From Bacteroidia bacterium (GTDB lineage Bacteria > Bacteroidota > Bacteroidia > 2-12-FULL-35-15), in contig JAGVJJ010000024.1 of the NCBI GenBank assembly GCA_020051175.1, forward strand, positions 1 to 64,000: a stretch of DNA of 64,000 nt, in the 5' to 3' direction. How positions within the stretch are numbered: position 1 is the stretch's first letter; every line of letters starts with the position of its first letter. The notes beneath the pieces are model-generated. The model worked only from the letters and a program-made list of their open reading frames with translations, had not been told where the DNA came from and searched no databases. Both the position numbers and the translations under genes were made by a program. Positions 1 through 64,000 of this stretch are shown piece after piece.

Positions 1-686
1 ACCTCAACTACCCAGTTTCTGTGGTTACCGGAAGTTCACTTGCCAACCAGGGTGCTGATTTTGGCTCTATAGGCAGCGAAGCGGTGCAAAGTACAGGTAA
101 GGGAGAGACATATGGGGCTGAATTTTTTATTCAGCAAAAACTTATAAAAAAGCTCTTTTATGTTTTAAGTTATACCTATGTGAGAAGTACTTATTCCGGC
201 ACTGATAAAAAATTCATTGCTTCTTCCTGGGACAACGGACATTTGCTCTCCGGCACACTTGGCTACTTGTTTGGTAATAACTGGCAGCTTGGCCTGAAAT
301 ACAGGTTTGCTGGCGGAACACCCTATACTCCTTTTGATTTGGCTGCTTCGCAACAGAATTATCCGCTGCTTGGAACCGGTGTGCTTGATTATACGAAGCT
401 GAACAGCGAACGGCTCAAAAACTTTAATCAGTTGGACCTTCGACTGGATAAAAAAATAAATTATAAAAAAATCAGTCTCGACATATTTATTGATTTTCAA
501 AATGTATTGATGACTTCACAACAGTCAGCACCTTACTACACCTTTAAGCGCAAGGCTGATAATTCAGGATTTGAAACAACGGATGGCCAGGCACTAAAGC
601 CTGACGGCTCAAATGGGATACCTGTTGTGCTGGATAATTACAGTAAAAATATAACGCCTTCGATTGGAATTATTGTTGAGTTCTGA
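1..686 (+). CDS. TonB-dependent receptor, C-terminal part (5' truncated)
   Basis: This is the C-terminal 227 or so residues of an outer-membrane beta-barrel. The frame is open to the window edge, so the gene begins upstream and the GTG near base 21 is not its start. The sequence alternates hydrophobic and polar residues in strand-like blocks with Tyr/Phe/Trp girdles (LSYTYVRSTYSG, WQLGLKYRFAGGTPYTPFD), contains the late-barrel pattern LRLDKKINYKKISLDIFIDFQNV, and ends in Phe (GIIVEF) as expected for BAM-assembled barrels. Such receptors import siderophores, glycans or cobalamin using TonB energy. The substrate cannot be inferred because the plug and N-terminus are outside the window. The gene downstream is unrelated and about 140 bases away. 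Confidence 0.85.
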   Translation, partial: LNYPVSVVTGSSLANQGADFGSIGSEAVQSTGKGETYGAEFFIQQKLIKKLFYVLSYTYVRSTYSGTDKKFIASSWDNGHLLSGTLGYLFGNNWQLGLKYRFAGGTPYTPFDLAASQQNYPLLGTGVLDYTKLNSERLKNFNQLDLRLDKKINYKKISLDIFIDFQNVLMTSQQSAPYYTFKRKADNSGFETTDGQALKPDGSNGIPVVLDNYSKNITPSIGIIVEF

Positions 687-823
687 TGCCGCTTCTCGTG
701 AGTAAGCCGTATGTAGACAGCCTTCCCCAATTCGTCTGTTTATAAAGGGTTCAGAGCCAGATTGACTTCATAGAAATAAGCTGGTATAAATATAGAGTCT
801 GTTGACTATACATTTTATGATGT

Positions 824-1492
824 ATGGAACAACGCAAATATTCTTTTTTGTTCAGGAACGGGCTTAGCCTTGCGTTGGGCAGCCTGATGATGCTTTCTCT
901 TGCCGGTCAGATATACACAGGTTGGAAAGAGCACAATGAATTTCTACTGGATTATTTGCAGCCCCCTCAGACATTATGGAACTATTTAAAAAGCGGGCAT
1001 TTTATTCAGGCCACTTTTGAAAACTGGGAAAGTGAATTTTTACAAATAGGTTTGTTTGTTGTTTTTACCATTTTTCTCCGACAAAAGGGTTCATCGGAAT
1101 CAAAAGCCTGTGACGATGATAATTTTGATAAGGCAGATTTAAAGGCAAAAAAGGACTCGCCATGGGCTGTGCGAAAGGGCGGAATCTACCTTCGTTTTTA
1201 TAAGCATTCACTGTCTGTTGTTTTGTTCTTCATTTTTGCACTCTCTTTCTTTTTGCATTGGTACGGAAGCTGGCTTGATTTCAATGAAAAACAATTCCTT
1301 GAAAATAAGCCAACGGAGCAATTTTTCGAATATGTCCAGAATAAAAAGTTGTGGTTCGAGTCGTTTCAGAACTGGCAGAGTGAGTTTGTATCCATGTTTG
1401 CAATTATCTTTTTATCCATTTACCTGAGACAATATGGCTCTTCACAGTCGAAACCGGTAAATGCATCACATGATAAAACGGGTGAGGAATAA
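824..1492 (+). CDS. DUF6766 family membrane protein with internal duplication
   Basis: A 222-residue membrane protein of unknown function resembling the DUF6766 family. It consists of two related halves. Residues about 8-95 carry a membrane segment, then YLKSGHFIQATFENWESEF, a second membrane segment and FLRQKGSSESK. Residues about 125-212 repeat the layout with WFESFQNWQSEF, a membrane segment and YLRQYGSSQSK. A charged linker at about 96-120 separates them. The paired Trp-Glu-Ser-Glu-Phe / LRQ-GSS-SK motifs strongly suggest duplication of a two-helix unit. The start is the first in-frame ATG, and the gene stands alone between a receptor and a convergent SET gene whose stop lies 8 bases away. 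No function is known to me. Confidence 0.8.
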   Translation: MEQRKYSFLFRNGLSLALGSLMMLSLAGQIYTGWKEHNEFLLDYLQPPQTLWNYLKSGHFIQATFENWESEFLQIGLFVVFTIFLRQKGSSESKACDDDNFDKADLKAKKDSPWAVRKGGIYLRFYKHSLSVVLFFIFALSFFLHWYGSWLDFNEKQFLENKPTEQFFEYVQNKKLWFESFQNWQSEFVSMFAIIFLSIYLRQYGSSQSKPVNASHDKTGEE

Positions 1493-1500
1493 TAGATATG

Positions 1501-1980
1501 TTAAGCTTCTTTCATGTCTCTGCCGATTTCCCTTATAATATAATCCTGTACAATATTCATAGAAATGTACTTTTTCTGTAATGATTTGGGAAGGGTATCA
1601 AAGTCGGTAATTGTTTCCCTGCAGGAAGATGCGTTGCATTTGCATTTCATGGTCCAATGTTTTTCCATCATGGTGGTCGAATAATCCCAGCGTAGTTCTT
1701 CTTCGGCCATTATATTTCTTAGGGCAATGAGCCTAAAATCCGGGCGTACGCCACAATTGGGCTCACAGCTGTGATTAAAATAACGGGCGGGTGGATCCAG
1801 AAAAATGTAACGATCCATATCTATCTGCATTGCAAAACTCTCGTATTCTCCGAGTGTAAGTGTTGTATTAAAGTCAATAATTTCGCCAGAAAATAAGCAA
1901 AGTTCTGCCCCTGCCGGGATATCCTGAGCAGAATGCACTTTTTTCTGTCCGTTTTGTTCTACAACTTTAAATAACGCCAT
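1501..1980 (-). CDS. SET domain-containing protein-lysine methyltransferase-like protein
   Basis: A compact 159-residue SET protein. SET enzymes transfer a methyl group from S-adenosylmethionine to lysine side chains. The pseudoknot motif NHSCEPNC is at residues 69-76, followed by ELRWDY at 95-100, whose Tyr100 matches the catalytic tyrosine. A post-SET-like cysteine cluster C113-x-C115-x4-C120 could bind zinc together with Cys76, as in eukaryotic SET enzymes. There is no signal peptide, so it is cytosolic. The N-terminal substrate-recognition domains of eukaryotic relatives are absent, and the substrate in a bacterium is unknown. Neighbours give no clue. Family assignment is secure from motifs; activity is inference. 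Confidence 0.88.
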   Translation of the reverse strand: MALFKVVEQNGQKKVHSAQDIPAGAELCLFSGEIIDFNTTLTLGEYESFAMQIDMDRYIFLDPPARYFNHSCEPNCGVRPDFRLIALRNIMAEEELRWDYSTTMMEKHWTMKCKCNASSCRETITDFDTLPKSLQKKYISMNIVQDYIIREIGRDMKEA

Positions 1981-2005
1981 GCTTTTCTGATGCGTTTATA
2001 AAATA

Positions 2006-2719
2006 CTAGTTTGTTATAATGTCTACTGCATTGGAAATATTGTTTCCTATACGGTAACGTTTTTTAAGCTTGTACATCCTATAATCCGTAATCAAAGTGC
2101 GAATATCAAGGTTTAAACCTATGGAGGTAAAAAAGCCATCGAAATTGAAATCGTCCACCTGGTTAAAGGCTACTTTTCTATAACCAGCAATGCCTTTTAG
2201 TCCAATGAAGCGCATGGGCTTGAATGTTGCTGACAACCCAAAGTTGGCAAATGCCAATGCTCCTGATTTAGTGGAAAGAATTTCTCCTGTAGTGATATTT
2301 TTGTCCTGGAATGTATTCACGCCTGCTGCAATCTCAAATGGCATTCCGAACGAAAGATACCGGTAGTCCTTGTATACAATTTCCATATTAAGGCTGCCGT
2401 AATTCAATTTAATGAGTTTGCCGAATTTTTCATTCTCTTTCACTTCATTAAAGGCTTTGAGCTGATCCTTAAGACTATAATATCCAAGGGTAAAGCGTAG
2501 TTTTTCTTTTAATAATACACCAGCATCAAAGCCATTAATGGACAGTACCTGGTTTCCATAAAATGTCAGTCTGTTATCAAATTTAAACTGCGGCCTTATC
2601 AGTACTACTTTAGTAAGATGAAGTGAGTCTTTTATAAATTGCTCTCGTGTGAGTTGCTGTTGCTGGCCAATAGCAAAAAGCGAGATGGATGATAGTATGA
2701 CAAAAACTAACTTTTTCAT
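2006..2719 (-). CDS. Exported protein of unknown function, possible beta-rich envelope protein
   Basis: A 237-residue protein with a clear N-terminal signal peptide (MKKLVFVILSSISLFAIG, cleavage likely near residue 19). The mature part has alternating-residue stretches such as RLTFYGNQVLSINGFDAGV, LRFTLGYYSLKDQL and FANFGLSATFKPMRFIGLKGIAGYRKV that look like beta-strands of a small outer-membrane barrel. It ends in a basic tail (YKLKKRYRIG...) rather than a terminal aromatic. I do not recognise a named family. It lies 25 bases upstream of the SET gene on the same strand, so the two may be co-transcribed. Confidence 0.7.
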   Translation of the reverse strand: MKKLVFVILSSISLFAIGQQQQLTREQFIKDSLHLTKVVLIRPQFKFDNRLTFYGNQVLSINGFDAGVLLKEKLRFTLGYYSLKDQLKAFNEVKENEKFGKLIKLNYGSLNMEIVYKDYRYLSFGMPFEIAAGVNTFQDKNITTGEILSTKSGALAFANFGLSATFKPMRFIGLKGIAGYRKVAFNQVDDFNFDGFFTSIGLNLDIRTLITDYRMYKLKKRYRIGNNISNAVDIITN

Positions 2720-2861
2720 AATAAATGGTTTCTGTTAAAGCAATCAAAATTATTGTGCCTGCTGTATTTTAGACGGTAAGCCGGGAAATTTTTTGGACGC
2801 AGGTCTGAACCAGTAGTTTTATTTTTTATCTTGCCATACATTCTCCGAATGACATAATAAT

Positions 2862-3617
2862 ATGCCATCAGAACTCATAGTATGTATCGCCTCGTTTATT
2901 GCCGGTTTTATTGACGCTATTGTAGGTGGTGGCGGACTGGTGCAAACTCCTGTTACATTGATGGCTTTTCCGAATATGCCTGTTGCCAGTTTGTTGGGAA
3001 CTACCAAAATTCCGTCTTTTTGTGGTACGGCCGTTTCGCTTTATCAATATTCCAAACACGTTACCATACATTGGAAGCTTATTGTGTGGATTGCTGCTGT
3101 TGCTTTTTTTGCTTCAATGCTGGGTTCGATGTTGGTTAGCAAAATCAGCAACGAGTCTATAAAACCTGTAATTTTTGTAGCTTTAATCCTGGTTGCGGTT
3201 TATACATATACAAAGAAAAATTTCGGGCAGCAGGAAGCGCGGGATATTCCTTTTCCCACCGCTTTATGGCGTGGAATTATAAGTGGTTTGCTGATTGGCT
3301 TTTACGATGGTTTTATAGGGCCCGGTACAGGCAGCTTCCTCGTACTTGTCTTTATTGGCTTGTTGGGCAATGATTTTATCCATGCGAGCGCACACGCAAA
3401 AATGGTGAATCTCGCTACCAATGTGGCATCCATACTTTATTTTGCTTCTACGGGGAATGTAATTTATACGCTCGCCATTCCAATGGCGGCCTGTAATATG
3501 CTTGGCGGCTTTGCCGGAACACGTTTGGCCTTGCTCAAAGGAAATAAATTTATACGGGTGTTTTTCCTGTTGATTGTATTGGGCACAATTATCCGGTTTT
3601 CTTTTGATATTTTTTGA
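2862..3617 (+). CDS. TSUP family (TauE/SafE) membrane transporter, first copy
   Basis: A 251-residue polytopic membrane protein of the TauE/SafE (formerly DUF81) family, which exports sulfite, sulfoacetate or related anions. The family signature GFIDAIVGGGGLVQTP is near residues 15-30 and recurs in the second half as GFYDGFIGPGTGSFLV near residue 145, reflecting the inverted two-half architecture with about 8 helices in all. The stop codon abuts the stop of the convergent moaA gene with no gap. A second, divergent family member lies on the other side of moaA. The link with molybdenum cofactor genes suggests sulfur-anion handling (inference); the actual substrate cannot be read from sequence. 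Confidence 0.88.
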   Translation: MPSELIVCIASFIAGFIDAIVGGGGLVQTPVTLMAFPNMPVASLLGTTKIPSFCGTAVSLYQYSKHVTIHWKLIVWIAAVAFFASMLGSMLVSKISNESIKPVIFVALILVAVYTYTKKNFGQQEARDIPFPTALWRGIISGLLIGFYDGFIGPGTGSFLVLVFIGLLGNDFIHASAHAKMVNLATNVASILYFASTGNVIYTLAIPMAACNMLGGFAGTRLALLKGNKFIRVFFLLIVLGTIIRFSFDIF

Positions 3618-4613
3618 TCAGCCCCCGATGCTTATCATGGTGCGGTTCTCATGAAATGCAGCTGCTTCATTCATGGAGTCAAACAATCCGCCTCTTTGTA
3701 GTTTTTTATTTTGTACGGATTTCTGAATAAGAGGGAGGATGTCTTCGCCCTTCCGCAATGCCGTTAGGAGGTCGGTTTCACCGCGATCGAACAAACAATT
3801 TTTCATTTTACCATCTGCAGTAAGCCGCAAGCGGTTGCAGCTGTCACAGAATGGTTCTGTAATGGTGGAAATAAAGCCGAAGCTACCCTTGTGCCCTATC
3901 ACTTTATAGTTGCGGGATGTAGACTCCGCCCTGTCTTCCAGCTTCACATAATCATACTTGGTTGATATGAGCTTCAGTGCGTCAATGGCAAAGAATACTG
4001 CATCCTGTTGCCACCCGTTACCTTTGAACGGCATGAACTCTATAAAACGCACTTCAAGGGGGAATTCTTTCGTCCATTCTATAAAATCAAGAATGGCCTG
4101 TGTATTAATATCCTTCATTACTACCATGTTTATCTTGACTTTAAAGCCATTGGATAAAAGTAAATGAATGTTGGACAAAATTTTGCCGAAGTCGTTACGT
4201 TTGGTAATTGCGAAAAATTCTTCTGCGTTAAGGGTGTCAAGGCTTACGTTTACGGATGCGATATTTGCCGATTTTAAATCCGCAATGTATTCATTTACCA
4301 GCACTGCATTGGTACTAATGGCAAGCTCTACATCGAGTGTGGCGAGCAGTCGCAGGATTTTTCTTACGTCCTTTCTTAACAACGGTTCGCCACCGGTTAA
4401 CCGGATTTTTTTTACTCCCAACTCAACAAAAGTAGCAGCGATGTGTTTGATTTCCTCAGCCTGCATAAGCTTTGACGAAGGAGTAACCTGCATTTTTTCA
4501 TTGGGCATACAGTACGTGCAGCGCAGGTTGCACGCATCGGTAAGCGAAATACGCAGGTAATCGTGCCTGCGGTGGAATGTATCTGTTAGTGAATCTAAAT
4601 GCATTACATTCAA
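3618..4613 (-). CDS. moaA: GTP 3',8-cyclase MoaA
   Basis: A 331-residue radical SAM enzyme that, with MoaC, converts GTP to cyclic pyranopterin monophosphate, the first step of molybdenum cofactor synthesis. The radical SAM [4Fe-4S] motif C28-x3-C32-x2-C35 (DACNLRCTYCM) is followed by the SAM-binding LTGGEPLLR. The second, substrate-binding cluster motif FCDSCNRLRL with a further Cys (MKNCLFDRGE) is near residue 260-280. The C-terminus ends in Gly-Gly, as required for activation in MoaA. Length is typical. It is transcribed away from the moeA-moaE genes, whose promoter region it shares. A second Met at residue 4 is an alternative start. Confidence 0.97.
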   Translation of the reverse strand: MNVMHLDSLTDTFHRRHDYLRISLTDACNLRCTYCMPNEKMQVTPSSKLMQAEEIKHIAATFVELGVKKIRLTGGEPLLRKDVRKILRLLATLDVELAISTNAVLVNEYIADLKSANIASVNVSLDTLNAEEFFAITKRNDFGKILSNIHLLLSNGFKVKINMVVMKDINTQAILDFIEWTKEFPLEVRFIEFMPFKGNGWQQDAVFFAIDALKLISTKYDYVKLEDRAESTSRNYKVIGHKGSFGFISTITEPFCDSCNRLRLTADGKMKNCLFDRGETDLLTALRKGEDILPLIQKSVQNKKLQRGGLFDSMNEAAAFHENRTMISIGG

Positions 4614-4630
4614 AGTTAATACATTCTGTA

Positions 4631-4662
4631 TTGAAATCCCCCTAAATAATTTTTTAAATTTG
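4631..4662 (+). promoter_or_regulatory. Candidate Bacteroidota promoter for the second TSUP/moeA operon
   Basis: A TTG at 4631-4633 and TAAATTTG at 4655-4662 match the Bacteroidota -33 (TTG) and -7 (TAnnTTTG) elements with a 21-base spacer. The -7 box ends 17 bases before the GTG start at 4680. This would drive the TSUP-moeA-moaD-moeB-moaE run. Prediction by eye only. Confidence 0.5.
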
Positions 4663-4679
4663 TATAAACACTATTTTCC

Positions 4680-5414
4680 GTGACCGACTCTGCGTTTATA
4701 CTTATCCTACTATTTGTTGTTGCCTTGTTCTATTCATCGGTAGGACATGGCGGTGCAAGCGGTTATATAGCAGTACTAAGCCTTGTGGGGGTGAGCACTA
4801 TGATGATAAAACCTTCAGCCCTTCTGCTCAACGTGCTGGTGGCTGGTATTTCTTTTTTTTATTATTACAGGGGTGGCTACTTTCGCTGGAAATTGTTTTA
4901 TCCTTTTGCCATATTATCTGTACCCATGGCATATATCGGCTCTTTTATTGTTCTGGATGCAACACTTTACAAGCAACTGCTTGGCGCATGCTTAATTCTA
5001 GCTGTTTTGCGTATCGTGGGGATGTTTAACGGGGATCCTGAAAAGCCAGTTAAGCAATTGCCCGTATGGGCGGGAATAGGGATTGGTGCTGCTCTGGGAT
5101 TGTTCAGCGGTATGATTGGAATAGGCGGGGGAATCATTTTAAGCCCCTTGATTTTGCTTTTCAATTGGGGAAGCTTGAAAGAGAGCGCTGCCGTATCAGC
5201 CTTGTTTATTGTTGTTAACTCCTTTGCCGGATTGCTGGGCTTTTGGAAACAGGCTGTAGAACTATCGTCTGAATTAATATTTTGGCTTGCTGCTGCCCTT
5301 ATGGGTGGATTTATTGGTTCATACTGGGGCAGTAAACGTGCCGAAAATAGTATTCTTAAAAACGTGCTGGCGGCTGTATTGCTTTTTGCTGCGGTTAAAC
5401 TCATATTTATATAA
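4680..5414 (+). CDS. TSUP family (TauE/SafE) membrane transporter, second copy
   Basis: A 244-residue polytopic membrane protein of the sulfite/organosulfonate exporter family. It shows SSVGHGGASGYIAVL near residues 20-33 in the first half and the strongly conserved GLFSGMIGIGGGIILSPLI near residues 139-158 in the second. It starts with GTG, just downstream of a good promoter match. It is clearly a different subfamily from the copy at 2862, not a recent duplicate. moeA follows by 7 bases, so the two are almost certainly co-transcribed, tying this transporter to molybdenum cofactor synthesis. Substrate unknown; sulfite is a reasonable guess because sulfite-oxidising enzymes use molybdenum. Confidence 0.88.
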   Translation: MTDSAFILILLFVVALFYSSVGHGGASGYIAVLSLVGVSTMMIKPSALLLNVLVAGISFFYYYRGGYFRWKLFYPFAILSVPMAYIGSFIVLDATLYKQLLGACLILAVLRIVGMFNGDPEKPVKQLPVWAGIGIGAALGLFSGMIGIGGGIILSPLILLFNWGSLKESAAVSALFIVVNSFAGLLGFWKQAVELSSELIFWLAAALMGGFIGSYWGSKRAENSILKNVLAAVLLFAAVKLIFI

Positions 5415-5421
5415 ATTGCTC

Positions 5422-6621
5422 ATGGTAAGTGTAGAGGAAGCAAAACAAATTCTTATCAATGCCATACAGCCACTGTCTGTGGCAATTGCTATAAATACAG
5501 CCGATGCTCTTGGTCATACGCTTCTGGAAAACATATATGCTCCGGTACATTTGCCACCTTTTAACCAGTCAAATGTTGATGGCTATGCTGTGAAGTTTTC
5601 TTGCACAAATGAAAATAAATGGAAAGTTGTGGGCGAAATTAAAGCAGGCGATAACACAGAAATACAGCTGAATGAAGGTGAAGCAGCGCGAATTTTTACA
5701 GGTGCAATGGTGCCGGTGGATAGCGATTTGGTCATTATGCAGGAAAGGATCATCCGATCCGATGATTTAATAGAATATAGCAGTAGTGTTCCCTTCAGAG
5801 GAGGTGAGAATATTCGTTATAAAGGGATGCAGATAAACAAAGGTGAGCTCGCAATAGAGGCCGGTACAGTATGCAGCCCTGCAGTAATTGGTTTTATTGC
5901 ATCGCTTGGGATTGAATTGATAAAGGTGGCTCGGAAGCCACGTATTACTCTTGTCGTAACAGGGAATGAGCTGAAAGCGCCAGGCACTGAATTAAAAGCA
6001 GGAAACGTGTATGAATCGAACTCTTTATCCCTGTGTAGCGCTGTAAAGGCTATGGGACTGAATATTGATAAAACAATATTTGTAAAGGACGATAAACAGG
6101 AGTTAGAAAATGCTATCAGGGAAGTTTTTCTTGCTAGCCCTGATTTGTTGCTGGTTTCCGGAGGTATATCCGTTGGCGATTATGATTTTGTATATGAAGC
6201 GCTGGAAGTTAATGGAACTGTTCCCCTTTTTTACAAAGTAGCACAGAAGCCCGGAAAACCCTTGTATTTCGGTAAGAATAAAAGCACCTACGTCTTTGGC
6301 TTGCCTGGAAACCCTGGTTCTGCACTTAGCTGTTTTTACGAATACATTTATCCAGCGCTGCGGAAGTTGCAAGGTAAAGAGATGTGTTTTCTTACGAATG
6401 TTTTTCTCCCTGTAAAAAAGCCAATAGCGAAGAAAAAAGGACTGGCTTTGTTTTTGAAGGCGTTTGCAGCGGTTGATTCAGTGGAGTCTTTGCAAGGACA
6501 GGAATCCTTTAAAATGAAATCGTTTACGGATGCAAATGCTTTTATATATTTACAGAAGGATAGGGAGGATGTGAGTGCTGGCGAATTGGTTGAAGTACAT
6601 CTGTTGCCGGCTTATAATTAA
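5422..6621 (+). CDS. moeA: Molybdopterin molybdenumtransferase MoeA
   Basis: A 399-residue MoeA that inserts molybdate into adenylylated molybdopterin. Conserved features include PPFNQSNVDGYAV near residue 48, IFTGAMVPVDSDLVIMQE near 93-110, the MoCF-binding core TGNEL, VSGGISVGDYDF near 245 and FGLPGNPGS near 293, and a beta-rich C-terminal domain. I chose the ATG at 5422 rather than an upstream in-frame start at 5287: the 45-residue extension lies inside the preceding transporter gene and does not look like MoeA. It sits between a TSUP transporter and moaD, 9 bases apart, in one operon. Confidence 0.95.
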   Translation: MVSVEEAKQILINAIQPLSVAIAINTADALGHTLLENIYAPVHLPPFNQSNVDGYAVKFSCTNENKWKVVGEIKAGDNTEIQLNEGEAARIFTGAMVPVDSDLVIMQERIIRSDDLIEYSSSVPFRGGENIRYKGMQINKGELAIEAGTVCSPAVIGFIASLGIELIKVARKPRITLVVTGNELKAPGTELKAGNVYESNSLSLCSAVKAMGLNIDKTIFVKDDKQELENAIREVFLASPDLLLVSGGISVGDYDFVYEALEVNGTVPLFYKVAQKPGKPLYFGKNKSTYVFGLPGNPGSALSCFYEYIYPALRKLQGKEMCFLTNVFLPVKKPIAKKKGLALFLKAFAAVDSVESLQGQESFKMKSFTDANAFIYLQKDREDVSAGELVEVHLLPAYN

Positions 6622-6630
6622 ACAAAGGAA

Positions 6631-6864
6631 ATGGAAATAACGGTATTGTTTTTTGGTCTGTTTGCTGAAGCAGCAGGGGCTGATAAAATTACATTAAAAG
6701 GGATCAATGATACGGATATGCTGATACAGCATTTGATGGATAGTTATCCTTCTTTATGGGACAAAAAATACCGAATAGCACTGAATACCAGGGTCGTTAA
6801 TGGTAAAACAAGTCTGAGCGAAGGCGATGTGGTGGCGCTTTTGCCGCCTTTTGCAGGAGGATAA
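6631..6864 (+). CDS. moaD: Molybdopterin synthase sulfur carrier subunit MoaD
   Basis: A 77-residue ubiquitin-fold sulfur carrier. It ends in PPFAGG, the di-glycine that is adenylylated by MoeB and converted to a thiocarboxylate before sulfur transfer inside molybdopterin synthase (MoaD-MoaE). Length and the ALLPPFAGG tail are typical. The ATG is preceded by AAAGGA, one of the better ribosome-binding sites here. Only 3 bases separate it from moeB, so translation is likely coupled. Confidence 0.95.
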   Translation: MEITVLFFGLFAEAAGADKITLKGINDTDMLIQHLMDSYPSLWDKKYRIALNTRVVNGKTSLSEGDVVALLPPFAGG

Positions 6865-6867
6865 ACG

Positions 6868-7695
6868 ATGCTGGATAAAAATGAATTGATACGCTATCAG
6901 CGGCAGATGCAATTGCGGGAGCTTGGACTGGGAGGGCAGCAAAAGCTGAAGCAGGCAAAAGTGCTGGTCGTTGGTGCAGGTGGCTTGGGATGTTCAGTGC
7001 TTCACTACCTGGTGGCTTCGGGTGTTGGTGAAATCGGAATTGTTGATTTTGATATGGTATCGGTTTCCAATCTTCAGCGACAAGTGTTGTATACAATCGA
7101 GGATACCGGTAAATCAAAGGTAGAGTGCGCGATCCGGTATTTATCAAAGCAGAATGAATATGTGGAGTTAAAAGGTTTCCCTGTGGAGCTGACCAATAAA
7201 AATGCCATTGAGATTTTTAATGGTTATGATATCATTGTGGATGGTACGGATAATTTTGAAACCCGCTACGTGATAAATGATGCCTGTGTTTTGCTCGGAA
7301 AGCCATTGGTTTACGGTGCTGTTTACCGTTTTGAGGGACAAGTATCGGTATTTAATTATACAAAAAACATGCTGCAGGGGCCTACTTACCGTTGTTTGTT
7401 TCCTGAACCTCCAACACCAGGTACTTTTTGGGGCTGTGTTGATGCTGGTGTGTTGGGGGTGGTGCCAGGGATGATTGGATGTATGCAGGCAAACGAGGTG
7501 TTTAAAATTATTACAGGTATAGGTGAAGTGTTATCAGGAAAGCTGGTACTGATAAATACCCTGACAATGCGCTCTGACAATGTTTTGATAGACAGGTGCA
7601 ATCTGGCACTGACTGCTATGCCCGCCTCTGTGGAGGAATTTGAAGTATACGATTATAAACTGTTTTGCAGTAACGCAACACAAACCAATTTATGA
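6868..7695 (+). CDS. moeB: MoeB/ThiF family adenylyltransferase (atypical, zinc cysteines missing)
   Basis: A 275-residue E1-like enzyme expected to adenylylate the C-terminus of MoaD. The ATP-binding VVGAGGLGCS is near residue 38, DFDMVSVSNLQRQ near 68-80 carries the conserved Asn and Arg, and VDGTDNFETRYVIND near 127-141 carries the conserved Asp. The adenylation site is thus intact. The two Cys-x-x-Cys pairs that bind zinc in E. coli MoeB are not present: the first appears as GPTYRC and the second is replaced by a C-terminal tail without CxxC. There is no fused rhodanese domain. Its stop overlaps the moaE start (ATGA). It could also serve a thiamine ThiS, but context favours MoaD. Confidence 0.88.
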   Translation: MLDKNELIRYQRQMQLRELGLGGQQKLKQAKVLVVGAGGLGCSVLHYLVASGVGEIGIVDFDMVSVSNLQRQVLYTIEDTGKSKVECAIRYLSKQNEYVELKGFPVELTNKNAIEIFNGYDIIVDGTDNFETRYVINDACVLLGKPLVYGAVYRFEGQVSVFNYTKNMLQGPTYRCLFPEPPTPGTFWGCVDAGVLGVVPGMIGCMQANEVFKIITGIGEVLSGKLVLINTLTMRSDNVLIDRCNLALTAMPASVEEFEVYDYKLFCSNATQTNL

Positions 7696-8135
7696 CAGAG
7701 AAAAAAAAACCAAACGTTTTTGTGGAAGGTGCAATAAACCCGCAGTTTATTGCTGATAGTATTGCTAAGCACAGCTCAAAAAAAGGTATTGGTGCACACG
7801 ATATATTTTTGGGCCAGGTAAGAAACGATGTGTTGGGGGATAAGGAAGTGAAGGCGATTGAATATTCTACTTATCAGCCAATGGCGGAAGATATTTTACT
7901 GGAGATACGTGAGGCAGCATTCAGGGAATACAACCTTGTATGTATGCATATCTACCACAGTATTGGTCGGGTGGATGCCGGAGAAATATGCCTGTTTGTG
8001 TTTGTATCTTCAAAACACCGGAAGGATGCCTTTGAAGCCTGCCGCAGCATAGTAGAAAAAATAAAAGCAGATGTTCCTATATGGGGGAAAGAGATTTTTG
8101 AGGATGAAACCAGCGCCTGGAAAGAAAACAGATAA
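7692..8135 (+). CDS. moaE: Molybdopterin synthase catalytic subunit MoaE
   Basis: A 147-residue large subunit of molybdopterin synthase, which uses the MoaD thiocarboxylate to add the dithiolene sulfurs to cyclic pyranopterin monophosphate. Family features include HDIFLGQVRND, IEYSTYQPMAE, HSIGRVDAGEICLFVFVSS and the C-terminal catalytic KADVPIWGKEIFEDE with the conserved lysines. The ATG overlaps the moeB stop by 4 bases, indicating coupled translation and a fixed start. Confidence 0.95.
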   Translation: MTEKKKPNVFVEGAINPQFIADSIAKHSSKKGIGAHDIFLGQVRNDVLGDKEVKAIEYSTYQPMAEDILLEIREAAFREYNLVCMHIYHSIGRVDAGEICLFVFVSSKHRKDAFEACRSIVEKIKADVPIWGKEIFEDETSAWKENR

Positions 8136-8236
8136 TACGTAGATTTCTGTTTTAATCCGAAGCCATTCTTTGTCAGCATTGTTTCCTGTCAGCACATTCA
8201 TAAAATTCGTAGTTTATTTGTTTATCCGTAATCCTT

Positions 8237-9145
8237 ATGATAGATATCACACATAAATCCAATACCCACCGTACAGCAATAGCGCAAGCTATAGTAAAAG
8301 TGAGCAGCCAGCAAACAATTGATGCTATTGTTGGTAAAGTAGTTCCTAAAGGGGATGTGTTTGAAATGGCAAAAACTGCCGGTCTTTTTGCGGTAAAGCG
8401 CACCAGCGATATGATTCCTGATTGTCATCCGTTACCGGTAGAATATACTTCTGTGCAGTACGATATTGAAGGACTTGAGATAGCAATTTGTGTTGAGGTT
8501 AAAACCATTTATAAAACGGGGGTTGAGGTAGAGGCCATGCATGGGGCATCTGTGGTGGCACTTACCATGTACGATATGCTAAAGCCTATTGACAAATCGA
8601 TTGAAATCCATTCGATAAAATTGTTGAATAAAAAAGGAGGCAAATCTGATTTTGTTTATGCTGTCAATAAATCATTGAAAGCAGCGGTAATAGTTTGTTC
8701 TGATAGTGTTTCTAAAGGAAAGAAGGAAGATACTTCAGGCAAAACCATTATCGAAAAGCTCATGAAATATACGATATCGGTTTCTGAATATGCCGTTATT
8801 CCTGACGAAACAGAGGCCATTCAAACAACGGTTACCCGGTTGTGCAAAGAAAATTATGATATTATTCTTTTTACCGGAGGTACCGGCCTTTCTCCACGGG
8901 ATATTACACCTGACGCAATAAAGCCGCTGCTCGATCGGGAAATACCGGGTATAATGGAAACTGCACGGAACTATGGACAAAACCGCATGCCTTTTGCAAT
9001 GCTTTCCCGGAGTCTAGCTGGTATTAAAGGAAATACGTTGATTCTTACTTTGCCCGGTTCCGCACGCGGTGCTTCAGAAACAATGGATGCGCTCTTTCCA
9101 CAGGTATTACACGTGTTCCCGATGATGGAGCAGCAAAAACATTAG
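8237..9145 (+). CDS. moaCB: Bifunctional MoaC-MogA/MoaB fusion for molybdenum cofactor synthesis
   Basis: A 302-residue two-domain protein. Residues 1 to about 145 are cyclic pyranopterin monophosphate synthase (MoaC): RTAIAQA, DMIPDCHPLP, and the active-site region VEVEAMHGASVVALTMYDM. From about residue 150 the protein is a MogA/MoaB molybdopterin adenylyltransferase: VIVCSDSVSKGKKEDTSG, ILFTGGTGLSPRDITPDA, LPGSARGASE. MoaC acts early and MogA late in the pathway, so the fusion joins non-consecutive steps; I recall the same fusion in other Bacteroidota. It is about 100 bases downstream of moaE, with an ATTCGTA/ATCCGTAA-type motif just before the ATG, so it may have its own promoter. Confidence 0.93.
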   Translation: MIDITHKSNTHRTAIAQAIVKVSSQQTIDAIVGKVVPKGDVFEMAKTAGLFAVKRTSDMIPDCHPLPVEYTSVQYDIEGLEIAICVEVKTIYKTGVEVEAMHGASVVALTMYDMLKPIDKSIEIHSIKLLNKKGGKSDFVYAVNKSLKAAVIVCSDSVSKGKKEDTSGKTIIEKLMKYTISVSEYAVIPDETEAIQTTVTRLCKENYDIILFTGGTGLSPRDITPDAIKPLLDREIPGIMETARNYGQNRMPFAMLSRSLAGIKGNTLILTLPGSARGASETMDALFPQVLHVFPMMEQQKH

Positions 9146-9189
9146 TTTCAGGTTCTGTTGTATTATTGTATGAAAGGAAATAAGAAACT

Positions 9190-9264
9190 TTCATCGTCTG
9201 GCTTTTCACAAAGGCTTGAAGCCACAAAGTTTTGAGCCTTAGCGCCTCTGCGCCTTTGCGAGCG
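9190..9264. repeat. Short-period degenerate intergenic repeat (GCGCC-type)
   Basis: The gap between moaCB and the convergent ABC exporter contains CTTAGCGCCTCTGCGCCTTT followed by GCGAGCG, an 8-9 base periodic G/C-rich run, preceded by AAGCCACAAAG. It does not code for anything in either flanking gene and resembles the short-period intergenic repeats seen elsewhere in this window. Function unknown. Confidence 0.5.
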
Positions 9265-9270
9265 AAAAAA

Positions 9271-11133
9271 TTATAACTGATTAACTTCCTCCTTAAACTG
9301 CAATTCAAACAATCGTTTGTATTGCCCGTTTAACTTCAATAGTTCCTGGTGGTTACCTGACTCAATAATTTCACCTTTTTCCATCACGATGATCATGTCG
9401 GCTTTCTGTATAGTAGCCAGGCGGTGAGCAATAATAATGGAAGTGCGGTTTTTCGTGAGCAGTTCAATCGCCCTTTGAATAAGCTGTTCAGACTCGGTAT
9501 CAATGGATGATGTTGCTTCGTCCAATATCAGTATTTTAGGGTCGTACACATAAGCACGGATAAAGGATATCAATTGCCTTTGTCCGACTGAAAGCATGGC
9601 TCCTCTCTCCATTGCATTGTAATCGTAAGCATTTGGAAGTTGTGTTATAAATTCATGCGCTCCAACAAGCTTTGCTGCTTCTATGATTTGCTCACGGCTT
9701 ATTTCCCGGTTGTTCAACGATATGTTATTGGCCAGTGTATCTGAAAACAAAAACACATCCTGTAATACAACACCTATGTTTTTCCGCAAGGACGTAAGTT
9801 CATAGTTGCGTACATCAATCCCGTCAATCAGTATAGCACCTTTGTTGTATTCATAAAAGCGGTTTAGCAAATTAATGATGGAAGATTTGCCTGCTCCCGT
9901 AGCGCCCACGAGTGCAATAGTTTGGCCCTGTTTAACTTTGAAAGAAATGTTTTTTAAAATCCATGTTGGAGAAGGTGAGGGGGGCTTTGCATGTAAAGTA
10001 ATGGGCCCGGGGCTTTCATTCTCTGTCTTCGGTCTCTCCTTCCTTTCAACGTCATCACTGTTATAAGCAAACCATACATCTTTAAATTCAATATCTCCTT
10101 TAATATTTTCAGCTGTAATCTGTCCTTTATTTTCAATCACTTCATCTGTGTCCAGCACTTTAAACACACGTTCAGAAGATACCATTCCCATTTGCAGGGT
10201 ATTAAAACGGTCGGCAAGCTGGCGGATGGGGCGGAACAGCATGTGGGTATACATAATAAAGGATACCAGCTCCCCGAGTGTGGTTGTGTGGTTCAGGATA
10301 CCCTTGCCCCCCCACCATATAAGCAATCCAAGAGATACGGAAGATAATATCTCCACTACAGGGAAAAATATGGAATAAGCCAGGATGGAGCGGATGTTTG
10401 CATCGCGGTGTTTGGCGTTTATTTCTTCAAAATGTTTCTGTTCGGCCTTTTCGCGGTTGAATACCTGTACAATGCTCATGCCTGTAATGTGTTCCTGTAC
10501 AAAGGTATTAAGGTGCGCCACCTGGGTACGTACTTCCTGGAATGAAGACTGTACAGCCTGCTTAAAAATGTAAGTTGCTATAAGTAACAATGGTATGGGA
10601 ATGAGGATGATCAGCGTAAGTTTTAGATTTAAAACAAACATGACCACAAGTATCACAGAAATTTTAAGCAGGTCTCCTATAATTACGATCAACCCTTCGG
10701 AAAAAATATCAGCAATGGTTTCAATGTCAGATACGGCACGCGTTACGAGCATTCCTATTGGTGTTGTGTCATAGTATTTCAGGCGTAAACTGATGATGTG
10801 TTTGTATAGCTGTGTCCTCAAATCCCTTATAATGCTTTGTCCCAGCCGGTTTGTTAAAAAGCTGTCGGAAAACTGGAGGGTGGCTTCAAAAAAAAGAAGT
10901 GCTGTCAATACAATGGTCATGTATAGCAGCATACCCTGATCAGGTTTTGCAACATAATGGTCGAAAGTGTACTGAACCAGGTAAGGCCTTATAGGCGATA
11001 AAGCAGCCAGTGTAATAGTGGTAAATACGGCAAGGATAAAGTTGCTCCTGTAAGGCTTTACGTAAGTGAAAATCCTTTTAATAATTGCCCAGTCAACTGC
11101 TTTACCGGTTATTGTTTTCTTTTTTTCAGGCAT
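9271..11133 (-). CDS. ABC transporter, fused permease and ATPase (MsbA/multidrug type)
   Basis: A 620-residue half-transporter. Six membrane helices span about residues 30-320, followed by an ATPase domain with Walker A GATGAGKSS near 408, signature LSVGQ near 514, Walker B ILILDEATSS near 534 and the switch histidine in AHRL near 568. It should work as a homodimer exporting lipids or drugs from the inner membrane. Between the linker and the ATPase core, residues about 357-390 form a Pro/Ser/Glu-rich insertion (PPSPSPTW and surroundings) encoded by GC-rich sequence unlike the rest of the gene. The start overlaps the truA stop by 8 bases, so the two form an operon. Confidence 0.93.
   Translation of the reverse strand: MPEKKKTITGKAVDWAIIKRIFTYVKPYRSNFILAVFTTITLAALSPIRPYLVQYTFDHYVAKPDQGMLLYMTIVLTALLFFEATLQFSDSFLTNRLGQSIIRDLRTQLYKHIISLRLKYYDTTPIGMLVTRAVSDIETIADIFSEGLIVIIGDLLKISVILVVMFVLNLKLTLIILIPIPLLLIATYIFKQAVQSSFQEVRTQVAHLNTFVQEHITGMSIVQVFNREKAEQKHFEEINAKHRDANIRSILAYSIFFPVVEILSSVSLGLLIWWGGKGILNHTTTLGELVSFIMYTHMLFRPIRQLADRFNTLQMGMVSSERVFKVLDTDEVIENKGQITAENIKGDIEFKDVWFAYNSDDVERKERPKTENESPGPITLHAKPPSPSPTWILKNISFKVKQGQTIALVGATGAGKSSIINLLNRFYEYNKGAILIDGIDVRNYELTSLRKNIGVVLQDVFLFSDTLANNISLNNREISREQIIEAAKLVGAHEFITQLPNAYDYNAMERGAMLSVGQRQLISFIRAYVYDPKILILDEATSSIDTESEQLIQRAIELLTKNRTSIIIAHRLATIQKADMIIVMEKGEIIESGNHQELLKLNGQYKRLFELQFKEEVNQL
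9958..10065 (-). repeat. In-frame low-complexity insertion inside the ABC exporter gene
   Basis: This segment encodes a Pro/Ser-rich stretch just before the core ATPase fold (LKNISFKV). On the + strand it contains GTTGGAGAAGGTGAGGGGGG and ATGGGCCCGGGGC. The first resembles the CTGGAGAGGGGTGGGAA part of the insertion in metG at 60698. Ordinary transporters of this type join these regions with a few residues. Insertion of a repeat element is an inference from composition and similarity. Confidence 0.45.
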
Positions 11134-11920
11134 TTGGGCTGCGACCGTTTTTTTCTTCTCCGTTTAACAGGCTTTCAGGATAGCTCACTTTTACAAGGTA
11201 CAATCCACAGGCAAGGGCCGATAGTCCGGCTTTTGTACGATCCTTGCTTTCAATTATTTTTTTGAAGTCCTCAACGGATGCTTTTCCTTTGCCAACCTTC
11301 AACATTGTGCCAACAATGGCGCGCACCATATTCCGTAAAAAACGGTTTGCTGAAATGGTAAATACCAGCATGCCGTCTTCTTCCTCGGTCCATTCTGCCT
11401 TATAAATTGTGCAGTTATTCGTGGTGTTCTGCGTATGTGTCCTTGCAAAGGATGTAAAATCAGTATACTCGAACAGTACCTGTGCCGCTTTTTGCATATC
11501 ATCCACATTCAAATCGCCAAACAGGTACAGGGCTTTGTTTACCCTGAACGGATCTTTTCTGCGGCTTATGTAATATTTGTATGTTCTTGCCGTAGCATCA
11601 AACCTTACGTTGGCTCTTTCATGGACAGGGAAAATCCGCTGGATAGCAATGTCCGCAGGCAATGCTCGGTTAAATTTAAATACCCACCAGTCAGCATTAT
11701 CCCTAAGGTCGGTTTTGTGGGAATCAAAATGTGCGAAAAACTCTGTGGCATGGACACCCGCATCGGTTCTGCCACAGCCCATAACTGAAATGGGCTCGTT
11801 GAGCAATTTTGAAAGCATTTCATTCAGCACCTGCTGTACGGTAAGCAGTGTGTTTTCCTGCATCTGCCAGCCATGGTAGGCTGTGCCGTCATAAGATAAT
11901 TGAATGAAATAGCGTTGCAA
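11126..11920 (-). CDS. truA: tRNA pseudouridine synthase A
   Basis: A 264-residue enzyme that makes pseudouridine at positions 38-40 of the tRNA anticodon arm. The catalytic aspartate is Asp53 in GCGRTDAGVHA, with the N-terminal YDGTAYHGWQ typical of TruA and the C-terminal FLRNMVRAIVGTML motif. Length is normal. It lies upstream of and overlaps the ABC exporter gene; the HU/SPOR gene ends 14 bases upstream, so all three may be one transcript. Confidence 0.95.
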   Translation of the reverse strand: MQRYFIQLSYDGTAYHGWQMQENTLLTVQQVLNEMLSKLLNEPISVMGCGRTDAGVHATEFFAHFDSHKTDLRDNADWWVFKFNRALPADIAIQRIFPVHERANVRFDATARTYKYYISRRKDPFRVNKALYLFGDLNVDDMQKAAQVLFEYTDFTSFARTHTQNTTNNCTIYKAEWTEEEDGMLVFTISANRFLRNMVRAIVGTMLKVGKGKASVEDFKKIIESKDRTKAGLSALACGLYLVKVSYPESLLNGEEKNGRSPNA

Positions 11921-11934
11921 AGTTCAGGCGGTTT

Positions 11935-12999
11935 TTATTGCACCAGCAGCCATGCTTCCGGCTGACTTTTTTTCAACTGAACCAGTTGCGCCAGCGCTTC
12001 CTCACGGCTTGCGTAGTCGCCAGAGCTTACTACAAGCAGTCCGTTGCGCTTTCCAATAATGGATGCGGAAAGGTTTTGATCCTGAAGTATAGTTACAAAC
12101 CTGTCTGCATTCTCTGGTACCTGGAAACAGCCCGTTACAAGGTGGAATTTAAGTTCTTTATTTGCGGCAACGTTGGTTACAGAAACTTTAGTTGAGTTAG
12201 CTTTTACAACACCAACAGCTTTGTGTTCTATCAATGAAGCCGTTACCGGCTGAGATGTGCTCAATGCCGCCTGTGCCGTGTCTTTAGCCACCACAATGGT
12301 TTTGGCGGGTGAGCTTACATCCGGGCTAACTACGTTTTTCGTGGCTTCAGCAGCAGCATTTTCAGCTTTTTTTACCGCTTCACTTATTGAAAAAGGGTTT
12401 AAGCTGGAATAGTTTATATTCTTAATCGTATTGAGGTTCATGGATATCCATACCGTTCCGAGAATCAGTACCGGAGCAGCAATGGCAAGGGCCACGTAGC
12501 GTTTAACATTGATTTTTTTCTTTTCTGCCGGTACCGGGCTGCGATCGGTAAACTCTTTTTCAATCCGTTTGGTAATGGTATCGCGCTTTATTGCAGGTGT
12601 CTGGAAATGAGGTAAACCAAAAGCATCCAGCAGGTAATTGGTGGTTCCCGGCTCAAACTGTATATTTCGTTCTGTATCCAGGTAAAGGGAACCAATTTCA
12701 TCCACACTTACTATTTCTCCTTTTTTCAGCCGTGTTTGTGTATCGGAAGTAAAATGGCTGATGTATTTCAGCGCTTCCGGGTAGGTTGTTTTTTCTGCTG
12801 TAGCAATATGATTGGCCAAAAGCCCGTCATTGTTCTTTAAATTTTTGTTAAAGCTGATGTTTTTTGAAGGAGGGCTAAACGTATGCTTTACAGGGTGGAT
12901 TTTTGCAGGAGCATAATTTGCAACAAAGCCACCCAACTCAGGGACAATAACGCAATCGTGCTCAAACAATAAATCACTGATATGTTTATCTACTTTCAT
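11935..12999 (-). CDS. HU-CCDC81-like and SPOR domain membrane protein
   Basis: A 354-residue protein with an N-terminal cytosolic part resembling the paired HU-CCDC81 bacterial domains (VIVPELGGFVANYAPA, then KKGEIVSVDEIGSLYLD), a single membrane helix at about residues 167-186 (ALAIAAPVLILGTVWIS), an Ala/Thr/Val-rich periplasmic linker, and a C-terminal SPOR domain from about residue 281. SPOR domains bind denuded glycan strands at division septa, while HU-like domains in this family may contact DNA or cytosolic filaments. This places the protein at the septum across the inner membrane (inference). It is upstream of truA on the same strand. Confidence 0.85.
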   Translation of the reverse strand: MKVDKHISDLLFEHDCVIVPELGGFVANYAPAKIHPVKHTFSPPSKNISFNKNLKNNDGLLANHIATAEKTTYPEALKYISHFTSDTQTRLKKGEIVSVDEIGSLYLDTERNIQFEPGTTNYLLDAFGLPHFQTPAIKRDTITKRIEKEFTDRSPVPAEKKKINVKRYVALAIAAPVLILGTVWISMNLNTIKNINYSSLNPFSISEAVKKAENAAAEATKNVVSPDVSSPAKTIVVAKDTAQAALSTSQPVTASLIEHKAVGVVKANSTKVSVTNVAANKELKFHLVTGCFQVPENADRFVTILQDQNLSASIIGKRNGLLVVSSGDYASREEALAQLVQLKKSQPEAWLLVQ

Positions 13000-13073
13000 T
13001 TATATAAAATACCCCGCAAGGGATATGTTAATCTGTTAAACCTTTTTAAAGCCCGTTTTTAGGGACTGTGAAG

Positions 13074-13811
13074 TTACAAAAAATTTGTCAGTTTTTTTAA
13101 ATCGTCTGGCACATCTATTGCAACATTCTCAAAATCAGTTGTTTTTGTTCTGATGGTGTAGCCGTTTTCAATCCAGCGGAGTTGTTCCAGCCCTTCCGAT
13201 ACTTCCAGACGGGAAGGGTCCAAACGGGTAATTTCAGCCAGTACCTTTGTTCGGTAGGCATAAATGCCAATGTGTTTGTAAAAGACATGGCTGTTCAACC
13301 ATTCAGTGTTTTCTTTCCCCCTTAAAAAAGGTATGGTTTGCCTGCTGAAATAGATGGCATTTCCTTTGGTATTTAATACAACTTTCGGAATGTTTACATT
13401 AAAAAGGTCCTGTTCACTATTGATTTGTTTTACGAGGGTGGCGATCTGAACCTCTTGAGAATCAAAGCAGGAGGCAACCAAATCAATTTGTTCCGGCTGT
13501 ATAAAAGGTTCATCACCCTGTATATTTATTACTATATCGGCAGCGCTGCTGAACTTTTGAATGGCTTCAAAGCACCTGTCCGTGCCACTCTGATGGGTTT
13601 CACTTGTCATTACCACCTCTCCGCCAAAGCTTTTTACATGGCTTTCTATCCTTGCATCGTCAGTAGCTACCACTATCCCTGAAAGCGAGCTGGTCTTTTT
13701 TGCCTGCTCATACACCCTCTGTATCATTGATTTGCCGCCAATATCGATTAAAGGCTTGCCCGGAAAGCGGGTGGAAGCGTATCTTGCAGGGATAATTCCT
13801 ATTGTTTTCAT
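13074..13811 (-). CDS. kdsB: 3-deoxy-manno-octulosonate cytidylyltransferase KdsB
   Basis: A 245-residue enzyme that activates Kdo as CMP-Kdo for the lipopolysaccharide inner core. Signature motifs are IIPARYASTRFPGKPL at the N-terminus, VVATDD, INIQGDEPFI and the late GLEQLRWIENGY. I start it at the ATG at 13811 because KdsB proteins begin directly with the nucleotide-binding MKTIGIIPAR; an in-frame upstream extension of 20 residues to 13871 is unlike the family and runs into the divergent promoter region. It confirms a Gram-negative envelope. Confidence 0.95.
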   Translation of the reverse strand: MKTIGIIPARYASTRFPGKPLIDIGGKSMIQRVYEQAKKTSSLSGIVVATDDARIESHVKSFGGEVVMTSETHQSGTDRCFEAIQKFSSAADIVINIQGDEPFIQPEQIDLVASCFDSQEVQIATLVKQINSEQDLFNVNIPKVVLNTKGNAIYFSRQTIPFLRGKENTEWLNSHVFYKHIGIYAYRTKVLAEITRLDPSRLEVSEGLEQLRWIENGYTIRTKTTDFENVAIDVPDDLKKLTNFL

Positions 13812-13926
13812 TGTAAAATGTGTTTTTAATAAGAACGGGAGAAATACACACCAAATCCGTTCAGGCTGCACGAAATTACTGAATTAATTTATTAATAAAC
13901 ACCTTTAAAAAACAGTAACATTTTGT

Positions 13927-13934
13927 TATGTTTG
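13927..13934 (+). promoter_or_regulatory. Candidate -7 box upstream of first DUF1571/LysM gene
   Basis: TATGTTTG matches the Bacteroidota -7 element TAnnTTTG. It ends only 4 bases before the ATG, so the message would be almost leaderless if this is the active promoter. No clear -33 TTG is seen at 19-21 bases upstream. Confidence 0.35.
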
Positions 13935-13938
13935 TGGT

Positions 13939-14796
13939 ATGCGTTTTCTAAAGTTAGTAATAGTTTGCTGTGTGTATATCCTTTTTTGTGGAAGCGCGCA
14001 GGATTCTAAAAAAATTACCGGGCTTGAGCTTGTCACGCACATGCTCGACAGCCTGAAAAATATTAAAACACAGCGTTATGATCTGAAAGCCACAGAGCGG
14101 GTCAGTGGCAATTTTCTTTTTGCAGAATCGCATATAAAAATCAATACACACCCCAAAAAAATATATTTCAAGAGTATACTCAAAGGCAATGAAGTGCTTT
14201 GGGTTCAGGGAACCAATAAAGGCGATGCAATTGTGTATTCTCCTTCTTTTCCGCTTGTGAACCTTAACCTCGACCCTTATGGCAGCCTTATGCGTAAGGA
14301 TCAGCACCATACCATATTTGATTTGGGGCTTCAGCATATCGGCATGCTAATTGCAAATACCATTCTGAAATCCCCTAAAGAGTTCGATAAGCATTTTACA
14401 TATACAGGACTTAAAATACTAAACCAGAAAGAACACCATCAGTTGATCATCCATTTTCCGGAATACAAATACGTGGAATATACTGCTTCAAAGGGTGAAA
14501 CAGTGACCGATATAGCCAGGAAGATGAATACAAGTGATTTTAAAATCAGATATAAAAATAACCTGTCGGGCTATTACAGTGAGCTGAAAGAAGGAAAAAA
14601 GCTGCTTATCCCCACTCCTTACGCCAGCAAAGTGGTGTTGCATGTGGATAAAAAAAATTATATGCCCGTAAGCGTAAAAGTGTATGACGATGAGGGCCTT
14701 TTTGAGGCTTATGAATTTAATAATATAATCATCAATAAGCCTTTTGCTGCGGACGAGTTTTCTTCGGCTAATAAAGGATATAACTTCAGGAAGTAG
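13939..14796 (+). CDS. Exported DUF1571 protein with embedded LysM module, paralogue 1
   Basis: A 285-residue exported protein with signal peptide MRFLKLVIVCCVYILFCGSA. The N-terminal two thirds resemble DUF1571, a LolA-like beta-rich family of unknown function: a helix with LDSLKNIKTQRYDL, KIYFKSILKGNEVLWVQG, and LDPYGSLMRKDQHHTIFDLG. A LysM peptidoglycan-binding module occupies about residues 180-227 (KGETVTDIARKMNTSDFKI, then LKEGKKLLIP). After it the DUF1571-like strands resume (VLHVDKKNYMPVSVKVYDDEGLFEAYEF), so LysM appears inserted inside the fold. It is the first of three tandem paralogues and the most diverged. The likely site is the periplasm or cell wall. Confidence 0.85.
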   Translation: MRFLKLVIVCCVYILFCGSAQDSKKITGLELVTHMLDSLKNIKTQRYDLKATERVSGNFLFAESHIKINTHPKKIYFKSILKGNEVLWVQGTNKGDAIVYSPSFPLVNLNLDPYGSLMRKDQHHTIFDLGLQHIGMLIANTILKSPKEFDKHFTYTGLKILNQKEHHQLIIHFPEYKYVEYTASKGETVTDIARKMNTSDFKIRYKNNLSGYYSELKEGKKLLIPTPYASKVVLHVDKKNYMPVSVKVYDDEGLFEAYEFNNIIINKPFAADEFSSANKGYNFRK

Positions 14797-14835
14797 CTGG
14801 TAATTTTTGTGTGCAAATAGTATTTTAACACAAAA

Positions 14836-15738
14836 ATGAAAGTATCTTTACAGGCTGAAATTGTAAAAAAAATGAAACGGGCATTAGGAAAAATAGTTTT
14901 AAGCAGTTTATTTCTGGCAATTTGCGTGCTTAATACATCTTTTGCTCCTGTAAAGCGTGTGGAAGGCTATACTGCCAAAGAGCTCCTGGATAAGGTGCTG
15001 AATTCCATCGCCAATGTAAAAACCCTCCGTTATAATCTACAGTGCAATGAGCGTATTAAAGGGCGCATGCAGCATACGGAATCGCAGGTAAAACTTCAGG
15101 TTTCCCCTCGTAAACTATATCTTTCTGTAAGGGGGCCGGAACTGCTGTGGGTACAGGGCGAAAACAATGGTGATGCACTTGTAAACCCGGGTGCGTTTCC
15201 TTATATTAATCTTAACCTGGACCCTACGGGCGCACTTTTGCGCAAGGATCAGCACCACACTATTCATGAAATGGGGCTGCAATATCTGGCTGATATCCTC
15301 AAAGATGGAATCAAGCGTGCCGGTGATAAGCTGGATAAGTATTTTATGTTATTGCCGGAAGAGAAATACGATGGCCGTTTTTGCTATAAAATATCGATTA
15401 ATTTCGCAGACTTTACCTGGGCACCATATATAGTAAAAGCGGGTGAAGATATGACCTCCATTGCCCGTAAATTACATGTAAGCGAGTACATGATACTGGA
15501 AAACAATCCCAAATATTCCTGGTACACAGATGTAAAACCCGGTGAAACAATAAAAGTTCCGGATGCTTATGCCAAGCTCACCCTGCTGATGATTGACAAA
15601 GAATTGTTTTTGCCGGTAAACAACAAGGTGTTTGATGATAAGGGCTTGTATGAAACCTATGAATATTATAATCTGAAGGTGAACACCCCTATTGCCCCGG
15701 AAGAGTTTACAAGGGACTACAAGGATTACCAGTTTTAA
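14836..15738 (+). CDS. Exported DUF1571 protein with embedded LysM module, paralogue 2
   Basis: A 300-residue paralogue of the preceding gene, 39 bases downstream. Same layout: signal sequence, DUF1571-like half with LRYNLQCNERIKGRM, LLWVQGENNGDALVNPG and LDPTGALLRKDQHHTIHEMG, LysM module at about 197-241 (KAGEDMTSIARKLHVSEYMI, VKPGETIKVP), then the closing strands. It ends APEEFTRDYKDYQF, a tail nearly identical in paralogue 3. The ATG at 14836 gives a long charged leader before the hydrophobic segment; the Met at 14872 (MKRALGKIVL) would give a cleaner signal peptide and may be the real start. Function unknown. Confidence 0.83.
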   Translation: MKVSLQAEIVKKMKRALGKIVLSSLFLAICVLNTSFAPVKRVEGYTAKELLDKVLNSIANVKTLRYNLQCNERIKGRMQHTESQVKLQVSPRKLYLSVRGPELLWVQGENNGDALVNPGAFPYINLNLDPTGALLRKDQHHTIHEMGLQYLADILKDGIKRAGDKLDKYFMLLPEEKYDGRFCYKISINFADFTWAPYIVKAGEDMTSIARKLHVSEYMILENNPKYSWYTDVKPGETIKVPDAYAKLTLLMIDKELFLPVNNKVFDDKGLYETYEYYNLKVNTPIAPEEFTRDYKDYQF

Positions 15739-15763
15739 ACTTTCAAAATTCAAGTAAAAACAG

Positions 15764-16630
15764 ATGAATTTAAAAAGATTTTTTTTAGTTGTATTTTTTC
15801 TTCCCTCTTTAAGTATTCTTTTACTAACATCCTTCTCCTTACCAAAGCATACCACCGGAACCAATTCCCTGGAAATGCTCAACAGCATCCTTAAAGCCAT
15901 TACCGAAATTAAAACAATGCGCTATGAACTTCACCGGAACGAGCGCGTAAAGGGCAAAATGAGTTATACCGAATCGAAGGTGAAAATGCAGGTTTCTCCG
16001 CGTAAACTATACATTTCTCTTGGTGCTCAGGAGGTATTGTGGGTAGAGGGTACAAATGGTGGCAATGCCTTGGTTAACCCGGGTTCTTTTCCTTACGTAA
16101 ATGTAAATCTCGACCCTATGGGATCGATTATGCGTAAGAACCAGCATCACACCATTCATGAGCTGGGTATGGTATATTTTGGCGATATCCTGAAACGTGG
16201 TATAAAACGTTACGGTACCAGTCTCGACAAATATTTTGTATTGCTTGGCGAGGAAAAATATATGGACAGGGCCTGTTACAAGCTGTCCATCTCTTTTTCG
16301 GATTTTGCATGGGGAGCTTATACGGTCCAGAAAGGAGAAACTGTGGTTACCATTGCAAAAAAAATGAACCTCAGCGAATTCATGATCCTGGAAAAAAATC
16401 CTACTCTGGACTGGTACGATGATGTGAAGGAAGGACAGGTAATCCAGATACCAAACGTGTATGCGAAAACCATTCTGCTCATGATTGATAAAGAACACAT
16501 GCTGCCAATAAGTGAAAAAATATTTGATGATCAGGGTCTTTTTGAATCATACGAATACCACCAGCTGAAAGTAAACCCTGTTATTGCTCCGGAAGAGTTT
16601 ACAAAAGATTATAAGGATTATAATTTTTAA
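15764..16630 (+). CDS. Exported DUF1571 protein with embedded LysM module, paralogue 3
   Basis: A 288-residue paralogue, 25 bases after the previous gene, so the three form one operon. Signal peptide MNLKRFFLVVFFLPSLSILL; DUF1571-like half with MRYELHRNERVKGKM, VLWVEGTNGGNALVNPG, LDPMGSIMRKNQHHTIHELG; LysM at about 185-229 (QKGETVVTIAKKMNLSEFMI, VKEGQVIQIP); closing strands and APEEFTKDYKDYNF tail. It is closest to paralogue 2. The invariant NLDP-G-xMRK(D/N)QHHTIxxxG block in all three suggests a conserved functional or structural site. No catalytic residues for cell-wall cleavage are visible. Confidence 0.85.
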   Translation: MNLKRFFLVVFFLPSLSILLLTSFSLPKHTTGTNSLEMLNSILKAITEIKTMRYELHRNERVKGKMSYTESKVKMQVSPRKLYISLGAQEVLWVEGTNGGNALVNPGSFPYVNVNLDPMGSIMRKNQHHTIHELGMVYFGDILKRGIKRYGTSLDKYFVLLGEEKYMDRACYKLSISFSDFAWGAYTVQKGETVVTIAKKMNLSEFMILEKNPTLDWYDDVKEGQVIQIPNVYAKTILLMIDKEHMLPISEKIFDDQGLFESYEYHQLKVNPVIAPEEFTKDYKDYNF

Positions 16631-16783
16631 ATCTTTAATCCATTTAGGATAGGGCACTGCTGTAATTTCTTTGTTTTTAGATTTTGTCTCAGTATGTAAA
16701 TGCTTTACAATAAGTATTTTATAGTCTGTGCTCAACTTTGGTACACATCTTGCTTTTACAACAGGAAATCTGTAAATATTTTT

Positions 16784-16791
16784 TAAATTTG
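16784..16791 (+). promoter_or_regulatory. Candidate -7 box for rpoN
   Basis: TAAATTTG matches TAnnTTTG and ends 19 bases before the rpoN ATG, the spacing seen for several other genes here. No clear -33 TTG at the expected distance. Confidence 0.4.
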
Positions 16792-16810
16792 TAATAATTA
16801 ATACAGCCTT

Positions 16811-18265
16811 ATGTTAAAGCAGGTACAAACGCAGAAATTACTTCAAAAACTGTCGCCACAGCAAATTCAGCTGATGAAGCTGCTGCAGCTGCCTACTATT
16901 GCATTGGAGCAAAGGATTAAGGAGGAAATGGAAATCAACCCGGCCCTGGAAGAAGGGCCTGATACGGAAGATGAAGCACCCTCCGATTATGAAGACGAAA
17001 ATTACGATGATGTTAACAAGGAAGAAGAAAATAAAAGGGACGATTTCAGCATCAGCGATTACATGGACGAAGATGAAGGCTCTTCGTATAAATTAAAAGC
17101 CAACAATACCAGTCCGGACGAGGAACGCAAAGAAATACCGTTTTCAGTGGGTGTTTCTTTCCAGGACCTGCTTGAGAGTCAGCTTGGCCTGAAAGACCTC
17201 GATGACCGTGAGTACCAGATTGCAGACTACCTTATTGGAAACCTCGATGATGATGGCTACCTGCGCAGGGACTTGGTTTCTATTGTTGACGACATTGCAT
17301 TTTCCCAAAATATAAGTACAACAGAAGAGGAGCTTACGCGGATGCTTAAAGTAATACAGGAATTCGACCCTGCTGGTGTTGGTGCCCGTGACCTGCGTGA
17401 GTGTTTATTGATACAGCTGCAGCGTAAACCTTCTACCTGGATTATTGAACAGGCTATTAAGGTGGTGGACGAGCAGATGGAGGAATTTTCAAAAAAGCAT
17501 TACGATAAAATCTTAAAAAAGCTTGAAATTGATGATGATACTCTGAAGGAGGTGGTGCAGGAGATATTGAAGCTGAACCCCCGTCCGGGAAATTCAATGG
17601 CTGATGGTCAGAAGAGTTTTCAGCAGGTAGTTGCCGATTTTATTATTACCAACGAAGATGGAGAGCTTATATTAACTCTCAATTCACGAAATTCTCCGGA
17701 GCTGCGTGTGAGCAAGGCTTATAGCCAGATGCTGGAAGAGTATTCCAAAGAAAAGAATAAAAGCGGAAAAGAAGCTTCCATGTTTGTAAAGCAAAAGCTG
17801 GATGGGGCCAGATGGTTTATTGATGCCATACAACAGCGTGGACAAACATTATTGTATACCATGAACGCCATCATGGAATATCAGCGTGAATACTTTTTAG
17901 AAGGTGACGAAACACTTCTGAAACCGATGATCTTAAAAGACATTGCTGAAAAAGTGGGGCTGGATATATCTACCATTTCACGTGTTGCAAACAGCAAATA
18001 CGTTCAGACTTCCTTTGGTACTTTCCTGTTAAAATCATTCTTTAGTGAATCTCTTTCTACAGATAGTGGGGAAGAGGTATCAACACGCGAAGTGAAAAAA
18101 ATCCTGAAAGACTGTATTGAAGCGGAATCCAAGAAAAAACCGCTTACAGACGATAAGCTGGCAAAGATTTTGAAGGAGAAAGGGTACAATATTGCCCGCA
18201 GAACAATTGCGAAATATCGTGAGCAGCTGGATATACCGGTTGCAAGGTTGAGAAAGGAATTGTAA
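16811..18265 (+). CDS. rpoN: RNA polymerase sigma-54 factor RpoN
   Basis: A 484-residue sigma-54. The N-terminal activator-interacting region is Gln/Leu-rich (QTQKLLQKLSPQQIQLMKLL), followed by a strongly acidic linker (residues about 45-95, many Asp/Glu), the core-binding domain, a helix-turn-helix (ISTISRVANSKYVQT) and the RpoN box ARRTIAKYRE near residues 461-470 that contacts the -24 element. It directs transcription that requires ATP-driven enhancer-binding proteins; none is encoded in this window. The PAP2-like gene follows by 88 bases that hold an ATTCGTAA-type repeat. Confidence 0.97.
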   Translation: MLKQVQTQKLLQKLSPQQIQLMKLLQLPTIALEQRIKEEMEINPALEEGPDTEDEAPSDYEDENYDDVNKEEENKRDDFSISDYMDEDEGSSYKLKANNTSPDEERKEIPFSVGVSFQDLLESQLGLKDLDDREYQIADYLIGNLDDDGYLRRDLVSIVDDIAFSQNISTTEEELTRMLKVIQEFDPAGVGARDLRECLLIQLQRKPSTWIIEQAIKVVDEQMEEFSKKHYDKILKKLEIDDDTLKEVVQEILKLNPRPGNSMADGQKSFQQVVADFIITNEDGELILTLNSRNSPELRVSKAYSQMLEEYSKEKNKSGKEASMFVKQKLDGARWFIDAIQQRGQTLLYTMNAIMEYQREYFLEGDETLLKPMILKDIAEKVGLDISTISRVANSKYVQTSFGTFLLKSFFSESLSTDSGEEVSTREVKKILKDCIEAESKKKPLTDDKLAKILKEKGYNIARRTIAKYREQLDIPVARLRKEL

Positions 18266-18310
18266 TTCTGAATTGTAATCTTTTAAATTCTAATTTTTAA
18301 CTACAAATTA

Positions 18311-18350
18311 CACAGATTCGTAATTCGTAAAAATTCGTAATTCGCAGAAA
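18311..18350. repeat. Short-period ATTCGTAA repeat before a start codon
   Basis: CACAGATTCGTAATTCGTAA followed by AAATTCGTAATTCG is a run of about 8-base units. It ends 4 bases before the TTG start at 18354. Similar ATTCGTA/ATCCGTAA runs precede moaCB, mfd and pfkA in the same orientation relative to the gene. Confidence 0.55.
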
Positions 18351-18353
18351 ACT

Positions 18354-18965
18354 TTGGAAACACGTATCGCCAGATTTATTTCTTACCTGTTGCACCCTTT
18401 GTTAATGCCTACTTATGGCTTTGCACTGCTTTTTTATACCAATAATTACATTTCAACTTTTACTGCACCTGATGTAAAACTGCTGGTACTTGGTATTACC
18501 TTTATTTTTACCTTTCTATTGCCCGGTATCAATGTAGTGATACTTTTAAAAACCGGCCGAATAAAGAGCCTTGAGATGGAAACGGGGGCTGAACGTATTC
18601 TTCCGTATACCAGTACCGCGCTCTATTATTTTGCCCTGTTCTATTTGTTTTACAATGCAGATTTTCCCAATATTTTTAAAATAGTTGTTCTGGGTGCAGC
18701 CCTGTGTCTTTTACTGGCAGTTGTTATCAGTTTCAGATGGAAAATAAGTGCACATACCATCGGTATAGGTGGTATTGCAGGTTCAACAATGGGAATTATA
18801 TATCGTTTGCAACTGGATATGGCATTGCTGCTGATGCTTGTGCTGCTGCTTTCCGGCTTGGTTGGCTTCGCACGATTAAAGCTCAATGCGCACACACCTG
18901 CACAGGTATATACCGGCTTTATGCTGGGTTTCCTGGTAGAATTGGCGTTGATGGTTTATTATTAG
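18354..18965 (+). CDS. PAP2-like integral membrane protein
   Basis: A 203-residue membrane protein with about six helices. Two blocks recall the PAP2 phosphatase active site: SAHTIGIGGIAG near residue 127-138 and AHTPAQVYTGFMLG near 176-190, each with a histidine. PAP2 enzymes dephosphorylate lipid phosphates, for example undecaprenyl or phosphatidyl-glycerol phosphate. The usual N-terminal KxxxxxxRP motif is not evident, so catalysis is uncertain. It starts with TTG as no suitable ATG exists before the first helix. The stop overlaps the stop of the convergent MFS gene by 4 bases. Confidence 0.65.
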   Translation: METRIARFISYLLHPLLMPTYGFALLFYTNNYISTFTAPDVKLLVLGITFIFTFLLPGINVVILLKTGRIKSLEMETGAERILPYTSTALYYFALFYLFYNADFPNIFKIVVLGAALCLLLAVVISFRWKISAHTIGIGGIAGSTMGIIYRLQLDMALLLMLVLLLSGLVGFARLKLNAHTPAQVYTGFMLGFLVELALMVYY

Positions 18966-20239
18966 TGTGCCACTGCTTCCCCTTCTGGTTTTGATGCTTC
19001 AGTAGTGCTGTTCTTTTTTAAAAGGTTATTTACCCGTGCGAGCATAAAAATGCCGATGACAGAAAGTACAACAATTATATATCCCAGGACATTGTAATTT
19101 TCTATCGGACTGAATTCGTCTTTTCTAACGATTATCATTCCTCCTATTCCAGCTGCTATACCGCCTGCAATTTGCTGCAGTGAAGAATTAACACTCATAA
19201 ATGCACCACGGTCTTTCATTTCGGGCAGTGCCGAAACCAATGCTACAGCAGGTACTATACGGCTCATGACACCCATCATCAGCAGAACGTTTACAAGTAT
19301 TATCGCCCACAAAGGCATAGGTACAAGGTTGGTGTATACAAGTGCAGTTACCATCAGCCAGATAGATGCAATCACGAATAACTTCATCTTGTCAAACTTA
19401 TCGCTTAGTTTCCCTATTACCGGCATTATCAATAATGTAAACACACCGGAAACGGCAAACAAAACTACAAGCCCTTCCTCGCTAACATTCAGGTTGTTTC
19501 TTGAAAATGTGCTGCCCCAGGGCATCATTAAGAATCCTCCCAATGAAAGTAGTGCGGTGGAAAGAAAACCAATCCGGTAATGGCGCTGTTTTACAGTATT
19601 CCACAAATGCTTAAATGCATTGCGTTCATTTTGCAGCTCCAGGTGTTTATTAACAGGTTGCATTTTTAGCATAATAAGCATCCATATTATAATTGCCAAT
19701 CCCACAATCATAAAAAATGGCATTTGCCAGCCCCATTTGTTTGCCAATGCAAGGCTGATGGGAATGCCCAGTACCTGACTGGCCCCAAACCCCATCTGCA
19801 TAAAACCCATTACCCTTCCGCGTTGTTGAAGCAGAAAAAGGTCTGCTACAATGGCCATACCTATTGAACCAATCACCCCTCCGAATATTCCTGTAAAAAT
19901 CCGTGCAGCAACCAGTAACGCATATGAATTGGCCAGGCCACAAAATACTGTACCTGCTATAAAACCAATATAAAAGAACAGCAGGAGCTTCTGACGATCA
20001 AAACGATCGGCAAAACCCGCGGTTAGTAATCCGGACACGCCCGCACTTATTGCATAAGATAATACGCATATACTAAATTGTTCAGGAGTTAATGCCATGG
20101 ATTTCATTAACATGTCCCCCAGTGGCGACATTACCATGAAATCCAATACCACAGTGAATTGTGTAAGTGCGAGAAGGACGATTACCAGCACCTGGTAGGA
20201 AGTAAATTTTGTTATGGGTAGACTGTTGTTTTTTTCCAT
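18962..20239 (-). CDS. MFS transporter, drug efflux-like
   Basis: A 425-residue major facilitator with twelve predicted membrane helices. Early features are TQFTVVLDFMVMSPLGDML in helix 1 and the GFADRFDRQKLLLF loop between helices 2 and 3, the hallmark MFS motif A; RIFTGIFGGVIGS is in helix 4. Resemblance to AraJ/DHA1-type drug:H+ antiporters suggests efflux. It is the last gene of a TetR-small protein-MFS operon with 10-12 base gaps, a classic arrangement for regulated efflux. The ligand is unknown. Confidence 0.88.
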   Translation of the reverse strand: MEKNNSLPITKFTSYQVLVIVLLALTQFTVVLDFMVMSPLGDMLMKSMALTPEQFSICVLSYAISAGVSGLLTAGFADRFDRQKLLLFFYIGFIAGTVFCGLANSYALLVAARIFTGIFGGVIGSIGMAIVADLFLLQQRGRVMGFMQMGFGASQVLGIPISLALANKWGWQMPFFMIVGLAIIIWMLIMLKMQPVNKHLELQNERNAFKHLWNTVKQRHYRIGFLSTALLSLGGFLMMPWGSTFSRNNLNVSEEGLVVLFAVSGVFTLLIMPVIGKLSDKFDKMKLFVIASIWLMVTALVYTNLVPMPLWAIILVNVLLMMGVMSRIVPAVALVSALPEMKDRGAFMSVNSSLQQIAGGIAAGIGGMIIVRKDEFSPIENYNVLGYIIVVLSVIGIFMLARVNNLLKKNSTTEASKPEGEAVAH

Positions 20240-20249
20240 AATGTATTTT

Positions 20250-20465
20250 TTAATCAGGCAATTCTTCGCAAATGTATCCTGCCTGGTTTAGTGTGTTTAT
20301 TATTTCGGTTGTATTGTTTGTTTTTGATTTTACTCTCAATACTTTATCAATGTCTTCTTTGTCAATGCTCCAGTGAATGCATTCAGGGGTATTGTCCAGC
20401 AGCTTATTCAGCTCTTTTAACGCCTGTTCTGACTGTATGTTGGTTTTGAATATCAATGTGTGCAT
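20250..20465 (-). CDS. Small HMA-like protein without metal-binding cysteines
   Basis: A 71-residue protein whose pattern (hydrophobic strand LIFKTNI, helix SEQALKELNKLLD, strand IHWSID, strand KVLRVKSK, helix TEIINTLNQAGYICEEL) fits the ferredoxin-like fold of heavy-metal-associated domains. The usual CxxC between strand 1 and helix 1 is absent, so metal binding by that loop is not expected. It is sandwiched between the TetR regulator and the MFS gene with 10-12 base gaps and is therefore part of that operon. Function unknown. Confidence 0.65.
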   Translation of the reverse strand: MHTLIFKTNIQSEQALKELNKLLDNTPECIHWSIDKEDIDKVLRVKSKTNNTTEIINTLNQAGYICEELPD

Positions 20466-20477
20466 ATTATTGATAGA

Positions 20478-21068
20478 CTAGGGTTGAAGTGCTTTTAATA
20501 CAAGTGTTAAAGCTTGTTTCATGTAAGTATCGTTCCACTTAAATTTTTTTCCACCAATACTTCTTCCATCGTTGTGAAACTTGATTAAAGTATACAATGG
20601 CGAAAAAGCAATGGCCCAGTACACTTCCAGCGGCAGTTTTTTGAGCTCTTTTCTTTCAATTGCACCATGAACAAATTCGCCCAAAACTGAAGAGAATTCC
20701 TGTTTTACCTTGGTGAATACTCCTTCTCCAATGTGGGAGTGCCTTATCATCTCAATGAACTTTGCTTCCAGTGGGTTCTCCAGCCAGAATTCAGCCCGGT
20801 TTTCCCATTGTTTTTTTAAGCCTTTTTCAAGGCTCATGGAAGGTTTGAAATTTTTCAGGGTCGCATTTATCATATCTTCAGTTGCTTTCACAGCCACTTT
20901 CAGAATAAGATCATCGCGATCTTTAAAATAGATATAGATTGTTGCAGGGGAAATGCCGGCAGCTTTCGCCAGCTTTTGCATACTGAGCCCGTCAAAGCCA
21001 TCAGATACAATTATCTGCATGGCTTTTTTATAAATGGCTTCAATTTTTTTTTCGTCCCGGGTTCTCAT
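20478..21068 (-). CDS. TetR/AcrR family transcriptional regulator of the MFS operon
   Basis: A 196-residue repressor-type regulator. The N-terminal helix-turn-helix is visible as GLSMQKLAKAAGISPATIYIYFKDRDDLI (split here: KLAKAAGISPATIYIYF), followed by a variable ligand-binding domain. It is the first gene of the operon with the small protein and the MFS exporter. A perfect 9+2+9 palindrome lies directly upstream of its -7 box (21083-21102), consistent with autoregulation relieved by a ligand. The start ATG at 21068 lies 7 bases from the -7 box. Confidence 0.92.
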   Translation of the reverse strand: MRTRDEKKIEAIYKKAMQIIVSDGFDGLSMQKLAKAAGISPATIYIYFKDRDDLILKVAVKATEDMINATLKNFKPSMSLEKGLKKQWENRAEFWLENPLEAKFIEMIRHSHIGEGVFTKVKQEFSSVLGEFVHGAIERKELKKLPLEVYWAIAFSPLYTLIKFHNDGRSIGGKKFKWNDTYMKQALTLVLKALQP

Positions 21069-21075
21069 TCCGGTA

Positions 21076-21102
21076 CAAATATAAGTGAATGTTCATTCAC
21101 TT
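21076..21102 (-). promoter_or_regulatory. Promoter -7 box and palindromic operator of the TetR-MFS operon
   Basis: On the minus strand TATATTTG (21076-21083) matches the -7 element TAnnTTTG. Immediately upstream is the palindrome AAGTGAATGTTCATTCACTT as read on the plus strand (21083-21102), with perfect 9-base arms around TT. The TGAATGnnCATTCA core is typical of TetR/AcrR operators. A protein bound there would block the -33/-7 spacer. Confidence 0.7.
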
Positions 21103-21162
21103 TTAGGGGTTAAAGCGAATTTAATGTGAGAACTGATGCTGTTATTTGGTTGCAGAGTAATA

Positions 21163-21891
21163 CTATCGCTTTTCGGTTGTCTTGTCTGCTGAGGCTTTTT
21201 GCAAAGCCTGCAGAAACGTACTGCTCTCCTGGGCCCCCGAAATACCATATTTTCGGTCGATAACAAAAAAGGGGACTCCGTGTATTCCTAGTTGTTGTGC
21301 CTCTTGTATATCTGCGTTTACTTCATCGCTTAACTGCTTGCTATTTAATAAAGCTTTTGTTTCTTCCGGGGCAATACCAATATCGATCCCAAGTAATACC
21401 AGCGTATCATGATCGGCAATGTTCTTGCCTTCCGTGAAATAGGCTTTAAAGAGCCTTTCTTCAGCCACATCGCCTTTGCCTTTTTTCTTGGCAAGCTGGA
21501 TAAGGCGATGTGCATCAAATGAATTGGCAACAACTACTTTGTCAAAATCATAATTAAGTCCAACTCCTTTGGCCATTTCTGTAACACTTGCATTCATTGC
21601 CTTCGCCTGGCTAAGCGACCAGCCTTTAATTTCTGAAAGGTACTCGTTGATGCTTTTCTTCGGATCAGTTTGCATATCGGGGTTGAGTTGGAAACTTTTC
21701 CATTCTATTTCAATTTTATCTTTGTTTTCAAAGTTGTTCAACGCAGCTTCAAATCTACGTTTCCCGATATAACAAAACGGACACATTATGTCCGACCAGA
21801 TTTCAATTTTCATTTTCGGCTTTTCGGTTTTTATAGATGTTATGGTTAATGGTAATAAAGCGAATGTTTTCAGAAATAGTTTTCTATTCAT
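21163..21891 (-). CDS. DsbA family (FrnE-like) thiol oxidoreductase
   Basis: A 242-residue thioredoxin-fold protein of the DsbA/FrnE/2-hydroxychromene-2-carboxylate isomerase group. The redox motif CPFC is at residues 37-40 (SDIMCPFCYIGKRRFE), and the cis-proline loop GIHGVPFFVID is near residue 205. Members act in disulfide exchange or isomerisation. I start at 21891, which gives a short hydrophobic N-terminal segment that might export the protein; the family's usual start would be the Met at 21813 (MKIEIWSD), giving a cytosolic form. A longer extension to 21975 overlaps the DUF983 gene and is unlikely. It is the last gene of a five-gene run. Confidence 0.88.
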   Translation of the reverse strand: MNRKLFLKTFALLPLTITSIKTEKPKMKIEIWSDIMCPFCYIGKRRFEAALNNFENKDKIEIEWKSFQLNPDMQTDPKKSINEYLSEIKGWSLSQAKAMNASVTEMAKGVGLNYDFDKVVVANSFDAHRLIQLAKKKGKGDVAEERLFKAYFTEGKNIADHDTLVLLGIDIGIAPEETKALLNSKQLSDEVNADIQEAQQLGIHGVPFFVIDRKYGISGAQESSTFLQALQKASADKTTEKR

Positions 21892-21898
21892 TTTCTGA

Positions 21899-22324
21899 TT
21901 AATTGATTTTGTGCAATTCAGAAGCCGTATTTGCCCCGTTTTCTGAATAATTGTTGGTGTTTTTATAATTAACAAAAAGATTGATCCATATTAATCTTGC
22001 CAGTCTGTAGAATACTGGTAGCAGGATAATCAGTAGTGCACTGAATGTCCATAAAAAGGCAGTGGTGCTGATATTTAACCCCACACAAAGAAGTAGAAAC
22101 AATACAATTCCGAAACCGACCGTAAGTGCATAGCTTACATAAGTAGCCCCAAAATAATATCCCGGCTCCCTTCTGAAATCTTCATTACAATTTGGACACC
22201 GGTTATTCATATTTAAAAATAATTTCAGGTTATAAGCATTATTCGTTTCGAAAAAATTTCCTTTGTGACAGTGAGGGCATTTATTGTTAACGATGCTGTA
22301 TAGTTTTGTTTGCTGGTAGTTCAT
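21899..22324 (-). CDS. DUF983 family zinc-ribbon membrane protein
   Basis: A 141-residue protein with two N-terminal CxxC pairs (CPHC at about 16-19 and CPNC at about 43-46), the REPGYYFGATYVSYA motif characteristic of DUF983, and two membrane helices at about 58-80 and 85-107. The cysteines likely form a cytosolic zinc ribbon. No biochemical function is established to my knowledge. It lies 7 bases upstream of the DsbA-like gene and 53 bases downstream of the AraC regulator. Confidence 0.88.
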   Translation of the reverse strand: MNYQQTKLYSIVNNKCPHCHKGNFFETNNAYNLKLFLNMNNRCPNCNEDFRREPGYYFGATYVSYALTVGFGIVLFLLLCVGLNISTTAFLWTFSALLIILLPVFYRLARLIWINLFVNYKNTNNYSENGANTASELHKIN

Positions 22325-22377
22325 GGTGTTTTTATTGTAAAATTACCACTTAAAGCTACCTGTTTAGTTGCACTTTT

Positions 22378-23289
22378 TTATAAATCTGTTGTATAAATCT
22401 GCTTACGGTACTGTTCTGGTGTTAGTGTCGTTGATTTTTTAAAGAAACGGGTAAAATAAGCATTGTCGTTGAAATTAAGGTAGTATGCTATTTCACTGAT
22501 AGTATGTGTGGAATATGCAAGTAACCTTTTTGCTTCAGACAACATACGGTCCTGAATCAAATCTGCAACTGTTTTGTTCAGCGTTTTCTTCGTTAAGCTG
22601 TTCAATCGTTGCAGGCTCATGTTAAGTTCTTCAGCATAAAATGTAGCAGGTGAATGATGAATAAAATTTTTGTCTATTAACTGCTCTAAACGTGGAATAA
22701 TGGCTGTTGAATAAGCAGTATTGCTTTTTATATTTATGTTCAATGCAAGGGCCAGCTTTTGAATGATTATATCAAGATAAGAACGCAGAATCTTTTTCTG
22801 ATATACAGATGTCTGTATGTTTTCATTTTTGATAGTTTCCATTAGATGTATAAATTCCGGGAGCTGTTTTTTTGTCAGTGTTCCTGCATGTACTTTGTTT
22901 ACGGGGTTGTATAGTGGAAGGTCAAAAACATTACCTCCCTTAGAGTTCATCAGGTAAAAGTGCGTATTGAAAAAAAGAATGTAGCCTTGTGTTTCGTCAC
23001 TGAGTTTCCAGGAGTGGGCCTCAGATGGAGCCATAAAAAATACACTTCCTTGTTTTACAGTATACTCCTTCAGTTCTATTGTATGTGTTCCTGTTCCCTT
23101 TGTCACAAGCATCAGCATGTAAAAATCATGACTGTGAGGTTGCATTACAAAAGGGTGTTCGGCCTTGTGCTGCTGAAACGTTTTTATATAGAAGTCCGGT
23201 TGTCCTGTGAAATGGGTTTTGAAATTTTGAATGTTCAAAACCGGCAGGTTTCTTTTTGGCATAACAAATGGTTCAGGTCCGTTATTCAA
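22378..23289 (-). CDS. AraC family transcriptional regulator
   Basis: A 303-residue regulator with an N-terminal cupin-like sensor (HPFVMQPHSHDFYMLMLVT, GSVFFMAPSEAHSW) and a C-terminal double helix-turn-helix ending in ISEIAYYLNFNDNAYFTRFF, then KKSTTLTPEQYRK. The histidine-rich sensor suggests a small-molecule ligand. Its start overlaps the end of the thioesterase gene by 8 bases, so both are co-expressed and the regulator probably controls this cluster or a distant target. Confidence 0.92.
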   Translation of the reverse strand: MNNGPEPFVMPKRNLPVLNIQNFKTHFTGQPDFYIKTFQQHKAEHPFVMQPHSHDFYMLMLVTKGTGTHTIELKEYTVKQGSVFFMAPSEAHSWKLSDETQGYILFFNTHFYLMNSKGGNVFDLPLYNPVNKVHAGTLTKKQLPEFIHLMETIKNENIQTSVYQKKILRSYLDIIIQKLALALNINIKSNTAYSTAIIPRLEQLIDKNFIHHSPATFYAEELNMSLQRLNSLTKKTLNKTVADLIQDRMLSEAKRLLAYSTHTISEIAYYLNFNDNAYFTRFFKKSTTLTPEQYRKQIYTTDL

Positions 23290-23770
23290 TGCTAAATATC
23301 ATACATGTGCTCACGCTGTGAGCATATATCTTACCTGTGCTGTCCGTGATTTGCGCTTCTACAAGAGCCGTTTTGCTTCCTGCATGTATCACCCTGGCTG
23401 TTGCGGTTAATTCGCCATTACTTTTTGTAATTGCTTTTATAAAATTGACTTTAAGTTCCAGCGTTGTGTAGGCTTTTCCGAGCGGTAGCAATGAATGTAC
23501 CGCACAACCTAAGGCCGAATCTAAAACAGTGGTGATAACGCCTCCATGAACTGTGCCTATTGGGTTGTAATGAAACTCTGACGGGACAAACGAAAAGACG
23601 GCTTTGCCCGGTTCTATGCTGGTTAACCTGAAATCAAGCGTGTGCATTACAGGGGGAGGAGGGATCTTTTCGTCCTTCATTGCCTGTATATATTCCAGTC
23701 CTGACATGTGCAGGGCTTGTTTTGCCCCAATTGATGGGTCTTCCCATGAAAAAGTGCGTGTACGTTCCAT
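23282..23770 (-). CDS. PaaI-type hotdog thioesterase
   Basis: A 162-residue acyl-CoA thioesterase-like protein. The hotdog motif NPIGTVHGGVITTVLDSALG contains the His-Gly-Gly loop and the following catalytic-region Asp, and TTLELKVNFIKAIT matches the family. PaaI enzymes hydrolyse aryl- or acyl-CoA. It lies between a TetR regulator (13 bases upstream) and an AraC regulator (overlapping), so it is part of a regulated operon of uncertain substrate. Confidence 0.9.
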   Translation of the reverse strand: MERTRTFSWEDPSIGAKQALHMSGLEYIQAMKDEKIPPPPVMHTLDFRLTSIEPGKAVFSFVPSEFHYNPIGTVHGGVITTVLDSALGCAVHSLLPLGKAYTTLELKVNFIKAITKSNGELTATARVIHAGSKTALVEAQITDSTGKIYAHSVSTCMIFSIE

Positions 23771-23783
23771 AAGCGATAGCAGT

Positions 23784-24383
23784 TTAGTTATTTTTTAATT
23801 CTGTGTTGGTAATGGAGAGGATTCTGTCAAGCGAAGAAAACAAGAATTGCGGATTGTTAAGTATTTTGGAAAGCATTATTCCTCCTTCAATCAAAACAAT
23901 AAAAGCGTATGCATATTCTTCCGTGTTAATGTGTTCTTTGAATTCACCCCTTTGTTTACCTGCATCCAGTATAGTTCGTATTTTTTTTGCCCATTTTTTA
24001 ATGCTCTCTTGTACAGCCGGTTTCAAAAAAGGAAGATTGTCGTCTGCCTCAATGGCGGCATTTAAAACCGGGCAGCCGCCTTTTTCGAATAATTTTTTCC
24101 AGTTTAAACGGTAGAACTGAGTAAAGGCCACCAGCTGCTCGGTGGCTGAATCTTTTCCGGCTATGGATGCATCCAGTTTCTGGTTGATAAATTCAATGTT
24201 ATGCTTATATACTGCCAGAGCTACTTCATCTTTGTTTTCAAAATTTCCATAAATGGCACCTTTTGTGAGGCCCGTAGCTTTTATTAAATCAGTTAAGGAA
24301 GTGCCTGCATAGCCCTTGCAATTAAACAGTGGTGCGGATTGTTCAATAATAAACTCTTTGGTTTTCTCTGCTTTTGACATCAT
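23784..24383 (-). CDS. TetR family transcriptional regulator of the thioesterase operon
   Basis: A 199-residue TetR/AcrR regulator. The helix-turn-helix is GTSLTDLIKATGLTKGAIYG followed by NFENKDEVAL. The ligand-binding part resembles the NemR/YcdC-like group (GGCPVLNAAIEAD), which often contains a ligand-proximal cysteine here too. It heads the operon with thioesterase, AraC, DUF983 and DsbA-like genes. A perfect palindrome ATACCGAGCGGTAT and a -7 box lie just upstream. Two adjacent Met codons make the start ambiguous by 3 bases. Confidence 0.92.
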   Translation of the reverse strand: MMSKAEKTKEFIIEQSAPLFNCKGYAGTSLTDLIKATGLTKGAIYGNFENKDEVALAVYKHNIEFINQKLDASIAGKDSATEQLVAFTQFYRLNWKKLFEKGGCPVLNAAIEADDNLPFLKPAVQESIKKWAKKIRTILDAGKQRGEFKEHINTEEYAYAFIVLIEGGIMLSKILNNPQFLFSSLDRILSITNTELKNN

Positions 24384-24403
24384 GCTTTGGAGGAAATTGG
24401 GTA

Positions 24404-24432
24404 CAAAGATATGGAAAAATACCGAGCGGTAT
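24404..24432 (-). promoter_or_regulatory. Promoter -7 box and palindromic operator of the TetR-thioesterase operon
   Basis: On the minus strand TATCTTTG (24404-24411) matches TAnnTTTG and ends about 20 bases before the ATG. Upstream, in the -33/-7 spacer, is the perfect palindrome ATACCGAGCGGTAT (24419-24432, 6+2+6). Position and symmetry fit an autoregulatory TetR operator. Confidence 0.65.
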
Positions 24433-24440
24433 ATTTTTTT

Positions 24441-24473
24441 AAAAAAAAGAGCAGGTTCTTGTTAAACCTGCTC
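24441..24473 (-). terminator. Rho-independent terminator
   Basis: Perfect 9-base arms GAGCAGGTT (24449-24457) and AACCTGCTC (24465-24473) with a 7-base loop are followed, on the minus strand, by eight T residues (24448-24441). It ends the transcript of the 52-residue membrane protein gene, 22 bases after its stop. Confidence 0.85.
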
Positions 24474-24495
24474 CTTCCAGATACTATTGAACTAT

Positions 24496-24654
24496 TTATA
24501 CGGGGTTATTACTGCCCCTTATTACTCTTAAAAGTACGGCAATAATTGCCACAACAAGAAGAATGTGGATAATGTTACCGGCATGAAAACCCAAAAAGCC
24601 GATTGCCCATGCAATAACTAATATTACTGCAATGATATAAAGTAGATTTCCCAT
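24496..24654 (-). CDS. Small two-helix membrane protein (lmo0937/DUF5670-like)
   Basis: A 52-residue protein, MGNLLYIIAVILVIAWAIGF followed by LGFHAGNIIHILLVV and AIIAVLLRVIRGSNNPV. It is almost entirely two hydrophobic helices joined by a short GFHAGN turn, matching the small lmo0937-type family often induced by envelope or osmotic stress. It is followed by a strong terminator and preceded by the coiled-coil lipoprotein gene on the same strand, 50 bases away. The start is the only ATG before the first helix. Confidence 0.8.
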   Translation of the reverse strand: MGNLLYIIAVILVIAWAIGFLGFHAGNIIHILLVVAIIAVLLRVIRGSNNPV

Positions 24655-24704
24655 AATGTATTTCGTTTTTATATGATTATTATTTGTGGCAACAGCCCAG
24701 TGCT

Positions 24705-25151
24705 TTAGTTCTTGTTATCTTTGCCCAAGTCTCTTACAGAAGTGCCAACTTCATCAGCATCATGGTTGAACTCACGCTTAAACGATTCCCACCTTTCATT
24801 GTCATTGTCTTCAGTTTTGTAATCATCCATTCTGCGTTTTAGTTCTCTGTTTTTCTCTCTTAAAGCAGATATTTTTTCTTTGTACTCAGCCTTCACTTCT
24901 TTTTTTTCTCTTTTCATTTCATCTTCAAGAGCATCGATTTTTCTTTCGTTTTCATCAATTCGCGCTTCATTGTCTCTTTTGAAAGTGTTGTAATCTTCTG
25001 TGTAATCTACTTTTTTGTGTTCTACATTTTCAGCGGTTTCAATTACCACACCATCTTTGCGGTCAGCTGTTTTGTCTGTTGTTGAATCGCAGCTGGTAAA
25101 TGCAGTTCCTGCAGCTACAACTGCCATTGTAATAAAGGCTAATTTTTTCAT
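24705..25151 (-). CDS. Coiled-coil lipoprotein
   Basis: A 148-residue lipoprotein: signal peptide with lipobox AFTSC (lipidated Cys about residue 20), then a low-complexity Lys/Thr/Asp/Val segment, then a long charged coiled coil from about residue 55 to 115 with heptad-like Glu/Lys/Arg repeats (ERKIDALEDEMKREKKEVKA). The C-terminus is acidic and hydrophilic. It may span or scaffold the periplasm like Lpp or similar stress lipoproteins (inference). It precedes the small membrane protein gene and shares its terminator. Confidence 0.75.
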   Translation of the reverse strand: MKKLAFITMAVVAAGTAFTSCDSTTDKTADRKDGVVIETAENVEHKKVDYTEDYNTFKRDNEARIDENERKIDALEDEMKREKKEVKAEYKEKISALREKNRELKRRMDDYKTEDNDNERWESFKREFNHDADEVGTSVRDLGKDNKN

Positions 25152-25321
25152 AGGATTTTGTTTTTAAAAGTTTGTTTGGTTTTTAAATGTGAAAACTACA
25201 TTTAGATTTATTTTTTATGCAGGCAAAAGTATAGGCTCGACAAGATATTGCCCGAAATATTCGTTCAATGCCGAATATCAGTAGCCAAAAAAATGAATGG
25301 GGCCTGCGGTAAAAATTGTTG

Positions 25322-26167
25322 CTATGCTAGTGGTGTGAGTATTGCAGGTTGCAGCATAGCAACAAAAGCAGATACGTGCTTGTTAAATTCCTCAGGCTGT
25401 TCCAGGTTGGACATGTGGGAAGCTTTGTCAATTGTGTGCATTTCTGAATGCGAAATGTGCTCGTATAGGTATTCGGATTGGCTTACAGGCGTTACAATGT
25501 CTTGACGTCCACAAATAATTAGAGTTGGGATGCGTATTTCTGTTAATGCAAAGCAGCTTTCCTGCCTGTTAGCAAGGGCATGGAGGGTTTGCGTTATAGT
25601 AACCGGGGCTGTAGCCAGAATGGTTTGTTTTATTTTATCAACTACGGTCTTATTGCTATTGATTGATTCCTCCGTGAATATAGTTTTGACGAAATTCTCG
25701 GCATATTCTGAGAGCCCATCTTTTTCAATTTGTGCGATGGTTTTTTTTCGCTTCTCTTTTACCTCGGGAGAATCGGCAATGCATTGGGTATCGCACAGGA
25801 TAATTCCTTCAAACCGTTCTGGATAGCGGTTTACTGCATTTAATAGTATGTAACCACCCATAGATAAGCCACATACTATCGCTTTTTTAATTTGCAATAC
25901 ATCCATGAACTTTATGAGGTCATCGGCAAAAAGCTGAATGCTGGGCTTTTCTTTCCCCGCACTGGTTTTTCCAAACCCTCTTATGTCGTATGATATTACA
26001 CGGTTATTGTTTTTTAAAGCTTCTGTCTGCGGTTGCCACATGGTTTTATCAAATGGAAAGCCATGGATGAATATCACAGGAATTGAACCCTCCCCCAAAT
26101 CATTAAAACGAACAGTTATATCCCCAGTTCTGATTTCTATATTTTCTCCGGTTGTTCTCATGTTCAA
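25322..26167 (-). CDS. Alpha/beta-fold hydrolase
   Basis: A 281-residue hydrolase. The oxyanion-hole motif FIHGFPFDKTMW is near residue 35, the nucleophile elbow GLSMGG near residue 103, the acid likely in ICGRQDIVTP, and the catalytic histidine in IDKASHMSNLEQPEEF near residue 260. Close in pattern to 3-oxoadipate enol-lactonase or other small-ester hydrolases, but the substrate cannot be inferred. No signal peptide; cytosolic. It stands alone. Confidence 0.88.
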   Translation of the reverse strand: MNMRTTGENIEIRTGDITVRFNDLGEGSIPVIFIHGFPFDKTMWQPQTEALKNNNRVISYDIRGFGKTSAGKEKPSIQLFADDLIKFMDVLQIKKAIVCGLSMGGYILLNAVNRYPERFEGIILCDTQCIADSPEVKEKRKKTIAQIEKDGLSEYAENFVKTIFTEESINSNKTVVDKIKQTILATAPVTITQTLHALANRQESCFALTEIRIPTLIICGRQDIVTPVSQSEYLYEHISHSEMHTIDKASHMSNLEQPEEFNKHVSAFVAMLQPAILTPLA

Positions 26168-26267
26168 AGCTTTTAAAAATTAGAGGTTGAAAATAATTAA
26201 AATATAAGTGAGATAATTTTTTCATTCGGTGTAAAGACAATTTGCTCAGGTAAATGAACAGTTTTTG

Positions 26268-26351
26268 ATGTTCGTGTTCAATTTGCTTTTTATTTTAGCA
26301 TTAACGGCCATTGTACTGGCATTATATTTTTGTTTAATTAAATTGTATTGA
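26268..26351 (+). CDS. Possible 27-residue single-helix membrane peptide
   Basis: A short open frame encodes MFVFNLLFILALTAIVLALY followed by FCLIKLY, a single hydrophobic helix. It lies in an otherwise empty 230-base gap, upstream of the small basic exported protein. There is no clear ribosome-binding site and chance AT-rich sequence can produce such frames, so this is only a candidate. Confidence 0.2.
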   Translation: MFVFNLLFILALTAIVLALYFCLIKLY

Positions 26352-26398
26352 ACCTTTATGTGAGGGATATACAGAGTAACCATTGAAAACTATAAGCT

Positions 26399-26683
26399 AT
26401 GAAAATGAACATAATAAAGATGCTGATCGCATATATTGCTTTCACAGTCGTATCCACAGCTAGTCAGGCCCAGGTAAAGGGCCCATCCGAAACTAAAAAG
26501 CAGGCAGAAACTGAAATACAGGCAGAACAGAAAAAAGAAAAGGCAAAAAAAAGAAGGTATGAAAAGATAGCAGATGTTGAGATTGCACAGCTTGAACAAA
26601 AACCCAAATACAAACGCACTGTTAAGAAGAAAGAGCGTCTTTTGCTTAAACCTGTGATTGTATCGAAAGAGCGTAAAAATTAA
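26399..26683 (+). CDS. Small exported basic protein of unknown function
   Basis: A 94-residue protein with a signal peptide (MKMNIIKMLIAYIAFTVVST, cleavage near ASQA) and a very charged mature part rich in Lys, Glu, Gln and Arg, including KKEKAKKRRYEKI and KYKRTVKKKERLL. It is predicted basic and helical or disordered. I do not recognise a family. Its stop overlaps the stop of the convergent membrane gene by 4 bases. Confidence 0.55.
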   Translation: MKMNIIKMLIAYIAFTVVSTASQAQVKGPSETKKQAETEIQAEQKKEKAKKRRYEKIADVEIAQLEQKPKYKRTVKKKERLLLKPVIVSKERKN

Positions 26684-27063
26684 GGGTTAGCAGTATTAGA
26701 GCTAGGGGCTGTTTCCTGGTTAGCAGCACTGGTGGCCAATCTTTTCTTGTAAAAATAGGCAACAGTGATCATTCCGGTTGCGAAAGGTATGCCTGCATAA
26801 TTTTTTAATTCTTCGTGATGTAAAAACTCGCAAAGCATCCAGTAGGAGTTACCCGTAATCCAGAAAAAAACGGATAAATTAAGCCAAAATGCATCTGTTT
26901 TTTCGCGCCAGCTTTTAATCGCAATTATTATTGCCACAGCTATTGTTGGGATGATCATTGTAATCCCTAATACTTTCCATTGAAGCATCCAGCAGGTATC
27001 CTTTAGTAGCCATAGTGGGATGTGGAAATTTTCGTATTGGTATATTTTAAACATAGTAAGCAA
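26680..27063 (-). CDS. Small membrane protein of unknown function
   Basis: A 127-residue protein with three hydrophobic helices at about 33-50, 62-76 and 92-106. Between helices 2 and 3 it has a His/Trp/Glu-rich segment (NSYWMLCEFLHHEELKNYAG) that might bind a ligand or metal. The C-terminus is a hydrophilic Ala/Thr/Ser tail. No family recognised. It may start at the first or fourth residue Met. Confidence 0.6.
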   Translation of the reverse strand: MLTMFKIYQYENFHIPLWLLKDTCWMLQWKVLGITMIIPTIAVAIIIAIKSWREKTDAFWLNLSVFFWITGNSYWMLCEFLHHEELKNYAGIPFATGMITVAYFYKKRLATSAANQETAPSSNTANP

Positions 27064-27228
27064 ATTTAATTAATTTAGTAAATGTGCGGTTAATGCAAGG
27101 GTGTTTTTTCATAATCTGACTATTGATCACCGATAATTAACGAAAATTGAAGTCCAAGCATTTAAAGGGGATTTATATTTGTAAATACGGATTTGACCTC
27201 GATTGTACATAAATAAGCATTTACCACA

Positions 27229-27489
27229 ATGATTCAGTTAAAAGAAGGGGAAATAGAAAAAATAATAAGCTGCGATAATCCGCAATTGGTAAAGTATGTG
27301 ATTACGGACACTATTGGTTCGCTGAAGGAGGAGGGGTTAATCCATGACCTGATTATGTGCTACATACAGGAATTGGACCTCTCTCTGGCTTTATACAAAT
27401 GCAGCAGCTTATCGAATAAGGAAGCCGATAATATTCGCTTCGCCCAGGAAATTTTGATGAATAAAATATTAAATGGAATAGATGCATAA
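27229..27489 (+). CDS. Small cytosolic protein of unknown function
   Basis: An 86-residue, mostly helical acidic protein (EGEIEKIISCDNPQLVKYVI; LNKILNGIDA tail) with no signal peptide or membrane segment. I do not recognise it. It lies about 100 bases upstream of the TPR-like membrane protein on the same strand, with a possible separate promoter. Confidence 0.5.
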   Translation: MIQLKEGEIEKIISCDNPQLVKYVITDTIGSLKEEGLIHDLIMCYIQELDLSLALYKCSSLSNKEADNIRFAQEILMNKILNGIDA

Positions 27490-27586
27490 AATTTTGAAAG
27501 AAACTCAAATTAATTGCTGACTGTGACAATTTTGCACTAATTTTGTGCCGCTGAACAGAACTAATTAATTTTCTTTAAAATACTTT

Positions 27587-28243
27587 ATGAAACAGCTATT
27601 ACGTTTTTATATACTATACCGCTTACCGATTAGTATTGTATTAATTGGGCTTGGTATACTTGCGCATATTTATGATGAGCCGGTAGAAGCTTGGATTTGC
27701 TATATTCTGGCTGCTTTTTCTCTACTCCTTTATTTTATGCTTGGTACAATGCGACTTGTACAGGAAGCTGTTGCTGAAGGAGATGTGGAAAGCGCTATGC
27801 GCTATATCAGGATGATAAAGTTCCCCCGTTTACTATTTAAGCCGGTACGTTCAGGATATTATATGCTGCAAAGTAATCTGGCTATGGCCTCGGATGATTT
27901 AACATCGGCTGAGAAAAATATCCGTAAAAGCCTTAATACCAAATCGACAATTATTGGTGATATGAAAGGCGAGAACCTTTTGCAGCTGGGATTTATACAG
28001 CTTAAAAAAGGTAATCATAAGGAGGCTCGGTTAACCTTGGTAGAGGCGGTAAAAGCCGGAATTAATGATAAAGAAGCTTTGGCTACTGCTTATCTGCAAT
28101 TGTGCTCACTGGAAATACAACGTAACCAGAACCGCATTGCAAAGGATTATTTCAGAAAAGCGAAAGCATTGAAGCCAAAGAATGAGGAGCTTGTAAAGCA
28201 AATCAAGACAATGGATAAACAAATTGCAAGAATACCTGGTTAA
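27587..28243 (+). CDS. Membrane-anchored TPR-like protein
   Basis: A 218-residue protein with two N-terminal membrane helices (about 12-28 and 34-54) and a cytosolic domain of helical pairs that read as tetratricopeptide-like repeats (GYYMLQSNLAMASDDLTSAE; ENLLQLGFIQLKKGNHKEAR; AYLQLCSLEIQRNQNRIAK; YFRKAKALKPKN). TPRs mediate protein contacts; the partner is unknown. It is followed by a good terminator. Confidence 0.7.
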   Translation: MKQLLRFYILYRLPISIVLIGLGILAHIYDEPVEAWICYILAAFSLLLYFMLGTMRLVQEAVAEGDVESAMRYIRMIKFPRLLFKPVRSGYYMLQSNLAMASDDLTSAEKNIRKSLNTKSTIIGDMKGENLLQLGFIQLKKGNHKEARLTLVEAVKAGINDKEALATAYLQLCSLEIQRNQNRIAKDYFRKAKALKPKNEELVKQIKTMDKQIARIPG

Positions 28244-28272
28244 AACCTGTTTTTTCAAATAAAAAAGTTTAT

Positions 28273-28302
28273 AATAAGGAAACCCTGTTTCCTTATTTTT
28301 TT
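28273..28302 (+). terminator. Rho-independent terminator after the TPR-like gene
   Basis: Arms AATAAGGAAA (28273-28282) and TTTCCTTATT (28288-28297) enclose a 5-base loop and run into a T tract to 28302. It ends the plus-strand gene 30 bases after its stop and may also serve the convergent helicase gene. Confidence 0.75.
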
Positions 28303-28307
28303 GTCTT

Positions 28308-29645
28308 TTATTTTCTTTTTCCTTTGAGTTTGTTTCTTATTTCAGCCTTTTTGGCTTCTCTTTCCTGTCTTCCCGGACCACCCAGATTAATCTTTTTGTT
28401 TTTATCCTTTTTCTCATGAAAGGCTCCTTGGCCCTTAGGTAGTTTAATTGCCGCTATTCTCGCCAGGTTTTTATCCAGTACAAATGGTTTTTCATCCTCT
28501 GTAATTACATTGGAAATCTTTACATCAGGCGGAATTGGCTGCATTGGAATGCGTTGATTCATAAGCGTCTCAATCTCCAGCTGATGCACTTCTTCCGTTT
28601 CATTGATGAAAGAAATGGCTGTTCCGGCTTTATTCGCCCTGCCTGTACGCCCTATACGATGAATATAATCCTCTGGCCTGTTGGACATGTCAAAATTAAC
28701 CACATGACTTACATCCGATATATCAAGTCCGCGGGCCATAATATCTGTGGCAATCAATATCCGTTTGCTGCCATCATGGAAATGCTTCAATGCATTGATA
28801 CGCGCAGTTTGCGCCAGATTAGAGTGAATTACTCCTACCTTATCAGTAAATCTTTTCTCCAGCTGCTCGTACAGTTTATCGGCCAGCTTTTTGGTTTCAG
28901 CAAACACCAGTACTTTGCTCATTTCCTCATCTGTATTTAAAAGGTACTCAAGCAGGTTCACTTTGGTGTTAAAGTTCGGTACATGATAAGCAACCTGCAC
29001 AATTTGCTCCAGCGGAGTACCATGAGCTGCAATTTCAACCGTTTGCGGTTCATTAAAATATTTTTTTATTACATTTTCCACTTCTTCATTCATGGTTGCT
29101 GAAAACATGAGGTTCTGACGTTTGGGTGGCAATAAATCCAGCAACCCTATTAATTGCTGCCTGAACCCCAAGCCGAGCATCTGGTCAACCTCATCAATCA
29201 CCAGTTTCTGAATATCTTTTAAACGTAACAGCCCTGTAAGTGCTAAGTCGGCCAGTCTGCCGGGTGTAGATACAATAATGTCGAGCCCGTTATATACCAG
29301 CTGTTTTTGTGTGTTGATATTAGTACCTCCATATATAGCCTGGTACCTTACATTCATATAAGGAGTAAGTTTTTTGATCTCTTCCACAATCTGCAATACA
29401 AGCTCACGTGTAGGAACAATTATTAATACACGAGGATGTTTTTGTTCAGAATATTTTAACTGTCTCAGAATGGGGAGAAGGTAGGCAAATGTTTTTCCTG
29501 TACCTGTTTGTGCAAGCGCCACCATGTCCTTGCCGCCCATGATTACAGGAAACGTTTTCTCCTGTACCGGGGTAGGATGAATGTAACCCAGGTCATTCAA
29601 TGCGTTTATTAGGGGCTTGGTAAGGTTTAGTTCTTCAAATGTCAT
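28308..29645 (-). CDS. DEAD-box RNA helicase (RhlE-like)
   Basis: A 445-residue ATP-dependent RNA helicase. Q-motif region PTPVQEKTFP, motif I AQTGTGKT, motif II DEVD (VIDEVDQMLG) in place of the canonical DEAD, motif III SAT, and motif VI HRIGRTGR are all present, with a basic Lys/Gly-rich C-terminal tail typical of RhlE/SrmB-type proteins in ribosome assembly or cold adaptation. I start at the ATG at 29645 (MTFEELNLTKPL), which begins at the normal family position; 13 upstream in-frame residues look non-homologous. Confidence 0.93.
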   Translation of the reverse strand: MTFEELNLTKPLINALNDLGYIHPTPVQEKTFPVIMGGKDMVALAQTGTGKTFAYLLPILRQLKYSEQKHPRVLIIVPTRELVLQIVEEIKKLTPYMNVRYQAIYGGTNINTQKQLVYNGLDIIVSTPGRLADLALTGLLRLKDIQKLVIDEVDQMLGLGFRQQLIGLLDLLPPKRQNLMFSATMNEEVENVIKKYFNEPQTVEIAAHGTPLEQIVQVAYHVPNFNTKVNLLEYLLNTDEEMSKVLVFAETKKLADKLYEQLEKRFTDKVGVIHSNLAQTARINALKHFHDGSKRILIATDIMARGLDISDVSHVVNFDMSNRPEDYIHRIGRTGRANKAGTAISFINETEEVHQLEIETLMNQRIPMQPIPPDVKISNVITEDEKPFVLDKNLARIAAIKLPKGQGAFHEKKDKNKKINLGGPGRQEREAKKAEIRNKLKGKRK

Positions 29646-29802
29646 AAAGATATAGATAACGAATGATTTAATGCTTATACTCATGCATTCTCCGGTGGCA
29701 AAGCCACTTTGGCAAATGATTCAGCGTAAGCACTACGAATTTACGAAAACGAAATGGGTATATGGCCAGAAAAAATTTAAAATTCAATTTTATTCGCAAT
29801 CT

Positions 29803-31467
29803 TTATTTGTAGCCCAGTGCTTTCAGCATCTTTTCGTCCCTCCTGTAAACATCAAGAAAGAAGAACAATTCGCCTTCGTCATTGACTTCGGCTGAGAAAT
29901 AATTGACATATATCGGCAGTGGCTTGCGCGCATATACATATTTTTGCTCTTCCTTTAACAGATCCATTTTTAAGGAGTCAAAAGGGTATCTGACACTATC
30001 ATCACGTATTATAAAATGGGCAAAATCAATGAATTTTTCAAGGCGTATACATCCATGACTCAAGGCACGCATCTCACGCTTAAATAATCTTCTGCCATCC
30101 GTATCGTGCAGGTATACACCATATTTGTTTTCGAAATTGAATTTTAAAATGCCGAGCGAATTGTCGTCACCCATGCGTTGTCGAAGGCGGAACGGGAAAT
30201 AGGTTTTGGAATACTTTTTCCAGTTTATAGGAGTGTAAGTAATAATTTCGCCATAATTATTCAGCACATCAAAGTTCTTTCTGCGCAGGTAGGATGTGTC
30301 GCGCTTAAGTATTGGTAAAATCTCTTTGGTTGCAATGCTGTAAGGTACATTCCAATAAGGGTAAATAATAAAATAGCGGATTGTACTTTTTAGCAGTGGT
30401 GTTTTGTGCTTCGGTTCACCAACAATTACCCGTGATTCCATCACAATCGTATCTTCCTCCACCACCCGCATCTCATATTTCGGAATATTTACCCATACAA
30501 ATTTTTTATCGGAAGGATAATTGTACATTCTCCAGCGCTCCATATTCATTTCCAGTTGCTGGATGTAGTCTTTCTTAGTTTTTTGCAGGGCCTGGAAGGT
30601 GAGCTTTCCAACCTTTCCGTCTTCAGTTAAATGATGGTAATACTGGAAGTTCTTAATTGCATTCGCCATTCTTACAGTGTCAGAATCCCCTGGGGTTTCC
30701 GTATAATCATGGCTTGCTACCAAACGCTCCTTTAATCGTTGGTTAAAAGTAGTGCTGTCCGATTGTCTTGTTGCCAGGCTGTCCCAGTCTGAATCTTTGA
30801 ATTCTATTCTGAATTCCTTCAGCGCTTTTTTTAGCGCATGATATTGCTTGTTTTTCGGTTGCAATGTATCAATAACTGTACGGATTGTATTTTGTTTAAG
30901 TGCATCGTTCAACAAGTCCACAAGGTTTATGTTCATTTGAGCTGCTTTCCATTCCCTTACAAGACTATCAGGGTTAAGGCGGCCTTTGCTTACGTGAACT
31001 GCAAACGTAAAAAAGGCATCTGTCATGAGAATGTCGGCCTTTGTAATTTTAACAGCATCATATTTTTTTGTGACCGTATCACGTTCTGTCTTAAAAAGGC
31101 TGTCTATTTGCAAGTAGTGGTACTCATTTGGATCAAGTCCATACTCCTCAGCATTCTTTATAATCGTAAACAAAGAGTCTCCAGGTTTGTTGTATTTTCC
31201 TTTATCTGACCAGGTTACAGTAAAATTATTCTTTTCATAAAATTCAACAATGTATTTTGTTGCCAGCAGGCTGTCGCTGGCAATAACAAGGGTTTGAGCA
31301 GTATCAAAATCGTTGAGCTGTTGTTTTAGCAGGTCAGAAACCTCTTCGTTTATGCGTTCAGGCTTGGTAACAAGTACTACGGGCTTCTCCGTATCCTGGG
31401 AGCACTTGCTGCAGCCAACAATAAGCAAAATTATCAACAGGAAAAAAAGATGCAAACGCGGTTTCAA
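29803..31467 (-). CDS. L,D-transpeptidase, YcbB-like lipoprotein
   Basis: A 554-residue murein L,D-transpeptidase. The N-terminus is a lipoprotein signal (LLIILLIVGC, lipidated Cys about residue 19). A peptidoglycan-binding helical domain is seen near residues 265-300 (AIKNFQYYHHLTEDGKVG), then the YkuD catalytic domain with the nucleophile motif SHGCIRL near residue 467-473. It forms 3-3 cross-links in peptidoglycan or attaches proteins to it. Large size and inserted domain match the LdtD/YcbB class. It stands alone, divergent from polA. Confidence 0.92.
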   Translation of the reverse strand: MKPRLHLFFLLIILLIVGCSKCSQDTEKPVVLVTKPERINEEVSDLLKQQLNDFDTAQTLVIASDSLLATKYIVEFYEKNNFTVTWSDKGKYNKPGDSLFTIIKNAEEYGLDPNEYHYLQIDSLFKTERDTVTKKYDAVKITKADILMTDAFFTFAVHVSKGRLNPDSLVREWKAAQMNINLVDLLNDALKQNTIRTVIDTLQPKNKQYHALKKALKEFRIEFKDSDWDSLATRQSDSTTFNQRLKERLVASHDYTETPGDSDTVRMANAIKNFQYYHHLTEDGKVGKLTFQALQKTKKDYIQQLEMNMERWRMYNYPSDKKFVWVNIPKYEMRVVEEDTIVMESRVIVGEPKHKTPLLKSTIRYFIIYPYWNVPYSIATKEILPILKRDTSYLRRKNFDVLNNYGEIITYTPINWKKYSKTYFPFRLRQRMGDDNSLGILKFNFENKYGVYLHDTDGRRLFKREMRALSHGCIRLEKFIDFAHFIIRDDSVRYPFDSLKMDLLKEEQKYVYARKPLPIYVNYFSAEVNDEGELFFFLDVYRRDEKMLKALGYK

Positions 31468-31671
31468 GGGAGAAAATATTTATGTCAAATTTATGAAATA
31501 ACAATTACACGGGAACGGAGTATTGATGTTTTATTTCGGTGAGTTTTGAGAAGAAATACACAATATACCCACACTTTTGAAGGAGCTGTTAAAAAATGAC
31601 AATAATCCGGTTTTTCACCTGAATTATTAAAATTTTTCGGCTATTTTTATGGGAAATATATATACCTGAAG

Positions 31672-34578
31672 ATGAATAACGAAACCTCAAAAAAATTATT
31701 TTTACTCGATGCATATGCGCTTATTTATCGTGCCTATTTTGCATTCAGCAACAACCACCGCATTAATTCCAAAGGTTTAAATACTTCTGCTATTTTGGGA
31801 TTTACCAATACCCTTGTGGAAGTGCTGAAAAAGGAGAAGCCGACACATATAGCTGTGGTATTCGATACTGCTGAACCTACTGTTCGACATGTTGAATACA
31901 CTGAATATAAAGCTCAGCGTGAAGCCATGCCGGAAGATCTTTCTTCTGCAATACCATACATAATTAAGCTGATAGAAGGTTTTAATATTCCTGTTTTGTA
32001 CTCACATGGCTATGAGGCGGATGATGTAATAGGTACATTGGCTAAAAAAGCGGAGCAGCATGGCTATACCACTTACATGATGACTCCTGATAAGGACTAT
32101 GGACAGTTGGTTTCGGAGAATATTTTTATTTATAAGCCTGCCCGTTTAGGCAATGGGATTGAAATATTGGGTGTGAAGGAAGTGTGCGCAAAATGGGAAA
32201 TTGCGAATGTTTCCCAGCTGATTGATATTTTGGGCCTTATGGGCGATAAAGTAGATAATATCCCGGGAATACCCGGAGTAGGTGAAAAAACTGCTATTCA
32301 ACTCGTGAAAGACTTTGGAAGCATTGAAGGGCTTATACAAAATACGGATAAGTTAAAAGGAAAGCTAAAGGAGAAAGTGGAGCAGAATGCGGATAAAGCA
32401 ATAATGTCGAAACGCCTGGCTACTATTATTTGTGATGTACCTGTTGAATGGAATGAGAAATCGCTGGAAAGGGAAGAACCGAATAAGGAAGTGTTGAAAG
32501 AGCTTTTTGCGGAATTGGAATTCAGAAGACTTGCTGAACAGCTTGGTTTAACGGGTACTGGTCCTGCCTCGTTTGATGCAGAGACTACAAGCGCTCCTGT
32601 ACCTAAGATCCAAACACCAAAGAAAACGGTCAAATCCAACCCGGGACAGGCCGATCTGTTTGCATCCGAAGCGGATGAAGTAATTGCATTGGAACAGGAG
32701 CTTCAGATTGAGGAAGCCGCGATTGACGGGGATGAGGCTGCAAGTAAATCCTCCTCGCAGCTTGCCAGAATAGATACTATACCGCATGTATACCATCTCG
32801 TAGATACATTTGAAAAACGTCAGCAGCTGATTGCAGAATTGAGTCGCCAGCCGGAGATAAGCTTTGATACCGAAACAACAGGTGTTGATGCTAACCAGGC
32901 AGAATTGGTGGGGATGTCGTTTGCATATAAAACAGCAGAAGCATATTATATTCCTTTTCCTGCCGATCAGTCAGAAGCGCAGCAAATGGTGAATGAGTTT
33001 AAACCGTTGCTTGAAAATGATGCTATTATTAAAATCGGACAGAATATAAAGTACGATTTATCGATCCTGAAGCGTTATGGTGTTGAATTGAAAGGAAAGT
33101 TATTTGATACTATGGTGGCTCATTTCCTTATTCAGCCGGATATGCGTCATAATATGAATGTTCTTGCCGAAACTTACCTCAACTATTCACCTGTTTCAAT
33201 TGAAACACTGATCGGGAAAAAAGGAAAAGGTCAACTCGATATGCGCAGTGTGCCTATAGAGCAGATAAAAGATTACGCTGCAGAAGATGCAGACGTGACT
33301 TATCAGCTAAAAACGGTTTTTGAGCCTATGTTGGGTAAAGCTCATGCACAGAAGCTGTTTGAAGAAATTGAAGTTCCATTGATCCCTGTTTTGGCTGATA
33401 TGGAATCGGAAGGGATTTCATTGGATAAAAGTGCTTTGAACGAATTGTCAGTTGGACTGCAGAAAGATATTACTTCAATAGAAGCTGAAATCCAGCAGCT
33501 GGCGGGCACACCGTTTAACGTGTCTTCACCAAAACAGGTGGGTGATATATTGTTTGAGGTTTTGAAAATTGTTGAAAAGCCGAAGAAGACAAAAACCGGT
33601 CAATATGCAACAGGTGAGGATGTGCTCGTAAAGCTGGTTGGCAAGCATGAAATTGTAGGGAAAATATTGGATTACCGCGAACTCGTAAAATTAAAGAATA
33701 CTTATGTTGATACTTTGCCAGAACTTATAAACCCGTTGACTGGCCGTGTACATACATCTTACAATCAGGTGGTTGCTGTGACGGGTCGTTTGAGCTCTGA
33801 TAATCCTAACCTTCAGAACATTCCTATCCGTACGGAAAGAGGACGTGAGATACGTAAAGCTTTTACAGCACGCAATGAAAATTACACACTTCTCTCAGCC
33901 GATTATTCACAGATAGAGTTAAGAATTATTGCAGGTTTGAGCAAGGATGCGGGGATGATTGAGGCTTTTCAGTCGGGACAGGATATTCATAAGGCCACTG
34001 CTGCTAAAGTATATGGCGTGGGTTTAGAAGAAGTAACATCCGATATGCGTAGAAATGCGAAAATGGTAAACTTTGGTATTATTTATGGCATTTCTGCCTT
34101 TGGACTTTCGGAACGATTGAATATTCCACGCAAGGAAGCCGCTACCATCATTGAGAATTATTTTGCAAAATATCCGGGCATCAAGGCTTATATGGATGAG
34201 AGTATTCAGGTGGCCCGTGAGCAGGGTTTTGTAGAAACAGTGATGGGCCGCAGAAGATACCTGAGAGATATTAATTCCAGCAATTTTACTGTGCGTGGTT
34301 TTGCTGAACGTAATGCCATTAATGCGCCAATACAAGGCAGTGCAGCAGATATGATTAAAATTGCAATGATAAATATTCATAAGGATTTTAAAGCTCAGAA
34401 TTTAAAATCAAGGATGTTGTTGCAGGTACACGATGAGTTGATTTTTGATGTGTGGAACGAAGAGATAGATGTGGTAAAGCCAATCATTGAAAACCGTATG
34501 AAGAATGCGATGCCTGCTTTGAATATCCCGATTGAAATTGGTATGGGAACAGGCCGCAATTGGTTGGAAGCACATTAA
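31672..34578 (+). CDS. polA: DNA polymerase I
   Basis: A 968-residue PolA with all three activities. The 5'-3' exonuclease domain occupies residues 1 to about 290 (LLDAYALIYRAYFAF; GDKVDNIPGIPGVGEKTA). After an acidic linker of about 70 residues, the 3'-5' proofreading domain is apparently intact (FDTETTG near 398, IGQNIKYDL, YAAEDADVTYQL). The polymerase has motif A LLSADYSQIELR near 742, motif B RRNAKMVNFGIIYG, and motif C VHDE near 919. It fills gaps in repair and removes RNA primers. The HerA-like gene follows by 50 bases. Confidence 0.97.
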   Translation: MNNETSKKLFLLDAYALIYRAYFAFSNNHRINSKGLNTSAILGFTNTLVEVLKKEKPTHIAVVFDTAEPTVRHVEYTEYKAQREAMPEDLSSAIPYIIKLIEGFNIPVLYSHGYEADDVIGTLAKKAEQHGYTTYMMTPDKDYGQLVSENIFIYKPARLGNGIEILGVKEVCAKWEIANVSQLIDILGLMGDKVDNIPGIPGVGEKTAIQLVKDFGSIEGLIQNTDKLKGKLKEKVEQNADKAIMSKRLATIICDVPVEWNEKSLEREEPNKEVLKELFAELEFRRLAEQLGLTGTGPASFDAETTSAPVPKIQTPKKTVKSNPGQADLFASEADEVIALEQELQIEEAAIDGDEAASKSSSQLARIDTIPHVYHLVDTFEKRQQLIAELSRQPEISFDTETTGVDANQAELVGMSFAYKTAEAYYIPFPADQSEAQQMVNEFKPLLENDAIIKIGQNIKYDLSILKRYGVELKGKLFDTMVAHFLIQPDMRHNMNVLAETYLNYSPVSIETLIGKKGKGQLDMRSVPIEQIKDYAAEDADVTYQLKTVFEPMLGKAHAQKLFEEIEVPLIPVLADMESEGISLDKSALNELSVGLQKDITSIEAEIQQLAGTPFNVSSPKQVGDILFEVLKIVEKPKKTKTGQYATGEDVLVKLVGKHEIVGKILDYRELVKLKNTYVDTLPELINPLTGRVHTSYNQVVAVTGRLSSDNPNLQNIPIRTERGREIRKAFTARNENYTLLSADYSQIELRIIAGLSKDAGMIEAFQSGQDIHKATAAKVYGVGLEEVTSDMRRNAKMVNFGIIYGISAFGLSERLNIPRKEAATIIENYFAKYPGIKAYMDESIQVAREQGFVETVMGRRRYLRDINSSNFTVRGFAERNAINAPIQGSAADMIKIAMINIHKDFKAQNLKSRMLLQVHDELIFDVWNEEIDVVKPIIENRMKNAMPALNIPIEIGMGTGRNWLEAH

Positions 34579-34628
34579 TTCAATTAAACAATTTTACATT
34601 AGGCAATTAACATAAAATCAGGTGTTGT

Positions 34629-36188
34629 ATGTCAGCAGAAAAATTTAAAGAACAGATTCAATCCGCATTTTCTTTCACTGGTAAAAGTATCGTATTGGGT
34701 GGCCCGGTGTATGACAAAAAGAATATTACAGGTATCCATGTAAAACTTCCGCTTAGCACCGTTAACCGTCATGGTCTTATCGCTGGTGCTACAGGTACTG
34801 GTAAAACAAAAACCATACAACGTTTTGCGGAAGCGCTTTCAGAGCAGGGTGTAAATGTGCTGCTTATGGATATAAAAGGCGATATCAGTGGTATTGCAAA
34901 AGCGGGGTCTGATAACCCGAAGATTAAAGAGCGCATGGATTTGATTGGTGTGCCTTGGACCCCAAGTGAATATCCTGTAGAGCTGATGACAATTTCCAAT
35001 GAAAAAGGGGTAAGGCTTAGAGCAACCGTTTCTGAATTTGGACCAGTATTGTTTTCCAAAGTACTTGAGTTAAATGAAAATCAGGAAGGCGCTGTCGCTA
35101 TCGTGTTTAAATATTGCGATGATAAAAAAATGCCACTGCTGGATATTAAAGATGTAAGGGCTGTGCTTCAACACCTTTCAGGCGGTGAAGGAAAAAAAGA
35201 GATTGAAAAAAATTATGGGACTATTTCCCCTGCTTCTTCTGGCGTTATTATGCGCAAGCTATTGGAGCTGGAACAGCAGGGTGGCGATAAGTTTTTTGGC
35301 GAAAAATCCTTTGAAGTAGAAGACTTGTTGCAAAAAAACAACCAGGGTAAAGCATTTATCAATGTATTGCGTTTAGCAGATATTCAAGACCGTCCGAAGT
35401 TGTTTTCGACTTTTATGTTGTGCCTGCTGGCCGAGATATACAGCAAATTCCCGGAAGCGGGCGACAAAGGTGAGCCTAAGCTGGTTATTTTTATTGATGA
35501 GGCACATCTTATTTTTAAAGAAGCTTCCAAAGCGTTGATGCAGCAGCTGGAAACCATCATTAAGCTTATCAGAAGTAAAGGTGTGGGAATTTATTTTTGT
35601 ACACAGGCTCCTACTGATATACCGGACATTATTTTAAGTCAGCTTGGCACAAAGATTCAGCATGCCCTGCGTGCATTTACTGCAAAGGACAGAAAAGATA
35701 TTAAGCTTGTTGCAGAAAATTTTCCTTCAACTGAATTTTATAAAACTGACCAATTGATTACAGAGCTTGGTATTGGTGAAGCATTGGTTACCGTATTAAG
35801 CGAGAAAGGTATACCAACACCATTGGTGCATACCATGATGTGCGCTCCTCAATCCCGTATGGATGTGCTTACTCCTGCTGAACAGGACAAACAGGTGGCA
35901 TATTCTGCCATTGCACGAGTATACAATGAGGAGGTCGACAGGGAAAGCGCGTATGAGCTTCTGAACAAAAAGATACAGGCCGATGAGGAGCCTGTTGAAG
36001 AGAAAAAAGCTTCTAAAAAGATAGTAGAAGAAGAACAGGCTTCTTCCATTGGAGAAACAATTAAAAATATAGCAGGCAGCAGCGTAGCCAAAACAATTTT
36101 TAAAGAAGTAACAAGAGGCCTTTTGGGCGTATTGATTGGAAAACCTTCGCGTTCCTCAAGATCAGGCAGAAGGAATAGTTTATTCTAA
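34629..36188 (+). CDS. HerA-like (DUF853) ATPase
   Basis: A 519-residue P-loop ATPase of the DUF853/YjgR group, related to the HerA/FtsK superfamily. Walker A is GATGTGKTKT near residue 53-62 and Walker B LVIFIDEAH near 285-293, with an arginine-finger-like region after FCTQAPTDIPDIILSQLG. The C-terminal 80 residues are charged, then Arg/Ser-rich (SRSSRSGRR). HerA proteins pump DNA in repair or defence, but no NurA-like nuclease is adjacent, so the role is unknown. Its position after polA may be co-transcription only. Confidence 0.87.
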   Translation: MSAEKFKEQIQSAFSFTGKSIVLGGPVYDKKNITGIHVKLPLSTVNRHGLIAGATGTGKTKTIQRFAEALSEQGVNVLLMDIKGDISGIAKAGSDNPKIKERMDLIGVPWTPSEYPVELMTISNEKGVRLRATVSEFGPVLFSKVLELNENQEGAVAIVFKYCDDKKMPLLDIKDVRAVLQHLSGGEGKKEIEKNYGTISPASSGVIMRKLLELEQQGGDKFFGEKSFEVEDLLQKNNQGKAFINVLRLADIQDRPKLFSTFMLCLLAEIYSKFPEAGDKGEPKLVIFIDEAHLIFKEASKALMQQLETIIKLIRSKGVGIYFCTQAPTDIPDIILSQLGTKIQHALRAFTAKDRKDIKLVAENFPSTEFYKTDQLITELGIGEALVTVLSEKGIPTPLVHTMMCAPQSRMDVLTPAEQDKQVAYSAIARVYNEEVDRESAYELLNKKIQADEEPVEEKKASKKIVEEEQASSIGETIKNIAGSSVAKTIFKEVTRGLLGVLIGKPSRSSRSGRRNSLF

Positions 36189-36197
36189 GCTGTTTAT

Positions 36198-37076
36198 TTA
36201 TTTGACTTGATTTTCAAGTACGATCATTTCAACACGTCTGTTAATTTTTCGTTCTTCTACTGTTCCGTTTGTAAGCAGTGGCCTGGTAGCTCCATACCAT
36301 TTTAGTTTTATTCTTTTGCCCGGAATGCCTTTCTGCACAAGGTATTTCTTTGCGGCCTTTACACGTCTTTTTGACAATTGCATATTGGCTTTCGGAGAGC
36401 CCGTGATATCAGTGTGTCCTTCCAGGCGGATTACCACCTCAGGTGAATCCTTCAGTACCTTATACAATTGGTCCAGTTCTTGTTTTGCCTCGGGCAGTAG
36501 TACATCCGAGCTTAGTCCAAAAAGTACATTTTTGAGTACATAGCTTTTGCCTGCTACCAGTGTTCCATCAAAGTGTGGAGCTTCGGTTCCTGTTTTTGTT
36601 TGATTGTCACCGTGTGTTGATGCTGGCTGAAGTACGCTTGCGGATTTTGCCGTTTTTATATCCCTCCACAGTTCTATCTTTCCCCTGCAGCACAACCCTG
36701 TGCCCCACATCGCATTATCTCCTCCGGAATAGCTCCATTCACCTGTAAGGTATTCTCGTCCTGCAAATTCCCTGTATTGCAGTTTTCCTGAACGTATACA
36801 TCCGTTCTGCCCTGTTATCTCGAAGGGATATTCGCCATCGGTAAAAAAGCTGTTGATTTCGATTTGTCCACCCAATACCATGCCTGTAACCTTGTCGCCA
36901 AATGAAGAGGATAATAGCACGGAGCTTGACGAATTTTTCCATCCCCCTGAACATTGGTATTCTATGCTGCTTTCCCAGAAGCCGGTAATTGTTTTCTGGG
37001 AAAAGGCACTAAAGGCACTTATTAGAAACATTACTCCTGGCAAAATATATTTTGGAAAGGAGAAATGTTTCATCAT
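36198..37076 (-). CDS. OmpA family outer-membrane protein
   Basis: A 292-residue exported protein. After a signal peptide (LPGVMFLISAFSAFS), residues about 25-140 form a beta-rich domain of unknown family with several Gly/Ser/Trp motifs (TGEWSYSGGDNAMWGTGLCC). The C-terminal OmpA domain starts near residue 175 (FGLSSDVLLPEAKQELDQL) and carries the peptidoglycan-contacting LEGHTDITGSPKANMQLSKR and NRRVEM. It likely anchors the outer membrane to the wall. Its stop is 9 bases from the convergent HerA-like stop. Confidence 0.88.
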   Translation of the reverse strand: MMKHFSFPKYILPGVMFLISAFSAFSQKTITGFWESSIEYQCSGGWKNSSSSVLLSSSFGDKVTGMVLGGQIEINSFFTDGEYPFEITGQNGCIRSGKLQYREFAGREYLTGEWSYSGGDNAMWGTGLCCRGKIELWRDIKTAKSASVLQPASTHGDNQTKTGTEAPHFDGTLVAGKSYVLKNVLFGLSSDVLLPEAKQELDQLYKVLKDSPEVVIRLEGHTDITGSPKANMQLSKRRVKAAKKYLVQKGIPGKRIKLKWYGATRPLLTNGTVEERKINRRVEMIVLENQVK

Positions 37077-37174
37077 AAAAAATAAATTTATTAACCCTAT
37101 TTTTTGAGCAGGCTGAAATAAGTTAATGAAAAAATCAGAAGCCTTATTAACTGATGTTTTTAGGCGTATTGCTA

Positions 37175-38332
37175 TTACTCCACCCAGCTTTTGTAATATT
37201 GCCCATCGTCAATGGCAATAGCATCCTCCGTAACCATAAGTGGTTTAAATGTATCCACCATTACGGCAAGTTCCTGTGTTTCTTTCTGCCCTATGCTGCG
37301 TTCCATTGCCCCGGGTGCAGGACCATGTGGGATGCCCTTAGGGTGTAATGTAATATGCCCCTGCTTGATGTTATTACGGCTCATAAAATCACCATCCACA
37401 TAGTACAATACTTCATCGCTGTCAATGTTGCTATGGTTGTATGGCGCTGGAATAGAACGCGGATGATAATCGTATAGGCGGGGAACAAAAGAACACACAA
37501 CGAATGTTGATGTTTCAAATGTCTGGTGTACTGGTGGTGGCTGATGCACACGGCCTGTAATAGGTTCAAAATTGTGTATGCTGAACCCATAAGGGAAATT
37601 ATATCCGTCCCACCCAATAACATCAAAAGGGTGTGTGGCATATACCAGCTCGTGCATCATGCCTTCTTTTTTGATTTTAATAATAAAATCGCCCTTTTCA
37701 TCAAAAGTATCTATTGTTTGAGGCAATATATAATCGCGCTCACAGAAAGGGGAGTGCTCTAACAGTTGTCCTGATGAGCTCTTATAACGTTTTGGTGTAT
37801 AAAAAGGGGAGTGCGACTCAACATAAAAAATCCGGTTGTCAGTGCCTTCAAACTCCATCTGGTAAATCATTCCTCTTGGAATGACGAGGTAATCGCCATA
37901 TTCAAAAGGGATATTGCCCATGAAGGTTTTCAAAACTCCTTTTCCTTTGTGGATAAAAAGCATCTCGTCAGAATCGGCATTTTTGTAAAAATAATTTTTC
38001 GTGGAATGGCGCGGTGCAGCCAGCCCTATGATACAATCGCTGTTTACAAGCATCGGCTTGCGGCTATCTAAAAAATCATCAGTGGGTTTTACCTGGAAGC
38101 CTTGCAACAACAATGCTTTAATGTTTTTATTAACAGCAATTTTTGGCGATACGTCATACGATGTAATAATTTCTTTTACCTGCGTTGGCCGGTGTACATG
38201 GTACAATAAAGACGAATGGCCATGGAACCCTTCCGTGCCAAACAATTGCTCATAGTAATAACCACCGTTTGGTTTTTCAAAAATAGTGTGTCGTTTTTGA
38301 GGGATGTTCCCAACTTTATGATAGATAGGCAT
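37175..38332 (-). CDS. hmgA: Homogentisate 1,2-dioxygenase
   Basis: A 385-residue cupin-type iron dioxygenase that opens the ring of homogentisate in tyrosine and phenylalanine catabolism, giving maleylacetoacetate. Recognisable features are the N-terminal HVHRPTQV, VIPRGMIYQMEFEG, GRVHQPPPVHQTFET and PAPYNHSNIDSDEVLYYV with the His/Glu iron ligands, and HPKGIPHGPAPG. No other tyrosine pathway gene is adjacent. A TAAATTTG -7 box lies 26 bases upstream. Confidence 0.93.
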   Translation of the reverse strand: MPIYHKVGNIPQKRHTIFEKPNGGYYYEQLFGTEGFHGHSSLLYHVHRPTQVKEIITSYDVSPKIAVNKNIKALLLQGFQVKPTDDFLDSRKPMLVNSDCIIGLAAPRHSTKNYFYKNADSDEMLFIHKGKGVLKTFMGNIPFEYGDYLVIPRGMIYQMEFEGTDNRIFYVESHSPFYTPKRYKSSSGQLLEHSPFCERDYILPQTIDTFDEKGDFIIKIKKEGMMHELVYATHPFDVIGWDGYNFPYGFSIHNFEPITGRVHQPPPVHQTFETSTFVVCSFVPRLYDYHPRSIPAPYNHSNIDSDEVLYYVDGDFMSRNNIKQGHITLHPKGIPHGPAPGAMERSIGQKETQELAVMVDTFKPLMVTEDAIAIDDGQYYKSWVE

Positions 38333-38358
38333 ATTATAATATTAGGTATGATACTTAA

Positions 38359-38366
38359 CAAATTTA
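38359..38366 (-). promoter_or_regulatory. Candidate -7 box for homogentisate dioxygenase
   Basis: TAAATTTG on the minus strand matches TAnnTTTG, 26 bases upstream of the ATG. The -33 element is not clear. Identified by eye. Confidence 0.35.
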
Positions 38367-38531
38367 CTATAATTTGGACCAAAATAAAATGATTTTCATC
38401 ACTATTATTGGCCCGCTGGCAGAATACTCTCAGGTGTTACACTTGCCTGTCTGTGTTAAATTTATACAATACTGGTTCGTAAAGTAGAATGGGTTTAGAC
38501 AGGGAAATTAAGTATTTCGTAATTTTGTATT

Positions 38532-39302
38532 ATGATTTTAACCGATACACACACCCACCTGTATTCAAAGGAATTTGATGCCGACAGGACACAACTTATT
38601 AAAACAGCAATAAAAAACGGTATTACACGCTTTTTTATGCCCAATATCGATAGTGACTCTATTCCATTGATGTACCAGGTGGAAAAAGAGTTTCCTGAGA
38701 ATTGCTTTGCAATGATTGGTCTGCATCCATGTTCCGTAAATGCTACCGTACAGCACGAGTTGCAGGTGATGCGGCATTGGCTCACCAGGCGCAAGTTTGT
38801 TGCTATCGGTGAGATTGGAATTGATTTGTACTGGGATAAAACCTTCATTCAGCAACAACAGGATGCGTTCAGGGCACAAATTAATCTCGCTAAGCAGTAC
38901 GGCCTGCCTTACGTGATACATTCACGCAATTCATTTGATGAGGTGATGGAGATTGTCAACGAGTTTAAAAGCGACAACATAAAAGCCATTTTCCACTGTT
39001 TTAGCGGCAATGTACAACAGGCCGAAGAGGTAATAGCAGCAGGTGATTTTAAGCTGGGTATTGGCGGTGTGGTAACTTTTAAAAACTCAGGCCTGGATAA
39101 AGTTGTTGAGGCAATTGATTTAAAAAACATCGTATTAGAAACAGATGCTCCTTATCTTGCTCCGGTCCCACATCGTGGCCAGCGCAATAATCCTGGTTAC
39201 CTTATGTTAATAGCGAGAAAGATTGCAGAGATTAAGAATATCAGTATTGAAGAAGTGGCCGAAATCACAACTCAAAATTCGAAATATGTATTTGGAGTAT
39301 AG
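38532..39302 (+). CDS. TatD family metal-dependent DNase/hydrolase
   Basis: A 256-residue TIM-barrel hydrolase. Metal-binding motifs are DTHTHLY at residues 4-10, GEIGIDLYWD near 97, HSRNSFDEV and FHCFSGN, and ETDAPYLAP near 205. TatD proteins are 3'-5' exonucleases in DNA repair or tRNA processing. Length is normal. It is divergent from hmgA, and a palindromic repeat lies 30 bases after its stop. Confidence 0.95.
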   Translation: MILTDTHTHLYSKEFDADRTQLIKTAIKNGITRFFMPNIDSDSIPLMYQVEKEFPENCFAMIGLHPCSVNATVQHELQVMRHWLTRRKFVAIGEIGIDLYWDKTFIQQQQDAFRAQINLAKQYGLPYVIHSRNSFDEVMEIVNEFKSDNIKAIFHCFSGNVQQAEEVIAAGDFKLGIGGVVTFKNSGLDKVVEAIDLKNIVLETDAPYLAPVPHRGQRNNPGYLMLIARKIAEIKNISIEEVAEITTQNSKYVFGV

Positions 39303-39333
39303 TCATTGAGGCAATGGTAGTATTCTGTTTTGT

Positions 39334-39389
39334 ATTATTTTCGGTTAAAACCGAAAATAATTATAATATTTTTCGGTTTTAATCGAAAA
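39334..39389. repeat. Paired-palindrome repeat, left copy (downstream of DUF4143 gene)
   Basis: Contains palindrome 1, ATTATTTTCGGTT / AACCGAAAATAAT (13-base perfect arms, 39334-39346 and 39349-39361), and palindrome 2, TTTTCGGTT / AATCGAAAA (39370-39389, one G-T mismatch). Bases 39337-39389 repeat directly at 40587-40639 with 6 mismatches, including an uninterrupted 30-base identical block (39352-39381). It lies between tatD and the end of the DUF4143 gene. Confidence 0.9.
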
Positions 39390-39444
39390 TTGTCATGTTT
39401 TAAATAAGATAATATTGGCCCTTGCCTGTATTGGGGGGGAGACC

Positions 39445-40569
39445 TTACAAAATAAATTCCTCTATATTCTCGGGTGAAATGGTGTTGGTTTCAGCGGGCT
39501 GGTATTCATTCACAAAGGTTTTGGTAAAACTGCTTTTCTTCTCTTTGTTCCACTTGAATTCCCAGGCGTAGAGTTTGCCATTCATTTCTTCTATATAGTC
39601 AATTTCCTGCTGAGCCGTGGTGCGCCAGAAATAGCGGTTGCAGAATATATGTTCATAATGAATATACTTATAGCGTTCACTTACAATAAAGTTCTCCCAA
39701 AGCGCTCCTTTATCCATACGTGATTCAATCGGGCTGAACTGGTTAATAACCGCATTGCGTATTCCGTTATCATAAAAGTATATTTTGCGGGACTTTTTTA
39801 ATTCGTTGCGTAAATTTCTGCTGAATGAATTTAGCCGGAACACAATAAACGCTTTTTCAAGCAGCATTATGTATTTTTCTACAGTTTCCTTATCAAGACC
39901 GCACATTTGACCTAGTTCATTATAGGAAACCTCGCTGCCAATCTGGAAGGCAAGCGCCTGGACAAGACGTTCCAGCTTTTCAGGTTTCTGTATACGTTCC
40001 CAGGTAAGAATATCTTTATAAAGATAACTGTCGGCCAACGATTTGATGATTATTTTCTCTTCCCCGGGATTATTAATTACTTCCGGGTAATACCCGTATA
40101 ACAGCCGCTGCTCAAGCAGCCTTTTTTCTTTAAGAAACCCGTGATGATCGGCCATTTCACGGAAGGATAGGGGGTATAAGTAATATTCCCATTTCCGTCC
40201 GGTTAGTGGCTCGTTTATTTTGTTGGCCAGGTCAAAAGCTGAGGAACCTGTGGCAATCACTTTAATATCTTTAAGCTGGTCAGTAATAATTTTAATACAT
40301 ATGCCGATATTCTCTATACGCTGCGCTTCATCAATAATAAGGTATTTGTTTTTACCGGATATGGCTTTTAAGCGGTTAGCGTTGGGTTTGGACAGCATAG
40401 TACGAACATCCGTATCATCACCATTCAGCCAAAGTGTATCTTGTGAACCAAAGAGATTTTGAAGTAAAGTGGTTTTCCCTACCTGCCTTGGTCCAAGAAG
40501 TATAATCGCTTTATTGTCTTTTAAGCGTAACCTTTTTTCTATCTGTTTTTCAAGAATTCGGCTAATCAT
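39445..40569 (-). CDS. AAA ATPase with DUF4143 C-terminal domain
   Basis: A 374-residue protein. The N-terminal AAA_14-type ATPase has Walker A LGPRQVGKTTLL near residues 25-36, Walker B KYLIIDEAQRI near 70-80 and a sensor IATGSSAFDLA. A middle winged-helix-like segment (SYNELGQMCGLDKETVEKYI) precedes a C-terminal DUF4143 region whose QEIDYIEE and AWEFKW resemble the D...ExK core of the PD-(D/E)XK nuclease fold. The physiological role of the family is unknown. I start at the ATG at 40569; an in-frame TTG at 40584 is less likely because it lies across the -7 box. The gene is bracketed by direct palindromic repeats and separates tatD from mfd, suggesting an inserted unit. Confidence 0.9.
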   Translation of the reverse strand: MISRILEKQIEKRLRLKDNKAIILLGPRQVGKTTLLQNLFGSQDTLWLNGDDTDVRTMLSKPNANRLKAISGKNKYLIIDEAQRIENIGICIKIITDQLKDIKVIATGSSAFDLANKINEPLTGRKWEYYLYPLSFREMADHHGFLKEKRLLEQRLLYGYYPEVINNPGEEKIIIKSLADSYLYKDILTWERIQKPEKLERLVQALAFQIGSEVSYNELGQMCGLDKETVEKYIMLLEKAFIVFRLNSFSRNLRNELKKSRKIYFYDNGIRNAVINQFSPIESRMDKGALWENFIVSERYKYIHYEHIFCNRYFWRTTAQQEIDYIEEMNGKLYAWEFKWNKEKKSSFTKTFVNEYQPAETNTISPENIEEFIL

Positions 40570-40573
40570 AGTA

Positions 40574-40639
40574 CAAATATACAATAATTTTCGATTGTGA
40601 TCGAAAATAATTATAATATTTTTCGGTTTTATTCGAAAA
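40574..40639 (-). promoter_or_regulatory. Promoter and paired-palindrome repeat, right copy (upstream of DUF4143 gene)
   Basis: On the minus strand TATATTTG (40574-40581) is a -7 box 4 bases from the ATG. Immediately upstream, palindrome 1 ATTTTCGAT / ATCGAAAAT (40587-40595, 40600-40608) fills the -33/-7 spacer, then palindrome 2 with 6-base core arms TTTTCG / CGAAAA (40620-40625, 40634-40639). Compared with the left copy, one stem pair changes from G-C to A-T at both positions, keeping the symmetry. This fits an operator. Confidence 0.7.
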
Positions 40640-40694
40640 ATATACGATTTTTTGGATTGCAGCTTGGACTTTTGAAAGAAATGGATGTGGTTTT

Positions 40695-43600
40695 TTATTC
40701 ACCAATTACCGGCTTTAGTGCTGTAATAGCATCATCCACAGATTTAATATTCTCAAATGAAAGCGAAAGTTTACCATTCGTTTCTTTCATTTTACAAATG
40801 CGTTGGTTCTGCTGAACAAACTTCAGCACTTTTGTAAACGTTTCGCTCTGGTAGTAAGGAGAATTGGCATTCGGGACAAAATAACCAACCAAACGGTTGT
40901 TTTTTAATAGCAATTTTTCAAAACCTATTTCCATGGCCAGCCATCGTAAGCGAATGGTATGAATCAGTTCTATCGTAGGTTCCGGAACCGGACCAAAACG
41001 ATCGTTCAGGTTAGATTCAAATTTTACCAGTTCCGCTTCCTCCTTTGAATCGTTAAGTTCACGGTACAGGTGAAGGCGTTCTGTAATGTTATTTACATAG
41101 GTATCCGGGATAAGGATTTCCATATCTGTGTCAATGGCGCAATCATTTACATATACAGCGTGTTTATTCCCGGTATACTTGTGCGTGCCACCAACAGTAG
41201 TATCCCTGAGCTCTTCGTGCTCCATGCGAAGCTCCATGATAGCTTCGTCCAGTATTTTCTGGTACATTTCAAAACCTATTTCATTGATAAAACCGCTTTG
41301 TTCGCCTCCTAACAGGTTTCCAGCCCCGCGTATATCAAGGTCACGCATAGCGATATTGAAACCACTGCCCAAATCAGAAAATTCTTCAATCGCTTTTAAG
41401 CGCTTTCGGGCTTCCGGTGTAAGCAAAGAAACAGGAGTAGTAAGCAGGTAACAAAATGCTTTTTTGTTGGAACGTCCTACGCGGCCACGCATCTGGTGAA
41501 GATCACTCAACCCGAACATGTGCGCCTGGTTAATAATGATTGTGTTTGCGTTTGAAATATCCAATCCTGATTCAATAATAGTAGTCGCAACAAGTACATC
41601 GTATTCCCCTTCCACAAAGCCAAGCATTACTTCCTCCAGCTTTTCTCCGTCCATCTGCCCATGACCAATAGCAACCTTCACATCCGGACATAAACGTGAG
41701 ATCATGCCTGCAATGTCCATTATATTTTGCACTCTGTTGTGCACAAAAAACACCTGCCCACCACGTGATACCTCAAACATAATAGCATCCCGTATGATTT
41801 CTTCATCGAAGGTGTGCAGCTCTGTCTGCACCGGGTAACGGTTGGGTGGGGGAGTACTGATAACAGATAAATCACGAGCACCCATCATGGAAAACTGTAA
41901 CGTACGCGGGATAGGGGTTGCGGTGAGTGTAAGTGTATCAATGTTTGCTTTTAAGGTTTTCAGTTTATCCTTAACACCCACTCCAAATTTTTGCTCTTCA
42001 TCAATTATCATTAAACCCAAATCACGGAATTTCACACTTTTCCCTACAATGCCGTGTGTTCCAATCAGGATGTCTATTTCGCCTTTTTCCAGTTTCTCCA
42101 GGGTTTGCTTCTGCTCTTTGGCCGACTTAAAACGGTTGATGTAGTCGACCTTGCAAGGAAAATCTTTTAAACGCTCTTTAAATGTTTTATAATGCTGTAA
42201 GGCAAGAATGGTAGTAGGTACGAGCACTGCTACCTGTTTGCTGTCACAAACTGCTTTAAAAGCCGCACGAACAGCAACCTCCGTTTTTCCAAAACCCACA
42301 TCGCCACACACTAGTCTGTCCATTGGCCATTCGCTCTCCATATCTTTTTTGAAATCTGAAGTAGCCTTTATCTGGTCAGGGGTGTCTTCATAAATAAAAG
42401 ATGCTTCCAGCTCGTTTTGCAAATAGCTGTCGTGGCTAAATTGGAAGCCTTTAAGTGCCTTGCGTTTAGCATACAGTTGAATCAAATCGTATGCAAGCTC
42501 TTTTACACGTTTTTTTGTTTTTTGCTTTAATGTGGCCCAGGCATTGGTTCCAAGCTTATTTATTTTAGGTTCGGTGCCTTCCTTACCGGAATATTTAGCA
42601 ATGCGGTGCAAAGAGTGTATGCTGATGTTTACCACATCATAGTCTTTATATACAAGACGTATGGTCTCCTGTGTTTTTCCGTTTACTTCAATGGTTTCAA
42701 GTCCTCCATAACGGCCTACGCCATAATCAATGTGTGTGATGTAGTCGCCAGGGTTGAGGCCCTTTAGTTCTTTCAGGGTGAGGGCCTCATTTTTTTTGTT
42801 GAAGCTGTTTTTTAAACGGAAACGGTGATACCGGTCGAAGATTTGGTGATCGGTATAACAGGCCAGCTTCAGATCATTATCAATAAAACCTTCGTGTATT
42901 GATAATAAAATGGGGGTAAACAACTCTGGCTCTCCGCTTTTTTTAGGAGAAATATCATCAAAAATTTTGTAGAGCCTCTCTATCTGTTTTGCTGTATCTG
43001 AAAAAATGATATTTGTAAGCCTGTTACGGATATTGCTTTTTAAATTATCGTTCAGGAAAGCGAAATTTTTGTTGAAGCTGGGCTGCGGGGAAAAATTATA
43101 AGAAATAGTTTTTCCCGCTGAAAGTGCCGACTGCCTGCCAAATTCCACAGTCGAAAATTGCAGCACTTGTTTTGTAAAAGTATCTTTATCTATGTATAGC
43201 TCTTTAGGTTCCAGATGTTCAATTACCGCATCCAGCTTATTGTATTCCGTTTCAGCAAAAGAGTAGGCTTTTTCAATACGATCGATCGTTAGTTGAAAAT
43301 CATTGAGCCAGATTACAGAATTATCAGGAATAAATTCCAGGAATGTCTGTCTGCTTTCTTTCAGTAATTTGGTCTGAACATTGGGAATAATGGTGCAATG
43401 CACCAATTGTTGAACAGATAGCTGAGAGGTGGCATCAAAGCTGCGGATGGAATCCACTTCATTCCCCAAAAATTCAACACGGTAAGGATTATCATTTGAA
43501 AAGGAATACATATCCACAATGCCTCCACGTATGGAGAACTGTCCCGGTTCAATCACATAGTCAACTCTGTCGAAGCCATATTCAATCAGCACATCAGCAA

Positions 43601-44066
43601 TAAAATCGATGGAGATTTTTTCTCCTTGCTTTATTTCCAACGTGTTTTTAGTAAGATGCGACTTGGTAACAACCTTTTCTGTAAGTGCCTCCGGGTAAGT
43701 AACAATACAAATGTGCTTTTTGCCGATGTTGATTTTGTTTAGCACTTCGGCTCTTAAAAGAATATTGGCATTGTCAATTTCTTCGTGTTGATAAGGCATC
43801 CGGTAGGAGGCAGGGAAAAACAGTACTTGTTCCTGTCCCAGTAAATTTTCAAGATCATTGAGGAAATAGGCCGCTTCTTCTTTATCACTAAGTATTAAAA
43901 GACTGGCTTTGTAAATGTGCTGATGTGCCGCAGCAGCAATAAAAGATGCACCAGACCCAATTACTCCTTTCAGACGCACGCGCGTAGCATCCCCGGCCAA
44001 TTCGGAGCATAGCAGGGAATTGTTAGATGACTCACTGTATTTGCGTAAAATATCCTCTTTTGTCAC
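40695..44066 (-). CDS. mfd: Transcription-repair coupling factor Mfd
   Basis: A 1123-residue DNA translocase that removes RNA polymerase stalled at lesions and recruits UvrA. The N-terminal UvrB-like region is followed by the RNA polymerase-interacting CarD-like domain near residues 425-490 (LNPGDYITHIDYGVGRYGGL), the RecG-like translocase with motif I GDVGFGKTEVA near 585 and motif II IIDEEQKFG near 685, RGRVGRSNKKAF, and the C-terminal TRCF domain. The start is GTG (MTKEDILRKY). A -7 box and ATTCGTA-type repeats lie just upstream. Length is normal. Confidence 0.97.
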   Translation of the reverse strand: MTKEDILRKYSESSNNSLLCSELAGDATRVRLKGVIGSGASFIAAAAHQHIYKASLLILSDKEEAAYFLNDLENLLGQEQVLFFPASYRMPYQHEEIDNANILLRAEVLNKINIGKKHICIVTYPEALTEKVVTKSHLTKNTLEIKQGEKISIDFIADVLIEYGFDRVDYVIEPGQFSIRGGIVDMYSFSNDNPYRVEFLGNEVDSIRSFDATSQLSVQQLVHCTIIPNVQTKLLKESRQTFLEFIPDNSVIWLNDFQLTIDRIEKAYSFAETEYNKLDAVIEHLEPKELYIDKDTFTKQVLQFSTVEFGRQSALSAGKTISYNFSPQPSFNKNFAFLNDNLKSNIRNRLTNIIFSDTAKQIERLYKIFDDISPKKSGEPELFTPILLSIHEGFIDNDLKLACYTDHQIFDRYHRFRLKNSFNKKNEALTLKELKGLNPGDYITHIDYGVGRYGGLETIEVNGKTQETIRLVYKDYDVVNISIHSLHRIAKYSGKEGTEPKINKLGTNAWATLKQKTKKRVKELAYDLIQLYAKRKALKGFQFSHDSYLQNELEASFIYEDTPDQIKATSDFKKDMESEWPMDRLVCGDVGFGKTEVAVRAAFKAVCDSKQVAVLVPTTILALQHYKTFKERLKDFPCKVDYINRFKSAKEQKQTLEKLEKGEIDILIGTHGIVGKSVKFRDLGLMIIDEEQKFGVGVKDKLKTLKANIDTLTLTATPIPRTLQFSMMGARDLSVISTPPPNRYPVQTELHTFDEEIIRDAIMFEVSRGGQVFFVHNRVQNIMDIAGMISRLCPDVKVAIGHGQMDGEKLEEVMLGFVEGEYDVLVATTIIESGLDISNANTIIINQAHMFGLSDLHQMRGRVGRSNKKAFCYLLTTPVSLLTPEARKRLKAIEEFSDLGSGFNIAMRDLDIRGAGNLLGGEQSGFINEIGFEMYQKILDEAIMELRMEHEELRDTTVGGTHKYTGNKHAVYVNDCAIDTDMEILIPDTYVNNITERLHLYRELNDSKEEAELVKFESNLNDRFGPVPEPTIELIHTIRLRWLAMEIGFEKLLLKNNRLVGYFVPNANSPYYQSETFTKVLKFVQQNQRICKMKETNGKLSLSFENIKSVDDAITALKPVIGE

Positions 44067-44069
44067 GGA

Positions 44070-44140
44070 TTCTGAATACGAATAACAAATATACTACGAA
44101 TAGCCGCTTGGAATCACGAATTTTGGAGTAATTACGGATT
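44070..44140 (-). promoter_or_regulatory. mfd upstream region with -7 box and ATTCGTA repeats
   Basis: TATATTTG on the minus strand (44086-44093) is a -7 box 19 bases from the GTG. It is flanked by ATTCGTGATT, CTATTCGTAG and GTTATTCGTATTC on the same strand, part of the start-proximal ATTCGTA pattern seen elsewhere in the window. Confidence 0.5.
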
Positions 44141-44189
44141 GTAAGCTTTGAACAAGCTATTCTATCCAATGTGTGATATTAAAATAATA

Positions 44190-44237
44190 AGCCACAGATT
44201 CACAGAACTGTGTATGAAAATCTGTGAATCTGTGGCT
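44190..44237. repeat. Long perfect inverted repeat (CCACAGATTCACAG type)
   Basis: Arms AGCCACAGATTCACAGA (44190-44206) and TCTGTGAATCTGTGGCT (44221-44237), 17 bases, perfect, with a 14-base loop. It is 33 bases after the stop of the FAD oxidoreductase gene on the minus strand and could end its transcript, though the following T run is interrupted. Each arm is itself built of two CACAGA-type units. Confidence 0.75.
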
Positions 44238-44269
44238 ATGAATAATAGAATCAGCAAGACTATCTATTA

Positions 44270-45331
44270 TTATTTAAACCTTTCAATATCCACTTCCTTA
44301 TTCATAGGGGTCGAGTTTTCAAGGTAATCAGCAAATTGTTGGGCGAAATAAGGTGCCAGCATTACCCCTTTTGTACCAAGGCCATTAAAAATGCCCAGGG
44401 ATGGATAATCCGGATGCAGTCCAATCAGTGGCCTGCGGTCTTTCACTGTTGGACGTATCCCTGCCTGGTGATCAATTATTTCAAATGGTACTTTTAACAA
44501 TTTACTGAGCTGATCAATAAGAAATAATTTTCCTTTTTCTGTGGGTGTTTCAGTGAGATCTTCCCATTCATAGGTTGCACCTACTTTGTAAAGCCCCTCA
44601 CCTAAGGGCAAAATAAAAACACCTTTGTTGAGGACTTTGGACGCTACATTTTGCAGGTGGAGCTCTGGAATGCGGACAGTAAGCGTTTCTCCTTTTGTAA
44701 GTTTAAATGGCAGCCAGCTGAAATAGGGGTTGCTGGTCGCTTTGTGTCCTTCGCAAAAAATTAATTTATTTGCTGTTATTCCTTTGTAGGTTATACTGTT
44801 TTCCGAAATGGTCAGCAAATCATAATTTATTTCTTCTTCAAGGAGAATATTGTTTGCTTTAAAGAAATTTCTTGACTCATCCAGGAACACGTTGGTGTCA
44901 ATGTTTCCGGCTTCAACAACTTCTCCCGTTCCGATGCGGTTATGAATAATATCTGTGAGGAAACCTGTTTCAATTGTTTTACTTAAGTATTTACCAATAT
45001 CTTCTCCGGTTTTCTTCAACCACAGCACTTTTTCATGCTCTTCAGAAAAAGGTTTTACAATATTTTTTTTGAAATAAAATTTTGCATTCAGAAGCTCTTG
45101 GGCCTTTGGGTAAAATTCATTCATATGGCCCAGCAATTCCTCTGCGAGCCAGCTTTTTACTAAGCGTTTAAATACAACCGGGTTATACAGGCCTGCAGCA
45201 ACTTTTGATGTCTTCGACAAATCAGGTGAATCTATAATGGTAATAGTTTTGTTTTGGTTTAATAAGGTGTGGGCAAGTATAGTACCTGCTAAACCTTGTC
45301 CGACAATGATATAATTCACTTGCTTGTTCAA
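44270..45331 (-). CDS. FAD-dependent oxidoreductase (D-amino acid oxidase fold)
   Basis: A 353-residue flavoprotein. The dinucleotide motif IIVGQGLAGT (residues 8-17) binds FAD, and the C-terminal GIRPTVKDRRPLIG and FNGLGTKGVMLAP match the DAO family that includes glycine oxidase, sarcosine oxidase and the MnmC C-domain. It probably oxidises a secondary or primary amine, but the substrate cannot be deduced. It begins with TTG at 45331, or GTG at 45319; no ATG precedes the FAD motif. Confidence 0.88.
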   Translation of the reverse strand: MNKQVNYIIVGQGLAGTILAHTLLNQNKTITIIDSPDLSKTSKVAAGLYNPVVFKRLVKSWLAEELLGHMNEFYPKAQELLNAKFYFKKNIVKPFSEEHEKVLWLKKTGEDIGKYLSKTIETGFLTDIIHNRIGTGEVVEAGNIDTNVFLDESRNFFKANNILLEEEINYDLLTISENSITYKGITANKLIFCEGHKATSNPYFSWLPFKLTKGETLTVRIPELHLQNVASKVLNKGVFILPLGEGLYKVGATYEWEDLTETPTEKGKLFLIDQLSKLLKVPFEIIDHQAGIRPTVKDRRPLIGLHPDYPSLGIFNGLGTKGVMLAPYFAQQFADYLENSTPMNKEVDIERFK

Positions 45332-45335
45332 TTTT

Positions 45336-45420
45336 GACTCTGTGTTACTCTGTGCTTTTCAGTTGCTCTGTGCTACTGTTACACAGAGTTAAAAAGAGTA
45401 GTCACGGAGGACCACAGAGA
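45336..45420. repeat. Short-period CTCTGTG/CACAGAG repeat region
   Basis: Contains ACTCTGTGTTACTCTGTGCT, a further GCTCTGTGC and reverse copies CACAGAG (45382-45388) and ACCACAGAG. The third direct unit and first reverse unit can form a 7-base stem. It occupies the gap upstream of the FAD oxidoreductase start. Confidence 0.5.
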
Positions 45421-45440
45421 ATTGTATATTGTATTATAAC

Positions 45441-45471
45441 AAAAACGTCCCGCAAGTTACGGGACGTTTTT
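45441..45471. terminator. Bidirectional rho-independent terminator
   Basis: Perfect 12-base arms AAAAACGTCCCG (45441-45452) and CGGGACGTTTTT (45460-45471) with a 7-base loop. It follows the stop of the minus-strand T9SS esterase by 24 bases and gives a T tract on both strands. Confidence 0.9.
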
Positions 45472-45494
45472 CTGGATGGGCTTATTCGAAATAA

Positions 45495-46802
45495 CTATTC
45501 AAACATCACTTTTTTGCTGTATACCCTTCCTTCAGTCAGGATATTTACAGAGTACATGCCTTTTGGCAGGTTGTCCCTGTTTATTGTATAGCTTGAGGTC
45601 TTAATATTATTAGCAGTTTTAACACTACGCCCTAATGCATCATAAACTTCGATGCTTACATTTTTGCCGTTAAACTCTTTTAAATCTACAGTAAATGCAG
45701 CTGTTGCCGGATTAGGGTAAACATTGATGCTTGCATCTTTTGCAGCAACGTCATTGATGCCAGTAACTTTTGCTGTGAAATTGCAATCCATAGCCGTGCC
45801 ACACATGAAATGCTCAAGGAAAGTACGTACAAGACTTACTGTAGTATCGTAAAATGGTACTTCTGCTTCTGCAACGTGCTCGTTTACATAATATGTTCTG
45901 AAGCAATTTGTAATCCCCACCTCATTGGCTCTTGCAGCTACTGAAGCACTTCCATCAACAACCTGAATAGGGTAAGTGTTTGGAGGGCTTAGGTAAATCA
46001 ATGAAGTTCCGTACGGCACAGTTCCATCACCTGTTGCATGTGTGCTGATTAAAGGAATATCGCCCTGGTCGATCCACGCTGTATCTGAAATAGCACCGGA
46101 GAGGTTGATAATGGCTTTTACCTTTGATGAATATCCCTGGTTCCCACTTAAGCCTTCGATGCCACCGTGCAAACCTTTTTGACCGGTCACACTTCCGGAT
46201 GTTGTTCCGGTAGTATCAATATAGGTTGGAAATTCACTCCATTGGTCCATGTAGCCCAAATGTAATGCGATAAAGCCTCCTGCCGAAATTCCACCAAAAT
46301 ATATGTTGTTCGTGTCAATCTTATAACTGTTGCTGTTTTCAACTACATCTTTACGGAAATAACGTACTGCAGCTCTTCCATCATGAACGGCACGCATAAC
46401 AGCTGCACCGGCATCGTTAGAGTCTGGTCCCGGGAAAGGCAAATCTGTCATAAACAATCGGTAATCGATAGAGGCAGTTACATAACCCAGTTTTGCGAAA
46501 TCAGTACAGATTTTTACCATCTCAGCATCCGCTTTGGATCCACCTACAAAGCTTCCGGGGTGAGCCCAAACAATCAATGGACGAAGAGAAGCTGTATCTC
46601 CTTGTGGTTGATAAACATCCAGTTTCAAGGCCTGGGTGCTTCCGCTAAATGTGGTATTGCTTCCATAAGTAATGTTGCTGGTAACATCAGCGGCTGGAAA
46701 AACAAAATCATGATAGCGGCCTCCTGCACATTGTGCGTTTAGCTGGGTTGCCGAAGCAGCCAACAAACAGCTTCCGGTAATTAACGTGTAAATTTTTTTC
46801 AT
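45495..46802 (-). CDS. Secreted alpha/beta-hydrolase (esterase) with T9SS sorting domain
   Basis: A 435-residue exported protein. Signal peptide MKKIYTLITGSCLLAASATQ; an esterase/BD-FAE-like hydrolase core with LIVWAHPGSFVGGSK (oxyanion region), nucleophile motif FGGISAGGFIALH near residue 168, then a late His in a less conserved segment; and a C-terminal T9SS type A sorting domain from about residue 360 (INVYPNPATAAFTVDLKEF; YDALGRSVKTA; LPKGMYSVNI; KKVMFE). The sorting domain directs export through the type IX system and surface attachment. It likely cleaves esters of plant or microbial polymers (inference). Confidence 0.9.
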   Translation of the reverse strand: MKKIYTLITGSCLLAASATQLNAQCAGGRYHDFVFPAADVTSNITYGSNTTFSGSTQALKLDVYQPQGDTASLRPLIVWAHPGSFVGGSKADAEMVKICTDFAKLGYVTASIDYRLFMTDLPFPGPDSNDAGAAVMRAVHDGRAAVRYFRKDVVENSNSYKIDTNNIYFGGISAGGFIALHLGYMDQWSEFPTYIDTTGTTSGSVTGQKGLHGGIEGLSGNQGYSSKVKAIINLSGAISDTAWIDQGDIPLISTHATGDGTVPYGTSLIYLSPPNTYPIQVVDGSASVAARANEVGITNCFRTYYVNEHVAEAEVPFYDTTVSLVRTFLEHFMCGTAMDCNFTAKVTGINDVAAKDASINVYPNPATAAFTVDLKEFNGKNVSIEVYDALGRSVKTANNIKTSSYTINRDNLPKGMYSVNILTEGRVYSKKVMFE

Positions 46803-46957
46803 TGTAAAATAAAATTATTTGTATTGCAATAGAATTTAGTTCATGCCCGCTCCTGATGAGTGCATCAGTTAAAGGTAATAAATATTATTTTGAAAAGCAA
46901 AATTGTTCAGCGAAATGTTAAGATAAGCTCCGGACCAGAGGATAATAACGTTTTTTC

Positions 46958-47329
46958 TTAACCCTCAATAATAACGGTGGCAATGGCAGTTTCTTTGGTG
47001 TGGGAAAGAGACACGTGAATGGATTTGATTTTTTTTTCGATAAGGATTTCAGCAGTTGTGCCTGTTAAATGCAGCGTTGGTTTGCCCAAATCATCATTTT
47101 GAATCTCAACTTCATTAAAGGCAAGCCCCCCGCGCCAGCCCGTTCCCAACGCTTTAAAAAAGGCCTCCTTGGCTGCGAACCGCGCAGCAAAGCTCTCGTT
47201 TTTATGTGCCCTTGATTCGCAATACGCAATTTCTGCAGGAGAAAACACCCGTTCCTTAAAACGAATGTCTTCAACGCTCTTAGCGATACGTGCTACCTCA
47301 GCTATGTCGGTTCCTAATCCTAATATCAT
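46958..47329 (-). CDS. acpS: Holo-[acyl-carrier-protein] synthase AcpS
   Basis: A 123-residue phosphopantetheinyl transferase that activates acyl carrier protein for fatty acid synthesis. The motif GLGTDIAEVARI (residues 4-15) carries the metal-binding Asp, RFAAKEAFFKALGTG near 49-63 the second, and VSLSHTKETAIATVI the C-terminal signature. Length is normal. It is 60 bases from the start-side of hrpB's 3' end on the same strand. Confidence 0.95.
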   Translation of the reverse strand: MILGLGTDIAEVARIAKSVEDIRFKERVFSPAEIAYCESRAHKNESFAARFAAKEAFFKALGTGWRGGLAFNEVEIQNDDLGKPTLHLTGTTAEILIEKKIKSIHVSLSHTKETAIATVIIEG

Positions 47330-47389
47330 ACGTTATAATCGTTCCGAAGCATAGAACTCTTAGTTATTTATAAAGATACAATATTAATG

Positions 47390-49882
47390 TTAATCAGTTC
47401 GCTTTTTCGCACCTCTCACAGCTTCAGCAGTCCACGGATCTTCCGGCCAGTGATGGCGTTTGTAGCGTATCCTGAGTTCCTTACGTACTTCCGGATAGGT
47501 GTTTTTCCAGAAGCTCTGCAGATCCTGGGTTATTTGTACCGGTTTATAGCCGGGTGAAAGCAGGTGCAACGTTACTTTTACACGCCCCTCGTTTACCATA
47601 GGTGTATTTAGCAGGCCGAACATTTCCTGTAATCTTACTGCCAACACAGGACTTGCGCCATCCGGACTATAAGTCAACGGGATTACAGAACCACTGGGGA
47701 CATTAATTTTTGACGGTGCCAGCACATCCATTTGCTGTGCTTGTTGGTAATTAAGCAGTCCGGATAAGATTACATACAAATCCAACCGGTAAAAATCTTC
47801 AGTTTTTTTAACGTTGCTTAAATAAGGTGCAAGCCATTCTTCAAGGGTATTGAGTAGATGTGAGTCTGTAAGCTCTGGCCATTCCTCATTGGGCCTCCAT
47901 GTTTTAAGGCTCTGCAGGCGCGCGCGCCAGTTGATAACCTGTTCTGTATGGTTAAAAATTCCCAGTCCCTCTTTTCTTACAACCTCACACAGCACTTTTA
48001 TTCGTTCCTCTTCGGGAATATTTGCAAGCGGCTTGCTTTCCAGTATTATATCGCCAATGCGCTTTTCCCTGCGTGTGAGCAGGATGCCGTTTTGCGCATC
48101 CCATGAAACCACATCTTTTTCTGTAGCCAGGTGATAAATGTCATCAGGGCTAAGCGGGGCAGCAAGAAAAATTTTTCCTTCGTTTGTTCCGGCATCCATG
48201 TGTGCAATTGCAAGATAAGGCTCATGGCTCAGTGGATCGTGGTCATTTATTTTAGCAATTTTACCATTCGATAAGCGGTAGCGGTGGCTCTGTTCCCTTT
48301 GTTTGGCAATGCGTTCAGGGTAGCCGGCTGCAATAAGCCTGCCTGCTTCCTGATCAATAGGGGCTGTATTATCCACGCTTATTGAAAAATATTTTCTCCA
48401 TTGTGAAGCAAGCCGCTCAATGCGTTCCAGTATTCCCTTATCGGCAAAAGTATATTCTTTGTTTCTCCACTTCCTTAAAGCTTCTATGCGTAATGTAAGA
48501 TTGGCACCGGATTCCTTTGGTAGCGGGTCGCGTTCTTCAAGAACAGCCGCTATGTCTGTGGCCAGGGATATCAGCCCTGCTTGTTCTGCCTCTACCAGGA
48601 GATGGGCTATGCGCGGATGTGTGGGCAGCCGGAGCAGCTGTTTCCCATGTTTGCTGATACCCGAGTCATCTAAGGCCCCAATATTGTTCAGCAGTTCGCG
48701 GGCCTGGTTCACGGCTGCAGTTGGCGGAGGGTTCAGCCAGGCAAGGGTGTTCATGTTGTTTATTCCCCATTGTGCCAGTTCAATCAGGGTAGGGGCCAAA
48801 TCGGCCTCTAATATTTCAGGTATCCTGTGCGGCTGAAGGTGCTGCTGCTGTGCCTCGTGCCATAAACGGTAGCAAACGCCAGCAGATGTACGTCCAGCCC
48901 TGCCCGCACGTTGTGCTGCCATATCTTGCGTAACACGCGCTGTATCAAGACGGGTAAGGCCTGTTTTGGGGTCAAATCGCGGAAGCTTGCAATAGCCGCT
49001 ATCCACCACTACTTTAATCCCTTCAATTGTTAAGCTGGTTTCGGCTATGGAAGTGGCCAACACAACTTTTCTTTTACCATGAGGGTTCGCAATCAGTGCT
49101 TCCTGTTGCTTTTGTTGTGGAAGGTCACCAAACAGAGGATGAATGCTGATACTTGCCGTATGTGATGAATACTCCTGTTCCAGCAAATCCTGTGTACGTT
49201 GTATCTCTCCCGCACCAGGCAAAAAAGCAAGTATGTCGCCTGTTTCAGCTGCAATCGCTTTGCAGATGGCTTTAGCCATTTGCTGCTGCAATGTTGCTGT
49301 GGTATCAGCCGGTATGTAGTGAAATGAGATGGGATATTGCCTTCCCTGGCTTGTAACAATGGGCGCATTGCCAAGCAGTGATGATAGCTTTTCCCCGTCA
49401 AGTGTTGCTGACATGATAAGGATCCGCAAATCTTCTCTTAGCACCTGCTGTATCTCACGGCAAAGGGCCAGAGCCAGATCGGCATGTAAGCTGCGTTCAT
49501 GAAACTCATCGAAAATAACCATTCCCACACCTTCCAGTGTATTGTCCTGCTGGAGCATACGTGTGAGAATCCCTTCTGTAAGAACTTCAATGCGTGTATT
49601 CTTGCCGACTTTATTATCAAACCGTATCCTGTATCCAACGCTTTCACCAACAGTTTCATCCATCAGTGACGACATTCGTGCAGCCACTGCTTTTGCTGCC
49701 AGCCTTCTGGGTTCCAGCATCACGATTTTTTTATTCCCCAGCCAGGGTTCGTTTAAAAGCTGAAGCGGAAGGATAGTACTCTTTCCGGCTCCCGGAGGGG
49801 CCTGCAAAATAAGGGTATTTGAAAAGGAAAGCTTTTGTTTTAGTTCAGGTATTATTTCCTGAATGGGAAATTGTTCTGCCAT
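47390..49882 (-). CDS. hrpB: ATP-dependent helicase HrpB
   Basis: An 830-residue DExH-box helicase. Walker A APPGAGKST at residues 28-36, DEFH (IFDEFHERSLHADLAL) near 122, SATLDG, and QRAGRAGRTSAGVCYRLW are diagnostic, and the long C-terminal HrpB-specific region is complete to KRHHWPEDPWTAEAVRGAKK. The cellular role in most bacteria is poorly known. I choose the ATG at 49882 (MAEQFPIQEI); 10 further in-frame residues upstream lie in the inverted-repeat leader. Confidence 0.94.
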   Translation of the reverse strand: MAEQFPIQEIIPELKQKLSFSNTLILQAPPGAGKSTILPLQLLNEPWLGNKKIVMLEPRRLAAKAVAARMSSLMDETVGESVGYRIRFDNKVGKNTRIEVLTEGILTRMLQQDNTLEGVGMVIFDEFHERSLHADLALALCREIQQVLREDLRILIMSATLDGEKLSSLLGNAPIVTSQGRQYPISFHYIPADTTATLQQQMAKAICKAIAAETGDILAFLPGAGEIQRTQDLLEQEYSSHTASISIHPLFGDLPQQKQQEALIANPHGKRKVVLATSIAETSLTIEGIKVVVDSGYCKLPRFDPKTGLTRLDTARVTQDMAAQRAGRAGRTSAGVCYRLWHEAQQQHLQPHRIPEILEADLAPTLIELAQWGINNMNTLAWLNPPPTAAVNQARELLNNIGALDDSGISKHGKQLLRLPTHPRIAHLLVEAEQAGLISLATDIAAVLEERDPLPKESGANLTLRIEALRKWRNKEYTFADKGILERIERLASQWRKYFSISVDNTAPIDQEAGRLIAAGYPERIAKQREQSHRYRLSNGKIAKINDHDPLSHEPYLAIAHMDAGTNEGKIFLAAPLSPDDIYHLATEKDVVSWDAQNGILLTRREKRIGDIILESKPLANIPEEERIKVLCEVVRKEGLGIFNHTEQVINWRARLQSLKTWRPNEEWPELTDSHLLNTLEEWLAPYLSNVKKTEDFYRLDLYVILSGLLNYQQAQQMDVLAPSKINVPSGSVIPLTYSPDGASPVLAVRLQEMFGLLNTPMVNEGRVKVTLHLLSPGYKPVQITQDLQSFWKNTYPEVRKELRIRYKRHHWPEDPWTAEAVRGAKKRTD

Positions 49883-49909
49883 GAATAATAGAGCTAAAAA
49901 GAACAAAAC

Positions 49910-49949
49910 CACAATGTTTTGTTGAACAACAATTCAACAAAACATTGTG
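49910..49949. repeat. Long perfect inverted repeat between ABC transporter and hrpB
   Basis: Arms CACAATGTTTTGTTGAA (49910-49926) and TTCAACAAAACATTGTG (49933-49949), 17 bases, perfect, 6-base loop. It starts 7 bases after the stop of the ABCG-type gene on the minus strand and is followed by a T-rich but interrupted run, so it may end that transcript; it also lies in the leader of hrpB. Confidence 0.8.
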
Positions 49950-49955
49950 TTCCTG

Positions 49956-52900
49956 TTACGATGCAGGCGATGGCTTTTTGCTCAGCCTGCTAAATACCGT
50001 CTCAAGCAGGGTTATAAACTTTTTAAGAACATCAAAATAGAGTGTAATACCCAATATCAGCGACATTCCCCAAATAACGCAAATGTTGAACCAGTAGGTA
50101 TCGTAATACCTGTTCATGAACTTTTTGCGAGGTGCAAAAAAGTGTGCACGCCCCAGGTTCGATTTGGTTGGATCCAGGTAAATTGGGTTTGTTTTTTGAA
50201 TGTATTCACCATTTAAATCCAGGATTTTATAAAACGAGTTCCTGTTTGTTACAAGATCTGCAAGGCTTTCATTTTCGTAATCGTCCTTCAGTTGAAGGTA
50301 TTTCGCCTGCGATGCGCTGTCCTTGTTCAATGCCCCGATTTGCCTGTCTTTTGCATCGCTGAATTTTTTGTACATCTTTATGTAGTTTGTTTTCAGAAGG
50401 TTGAGCAGGTTCCGTATTTCCCATGCAACTTCCGGTTTAAATGTATCAATGCTTAAAGTTGCCAATGAAGCCGGAACAAGGATTTTTTCGTTGCCACTAA
50501 CCTTTAGCTCTTTGGAAATTTCACTCTTGATCATTACAAGTGCATCAGCTGCCTCCTGACGGCTATCCGGGTTTTTGTAGATGCTTTCAGCATTATCCAG
50601 CTTTTTTTGTAATTCAGCCAGCCAGTAGTCCTTTTTATAGGTGGCAATGCTAATCCCTTTGTCGAATTTATAGAGGCTTTTGTTGAATTCGTTGTCTTTA
50701 AACTGTTTTACCGCCAGTGCTTCAAACGCCCACCGCGATGTCATTACTTCACCTGCAAATGGCACCTGGCTTTGTGATGTAACGCTCGGATTCAATTTGT
50801 CGAATTTTACGATGACACCACTCAGTAACAATTGAGGGATGATAAGGAACGGAATTAAAATGTAAATGGTAACAGCAGAGTTGAAGCTGGCAGAAATATT
50901 CAATCCCAGCATGTTTGCAAAGCAGGAGGATGTAAACAATACCAGCCAGTATTCTGAATACAATCCCTTTACTTCAAGCACAAGGTTACCAACAACCACA
51001 AACAAAAGGGTTTGTATGGCCGATAAAACAAACATGATTGTAATCTTGGACCACAAATAGCTTCCTTTACTAAGGTTAAGGAACGATTCACGTTTTTGAA
51101 TTTTACGATCACGGATAATCTCTTCCGCACTCACTGTTAAGCCAATAAACAAGGCAACTACAACTGCCATGAACATGTACGCAGGCAAGTTTTCGTTTTC
51201 ACGGAAAATATACCCTACTTTGTTCGATAAATCGGTATTGTAATATTTTACAAGGTATGCAAGGATAAAGGCCAGTACAGGCGCTTCCAGCAAGTTGATA
51301 AGAAGGTACTGTGTATTGGTAAGCTTTGATAAAACATCCCTTGTAATAAATACTTTAAACTGTTTGAATTTACTTGGAATCTTGAATGTACTTTCAGGTA
51401 TCTCGGTTATATTTTCAACTTCCTGAACTTTTTTCTCGATTTTTTCCCTGTACTGTACGTTCCATTCACTTGGCGATACTTTACGATTTTGCGTAAGGTT
51501 ACCAAACTCGTCCAATACTTTGGATTCAATGATATTAAATATCTGCTCGGGGTTTACGTTACCGCAGACCACACATTCACTTTCATTGCAGTTAACATGG
51601 TTAACAGCTGTTTTAAAGTAAATAACGGAGTCAACAGGGTTGCCATAATAAATCGGGTAACCGCCTACGTCAAGTATCATCAGTTTGTCAAACATTTTAA
51701 AAATGTCGGACGATGGCTGGTGGATAACCACAAATACAAGTTTCCCCTTCAGGGCAAGCTCTTTGAGCAAGTCCATGATGTTTTCGGAGTCGCGGGAGGA
51801 AAGACCTGAAGTAGGTTCGTCAACAAATAATACGGATGGCTCCCGGATAAGTTCAAGGGCAATATTTAAACGCTTACGCTGGCCACCGGAAATGGTTTTT
51901 TCAAGCGGGCTTCCTACTTTTAAATCACGTGTTTCAATCAAACCAATGCTGGTAAGTACATCCACCACCATTTCGGAAATTACCTCATCGGATTTATTTC
52001 CAAAGCAAAGCTTTGCATTGTAGAAAAGGTTCTGGAATACCGTCAGCTCCTCAATCAGCAAGTCGTCCTGCGAAACCATACCAATTACACCTTCAATTTT
52101 ATTTTTTTCGGTGTGGATATTGATACCATTTATTTTAACAGAACCACCGCTTGGGATTTCGTTGCTGTTCAATACATTCAGCAAGGTGGATTTTCCGGCT
52201 CCTGAGCCCCCCATAATTCCAATCAGCCTTCCGGATTCCTCGCTGAAATTGATGTCGCGTAACCCGAGTTTACCGCCTTTAAACTTGTACTCCAGGTTTT
52301 TTACCACAAATGATACCTTGGCCTTGTGCGTATCGCTCATAAAGGCGCTCAAAATATCACTGTAGTAAATAGGTTTAACTTTAGAGCTGCGGATAGATGA
52401 TCCGGGAGTTAAAATAAATACTTTGCCCTGTGTAAGGATTTGTCCGTTCAGGTAAAGATCGCTTTTGCCGAAGTAAAGCAGTGTATAAATATTTACACTT
52501 GGAACCCACAATACCCGTGCCTGCCCGTCAATCCCTTCTGCAAAAATATGCTTGGTTTCCTTAAAATCGGTGTTGGTGTTGCTGTCAATTACAAGTATTT
52601 TGGATGAATCTGCAACCTCCTGATCTTTGGCTTGGATAAAGCTCATTGCCCTTTTAAATTCCTCATCAGGGATGTTAAAAGTTTCAGCAACGGTATTTAC
52701 AAATTCGTATTCCTGTTCGGTTATTTCGGTATTGGAGTTGATAAACTCAAGCAAACGCAGCAATACTACCACTTTCTGCACCTGGGTAAGCTCGCTGTTT
52801 ATCTGGGTACAAATTTTAAGAACTTTAACGGAGTTAAGGGAAGTACGTTTTGCTGTACCATCCTTCTTTTTAGCAACCTGGTGATGGGCCTCAAGAAACT

Positions 52901-53054
52901 CATCAAAAATAGCAAGGTACTGATCAACCAATTCCTGGTTAAGCTGCTGCTTAAGGAATGATTGCACAATCATTCTTCCGTTGTCATTAAGGCCATCTAC
53001 TTTGGCAATAATGGCAAACATCTGCATCAGCGCTTTTAATATCCGTTCACTCAT
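49956..53054 (-). CDS. ABCG-type transporter with TerB-like and FHA-like N-terminal domains
   Basis: A 1032-residue fused ABC transporter. Residues 1 to about 150 are a helical region resembling TerB-like tellurite-resistance domains (LMQMFAIIAKVDG; EITEQEYEFV). Residues about 165-255 are beta-rich and FHA-like (DLYLNGQILTQGKVFILTPG). The ATPase follows with Walker A GGSGAGKSTLL near 281, signature ISGGQRKRLNIA near 388 and Walker B LFVDEPTSGL near 405. A CNESECVVC cluster lies near residue 495, then an ABC2-type membrane domain of six helices, a long periplasmic segment and a last helix near 1000. Substrate unknown; N-terminal domains look like a sensor. Confidence 0.85.
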   Translation of the reverse strand: MSERILKALMQMFAIIAKVDGLNDNGRMIVQSFLKQQLNQELVDQYLAIFDEFLEAHHQVAKKKDGTAKRTSLNSVKVLKICTQINSELTQVQKVVVLLRLLEFINSNTEITEQEYEFVNTVAETFNIPDEEFKRAMSFIQAKDQEVADSSKILVIDSNTNTDFKETKHIFAEGIDGQARVLWVPSVNIYTLLYFGKSDLYLNGQILTQGKVFILTPGSSIRSSKVKPIYYSDILSAFMSDTHKAKVSFVVKNLEYKFKGGKLGLRDINFSEESGRLIGIMGGSGAGKSTLLNVLNSNEIPSGGSVKINGINIHTEKNKIEGVIGMVSQDDLLIEELTVFQNLFYNAKLCFGNKSDEVISEMVVDVLTSIGLIETRDLKVGSPLEKTISGGQRKRLNIALELIREPSVLFVDEPTSGLSSRDSENIMDLLKELALKGKLVFVVIHQPSSDIFKMFDKLMILDVGGYPIYYGNPVDSVIYFKTAVNHVNCNESECVVCGNVNPEQIFNIIESKVLDEFGNLTQNRKVSPSEWNVQYREKIEKKVQEVENITEIPESTFKIPSKFKQFKVFITRDVLSKLTNTQYLLINLLEAPVLAFILAYLVKYYNTDLSNKVGYIFRENENLPAYMFMAVVVALFIGLTVSAEEIIRDRKIQKRESFLNLSKGSYLWSKITIMFVLSAIQTLLFVVVGNLVLEVKGLYSEYWLVLFTSSCFANMLGLNISASFNSAVTIYILIPFLIIPQLLLSGVIVKFDKLNPSVTSQSQVPFAGEVMTSRWAFEALAVKQFKDNEFNKSLYKFDKGISIATYKKDYWLAELQKKLDNAESIYKNPDSRQEAADALVMIKSEISKELKVSGNEKILVPASLATLSIDTFKPEVAWEIRNLLNLLKTNYIKMYKKFSDAKDRQIGALNKDSASQAKYLQLKDDYENESLADLVTNRNSFYKILDLNGEYIQKTNPIYLDPTKSNLGRAHFFAPRKKFMNRYYDTYWFNICVIWGMSLILGITLYFDVLKKFITLLETVFSRLSKKPSPAS

Positions 53055-53157
53055 TTATGTGGTATAATGTAGTATATATAAATCCGGTTTGGTATTGTAA
53101 ATCTATTTACAGTAATTATAAACCTTTAGGTGGCTTACAAACCGGCAAAATAAATTT

Positions 53158-53197
53158 AGAAAAAAAAAGACATTAATACCGCAGTAGTAATGTCTTT
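53158..53197 (-). terminator. Rho-independent terminator
   Basis: Arms AAAGACATTA (53166-53175) and TAATGTCTTT (53188-53197) enclose a 12-base loop; on the minus strand a run of T follows (53168-53158 is all A on the plus strand). It ends the transcript of the small exported gene, separating it from the ABCG gene. Confidence 0.8.
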
Positions 53198-53217
53198 GAT
53201 AGAAGAAAAACGTTTTA

Positions 53218-53673
53218 TTATTTTAATGGTTTGAAGCCTATCAATACTACTGCTCTTCCTGAGCTGGACGAACCATTCGGATCAATATGAGCCTTAATTA
53301 CACAGTCAAGCGTACTTGTTACTTTAAAATCCCAGTATGGAGCGTTTTTATATTCTTCGTTTGTAAACAAGATGTTTCCGGCAGGAGCAGCTTTCGGATC
53401 TGAGTCCGATACCGTAAAGATAAGATTGCCATCCTGTAATCCGCTACATGCAGCAACGCGGTAAGTAGTTCCGCCATAAAGTGTAACATGGAACTCTGCT
53501 ACCTCTTCCGTATTCATCAGAAGGGCACGGTATTGCTGACCGTCAGATATAAACTGATCCTGGAAATGTTTTGCACAGATACTTGCAACAGTATCGGTCA
53601 TCTGAGCAGATACGCTGTTTACAATTACAAACCCTGATATTACCAGCACTAATTTTAAAATTCCTTTTTTCAT
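53218..53673 (-). CDS. Small exported protein of unknown function
   Basis: A 151-residue exported protein with signal peptide MKKGILKLVLVISGFVIVNS ending VSAQ. The mature part contains SICAKHFQDQFISDGQQYRA, AEFHVTLYGGTTYRVAACSG, LIFTVSDSDPK and a late FKVTSTLDCVIKAHIDPN, suggesting a small beta-sandwich with three or four cysteines. I do not recognise a family. I start at 53673 because an upstream extension to 53718 has no signal-like sequence. It lies between a lipoprotein gene and the ABCG transporter. Confidence 0.7.
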   Translation of the reverse strand: MKKGILKLVLVISGFVIVNSVSAQMTDTVASICAKHFQDQFISDGQQYRALLMNTEEVAEFHVTLYGGTTYRVAACSGLQDGNLIFTVSDSDPKAAPAGNILFTNEEYKNAPYWDFKVTSTLDCVIKAHIDPNGSSSSGRAVVLIGFKPLK

Positions 53674-53732
53674 AATTCTATTAATTTTTTGATAGCGTTG
53701 TTCAAATATATTATTCAAGTGATTACCAAAGT

Positions 53733-54644
53733 TTATCCGACAATCAGAGCTCTGATTGCTTTTACTTTTTGTGTAATAGCATCAATTTGTTCTGCGCTGA
53801 TTGTTACTTCAGTTGTGCTGTTAATAGTGGTAAGCTTTTTCGCTGCGTCTGTTGTTGGTTTAACATACGTGTATTTAAACTCAACACCATCATAAACAGT
53901 TGATAAATCTGTTAAGCCATCAATAAATTTAGTGTATTCAGGCTGGCTGTAGTATGGTTTCAAAAGTTTAATAAGGTTCTGCAGGGATAATTTTTGCTCT
54001 GCAATCCTTCTTTTAATCTCATCGTTTGGTTTCGCTTTGTAAATGTCTGTTGTAAAGTACAAGCTCTCGATCCAGCCACCTGCAAGAACAAGTCCGCTAA
54101 CATCGCTGCGGTCATTGGTTTTCAGATAAGCATCGCTTGCACGGTAAGCAACACCAACAAGAGAAAGCATAGAATCTTTGTTCCCAAGGTTTTTAGTAAA
54201 GCGTTCAATGGTTTTATTGTCAAATGCTGCAGAAATACCCAAACCATCCGATAGCTTTTTAGCTGCAACCAGGTATGCGCTTGCATCCTGCGACTGGTCG
54301 TAAATAGTTACATATCCCAAATCAGCACCATAAATACCAAGGTTGATTGCTTTTGCAAAATTGGTAGAATATTGAGTTATTTTGTTTGCCGGGTTCATCA
54401 GGTTTTTGTTGTAGCTAACCCCGCTGCTTTTGATTAATAATGCAGTTTGGATTGGAGAAGGGATGCTGAATATTTCACCGCCAATAGGTACTACTATGTT
54501 GCTGTCAGTCCCCCCTACGGCTGCTGAATCTGTGTCAACAGTTTTGTGGTCATTGCTGCAGCCTGTTGTGGTTAATAGTGTGCCAACAGCTACTACAGCT
54601 ACTACTGCTATTACTTCTCTTAGTTTCATAAATTTTAATTTCAT
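53733..54644 (-). CDS. Lipoprotein of unknown function
   Basis: A 303-residue lipoprotein. Lipobox LTTTGC gives a lipidated Cys near residue 29. The mature protein is largely helical (QTALLIKSSGVSYNKNLMNP; TNFAKAINLGIYGADLGYVT; AKPNDEIKRRIAEQKLSLQN), with a short acidic start. I do not recognise a family, though it recurs as a Bacteroidota-type solute-binding or envelope protein in my impression. Start may be the Met at 54644 or 54629. It is upstream of the small exported gene on the same strand and may function with the ABCG transporter. Confidence 0.7.
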   Translation of the reverse strand: MKLKFMKLREVIAVVAVVAVGTLLTTTGCSNDHKTVDTDSAAVGGTDSNIVVPIGGEIFSIPSPIQTALLIKSSGVSYNKNLMNPANKITQYSTNFAKAINLGIYGADLGYVTIYDQSQDASAYLVAAKKLSDGLGISAAFDNKTIERFTKNLGNKDSMLSLVGVAYRASDAYLKTNDRSDVSGLVLAGGWIESLYFTTDIYKAKPNDEIKRRIAEQKLSLQNLIKLLKPYYSQPEYTKFIDGLTDLSTVYDGVEFKYTYVKPTTDAAKKLTTINSTTEVTISAEQIDAITQKVKAIRALIVG

Positions 54645-54915
54645 TTCTGAATATAATTTATTTAATTATTATTTCTTACCTGTATTTCCTCCTGAAAGAA
54701 AACGAATGAATGGTCAAAAATAATATTTTATCCGTTAAGGCCAACAAAACGGATAGATTATTTTTGTTTTTTTTTAAGTATCTGTAAACTAGTGGGTTGT
54801 TTCGGGAAAATGAGGTGTTGGATAAAGCTTAATATAGCAAAAAAATTGACAATTGCAAGTGCGTCCTATAATTCATTTTAGCCGGTGCGAAGCAATTCAA
54901 TACGGTCTAATTCGG

Positions 54916-54923
54916 TATATTTG
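54916..54923 (+). promoter_or_regulatory. Candidate -7 box for the THUMP methyltransferase gene
   Basis: TATATTTG matches TAnnTTTG and ends 16 bases before the GTG start at 54940. The -33 element is not clear. Confidence 0.4.
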
Positions 54924-54939
54924 TTGAAAAATCGGAATC

Positions 54940-56136
54940 GTGAAGGAAAAATCAGATTTTAAAATGATTGCCAAAACCATTTTTGGTTTGGAAGAGGTAT
55001 TGTCGCAGGAACTTCAACGGTTAGGGGCCAAGGATGTCGAGGTGCATAACCGTGCCGTGAGCTTTACAGGTGACAAGGGTTTTATGTATAAGGCCAATAT
55101 ATGCCTTAGGACTGCCCTGCGTGTTCTTGTACCCATTAAGACATTTGCTATTAAGGATGAAAAGTCGCTTTATGCTGCTTTACAGGGCATTAACTGGGAG
55201 GAGTATATGGATGTGACAGATACCCTTGCTATTGATACCGTGTTAAATTCCGATTTATTTACACATTCCCAATATATTTCCCAAAAGGCCAAAGATGCTA
55301 TTGTGGACCAGTTCCGTGCAAAATATGGGGAGAGGCCATCGGTTGACTTGGACAAACCTACCATACGTATCCATCTGCACATATTTAAAGATTCCTGTAC
55401 TGTAGCGCTCGACAGCTCCGGTGAATCCCTTCACAAAAGAGGATACAGGGATAAAACCAACCTGGCACCTTTAAATGAAGTGCTTGCAGCTGGAATGATA
55501 TTGCTCAGCGGCTGGGACAAACGCAGCACGTTTATTGACCCTATGTGTGGCTCAGGCACTATCCTGATAGAAGCGGCACTTATTGCTAATAATATTCCTC
55601 CTGGTTATTATCGTGATGCGTATAGCTTTGAGGGCTGGAAAAAATATTTACCGTTTGAAGAGGACTTATACAATACTATCTTCGATGCTGCTATAGATAA
55701 AATTACCAATCACCAGCAGAGCATATTGGGAGGGGAGCTATCTCCAAACGTGGCAAAAAAAGCAAAGGAGAACGTGAAGCTTGCAAAAGTAGACGATATT
55801 GTATCTGTGAAAGTGAGTGATATAAAGGATTTTGAAGTGCCTCCGGGCCGCGGTGTGGTCATTATTAACCCACCTTATGGTGAGCGGATGGTAAAGGATA
55901 ACATCGAAGAGCTTTATAAAACCATTGGTGATACTTTTAAAAAGAGCTTTTCTGGATACGATTGCTGGGTGTTGAGCTCTAACCTGGATGCCTTTAAGCA
56001 TGTGGGTCTGCGTCCTTCCAGAAAAATTATGCTATTCAATGGCCAGCTGGAATGCCGGTTCATGAAGTATGAAATGTACCAGGGAACCAAAAGGGTGCAT
56101 AAAATGGAAGAAGGATTTAAAAAGGCGGACAAATAA
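54940..56136 (+). CDS. THUMP-domain RNA methyltransferase (RlmL/Trm11-like)
   Basis: A 398-residue class I SAM-dependent RNA methyltransferase. An N-terminal THUMP RNA-binding domain spans about residues 45-155; the catalytic domain has FIDPMCGSGTILIEAALIA near 198 and the amino-methylation motif NPPYGERM near 309-316. It resembles the N-terminal half of E. coli RlmL (23S rRNA m2G2445) and Trm11-type enzymes. It begins with GTG, with a -7 box 16 bases upstream. Confidence 0.92.
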   Translation: MKEKSDFKMIAKTIFGLEEVLSQELQRLGAKDVEVHNRAVSFTGDKGFMYKANICLRTALRVLVPIKTFAIKDEKSLYAALQGINWEEYMDVTDTLAIDTVLNSDLFTHSQYISQKAKDAIVDQFRAKYGERPSVDLDKPTIRIHLHIFKDSCTVALDSSGESLHKRGYRDKTNLAPLNEVLAAGMILLSGWDKRSTFIDPMCGSGTILIEAALIANNIPPGYYRDAYSFEGWKKYLPFEEDLYNTIFDAAIDKITNHQQSILGGELSPNVAKKAKENVKLAKVDDIVSVKVSDIKDFEVPPGRGVVIINPPYGERMVKDNIEELYKTIGDTFKKSFSGYDCWVLSSNLDAFKHVGLRPSRKIMLFNGQLECRFMKYEMYQGTKRVHKMEEGFKKADK

Positions 56137-56145
56137 TAAAAAAAA

Positions 56146-56296
56146 GTTGGCAATAGGCAGTTTGCAGTTGGCAATTTGAAGACGAAATAAGATTAAAAAG
56201 TAAAATTAGTATTAATAGAATAGAATAGTAATTAGTAGATAACTCCGTTTTGTAAATTCGTAACTATTCGTTATCCGTAACCGTTATTCGTAACCT
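56146..56296. repeat. Two short-period repeats before pfkA
   Basis: First, TTGGCAATAGGCAGTTTGCA followed by GTTGGCAATTTG (56148-56179), alternating GGCAA/GCAG units. Second, directly before the ATG, AATTCGTAACTATTCGTTAT then CCGTAACCGTTATTCGTAAC (56246-56293). Neither is coding. The second is the same family as the runs before moaCB, the PAP2-like gene and mfd. Confidence 0.55.
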
Positions 56297-57265
56297 ATGA
56301 AGAAGATAGCAGTTTTAACATCAGGAGGTGATTCACCAGGGATGAATGCCTGTATACGTGCAGTGGTGCGTACTGCCATTTATAACAAAGTGGAGGTGAT
56401 GGGCATTATGCACGGGTACAACGGCATGATTGGCAATGAATTTATTCCTTTGGGCGCTAAATCCGTGGCTAATATTATACACAGGGGTGGTACTATATTA
56501 AAGACCGCGCGCAGTAGTAAGTTTACTACCATTGAAGGTCAGCAGCGGGCTTTGGAGAATCTTATGAAGCACGGCATTGATGGGGTTGTGGCCATTGGTG
56601 GGGATGGTACACTAAAAGGGGCTTTGGAATTTGGTAAAATATGTTCTATCCCGTTCGTTGGTTGTCCGGGTACAATCGACAATGATTTGATAGGTACTGA
56701 CTTTACAATAGGTTATGATACTGCCATTAATACAGTGGTTGAAGCCGTTGATAAAATACGCGATACGGCCGAAAGCCATGATCGTTTGTTTTTTGTGGAG
56801 GTGATGGGCCGTGATGCGGGACTTATTGCTTTGCGTGCCGGTATTGGCGTGGGGGCAGAATGCATCCTGATGCCGGAAACTAAAACCGATATTGAAACAC
56901 TGATAAAGCGCCTGAACAGTGGTCGTAAGAATAAAGCTTCTAAAATTATTATTGTGGCGGAAGGGGACGAGGCAGGTGGTGCGTTTACCATTGCCGAGCA
57001 CGTAAAAAGGAGATTGCCTGATTTTGATACACGTGTAACGGTGCTGGGCCATATCCAGCGCGGAGGCAATCCCAGTGCTATGGACAGGGTAAACAGCAGT
57101 CGTATGGGCTTTGCGGCTGTTGAAGCTTTGCTGGCAGGCAAAAGTGGTGTGATGATAGGAATAATCAATAAAAAAATTGCATACACTCCTTTTGAAAATG
57201 CTACCAAGCACACGCAGCGCCTGGATCCGGATTTAATGCGGATGCTGGATATATTGTCGCTTTAA
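56297..57265 (+). CDS. pfkA: ATP-dependent 6-phosphofructokinase
   Basis: A 322-residue glycolytic enzyme that phosphorylates fructose 6-phosphate. GGDSPGMNACIR (residues 10-21) binds ATP; IGGDGTLKG near 100 contains the Gly104-equivalent favouring ATP over pyrophosphate; PGTIDND near 123-129 has the catalytic Asp; MGRDAGLIALRAG and IQRGGNPSAMDR are family signatures. Length is normal. Its stop overlaps the stop of the convergent S66 peptidase gene by 4 bases. Confidence 0.96.
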   Translation: MKKIAVLTSGGDSPGMNACIRAVVRTAIYNKVEVMGIMHGYNGMIGNEFIPLGAKSVANIIHRGGTILKTARSSKFTTIEGQQRALENLMKHGIDGVVAIGGDGTLKGALEFGKICSIPFVGCPGTIDNDLIGTDFTIGYDTAINTVVEAVDKIRDTAESHDRLFFVEVMGRDAGLIALRAGIGVGAECILMPETKTDIETLIKRLNSGRKNKASKIIIVAEGDEAGGAFTIAEHVKRRLPDFDTRVTVLGHIQRGGNPSAMDRVNSSRMGFAAVEALLAGKSGVMIGIINKKIAYTPFENATKHTQRLDPDLMRMLDILSL

Positions 57266-58155
57266 AACGAAAGTTCTACCTGTGGGCCGATTTTTAACTT
57301 TGCTTTCTTCCCAAAGTACAACGCAAAGTTGGTATCAATATGTCCTGCCGGGAAGCCAAAGCAAACAGGGTATTTGTATTCCTTCACCGCATCTAAAATA
57401 ATTTCTTCTGCTGTTTTGCCAAATGGAATGGCATTGTCCTTCATATCTGTCATACCCCCAACAACCAATGCTTTCAAATGTTTGAGTTTTCCGGAGCGTT
57501 TCAGGTTTAGCATCATCCGGTCTATGTGGTAGAGGTATTCATCCAAATCTTCAATAAACAAAATTTTTCCTTTGGTATCAATGTCGGAAATGCTTCCGCA
57601 TAAAGCATAAAGCAATGACAGATTACCACCAACTACTTCGCCTTTAATTTCTGTTCTGTTTTTTTTGTTTAAGGGATGTGCAGCAACAGGATAGACTAGT
57701 TTTTCTCCAAACAGTGCTTTGCGCAAACTTTCTGTTGCTTCCTCATTTTTCATAATGTTTATGGGCATTGTGGCGTGCAGGGTCTCAATGCCCAAGGTGT
57801 GAATGTGAGAATGCAGTACAGTTATATCGCTGTATCCTACCACCCATTTGGGTTGCTTTTTAAATTTTGAAAAATTAAGCTTGTCTATAATGCGCAAAGT
57901 GCCATATCCGCCACGGGCGCTGATAATGGCTTTTACCGAAGCATCATCAAGAAACGCCTGCAAATCCTTTGTTCTTTGCTCATCTGTTCCCGAAAACTGA
58001 TGTTCTTCTTTGTATAAGTTTTTGCTTGTAACAACCTTTAGTCCCCAGCTTTTTAGCAAATCAATTGCTGGCTGCATCTCCTCTTTGGTAACTTTTCGTG
58101 CGGGCGCTACAATCCCAATTGTGTCGCCTTTTTTTAAGAATGCGGGTTGTCTCAT
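57262..58155 (-). CDS. S66 family muramoyltetrapeptide LD-carboxypeptidase
   Basis: A 297-residue peptidase that removes the terminal D-Ala from murein tetrapeptides during recycling. KKGDTIGIVAPARKV begins the family; the catalytic serine is in VGYSDIT or the nearby SARGGYG region, and the late FPAGHIDTNFALYFG carries the conserved His. I start at the ATG at 58155. An alternative GTG at 58236 would overlap the M20 peptidase gene by 11 bases and add 27 residues encoded partly by a palindromic repeat (58189-58209), which looks like inserted sequence, not the family N-terminus. Confidence 0.85.
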   Translation of the reverse strand: MRQPAFLKKGDTIGIVAPARKVTKEEMQPAIDLLKSWGLKVVTSKNLYKEEHQFSGTDEQRTKDLQAFLDDASVKAIISARGGYGTLRIIDKLNFSKFKKQPKWVVGYSDITVLHSHIHTLGIETLHATMPINIMKNEEATESLRKALFGEKLVYPVAAHPLNKKNRTEIKGEVVGGNLSLLYALCGSISDIDTKGKILFIEDLDEYLYHIDRMMLNLKRSGKLKHLKALVVGGMTDMKDNAIPFGKTAEEIILDAVKEYKYPVCFGFPAGHIDTNFALYFGKKAKLKIGPQVELSF

Positions 58156-58188
58156 AAATTCATAATATTTCTTTTGACTTTTAACTGA

Positions 58189-58209
58189 ATGCTGAACTGG
58201 TTTCAGCAT
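58189..58209. repeat. Palindromic element (ATGCTGAA / TTCAGCAT)
   Basis: Perfect 8-base arms ATGCTGAA and TTCAGCAT around a 5-base centre. It resembles a widespread dispersed bacterial palindrome and lies at the junction between the M20 and S66 peptidase genes. Confidence 0.55.
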
Positions 58210-58225
58210 CACCTCCTTCTGCTCT

Positions 58226-59689
58226 TTATTGTCCACAGCTGTTTATAATCAACTGCCTGTATAAGCGGATGCAGTTTTTAAATGCTTCAACCGAAATTTT
58301 TTCATTGTTTCCATGAAGCCTTTTTAAATCTTCCGAATCAAAAGTTACCGGTAAAAAGCGGAACCTGTTGTTTGAAATTTTAGAGTAGTGTTTTGTGTCG
58401 GTTGCTCCAAGCATCAATGAGGGTGCTACAAGGGTAGTGTTAAACACCTCACGTATGCTTTTTTCTAAGGATTTAAATCCTGTAGACTCAATATCAGAAA
58501 CTGGTGCGGCTTCATTGCTGTACAAAGGTTTGTGGATTTTTACCCTGCTGTCGTTAACAGTGTTTTCTATGTGTTTGAGGATGCCTTCTGCTGTTTCTCC
58601 GGGCAGGATCCTGAAATTTATTGTTGCTGTAGCTATTTGGGGCAGTACATTTTCTTTAAAACCACTCTTGAATATGGTTGGTGCCGTAGTGGTACTTACT
58701 GTAGCACTTCCTGAATTGGAAGCTTCGTATTTGCCAATAATAACTCCTTTTAAAAGCCACTGGTTGGCAAAGGCAAGCTTCGACAAAAATGGCATTTCCG
58801 GGCCTACATAATCAAGAAAATGCTGTACCGGTTTTGAAATAGTTGCCTGCATAGGGCTCTGTTCAAGCTTTGCAACAGCAGCCGACAGAATGCCGATTGG
58901 GGTGGCTTTTGCAGGCATAGAGGAGTGGCCACCTTCTGTTTCAACAGAAAGCTCTACGGTAAGGTATCCTTTTTCACTGATCCCAATCAAAGCAACATCT
59001 GGCTCTATTCCCGGCACTATCCCTTTTGTAATAACCATTCCTTCGTCCAGTATAAATTCGGCTTCCACCTTCAGTGATTCAAGATGCTCTGCAATTTTTT
59101 TTGCACCGTTTTCGCCACCTACTTCTTCATCGTGGCCAAAAGCGAGATAGATGGTCCGTTTGGGCCTGAAGTTCTCTTTTAAAAGCATTTCAACAGTTTC
59201 AAGAATCCCAATAACGTTTACTTTGTCATCCAATGTTCCACGTCCACAGATAAAACCGTTCTTTATCTCGCCTCCAAAAGGATCAAATTCCCAGTTTTTG
59301 CTTTGTTCATCATCAACCGGCACCACATCCATATGTCCCATAAGTACAATGGGTTTTAATGAAGCATCTTCACCTTCCCATTTATAAAGTAGGCTGTAGT
59401 TATTTATTATTTCTTTTTTCAGCAATGAGTCGGCCAAAGGATACGTTTTTGTGAGATATGCCAGCAGCTGTACAAATGGTAAGGGGTCAATTTTTGATGC
59501 ATCATCATGTGAAACGGTTTTTATTTTCACTGCTTCCGACAGGTGCTGGGCACAATTATCGGGAATGGGTGCAGGAGCAACAGCTTGCACCTGCAACTGT
59601 TTTGATTTGTATGTAAAGGTGTTGAACAATACAACTGCAATTAGCAAAACCAGGAGTATTCCAATAATTTTAAAGGTTCTTTTTAGCAT
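58226..59689 (-). CDS. M20 family metallopeptidase, membrane-anchored
   Basis: A 487-residue zinc peptidase or amidohydrolase. An N-terminal membrane helix (IIGILLVLLIAVVLF) anchors it, probably as a periplasmic enzyme. Zinc ligands are in MGHMDVVPVDD, GRGTLDDK, GHDEEVGGENGA and the late GATDTKHYSKI; the dimerisation domain is between. The pattern is closest to carboxypeptidase-S/PM20D1-type enzymes acting on N-acyl amino acids or dipeptides. It is upstream of the S66 gene. Confidence 0.9.
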   Translation of the reverse strand: MLKRTFKIIGILLVLLIAVVLFNTFTYKSKQLQVQAVAPAPIPDNCAQHLSEAVKIKTVSHDDASKIDPLPFVQLLAYLTKTYPLADSLLKKEIINNYSLLYKWEGEDASLKPIVLMGHMDVVPVDDEQSKNWEFDPFGGEIKNGFICGRGTLDDKVNVIGILETVEMLLKENFRPKRTIYLAFGHDEEVGGENGAKKIAEHLESLKVEAEFILDEGMVITKGIVPGIEPDVALIGISEKGYLTVELSVETEGGHSSMPAKATPIGILSAAVAKLEQSPMQATISKPVQHFLDYVGPEMPFLSKLAFANQWLLKGVIIGKYEASNSGSATVSTTTAPTIFKSGFKENVLPQIATATINFRILPGETAEGILKHIENTVNDSRVKIHKPLYSNEAAPVSDIESTGFKSLEKSIREVFNTTLVAPSLMLGATDTKHYSKISNNRFRFLPVTFDSEDLKRLHGNNEKISVEAFKNCIRLYRQLIINSCGQ

Positions 59690-59766
59690 GGTTTCAGGTT
59701 TTATAGTTCGTCCAAGCTTATATGGCTGTAAACGAAAATTACAGTATTCTTAAGTGATCTAATTCT

Positions 59767-59875
59767 TATCTTTGCTTGCAATTTACAAATAAGTCCAAGA
59801 TTACAATTGAAAAATTGCAAGTTTTGATTTATAGCCTTTTAACTTTTAATTTATAAACTTTTGACTTTTAAAAGA
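59767..59875 (+). promoter_or_regulatory. metG leader with -7 box and CTTTTGA/CTTTTAA repeat
   Basis: TATCTTTG (59767-59774) matches the -7 element. The following roughly 85-base leader contains an A/T-rich short-period run with TTTTAACTTTTAATTTATAA and AACTTTTGACTTTTAAAAG across the start. It may be repeat sequence, not a regulatory RNA. Confidence 0.35.
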
Positions 59876-61945
59876 CATACCGTAACTGCAGCCCTGCCCT
59901 ATGCAAACGGGCCTGTGCATATTGGACATCTGGCAGGCTGCTATTTACCTGCTGATATTTACGTGCGTTACCTTCGTTTGAAGGGCGAAGATGTGAAATT
60001 TATTTGCGGCTCTGATGAGCATGGTGTGCCCATTACCATCAAAGCAAAAAAAGAGGGCATTACACCCCAACAGGTAGTAGATAAATATCACAAGCTCATG
60101 GGCGATGCATTTAAGGATTTTGGTATATCGTTTGACATTTATTCCCGAACATCTTCTAAAACGCATCATGAAACCGCATCGGAGTTTTTTAAAAAACTTT
60201 ATGATAAAGGGGTTTTTAAGGAGGAAGTAACCGAGCAATATTTTGATGAGAAGGCAAATCAGTTTCTTGCCGACCGTTATATTGTAGGCACCTGTCCTAA
60301 ATGCGGCAATGAGAATGCTTATGGCGATCAATGCGAAAAGTGTGGCAGTACATTAAATGCAACTGATTTAATCAATCCAAAATCAACATTGTCGGGCGAA
60401 AAGCCGGTACTTAAAAAAACCAAAAACTGGTTTTTGCCTTTGGATAAAATGCAACCACAGATTGAGGCTTATATTGATTCACATAAAGAGTGGAAATCAA
60501 ACGTGTTCGGACAGTGTAAAAGCTGGTTGAATGCAGGCTTACAACCTCGTGCGATGACGCGTGATTTGGACTGGGGTGTAAAGGTGCCGGTTGACGGTGC
60601 CGATGGTAAAGTGCTCTATGTGTGGTTTGATGCACCTATTGGCTATATTTCCGCAACAAAGGAACTGTTTATGCAGCACAATGACGGCATAAATACCCTC
60701 TCCCCTGAGGGGAGAGCTGGAGAGGGGTGGGAAAAATACTGGCGGGATAAGGAAAGCAGGCTGGTGCATTTTATCGGTAAGGACAATATTGTTTTTCATT
60801 GCATCATATTCCCTGCAATGCTCATGGCAGAGGGTTCGTTTATTGTGCCGGATAATGTTCCTGCCAATGAATTTCTGAACCTGGAAGGTGATAAAATATC
60901 CACTTCGCGCAATTGGGCGGTATGGCTTCATGAATACCTGCTGGAATTTAAAGACAAGCAGGATACCCTTCGTTATACATTGTGCTCGAATGCCCCGGAA
61001 ACAAAGGATAATGACTTTACCTGGAAGGATTTTCAGGCAAAAAATAATAATGAGCTGGTTGCTATTCTTGGTAACTTTGTAAACCGCACATTGGTACTTA
61101 CCCATAAGTATTACAATGGTAAAGTGCCGGAAACGCTGGAATATACCAAAAGCGATATTCTGCTGCTGGAGGAAATAAGCAAGTTCCCTGACAAGATTGC
61201 TGCAAGTATTGAACAGTACCGCTTTCGCGAAGCACTGTCCGAACTGATGAACCTTGCACGTTCCGGTAACAAATACCTGGCAGATAATGAGCCCTGGACG
61301 CTCATAAAAACCGATGAGAAAAGGGTGCAAACCATCATGAACATTTCATTGCAGATAGCTGCTAATCTTGCTGTGGTAATGGAACCGTTTTTACCTTTTA
61401 CTTCAAAAAGATTAGGCGGAATGCTGAACCTGAACCCGTCTTTAAAATGGAACGATGCTAAGCGTACGGACCTCTTGCTTGCAGGCCACCAGATAAATGC
61501 AGCCAGCCTGTTGTTTGAGAAAATTGAAGACGAAGCAATAAGCGCGCAGGTACAAAAGCTTGCGGATTCTAAAAAAGCCAATGAAGCAGCTGGTAAGGCT
61601 ATTGAACCTTCCAAAGCTGAAACTTCTTTTGATGACTTTAGTAAAATGGACATCAGGGTGGGTACAATTTTGGAGGCCGAGCGCGTTCCTAAAACGGATA
61701 AGCTCCTGAAGCTATTGATTGATACAGGTTTCGATACGCGTACAGTTGTTTCCGGTATTGCTGCGTATTATAAACCAGAAGATATTATCGGTCAGCAGGT
61801 ATCCATACTGGTGAACCTGGCACCACGTAAAATAAAAGGCATCGAAAGCAAGGGGATGATTTTAATGGCAGAGAACAGTGCCGGAGAGTTGAGTTTTGTT
61901 TCTCCATTAAAGCCAAATGTGAACAATGGTTCTGGGATAAAATAA
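59861..61945 (+). CDS. metG: Methionine--tRNA ligase
   Basis: A 694-residue class I synthetase that charges tRNA-Met. HIGH motif [10 protein letters not shown] near residue 19, zinc-binding CPKCGN and CEKCGS near 146-165, WFDAPIGYI, and KISTSRN in place of KMSKS near 345. The C-terminal EMAPII-type tRNA-binding domain starts near residue 585 ([13 protein letters not shown]). Residues about 276-290 contain an unusual insertion ([10 protein letters not shown]) encoded by GC-rich palindromic sequence. The start is TTG at 59861; no ATG precedes the HIGH motif. Length is otherwise normal. Confidence 0.95.
60690..60735 (+). repeat. In-frame palindromic repeat insertion inside metG
   Basis: Contains CTCTCCCC-TGA-GGGGAGAG (60698-60716), perfect 8-base arms, followed by CTGGAGAGGGGTGGGAA (60717-60733). 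It encodes [12 protein letters not shown] inside the catalytic domain, where most family members have a short loop. A related sequence is found in the ABC exporter gene at about 9965. Confidence 0.6.
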
Positions 61946-61984
61946 AACTGGATATCCTTTCTTCAGGGAAAGAGAGTTTTTTGT

Positions 61985-62020
61985 TCTTTTTAAAAAAAGA
62001 AGCAAATTTTTTTTCATTTT
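61985..62020 (+). terminator. Possible terminator after metG
   Basis: TTCTTTTT / AAAAAGAA arms with a 2-base loop followed by GCAAATTTTTTTT. The stem is A/T-only and weak, so this is a low-confidence candidate. Confidence 0.3.
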
Positions 62021-62070
62021 CCTGTATTCTTTTTCCTGGTTGGGCGTTATTAGGTTAAAACCATACTCCC

Positions 62071-64000
62071 ATGAAAACGCTCGGAACTTACATACTTGTT
62101 TTTATACTGTGTGTTGCTGCATTAGTATGTACTTCACAGAATTATTCTGGAATATGCACTCTTGGTGATATAAAAGCAGGTACGAACCTGTCAGGCCGGG
62201 ATACGATCTTGCTGGATTGTTCCCATGTAAATGAAAAAAAAATCCGTCCGCACTCTGATAAACTCAATACCTTCAAATGCTTTGTGCTTGAGGGTAACCC
62301 CAGGAATGGTGAATGGGAGCAGCTTTTCGAAGATATAAAAAATTTGCAATCGGCTAAAAGTATTGTTTTTTGTGCCAACAATTTTACAGCCTTGCCATAC
62401 GGGGTTGAGAAACTTTCAAATTCACTGGAAAACCTTTCCATTTGCTATAATGATAAAATCGACTATTATCTTGTTGCTGAGCAGTTGCCTGAATTGCCCA
62501 ATATAAGAGAGCTTTCACTGGATGTAAATTCTGTGTTTGATTTGCCCGAAGGTGTTTTTTTTCAGGAAAATATCACTAAGTTGGCTTTAATGAGCAGGGT
62601 CGTGAAAAATACATCCGGCAACATTAAACCAGCTGTGTATGACTTTTACGTAGCCGGGAACAGGAATTCTGTTCTGTCAGTAAAGTATGTTTCTTTTGCC
62701 GGGACTATTGATAACGGAGAGTATGATGAACTCCACAAGTATTTCAGTTTATTGAACAAAAAGCCGGATACAGGAGTTGTTCAAAATAGTCAGGCACTTC
62801 CTGAAACTTTATATACACCGGAATACAGGTACGTGAAACCTCCTATACAGGGTTTGGATGTAGTGCGCGAATTGAATACAATTAACCCGGCTGTTGAAAA
62901 TGTGCTGACCTACCCTTCGGGTACAAGAATCCTGGTTCCCCAGAATGCTTTTATGGATGCAAATGGTAAACCGGTTTCAGGGAATGTCACATTCAGCTAT
63001 CGCGAATTCCGTGATCCTGTAGACTTCCTGGTGAGTGGGATCCCAATGAAATACGACAGTGGCGGCACGGTCAGTAATTTTGAATCGGCAGGAATGTTTG
63101 AATTGTATGCAAGTGCCGGAAACGAGCCTTTGAAATTGATGCCGGGTAAACAGATAAAAATGGATTTTGTAGCAACAAGTGAAGATTCGACATACAATTT
63201 TTATTCATACAATGACAGTACCGGAAATTGGGAATATAAAGGTAAACCGCAAGCACAAAGAAAAGATGAAAAAATAAAGGCGAAAGTTTTGTCGGATGCT
63301 TATATGCAGTATAGGTGGCTATTGCAGAGCCGCCCGTTGAGAAAGGATTCTACAGGGCTTAACCTGCGTTTTGAAAGCTTTGATTATCTCTATACATGCC
63401 GGCTGGATACAAATTACAGGAATAAAGTTTTCAGGTACGGTGAGGGAGGGAAACATCATTCCAGGCGGCTGACAAATCTTGTCAGGATTGTTCGGGTAAG
63501 AAAAAACAAGCAGGGTGAAATCGTATTTAAAGTTAAGTTTGATTCGGAAGCGCACCCGGAAATGCAGGTGTTTAATAACTTATACTTTTTGCTGGCCGAC
63601 AATGTTTCCATAAACGAGTTTAAGAAAGAGTTTTGCAATAAAAAATTTTACAATGATATCCGTGTATACAGGAGCGGGGACGGCATTGAACTAAAATTAA
63701 AAGGGATAAAAATTTTTAAGAGTATCAACGCTGAACTTGTTACAATGAATGATAAAGGCGAAATAAAAGCTGCAAAAGATGCCAGGAACCGCATGAAACA
63801 GTATGACGCCCAGCTGAAAAGGAAAGCGCGCGATTTTAAAAGAGGAAGAAGAGATGTGTATTGTTACGAACCTCCTGTTTTTATTACTGACCCGCTTGAA
63901 TTAAGTATGTATGCCTTTAATGAAACTAAAAAATACATGAGCAAAGAGGAGAGTAAAATGGACTATAATACATGGATTTGTTACTTCAACCAGGTTATGG
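62071..64000 (+). CDS. Large exported protein with LRR-like N-terminal region (3' truncated)
   Basis: The frame runs open to the window end, giving 643 codons of a longer gene. It has a signal peptide (MKTLGTYILVFILCVAALVC-like, cleavage near residue 22). Residues about 80-190 have leucine-rich-like spacing (LENLSICYNDKIDY; LPNIRELSLDVNSVFDLPEG). Around residues 275-375 is a beta-rich module seen in large Bacteroidota secreted proteins: YPSGTRILVPQNAFMDANGK, VSGNVTFSYREFRDPVDFL, FESAGMFELYASAG. The later part is Lys/Arg/Asp-rich. No function known to me; likely a cell-surface or exported protein. Confidence 0.8.
   Translation, partial: MKTLGTYILVFILCVAALVCTSQNYSGICTLGDIKAGTNLSGRDTILLDCSHVNEKKIRPHSDKLNTFKCFVLEGNPRNGEWEQLFEDIKNLQSAKSIVFCANNFTALPYGVEKLSNSLENLSICYNDKIDYYLVAEQLPELPNIRELSLDVNSVFDLPEGVFFQENITKLALMSRVVKNTSGNIKPAVYDFYVAGNRNSVLSVKYVSFAGTIDNGEYDELHKYFSLLNKKPDTGVVQNSQALPETLYTPEYRYVKPPIQGLDVVRELNTINPAVENVLTYPSGTRILVPQNAFMDANGKPVSGNVTFSYREFRDPVDFLVSGIPMKYDSGGTVSNFESAGMFELYASAGNEPLKLMPGKQIKMDFVATSEDSTYNFYSYNDSTGNWEYKGKPQAQRKDEKIKAKVLSDAYMQYRWLLQSRPLRKDSTGLNLRFESFDYLYTCRLDTNYRNKVFRYGEGGKHHSRRLTNLVRIVRVRKNKQGEIVFKVKFDSEAHPEMQVFNNLYFLLADNVSINEFKKEFCNKKFYNDIRVYRSGDGIELKLKGIKIFKSINAELVTMNDKGEIKAAKDARNRMKQYDAQLKRKARDFKRGRRDVYCYEPPVFITDPLELSMYAFNETKKYMSKEESKMDYNTWICYFNQVM

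Follow-up and report, generated by a model that had tools for sequence, protein, structure and literature searches.

RAYT genes are flanked by REP palindromes. Insertion of some restriction-modification (RM) systems produces target duplications that are long, ∼100 bp, and variable in length, as described in the accessible part of a review (PMC3874152). The DUF4143 gene family is very common and poorly understood. PDC-S01, to which the DUF4143 gene studied here is assigned, was found by guilt-by-embedding; in the available part of PMC12988326 it ranks fourth in frequency among the defence systems of all prokaryotes and is described as an ATPase fused to a PD-(D/E)XK member, and no tested mechanism is reported for it there. 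The accessible text of PMC13356809 counts 10,358 PDC-S01 in rumen genomes. The available parts of these two accounts contain no mention of flanking repeats, phased operators, solo repeats or validated function; likewise, the accessible portions of the literature on DUF4143, COG1373, PF13635 and PDC-S01 yielded no mention of palindromes that flank the gene.

The DUF4143 gene and its R1 repeats

In the window, which is the whole 64,000-nucleotide stretch of DNA that was analysed, the DUF4143 gene is located at 39445..40569 on the minus strand. It encodes a protein of 374 residues, composed of an AAA_14 ATPase, a winged helix and a PD-(D/E)XK-like part, and is classified as PDC-S01 by PADLOC. The Pfam scan placed AAA_14 at residues 19–139 and DUF4143 at residues 185–341, both above the cut-off; the match to the PADLOC model PDC-S01 (PDLC04789) covers positions 1–373 of 375, with an E value of 3e-171. 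The gene is convergent with a tatD-like gene (38532..39302, plus strand), and an mfd-like gene (40695..44066, minus strand) is the upstream neighbour on the same strand. The names tatD and mfd, which come from the first-pass annotation, are presumed; its description of a 374-residue AAA_14/DUF4143 gene between these two neighbours agrees with both the Pfam scan and the gene order. The genome to which the window belongs (G000, 4.05 Mb) contains three DUF4143 genes, the window gene, L002 and L003.

Asp324, Glu337 and Lys339 of the window protein are invariant in 45 sequences; we take them to fit the D...ExK active-site motif of the PD-(D/E)XK nucleases. In the predicted model, the helix-strand order of residues 280–374 fits the PD-(D/E)XK fold. 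The fold comparison, which covered mainly residues 1–288, gave no match centred on this nuclease-like end. The nearest solved folds include STAND-type ATPases, in which the winged helix is mostly regulatory and not DNA-binding. The Pfam scan identified no transposase, recombinase or methyltransferase domain in the one protein of the unit.

The gene is bracketed by two R1 repeats, both on the minus strand. The downstream R1 (39338..39389) begins 55 nt past the stop codon and contains dyads at 39338–39357 and 39370–39389; it is in direct orientation to the upstream R1 (40588..40639), whose dyads are at 40588–40607 and 40620–40639 and which overlaps the likely promoter. A predicted −7 box, TATATTTG (40574..40581, minus strand), is located 4 nt before the ATG and presumably fits the Bacteroidota −7 box TAnnTTTG. 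The complete direct repeat (39334–39389 and 40584–40639) is 56 nt in length and 88% identical. The 53-bp direct repeats with a 30-base identical block, reported in the first-pass annotation, were recovered in our alignment with 6 differences in 52 columns. The two palindromes it had recognized in each copy are likewise present; they are of the form TTTTCGRTT...CGAAAA, and their centres are 32 bp apart, giving four dyad sites in total.

With up to 3 mismatches allowed, the dyad pattern has nine matches in the window versus 1.54 expected and a maximum of six in 100 shuffles; eight of the nine are the four R1 sites, read on both strands. The R1 flanks gave a comparison score of 38.5. Among 400 mismatched flank pairs, which include related loci, scores reach 14 at the 99th percentile and 43 at most, and the flanks of 161 control genes scored at most 14. 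The two R1 repeats are real and beyond chance.

R1 and R2 in related genomes

We searched 36 genomes of the same genus, including the window's own, for the R1 pair with up to 3 mismatches, using the reversed pattern as the control. R1 pairs were found at five places, four of them at three DUF4143 genes and one solo, versus none for the control. The places are both sides of the window gene, the upstream sides of its relatives in G028 (80% identical) and G029 (74% identical), and a site in G009 that contains R1 alone. The solo R1 of G009 sits in the mfd-tatD gap, which corresponds to its place in the window, but without a DUF4143 gene there; no match to the window protein was found in G009 at an E value of 1e-30. 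An mfd match is present in 34 of the 36 genomes, and 28 regions downstream of mfd were aligned; among these, mfd-tatD adjacency was noticed by eye in the window and G009 alone, the others having had no tatD search. In these genomes we found neither relatives that all keep the gene at this place without the repeats nor repeats lying mostly away from DUF4143 genes, the two outcomes that would have spoken against the first-pass interpretation.

With only 1 mismatch allowed, the single R1 dyad was found in the 4.05-Mb genome at the four window sites and as two one-strand near matches; the reversed control gave seven. The idea of a dispersed repeat was dropped, since in the genomes searched R1 and R2 (see below) were not found beyond the units and two solo sites. 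A target-site duplication outside the ends was also looked for, but the intergenic flanks in the relatives are too diverged to compare.

L002, the second DUF4143 gene of G000, lies between maf-like and mtaB-like genes (names that we presume) and is bracketed by R2, a palindrome unrelated to R1. L003, the third gene, has no direct repeat. At up to 3 mismatches, R2 occurs at six places in the 36 genomes; five adjoin three DUF4143 genes and one is solo, and the control gave none. In G029, a gene 82% identical to L002 is bracketed by R2 on both sides at a different locus. In G021, R2 is upstream of an 84% identical gene, and a decayed half R2, recognized by eye, follows the gene. G017 has a solo R2 in the maf-mtaB gap, without a DUF4143 gene, and in the same gap of G018 and G025 there is neither R2 nor a DUF4143 gene. 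These three genomes are the ones with mtaB nearby among 26 maf loci examined, out of 28 obtained from relatives. As G000 is filled, G017 has a solo R2 and G018 and G025 have neither, one site is found in all three states, filled, solo and empty.

In G000 and G029, the inner arms of R2 (17 nt on each side) are the same at both ends, whereas the 3-nt centres differ. In the six R2 copies, 22 arm pairs were compared; four changed on both sides, none changed on one side only, three contained an unpaired cell and 15 were invariant. Taken together, these comparisons show that the repeats are tied to the DUF4143 gene, that repeat-gene-repeat units stand at different loci, and that relatives have a solo repeat or nothing at the same sites. 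This suggests that the gene and its repeats come and go together.

Phased upstream arrays and flank duplications

We surveyed 95 distinct DUF4143 genes, some of which come from related genomes and are hence not independent. A phased array was defined as a tandem repeat with a period of 24–48 and a score of at least 11, in the 120 nt that precede the start codon. Such arrays, which lie near the start codon, are present at 56 of the 95 genes versus 7 of 219 control ORFs (p = 2e-28; largest control score, 30). The period is exactly 32 bp in 48 arrays, 33 bp in seven and 30 bp in one. A spacing of 32 bp corresponds to about three helical turns, so that the repeated sites would face the same side of the DNA. 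The unit sequences vary between clades, as judged by eye, and many are palindromic; upstream palindromes scoring at least 12 were found at 26/95 DUF4143 genes versus 4/219 controls. Downstream palindromes as such are not enriched (8/95 versus 16/219).

A downstream R copy is present at four main-set genes, the window gene, L002, L006 and L096. Beyond the main set it was seen in G029, in decayed form in G021, and on one Treponema plasmid. The other 91 of the 95 genes lack it, including the two closest relatives of the window gene, L004 and L009, and also L099, although the upstream repeat of L099 nearly matches that of L096. The first-pass annotation had suggested a self-contained, possibly mobile or selfish unit, which our results support in part. 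That gene and repeats behave as one unit holds for R1 and R2 in the 36 genomes, and the R2 unit occupies two loci; however, with 91/95 genes lacking the downstream copy, the bracket is not general. The phased upstream array is the more general feature.

For wider sampling, 11 loci were picked, ten of 528 plasmid records and one of 18 phage records with a match; L154 was left out. Phased repeats scoring at least 11 were found in two of them, L152 (Treponema, 32 bp) and L153 (Bacteroides, 33 bp). The 64% identical DUF4143 gene of L257 (MT836252, Bacteriophage sp., a contig deposited as phage) has a 32-bp repeat with a score of 10.5, below the cut-off. Seven of the 11 loci have neither a phased repeat at that cut-off nor a flank repeat. 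On the Treponema succinifaciens plasmid pTRESU01 (L251), a distant DUF4143 gene is preceded by a palindrome, of which a diverged copy (34 nt, 82%) starts at base 5 after the stop codon, forming a bracket in another phylum. Among the L002-like plasmid loci L293–L296, the upstream palindrome is clear in L294 and L295, weak in L293 and absent from L296; no flank repeat was found at these four loci, the end of the L294 frame being assumed. Directly downstream of that DUF4143-like frame, on a Runella rosea plasmid, two copies of the CRISPR-like repeat TTTCAATTCCACTGAGGTACGATTAAGG were noticed by eye. AAA-ATPase_like (PF09820), considered as a sister family, is present in 6 of 99 genomes and was set aside.

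We also compared 300 nt on each side of genes with full flanks for direct repeats scoring at least 18. These are present at 15 of 93 DUF4143 genes versus none of 161 random genes of comparable length (p = 1e-7). Four of the 15 are the R-type palindromes of the window gene, L002, L006 and L096. Among the other 11, the repeats at L063, L005, L077 and L090 are duplications of the 3′ end of the preceding, same-strand reading frame, and the repeat of L010 belongs to a local repeat family. Within 1500 nt, 21/95 genes have some flank repeat, of which L083, L100 and L128 have inverted ones only. L090, L077 and L063 lie between 51–107 bp duplications of host sequence; such host-target duplications are present at these relatives, and none was seen at the window, where the repeat is R1. 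L090 is the clearest case, with a perfect 51-bp duplication inside a gene that we take to be alaS. Its downstream copy runs on into the native alaS end, as in the congener G054 (L159), whose tail is uninterrupted, and the sequence beyond it is colinear in G211 (L160); this comparison covered nine of 29 loci obtained from relatives. A 53-bp duplication is present for L077, at a gene that is presumably mnmE. In G099 the mnmE end is undivided, but the sequence beyond it does not align, so that the empty site for L077 is incomplete.

The DUF4143 gene of G028 is directly followed by the final ∼26 codons of an mfd gene. The mfd 3′ end is present twice in this genome (L009:3080–3160 and the end of L046), and it is at this 3′ end that the mfd contig stops. 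This pattern is as expected if the DUF4143 gene is located behind mfd and the mfd tail is duplicated.

Fic genes of the same phylum were used as a second control. Flank repeats were found at 3/44 Fic genes versus 15/93 DUF4143 genes (p = 0.18); compared to random genes, the Fic genes are enriched (p = 0.009). Long flank duplications were therefore dropped as a speciality of DUF4143, and would instead be a trait of accessory genes here. Phased upstream repeats scoring at least 11 are present at 8/45 Fic genes, and seven of the eight have periods of 40–42; examples with such periods are L238, L242, L241 and L208. In G000 itself, the Fic gene L209 (contig C21) is flanked on either side by a near-palindromic repeat of 24 bp. 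Fic genes possibly represent the same plan in another single-gene family.

Origin of the unit and comparison with known systems

The explanation that we consider somewhat probable is that of an accessory one-gene cassette: a defence candidate (PDC-S01) that moves horizontally together with an operator-like repeat of its own, the downstream copy of which would allow removal. The upstream repeat, whose dyads overlie the promoter at a 32-bp phase, is most likely the gene's own operator, and R would be a putative binding site of the DUF4143 protein. In some subfamilies, including that of the window gene, a second R just after the gene completes the bracket. The units would arrive horizontally, because related units are found at different loci and there are sites without them; the presumed route leaves duplications, and relatives lying between long host duplications point to an insertion route like that of RM genes. 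Recombination between the direct repeats may then remove the gene and leave one R, as a solo R is seen at the same site in two congeners and for two unrelated R sequences. The solo R could also predate the gene instead of being a remnant. Several observations stand against this explanation: the downstream copy occurs in a minority only, 4/95 in the main set, and the flank duplications are not special to DUF4143, as the Fic genes (3/44) demonstrate; in addition, downstream palindromes as such are not enriched, and a winged helix of the STAND type would more often be regulatory than DNA-binding.

The first two observations would suit a plain autoregulated accessory (defence) gene, for which R is an operator only, its downstream copy an auxiliary operator or the product of a chance duplication, and ordinary horizontal transfer operates without a role for R. 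The phased array is indeed common upstream (56/95) and close to the start codon, the downstream copy is missing in 91/95 genes, and Fic genes have phased upstream repeats (8/45) as well as flank repeats. However, the solo R at the vacant sites of two congeners, the downstream R in unrelated subfamilies, and the R2 arms of G000 and G029, which match at both ends around differing 3-nt centres, all argue against it; we regard this account as possible, though less probable than the removable unit. Defined ends with matching arms at two loci, together with the three invariant nuclease-like residues and the mostly symmetrical variation of the R2 arms (4/22 pairs on both sides, 0 on one side; 6 copies), would fit a self-mobilizing element of a new kind, in which the ATPase-nuclease recognizes R as the element ends and excises or inserts the unit by cutting at them. 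Such an element is improbable: the protein lacks a transposase or recombinase domain, R is not dispersed in its own genome, multi-copy genomes hold copies that are diverged, judged by identity to the query (45–62% in G057), and L090, L077 and L063 duplicate host sequence, not R. A role of R as a bidirectional terminator hairpin is highly improbable. Single strands of R fold well, and one R1 copy lies between convergent genes in the window and in G009; on the other hand, the upstream copy stands in front of a promoter, no T-run follows the R2 hairpin behind L002, and five places in 36 genomes make R1 no common intergenic element and an unlikely generic terminator.

The solo repeats at vacant sites and the long duplications show how PDC-S01 genes come and go, and the 32-bp phased, gene-specific palindromes give many DUF4143 proteins a predicted, directly testable DNA target. 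They also raise the question whether the PDC-S01 family serves defence, is selfish, or combines the two. A broader proposal, that DUF4143/PDC-S01 genes form a large class of one-gene mobile elements in which the AAA+/PD-(D/E)XK protein would read its own palindromes, themselves diversifying rapidly, as operator and element ends alike, is doubtful; if true, much of the 'fourth most common defence system' would be a selfish element with its own ends.

Compared to the known systems, the window unit resembles RAYT/REP in having one gene bracketed by palindromes. Different from RAYT, the window protein has no HUH transposase domain, and the R1 palindromes are not dispersed in the genome. The archaeal ATPases 2QEN and 2FNA share 17% and 19% identity, respectively, with the window protein, and leave its C-terminal nuclease-like part uncovered. 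Fic genes are alike as single accessory genes, some with phased upstream and flank repeats, but they encode a different protein and their periods are mostly 40–42, not 32. With mobile RM units, the relatives L090, L077 and L063 share the position between long host duplications, whereas the window unit is a single gene without a methyltransferase and its repeat is R1, not host sequence. PDC-S01 is a phage-defence candidate, and phage protection by the window protein is predicted; the protein matches the full-length PADLOC model, and both combine an ATPase with a PD-(D/E)XK-like part.
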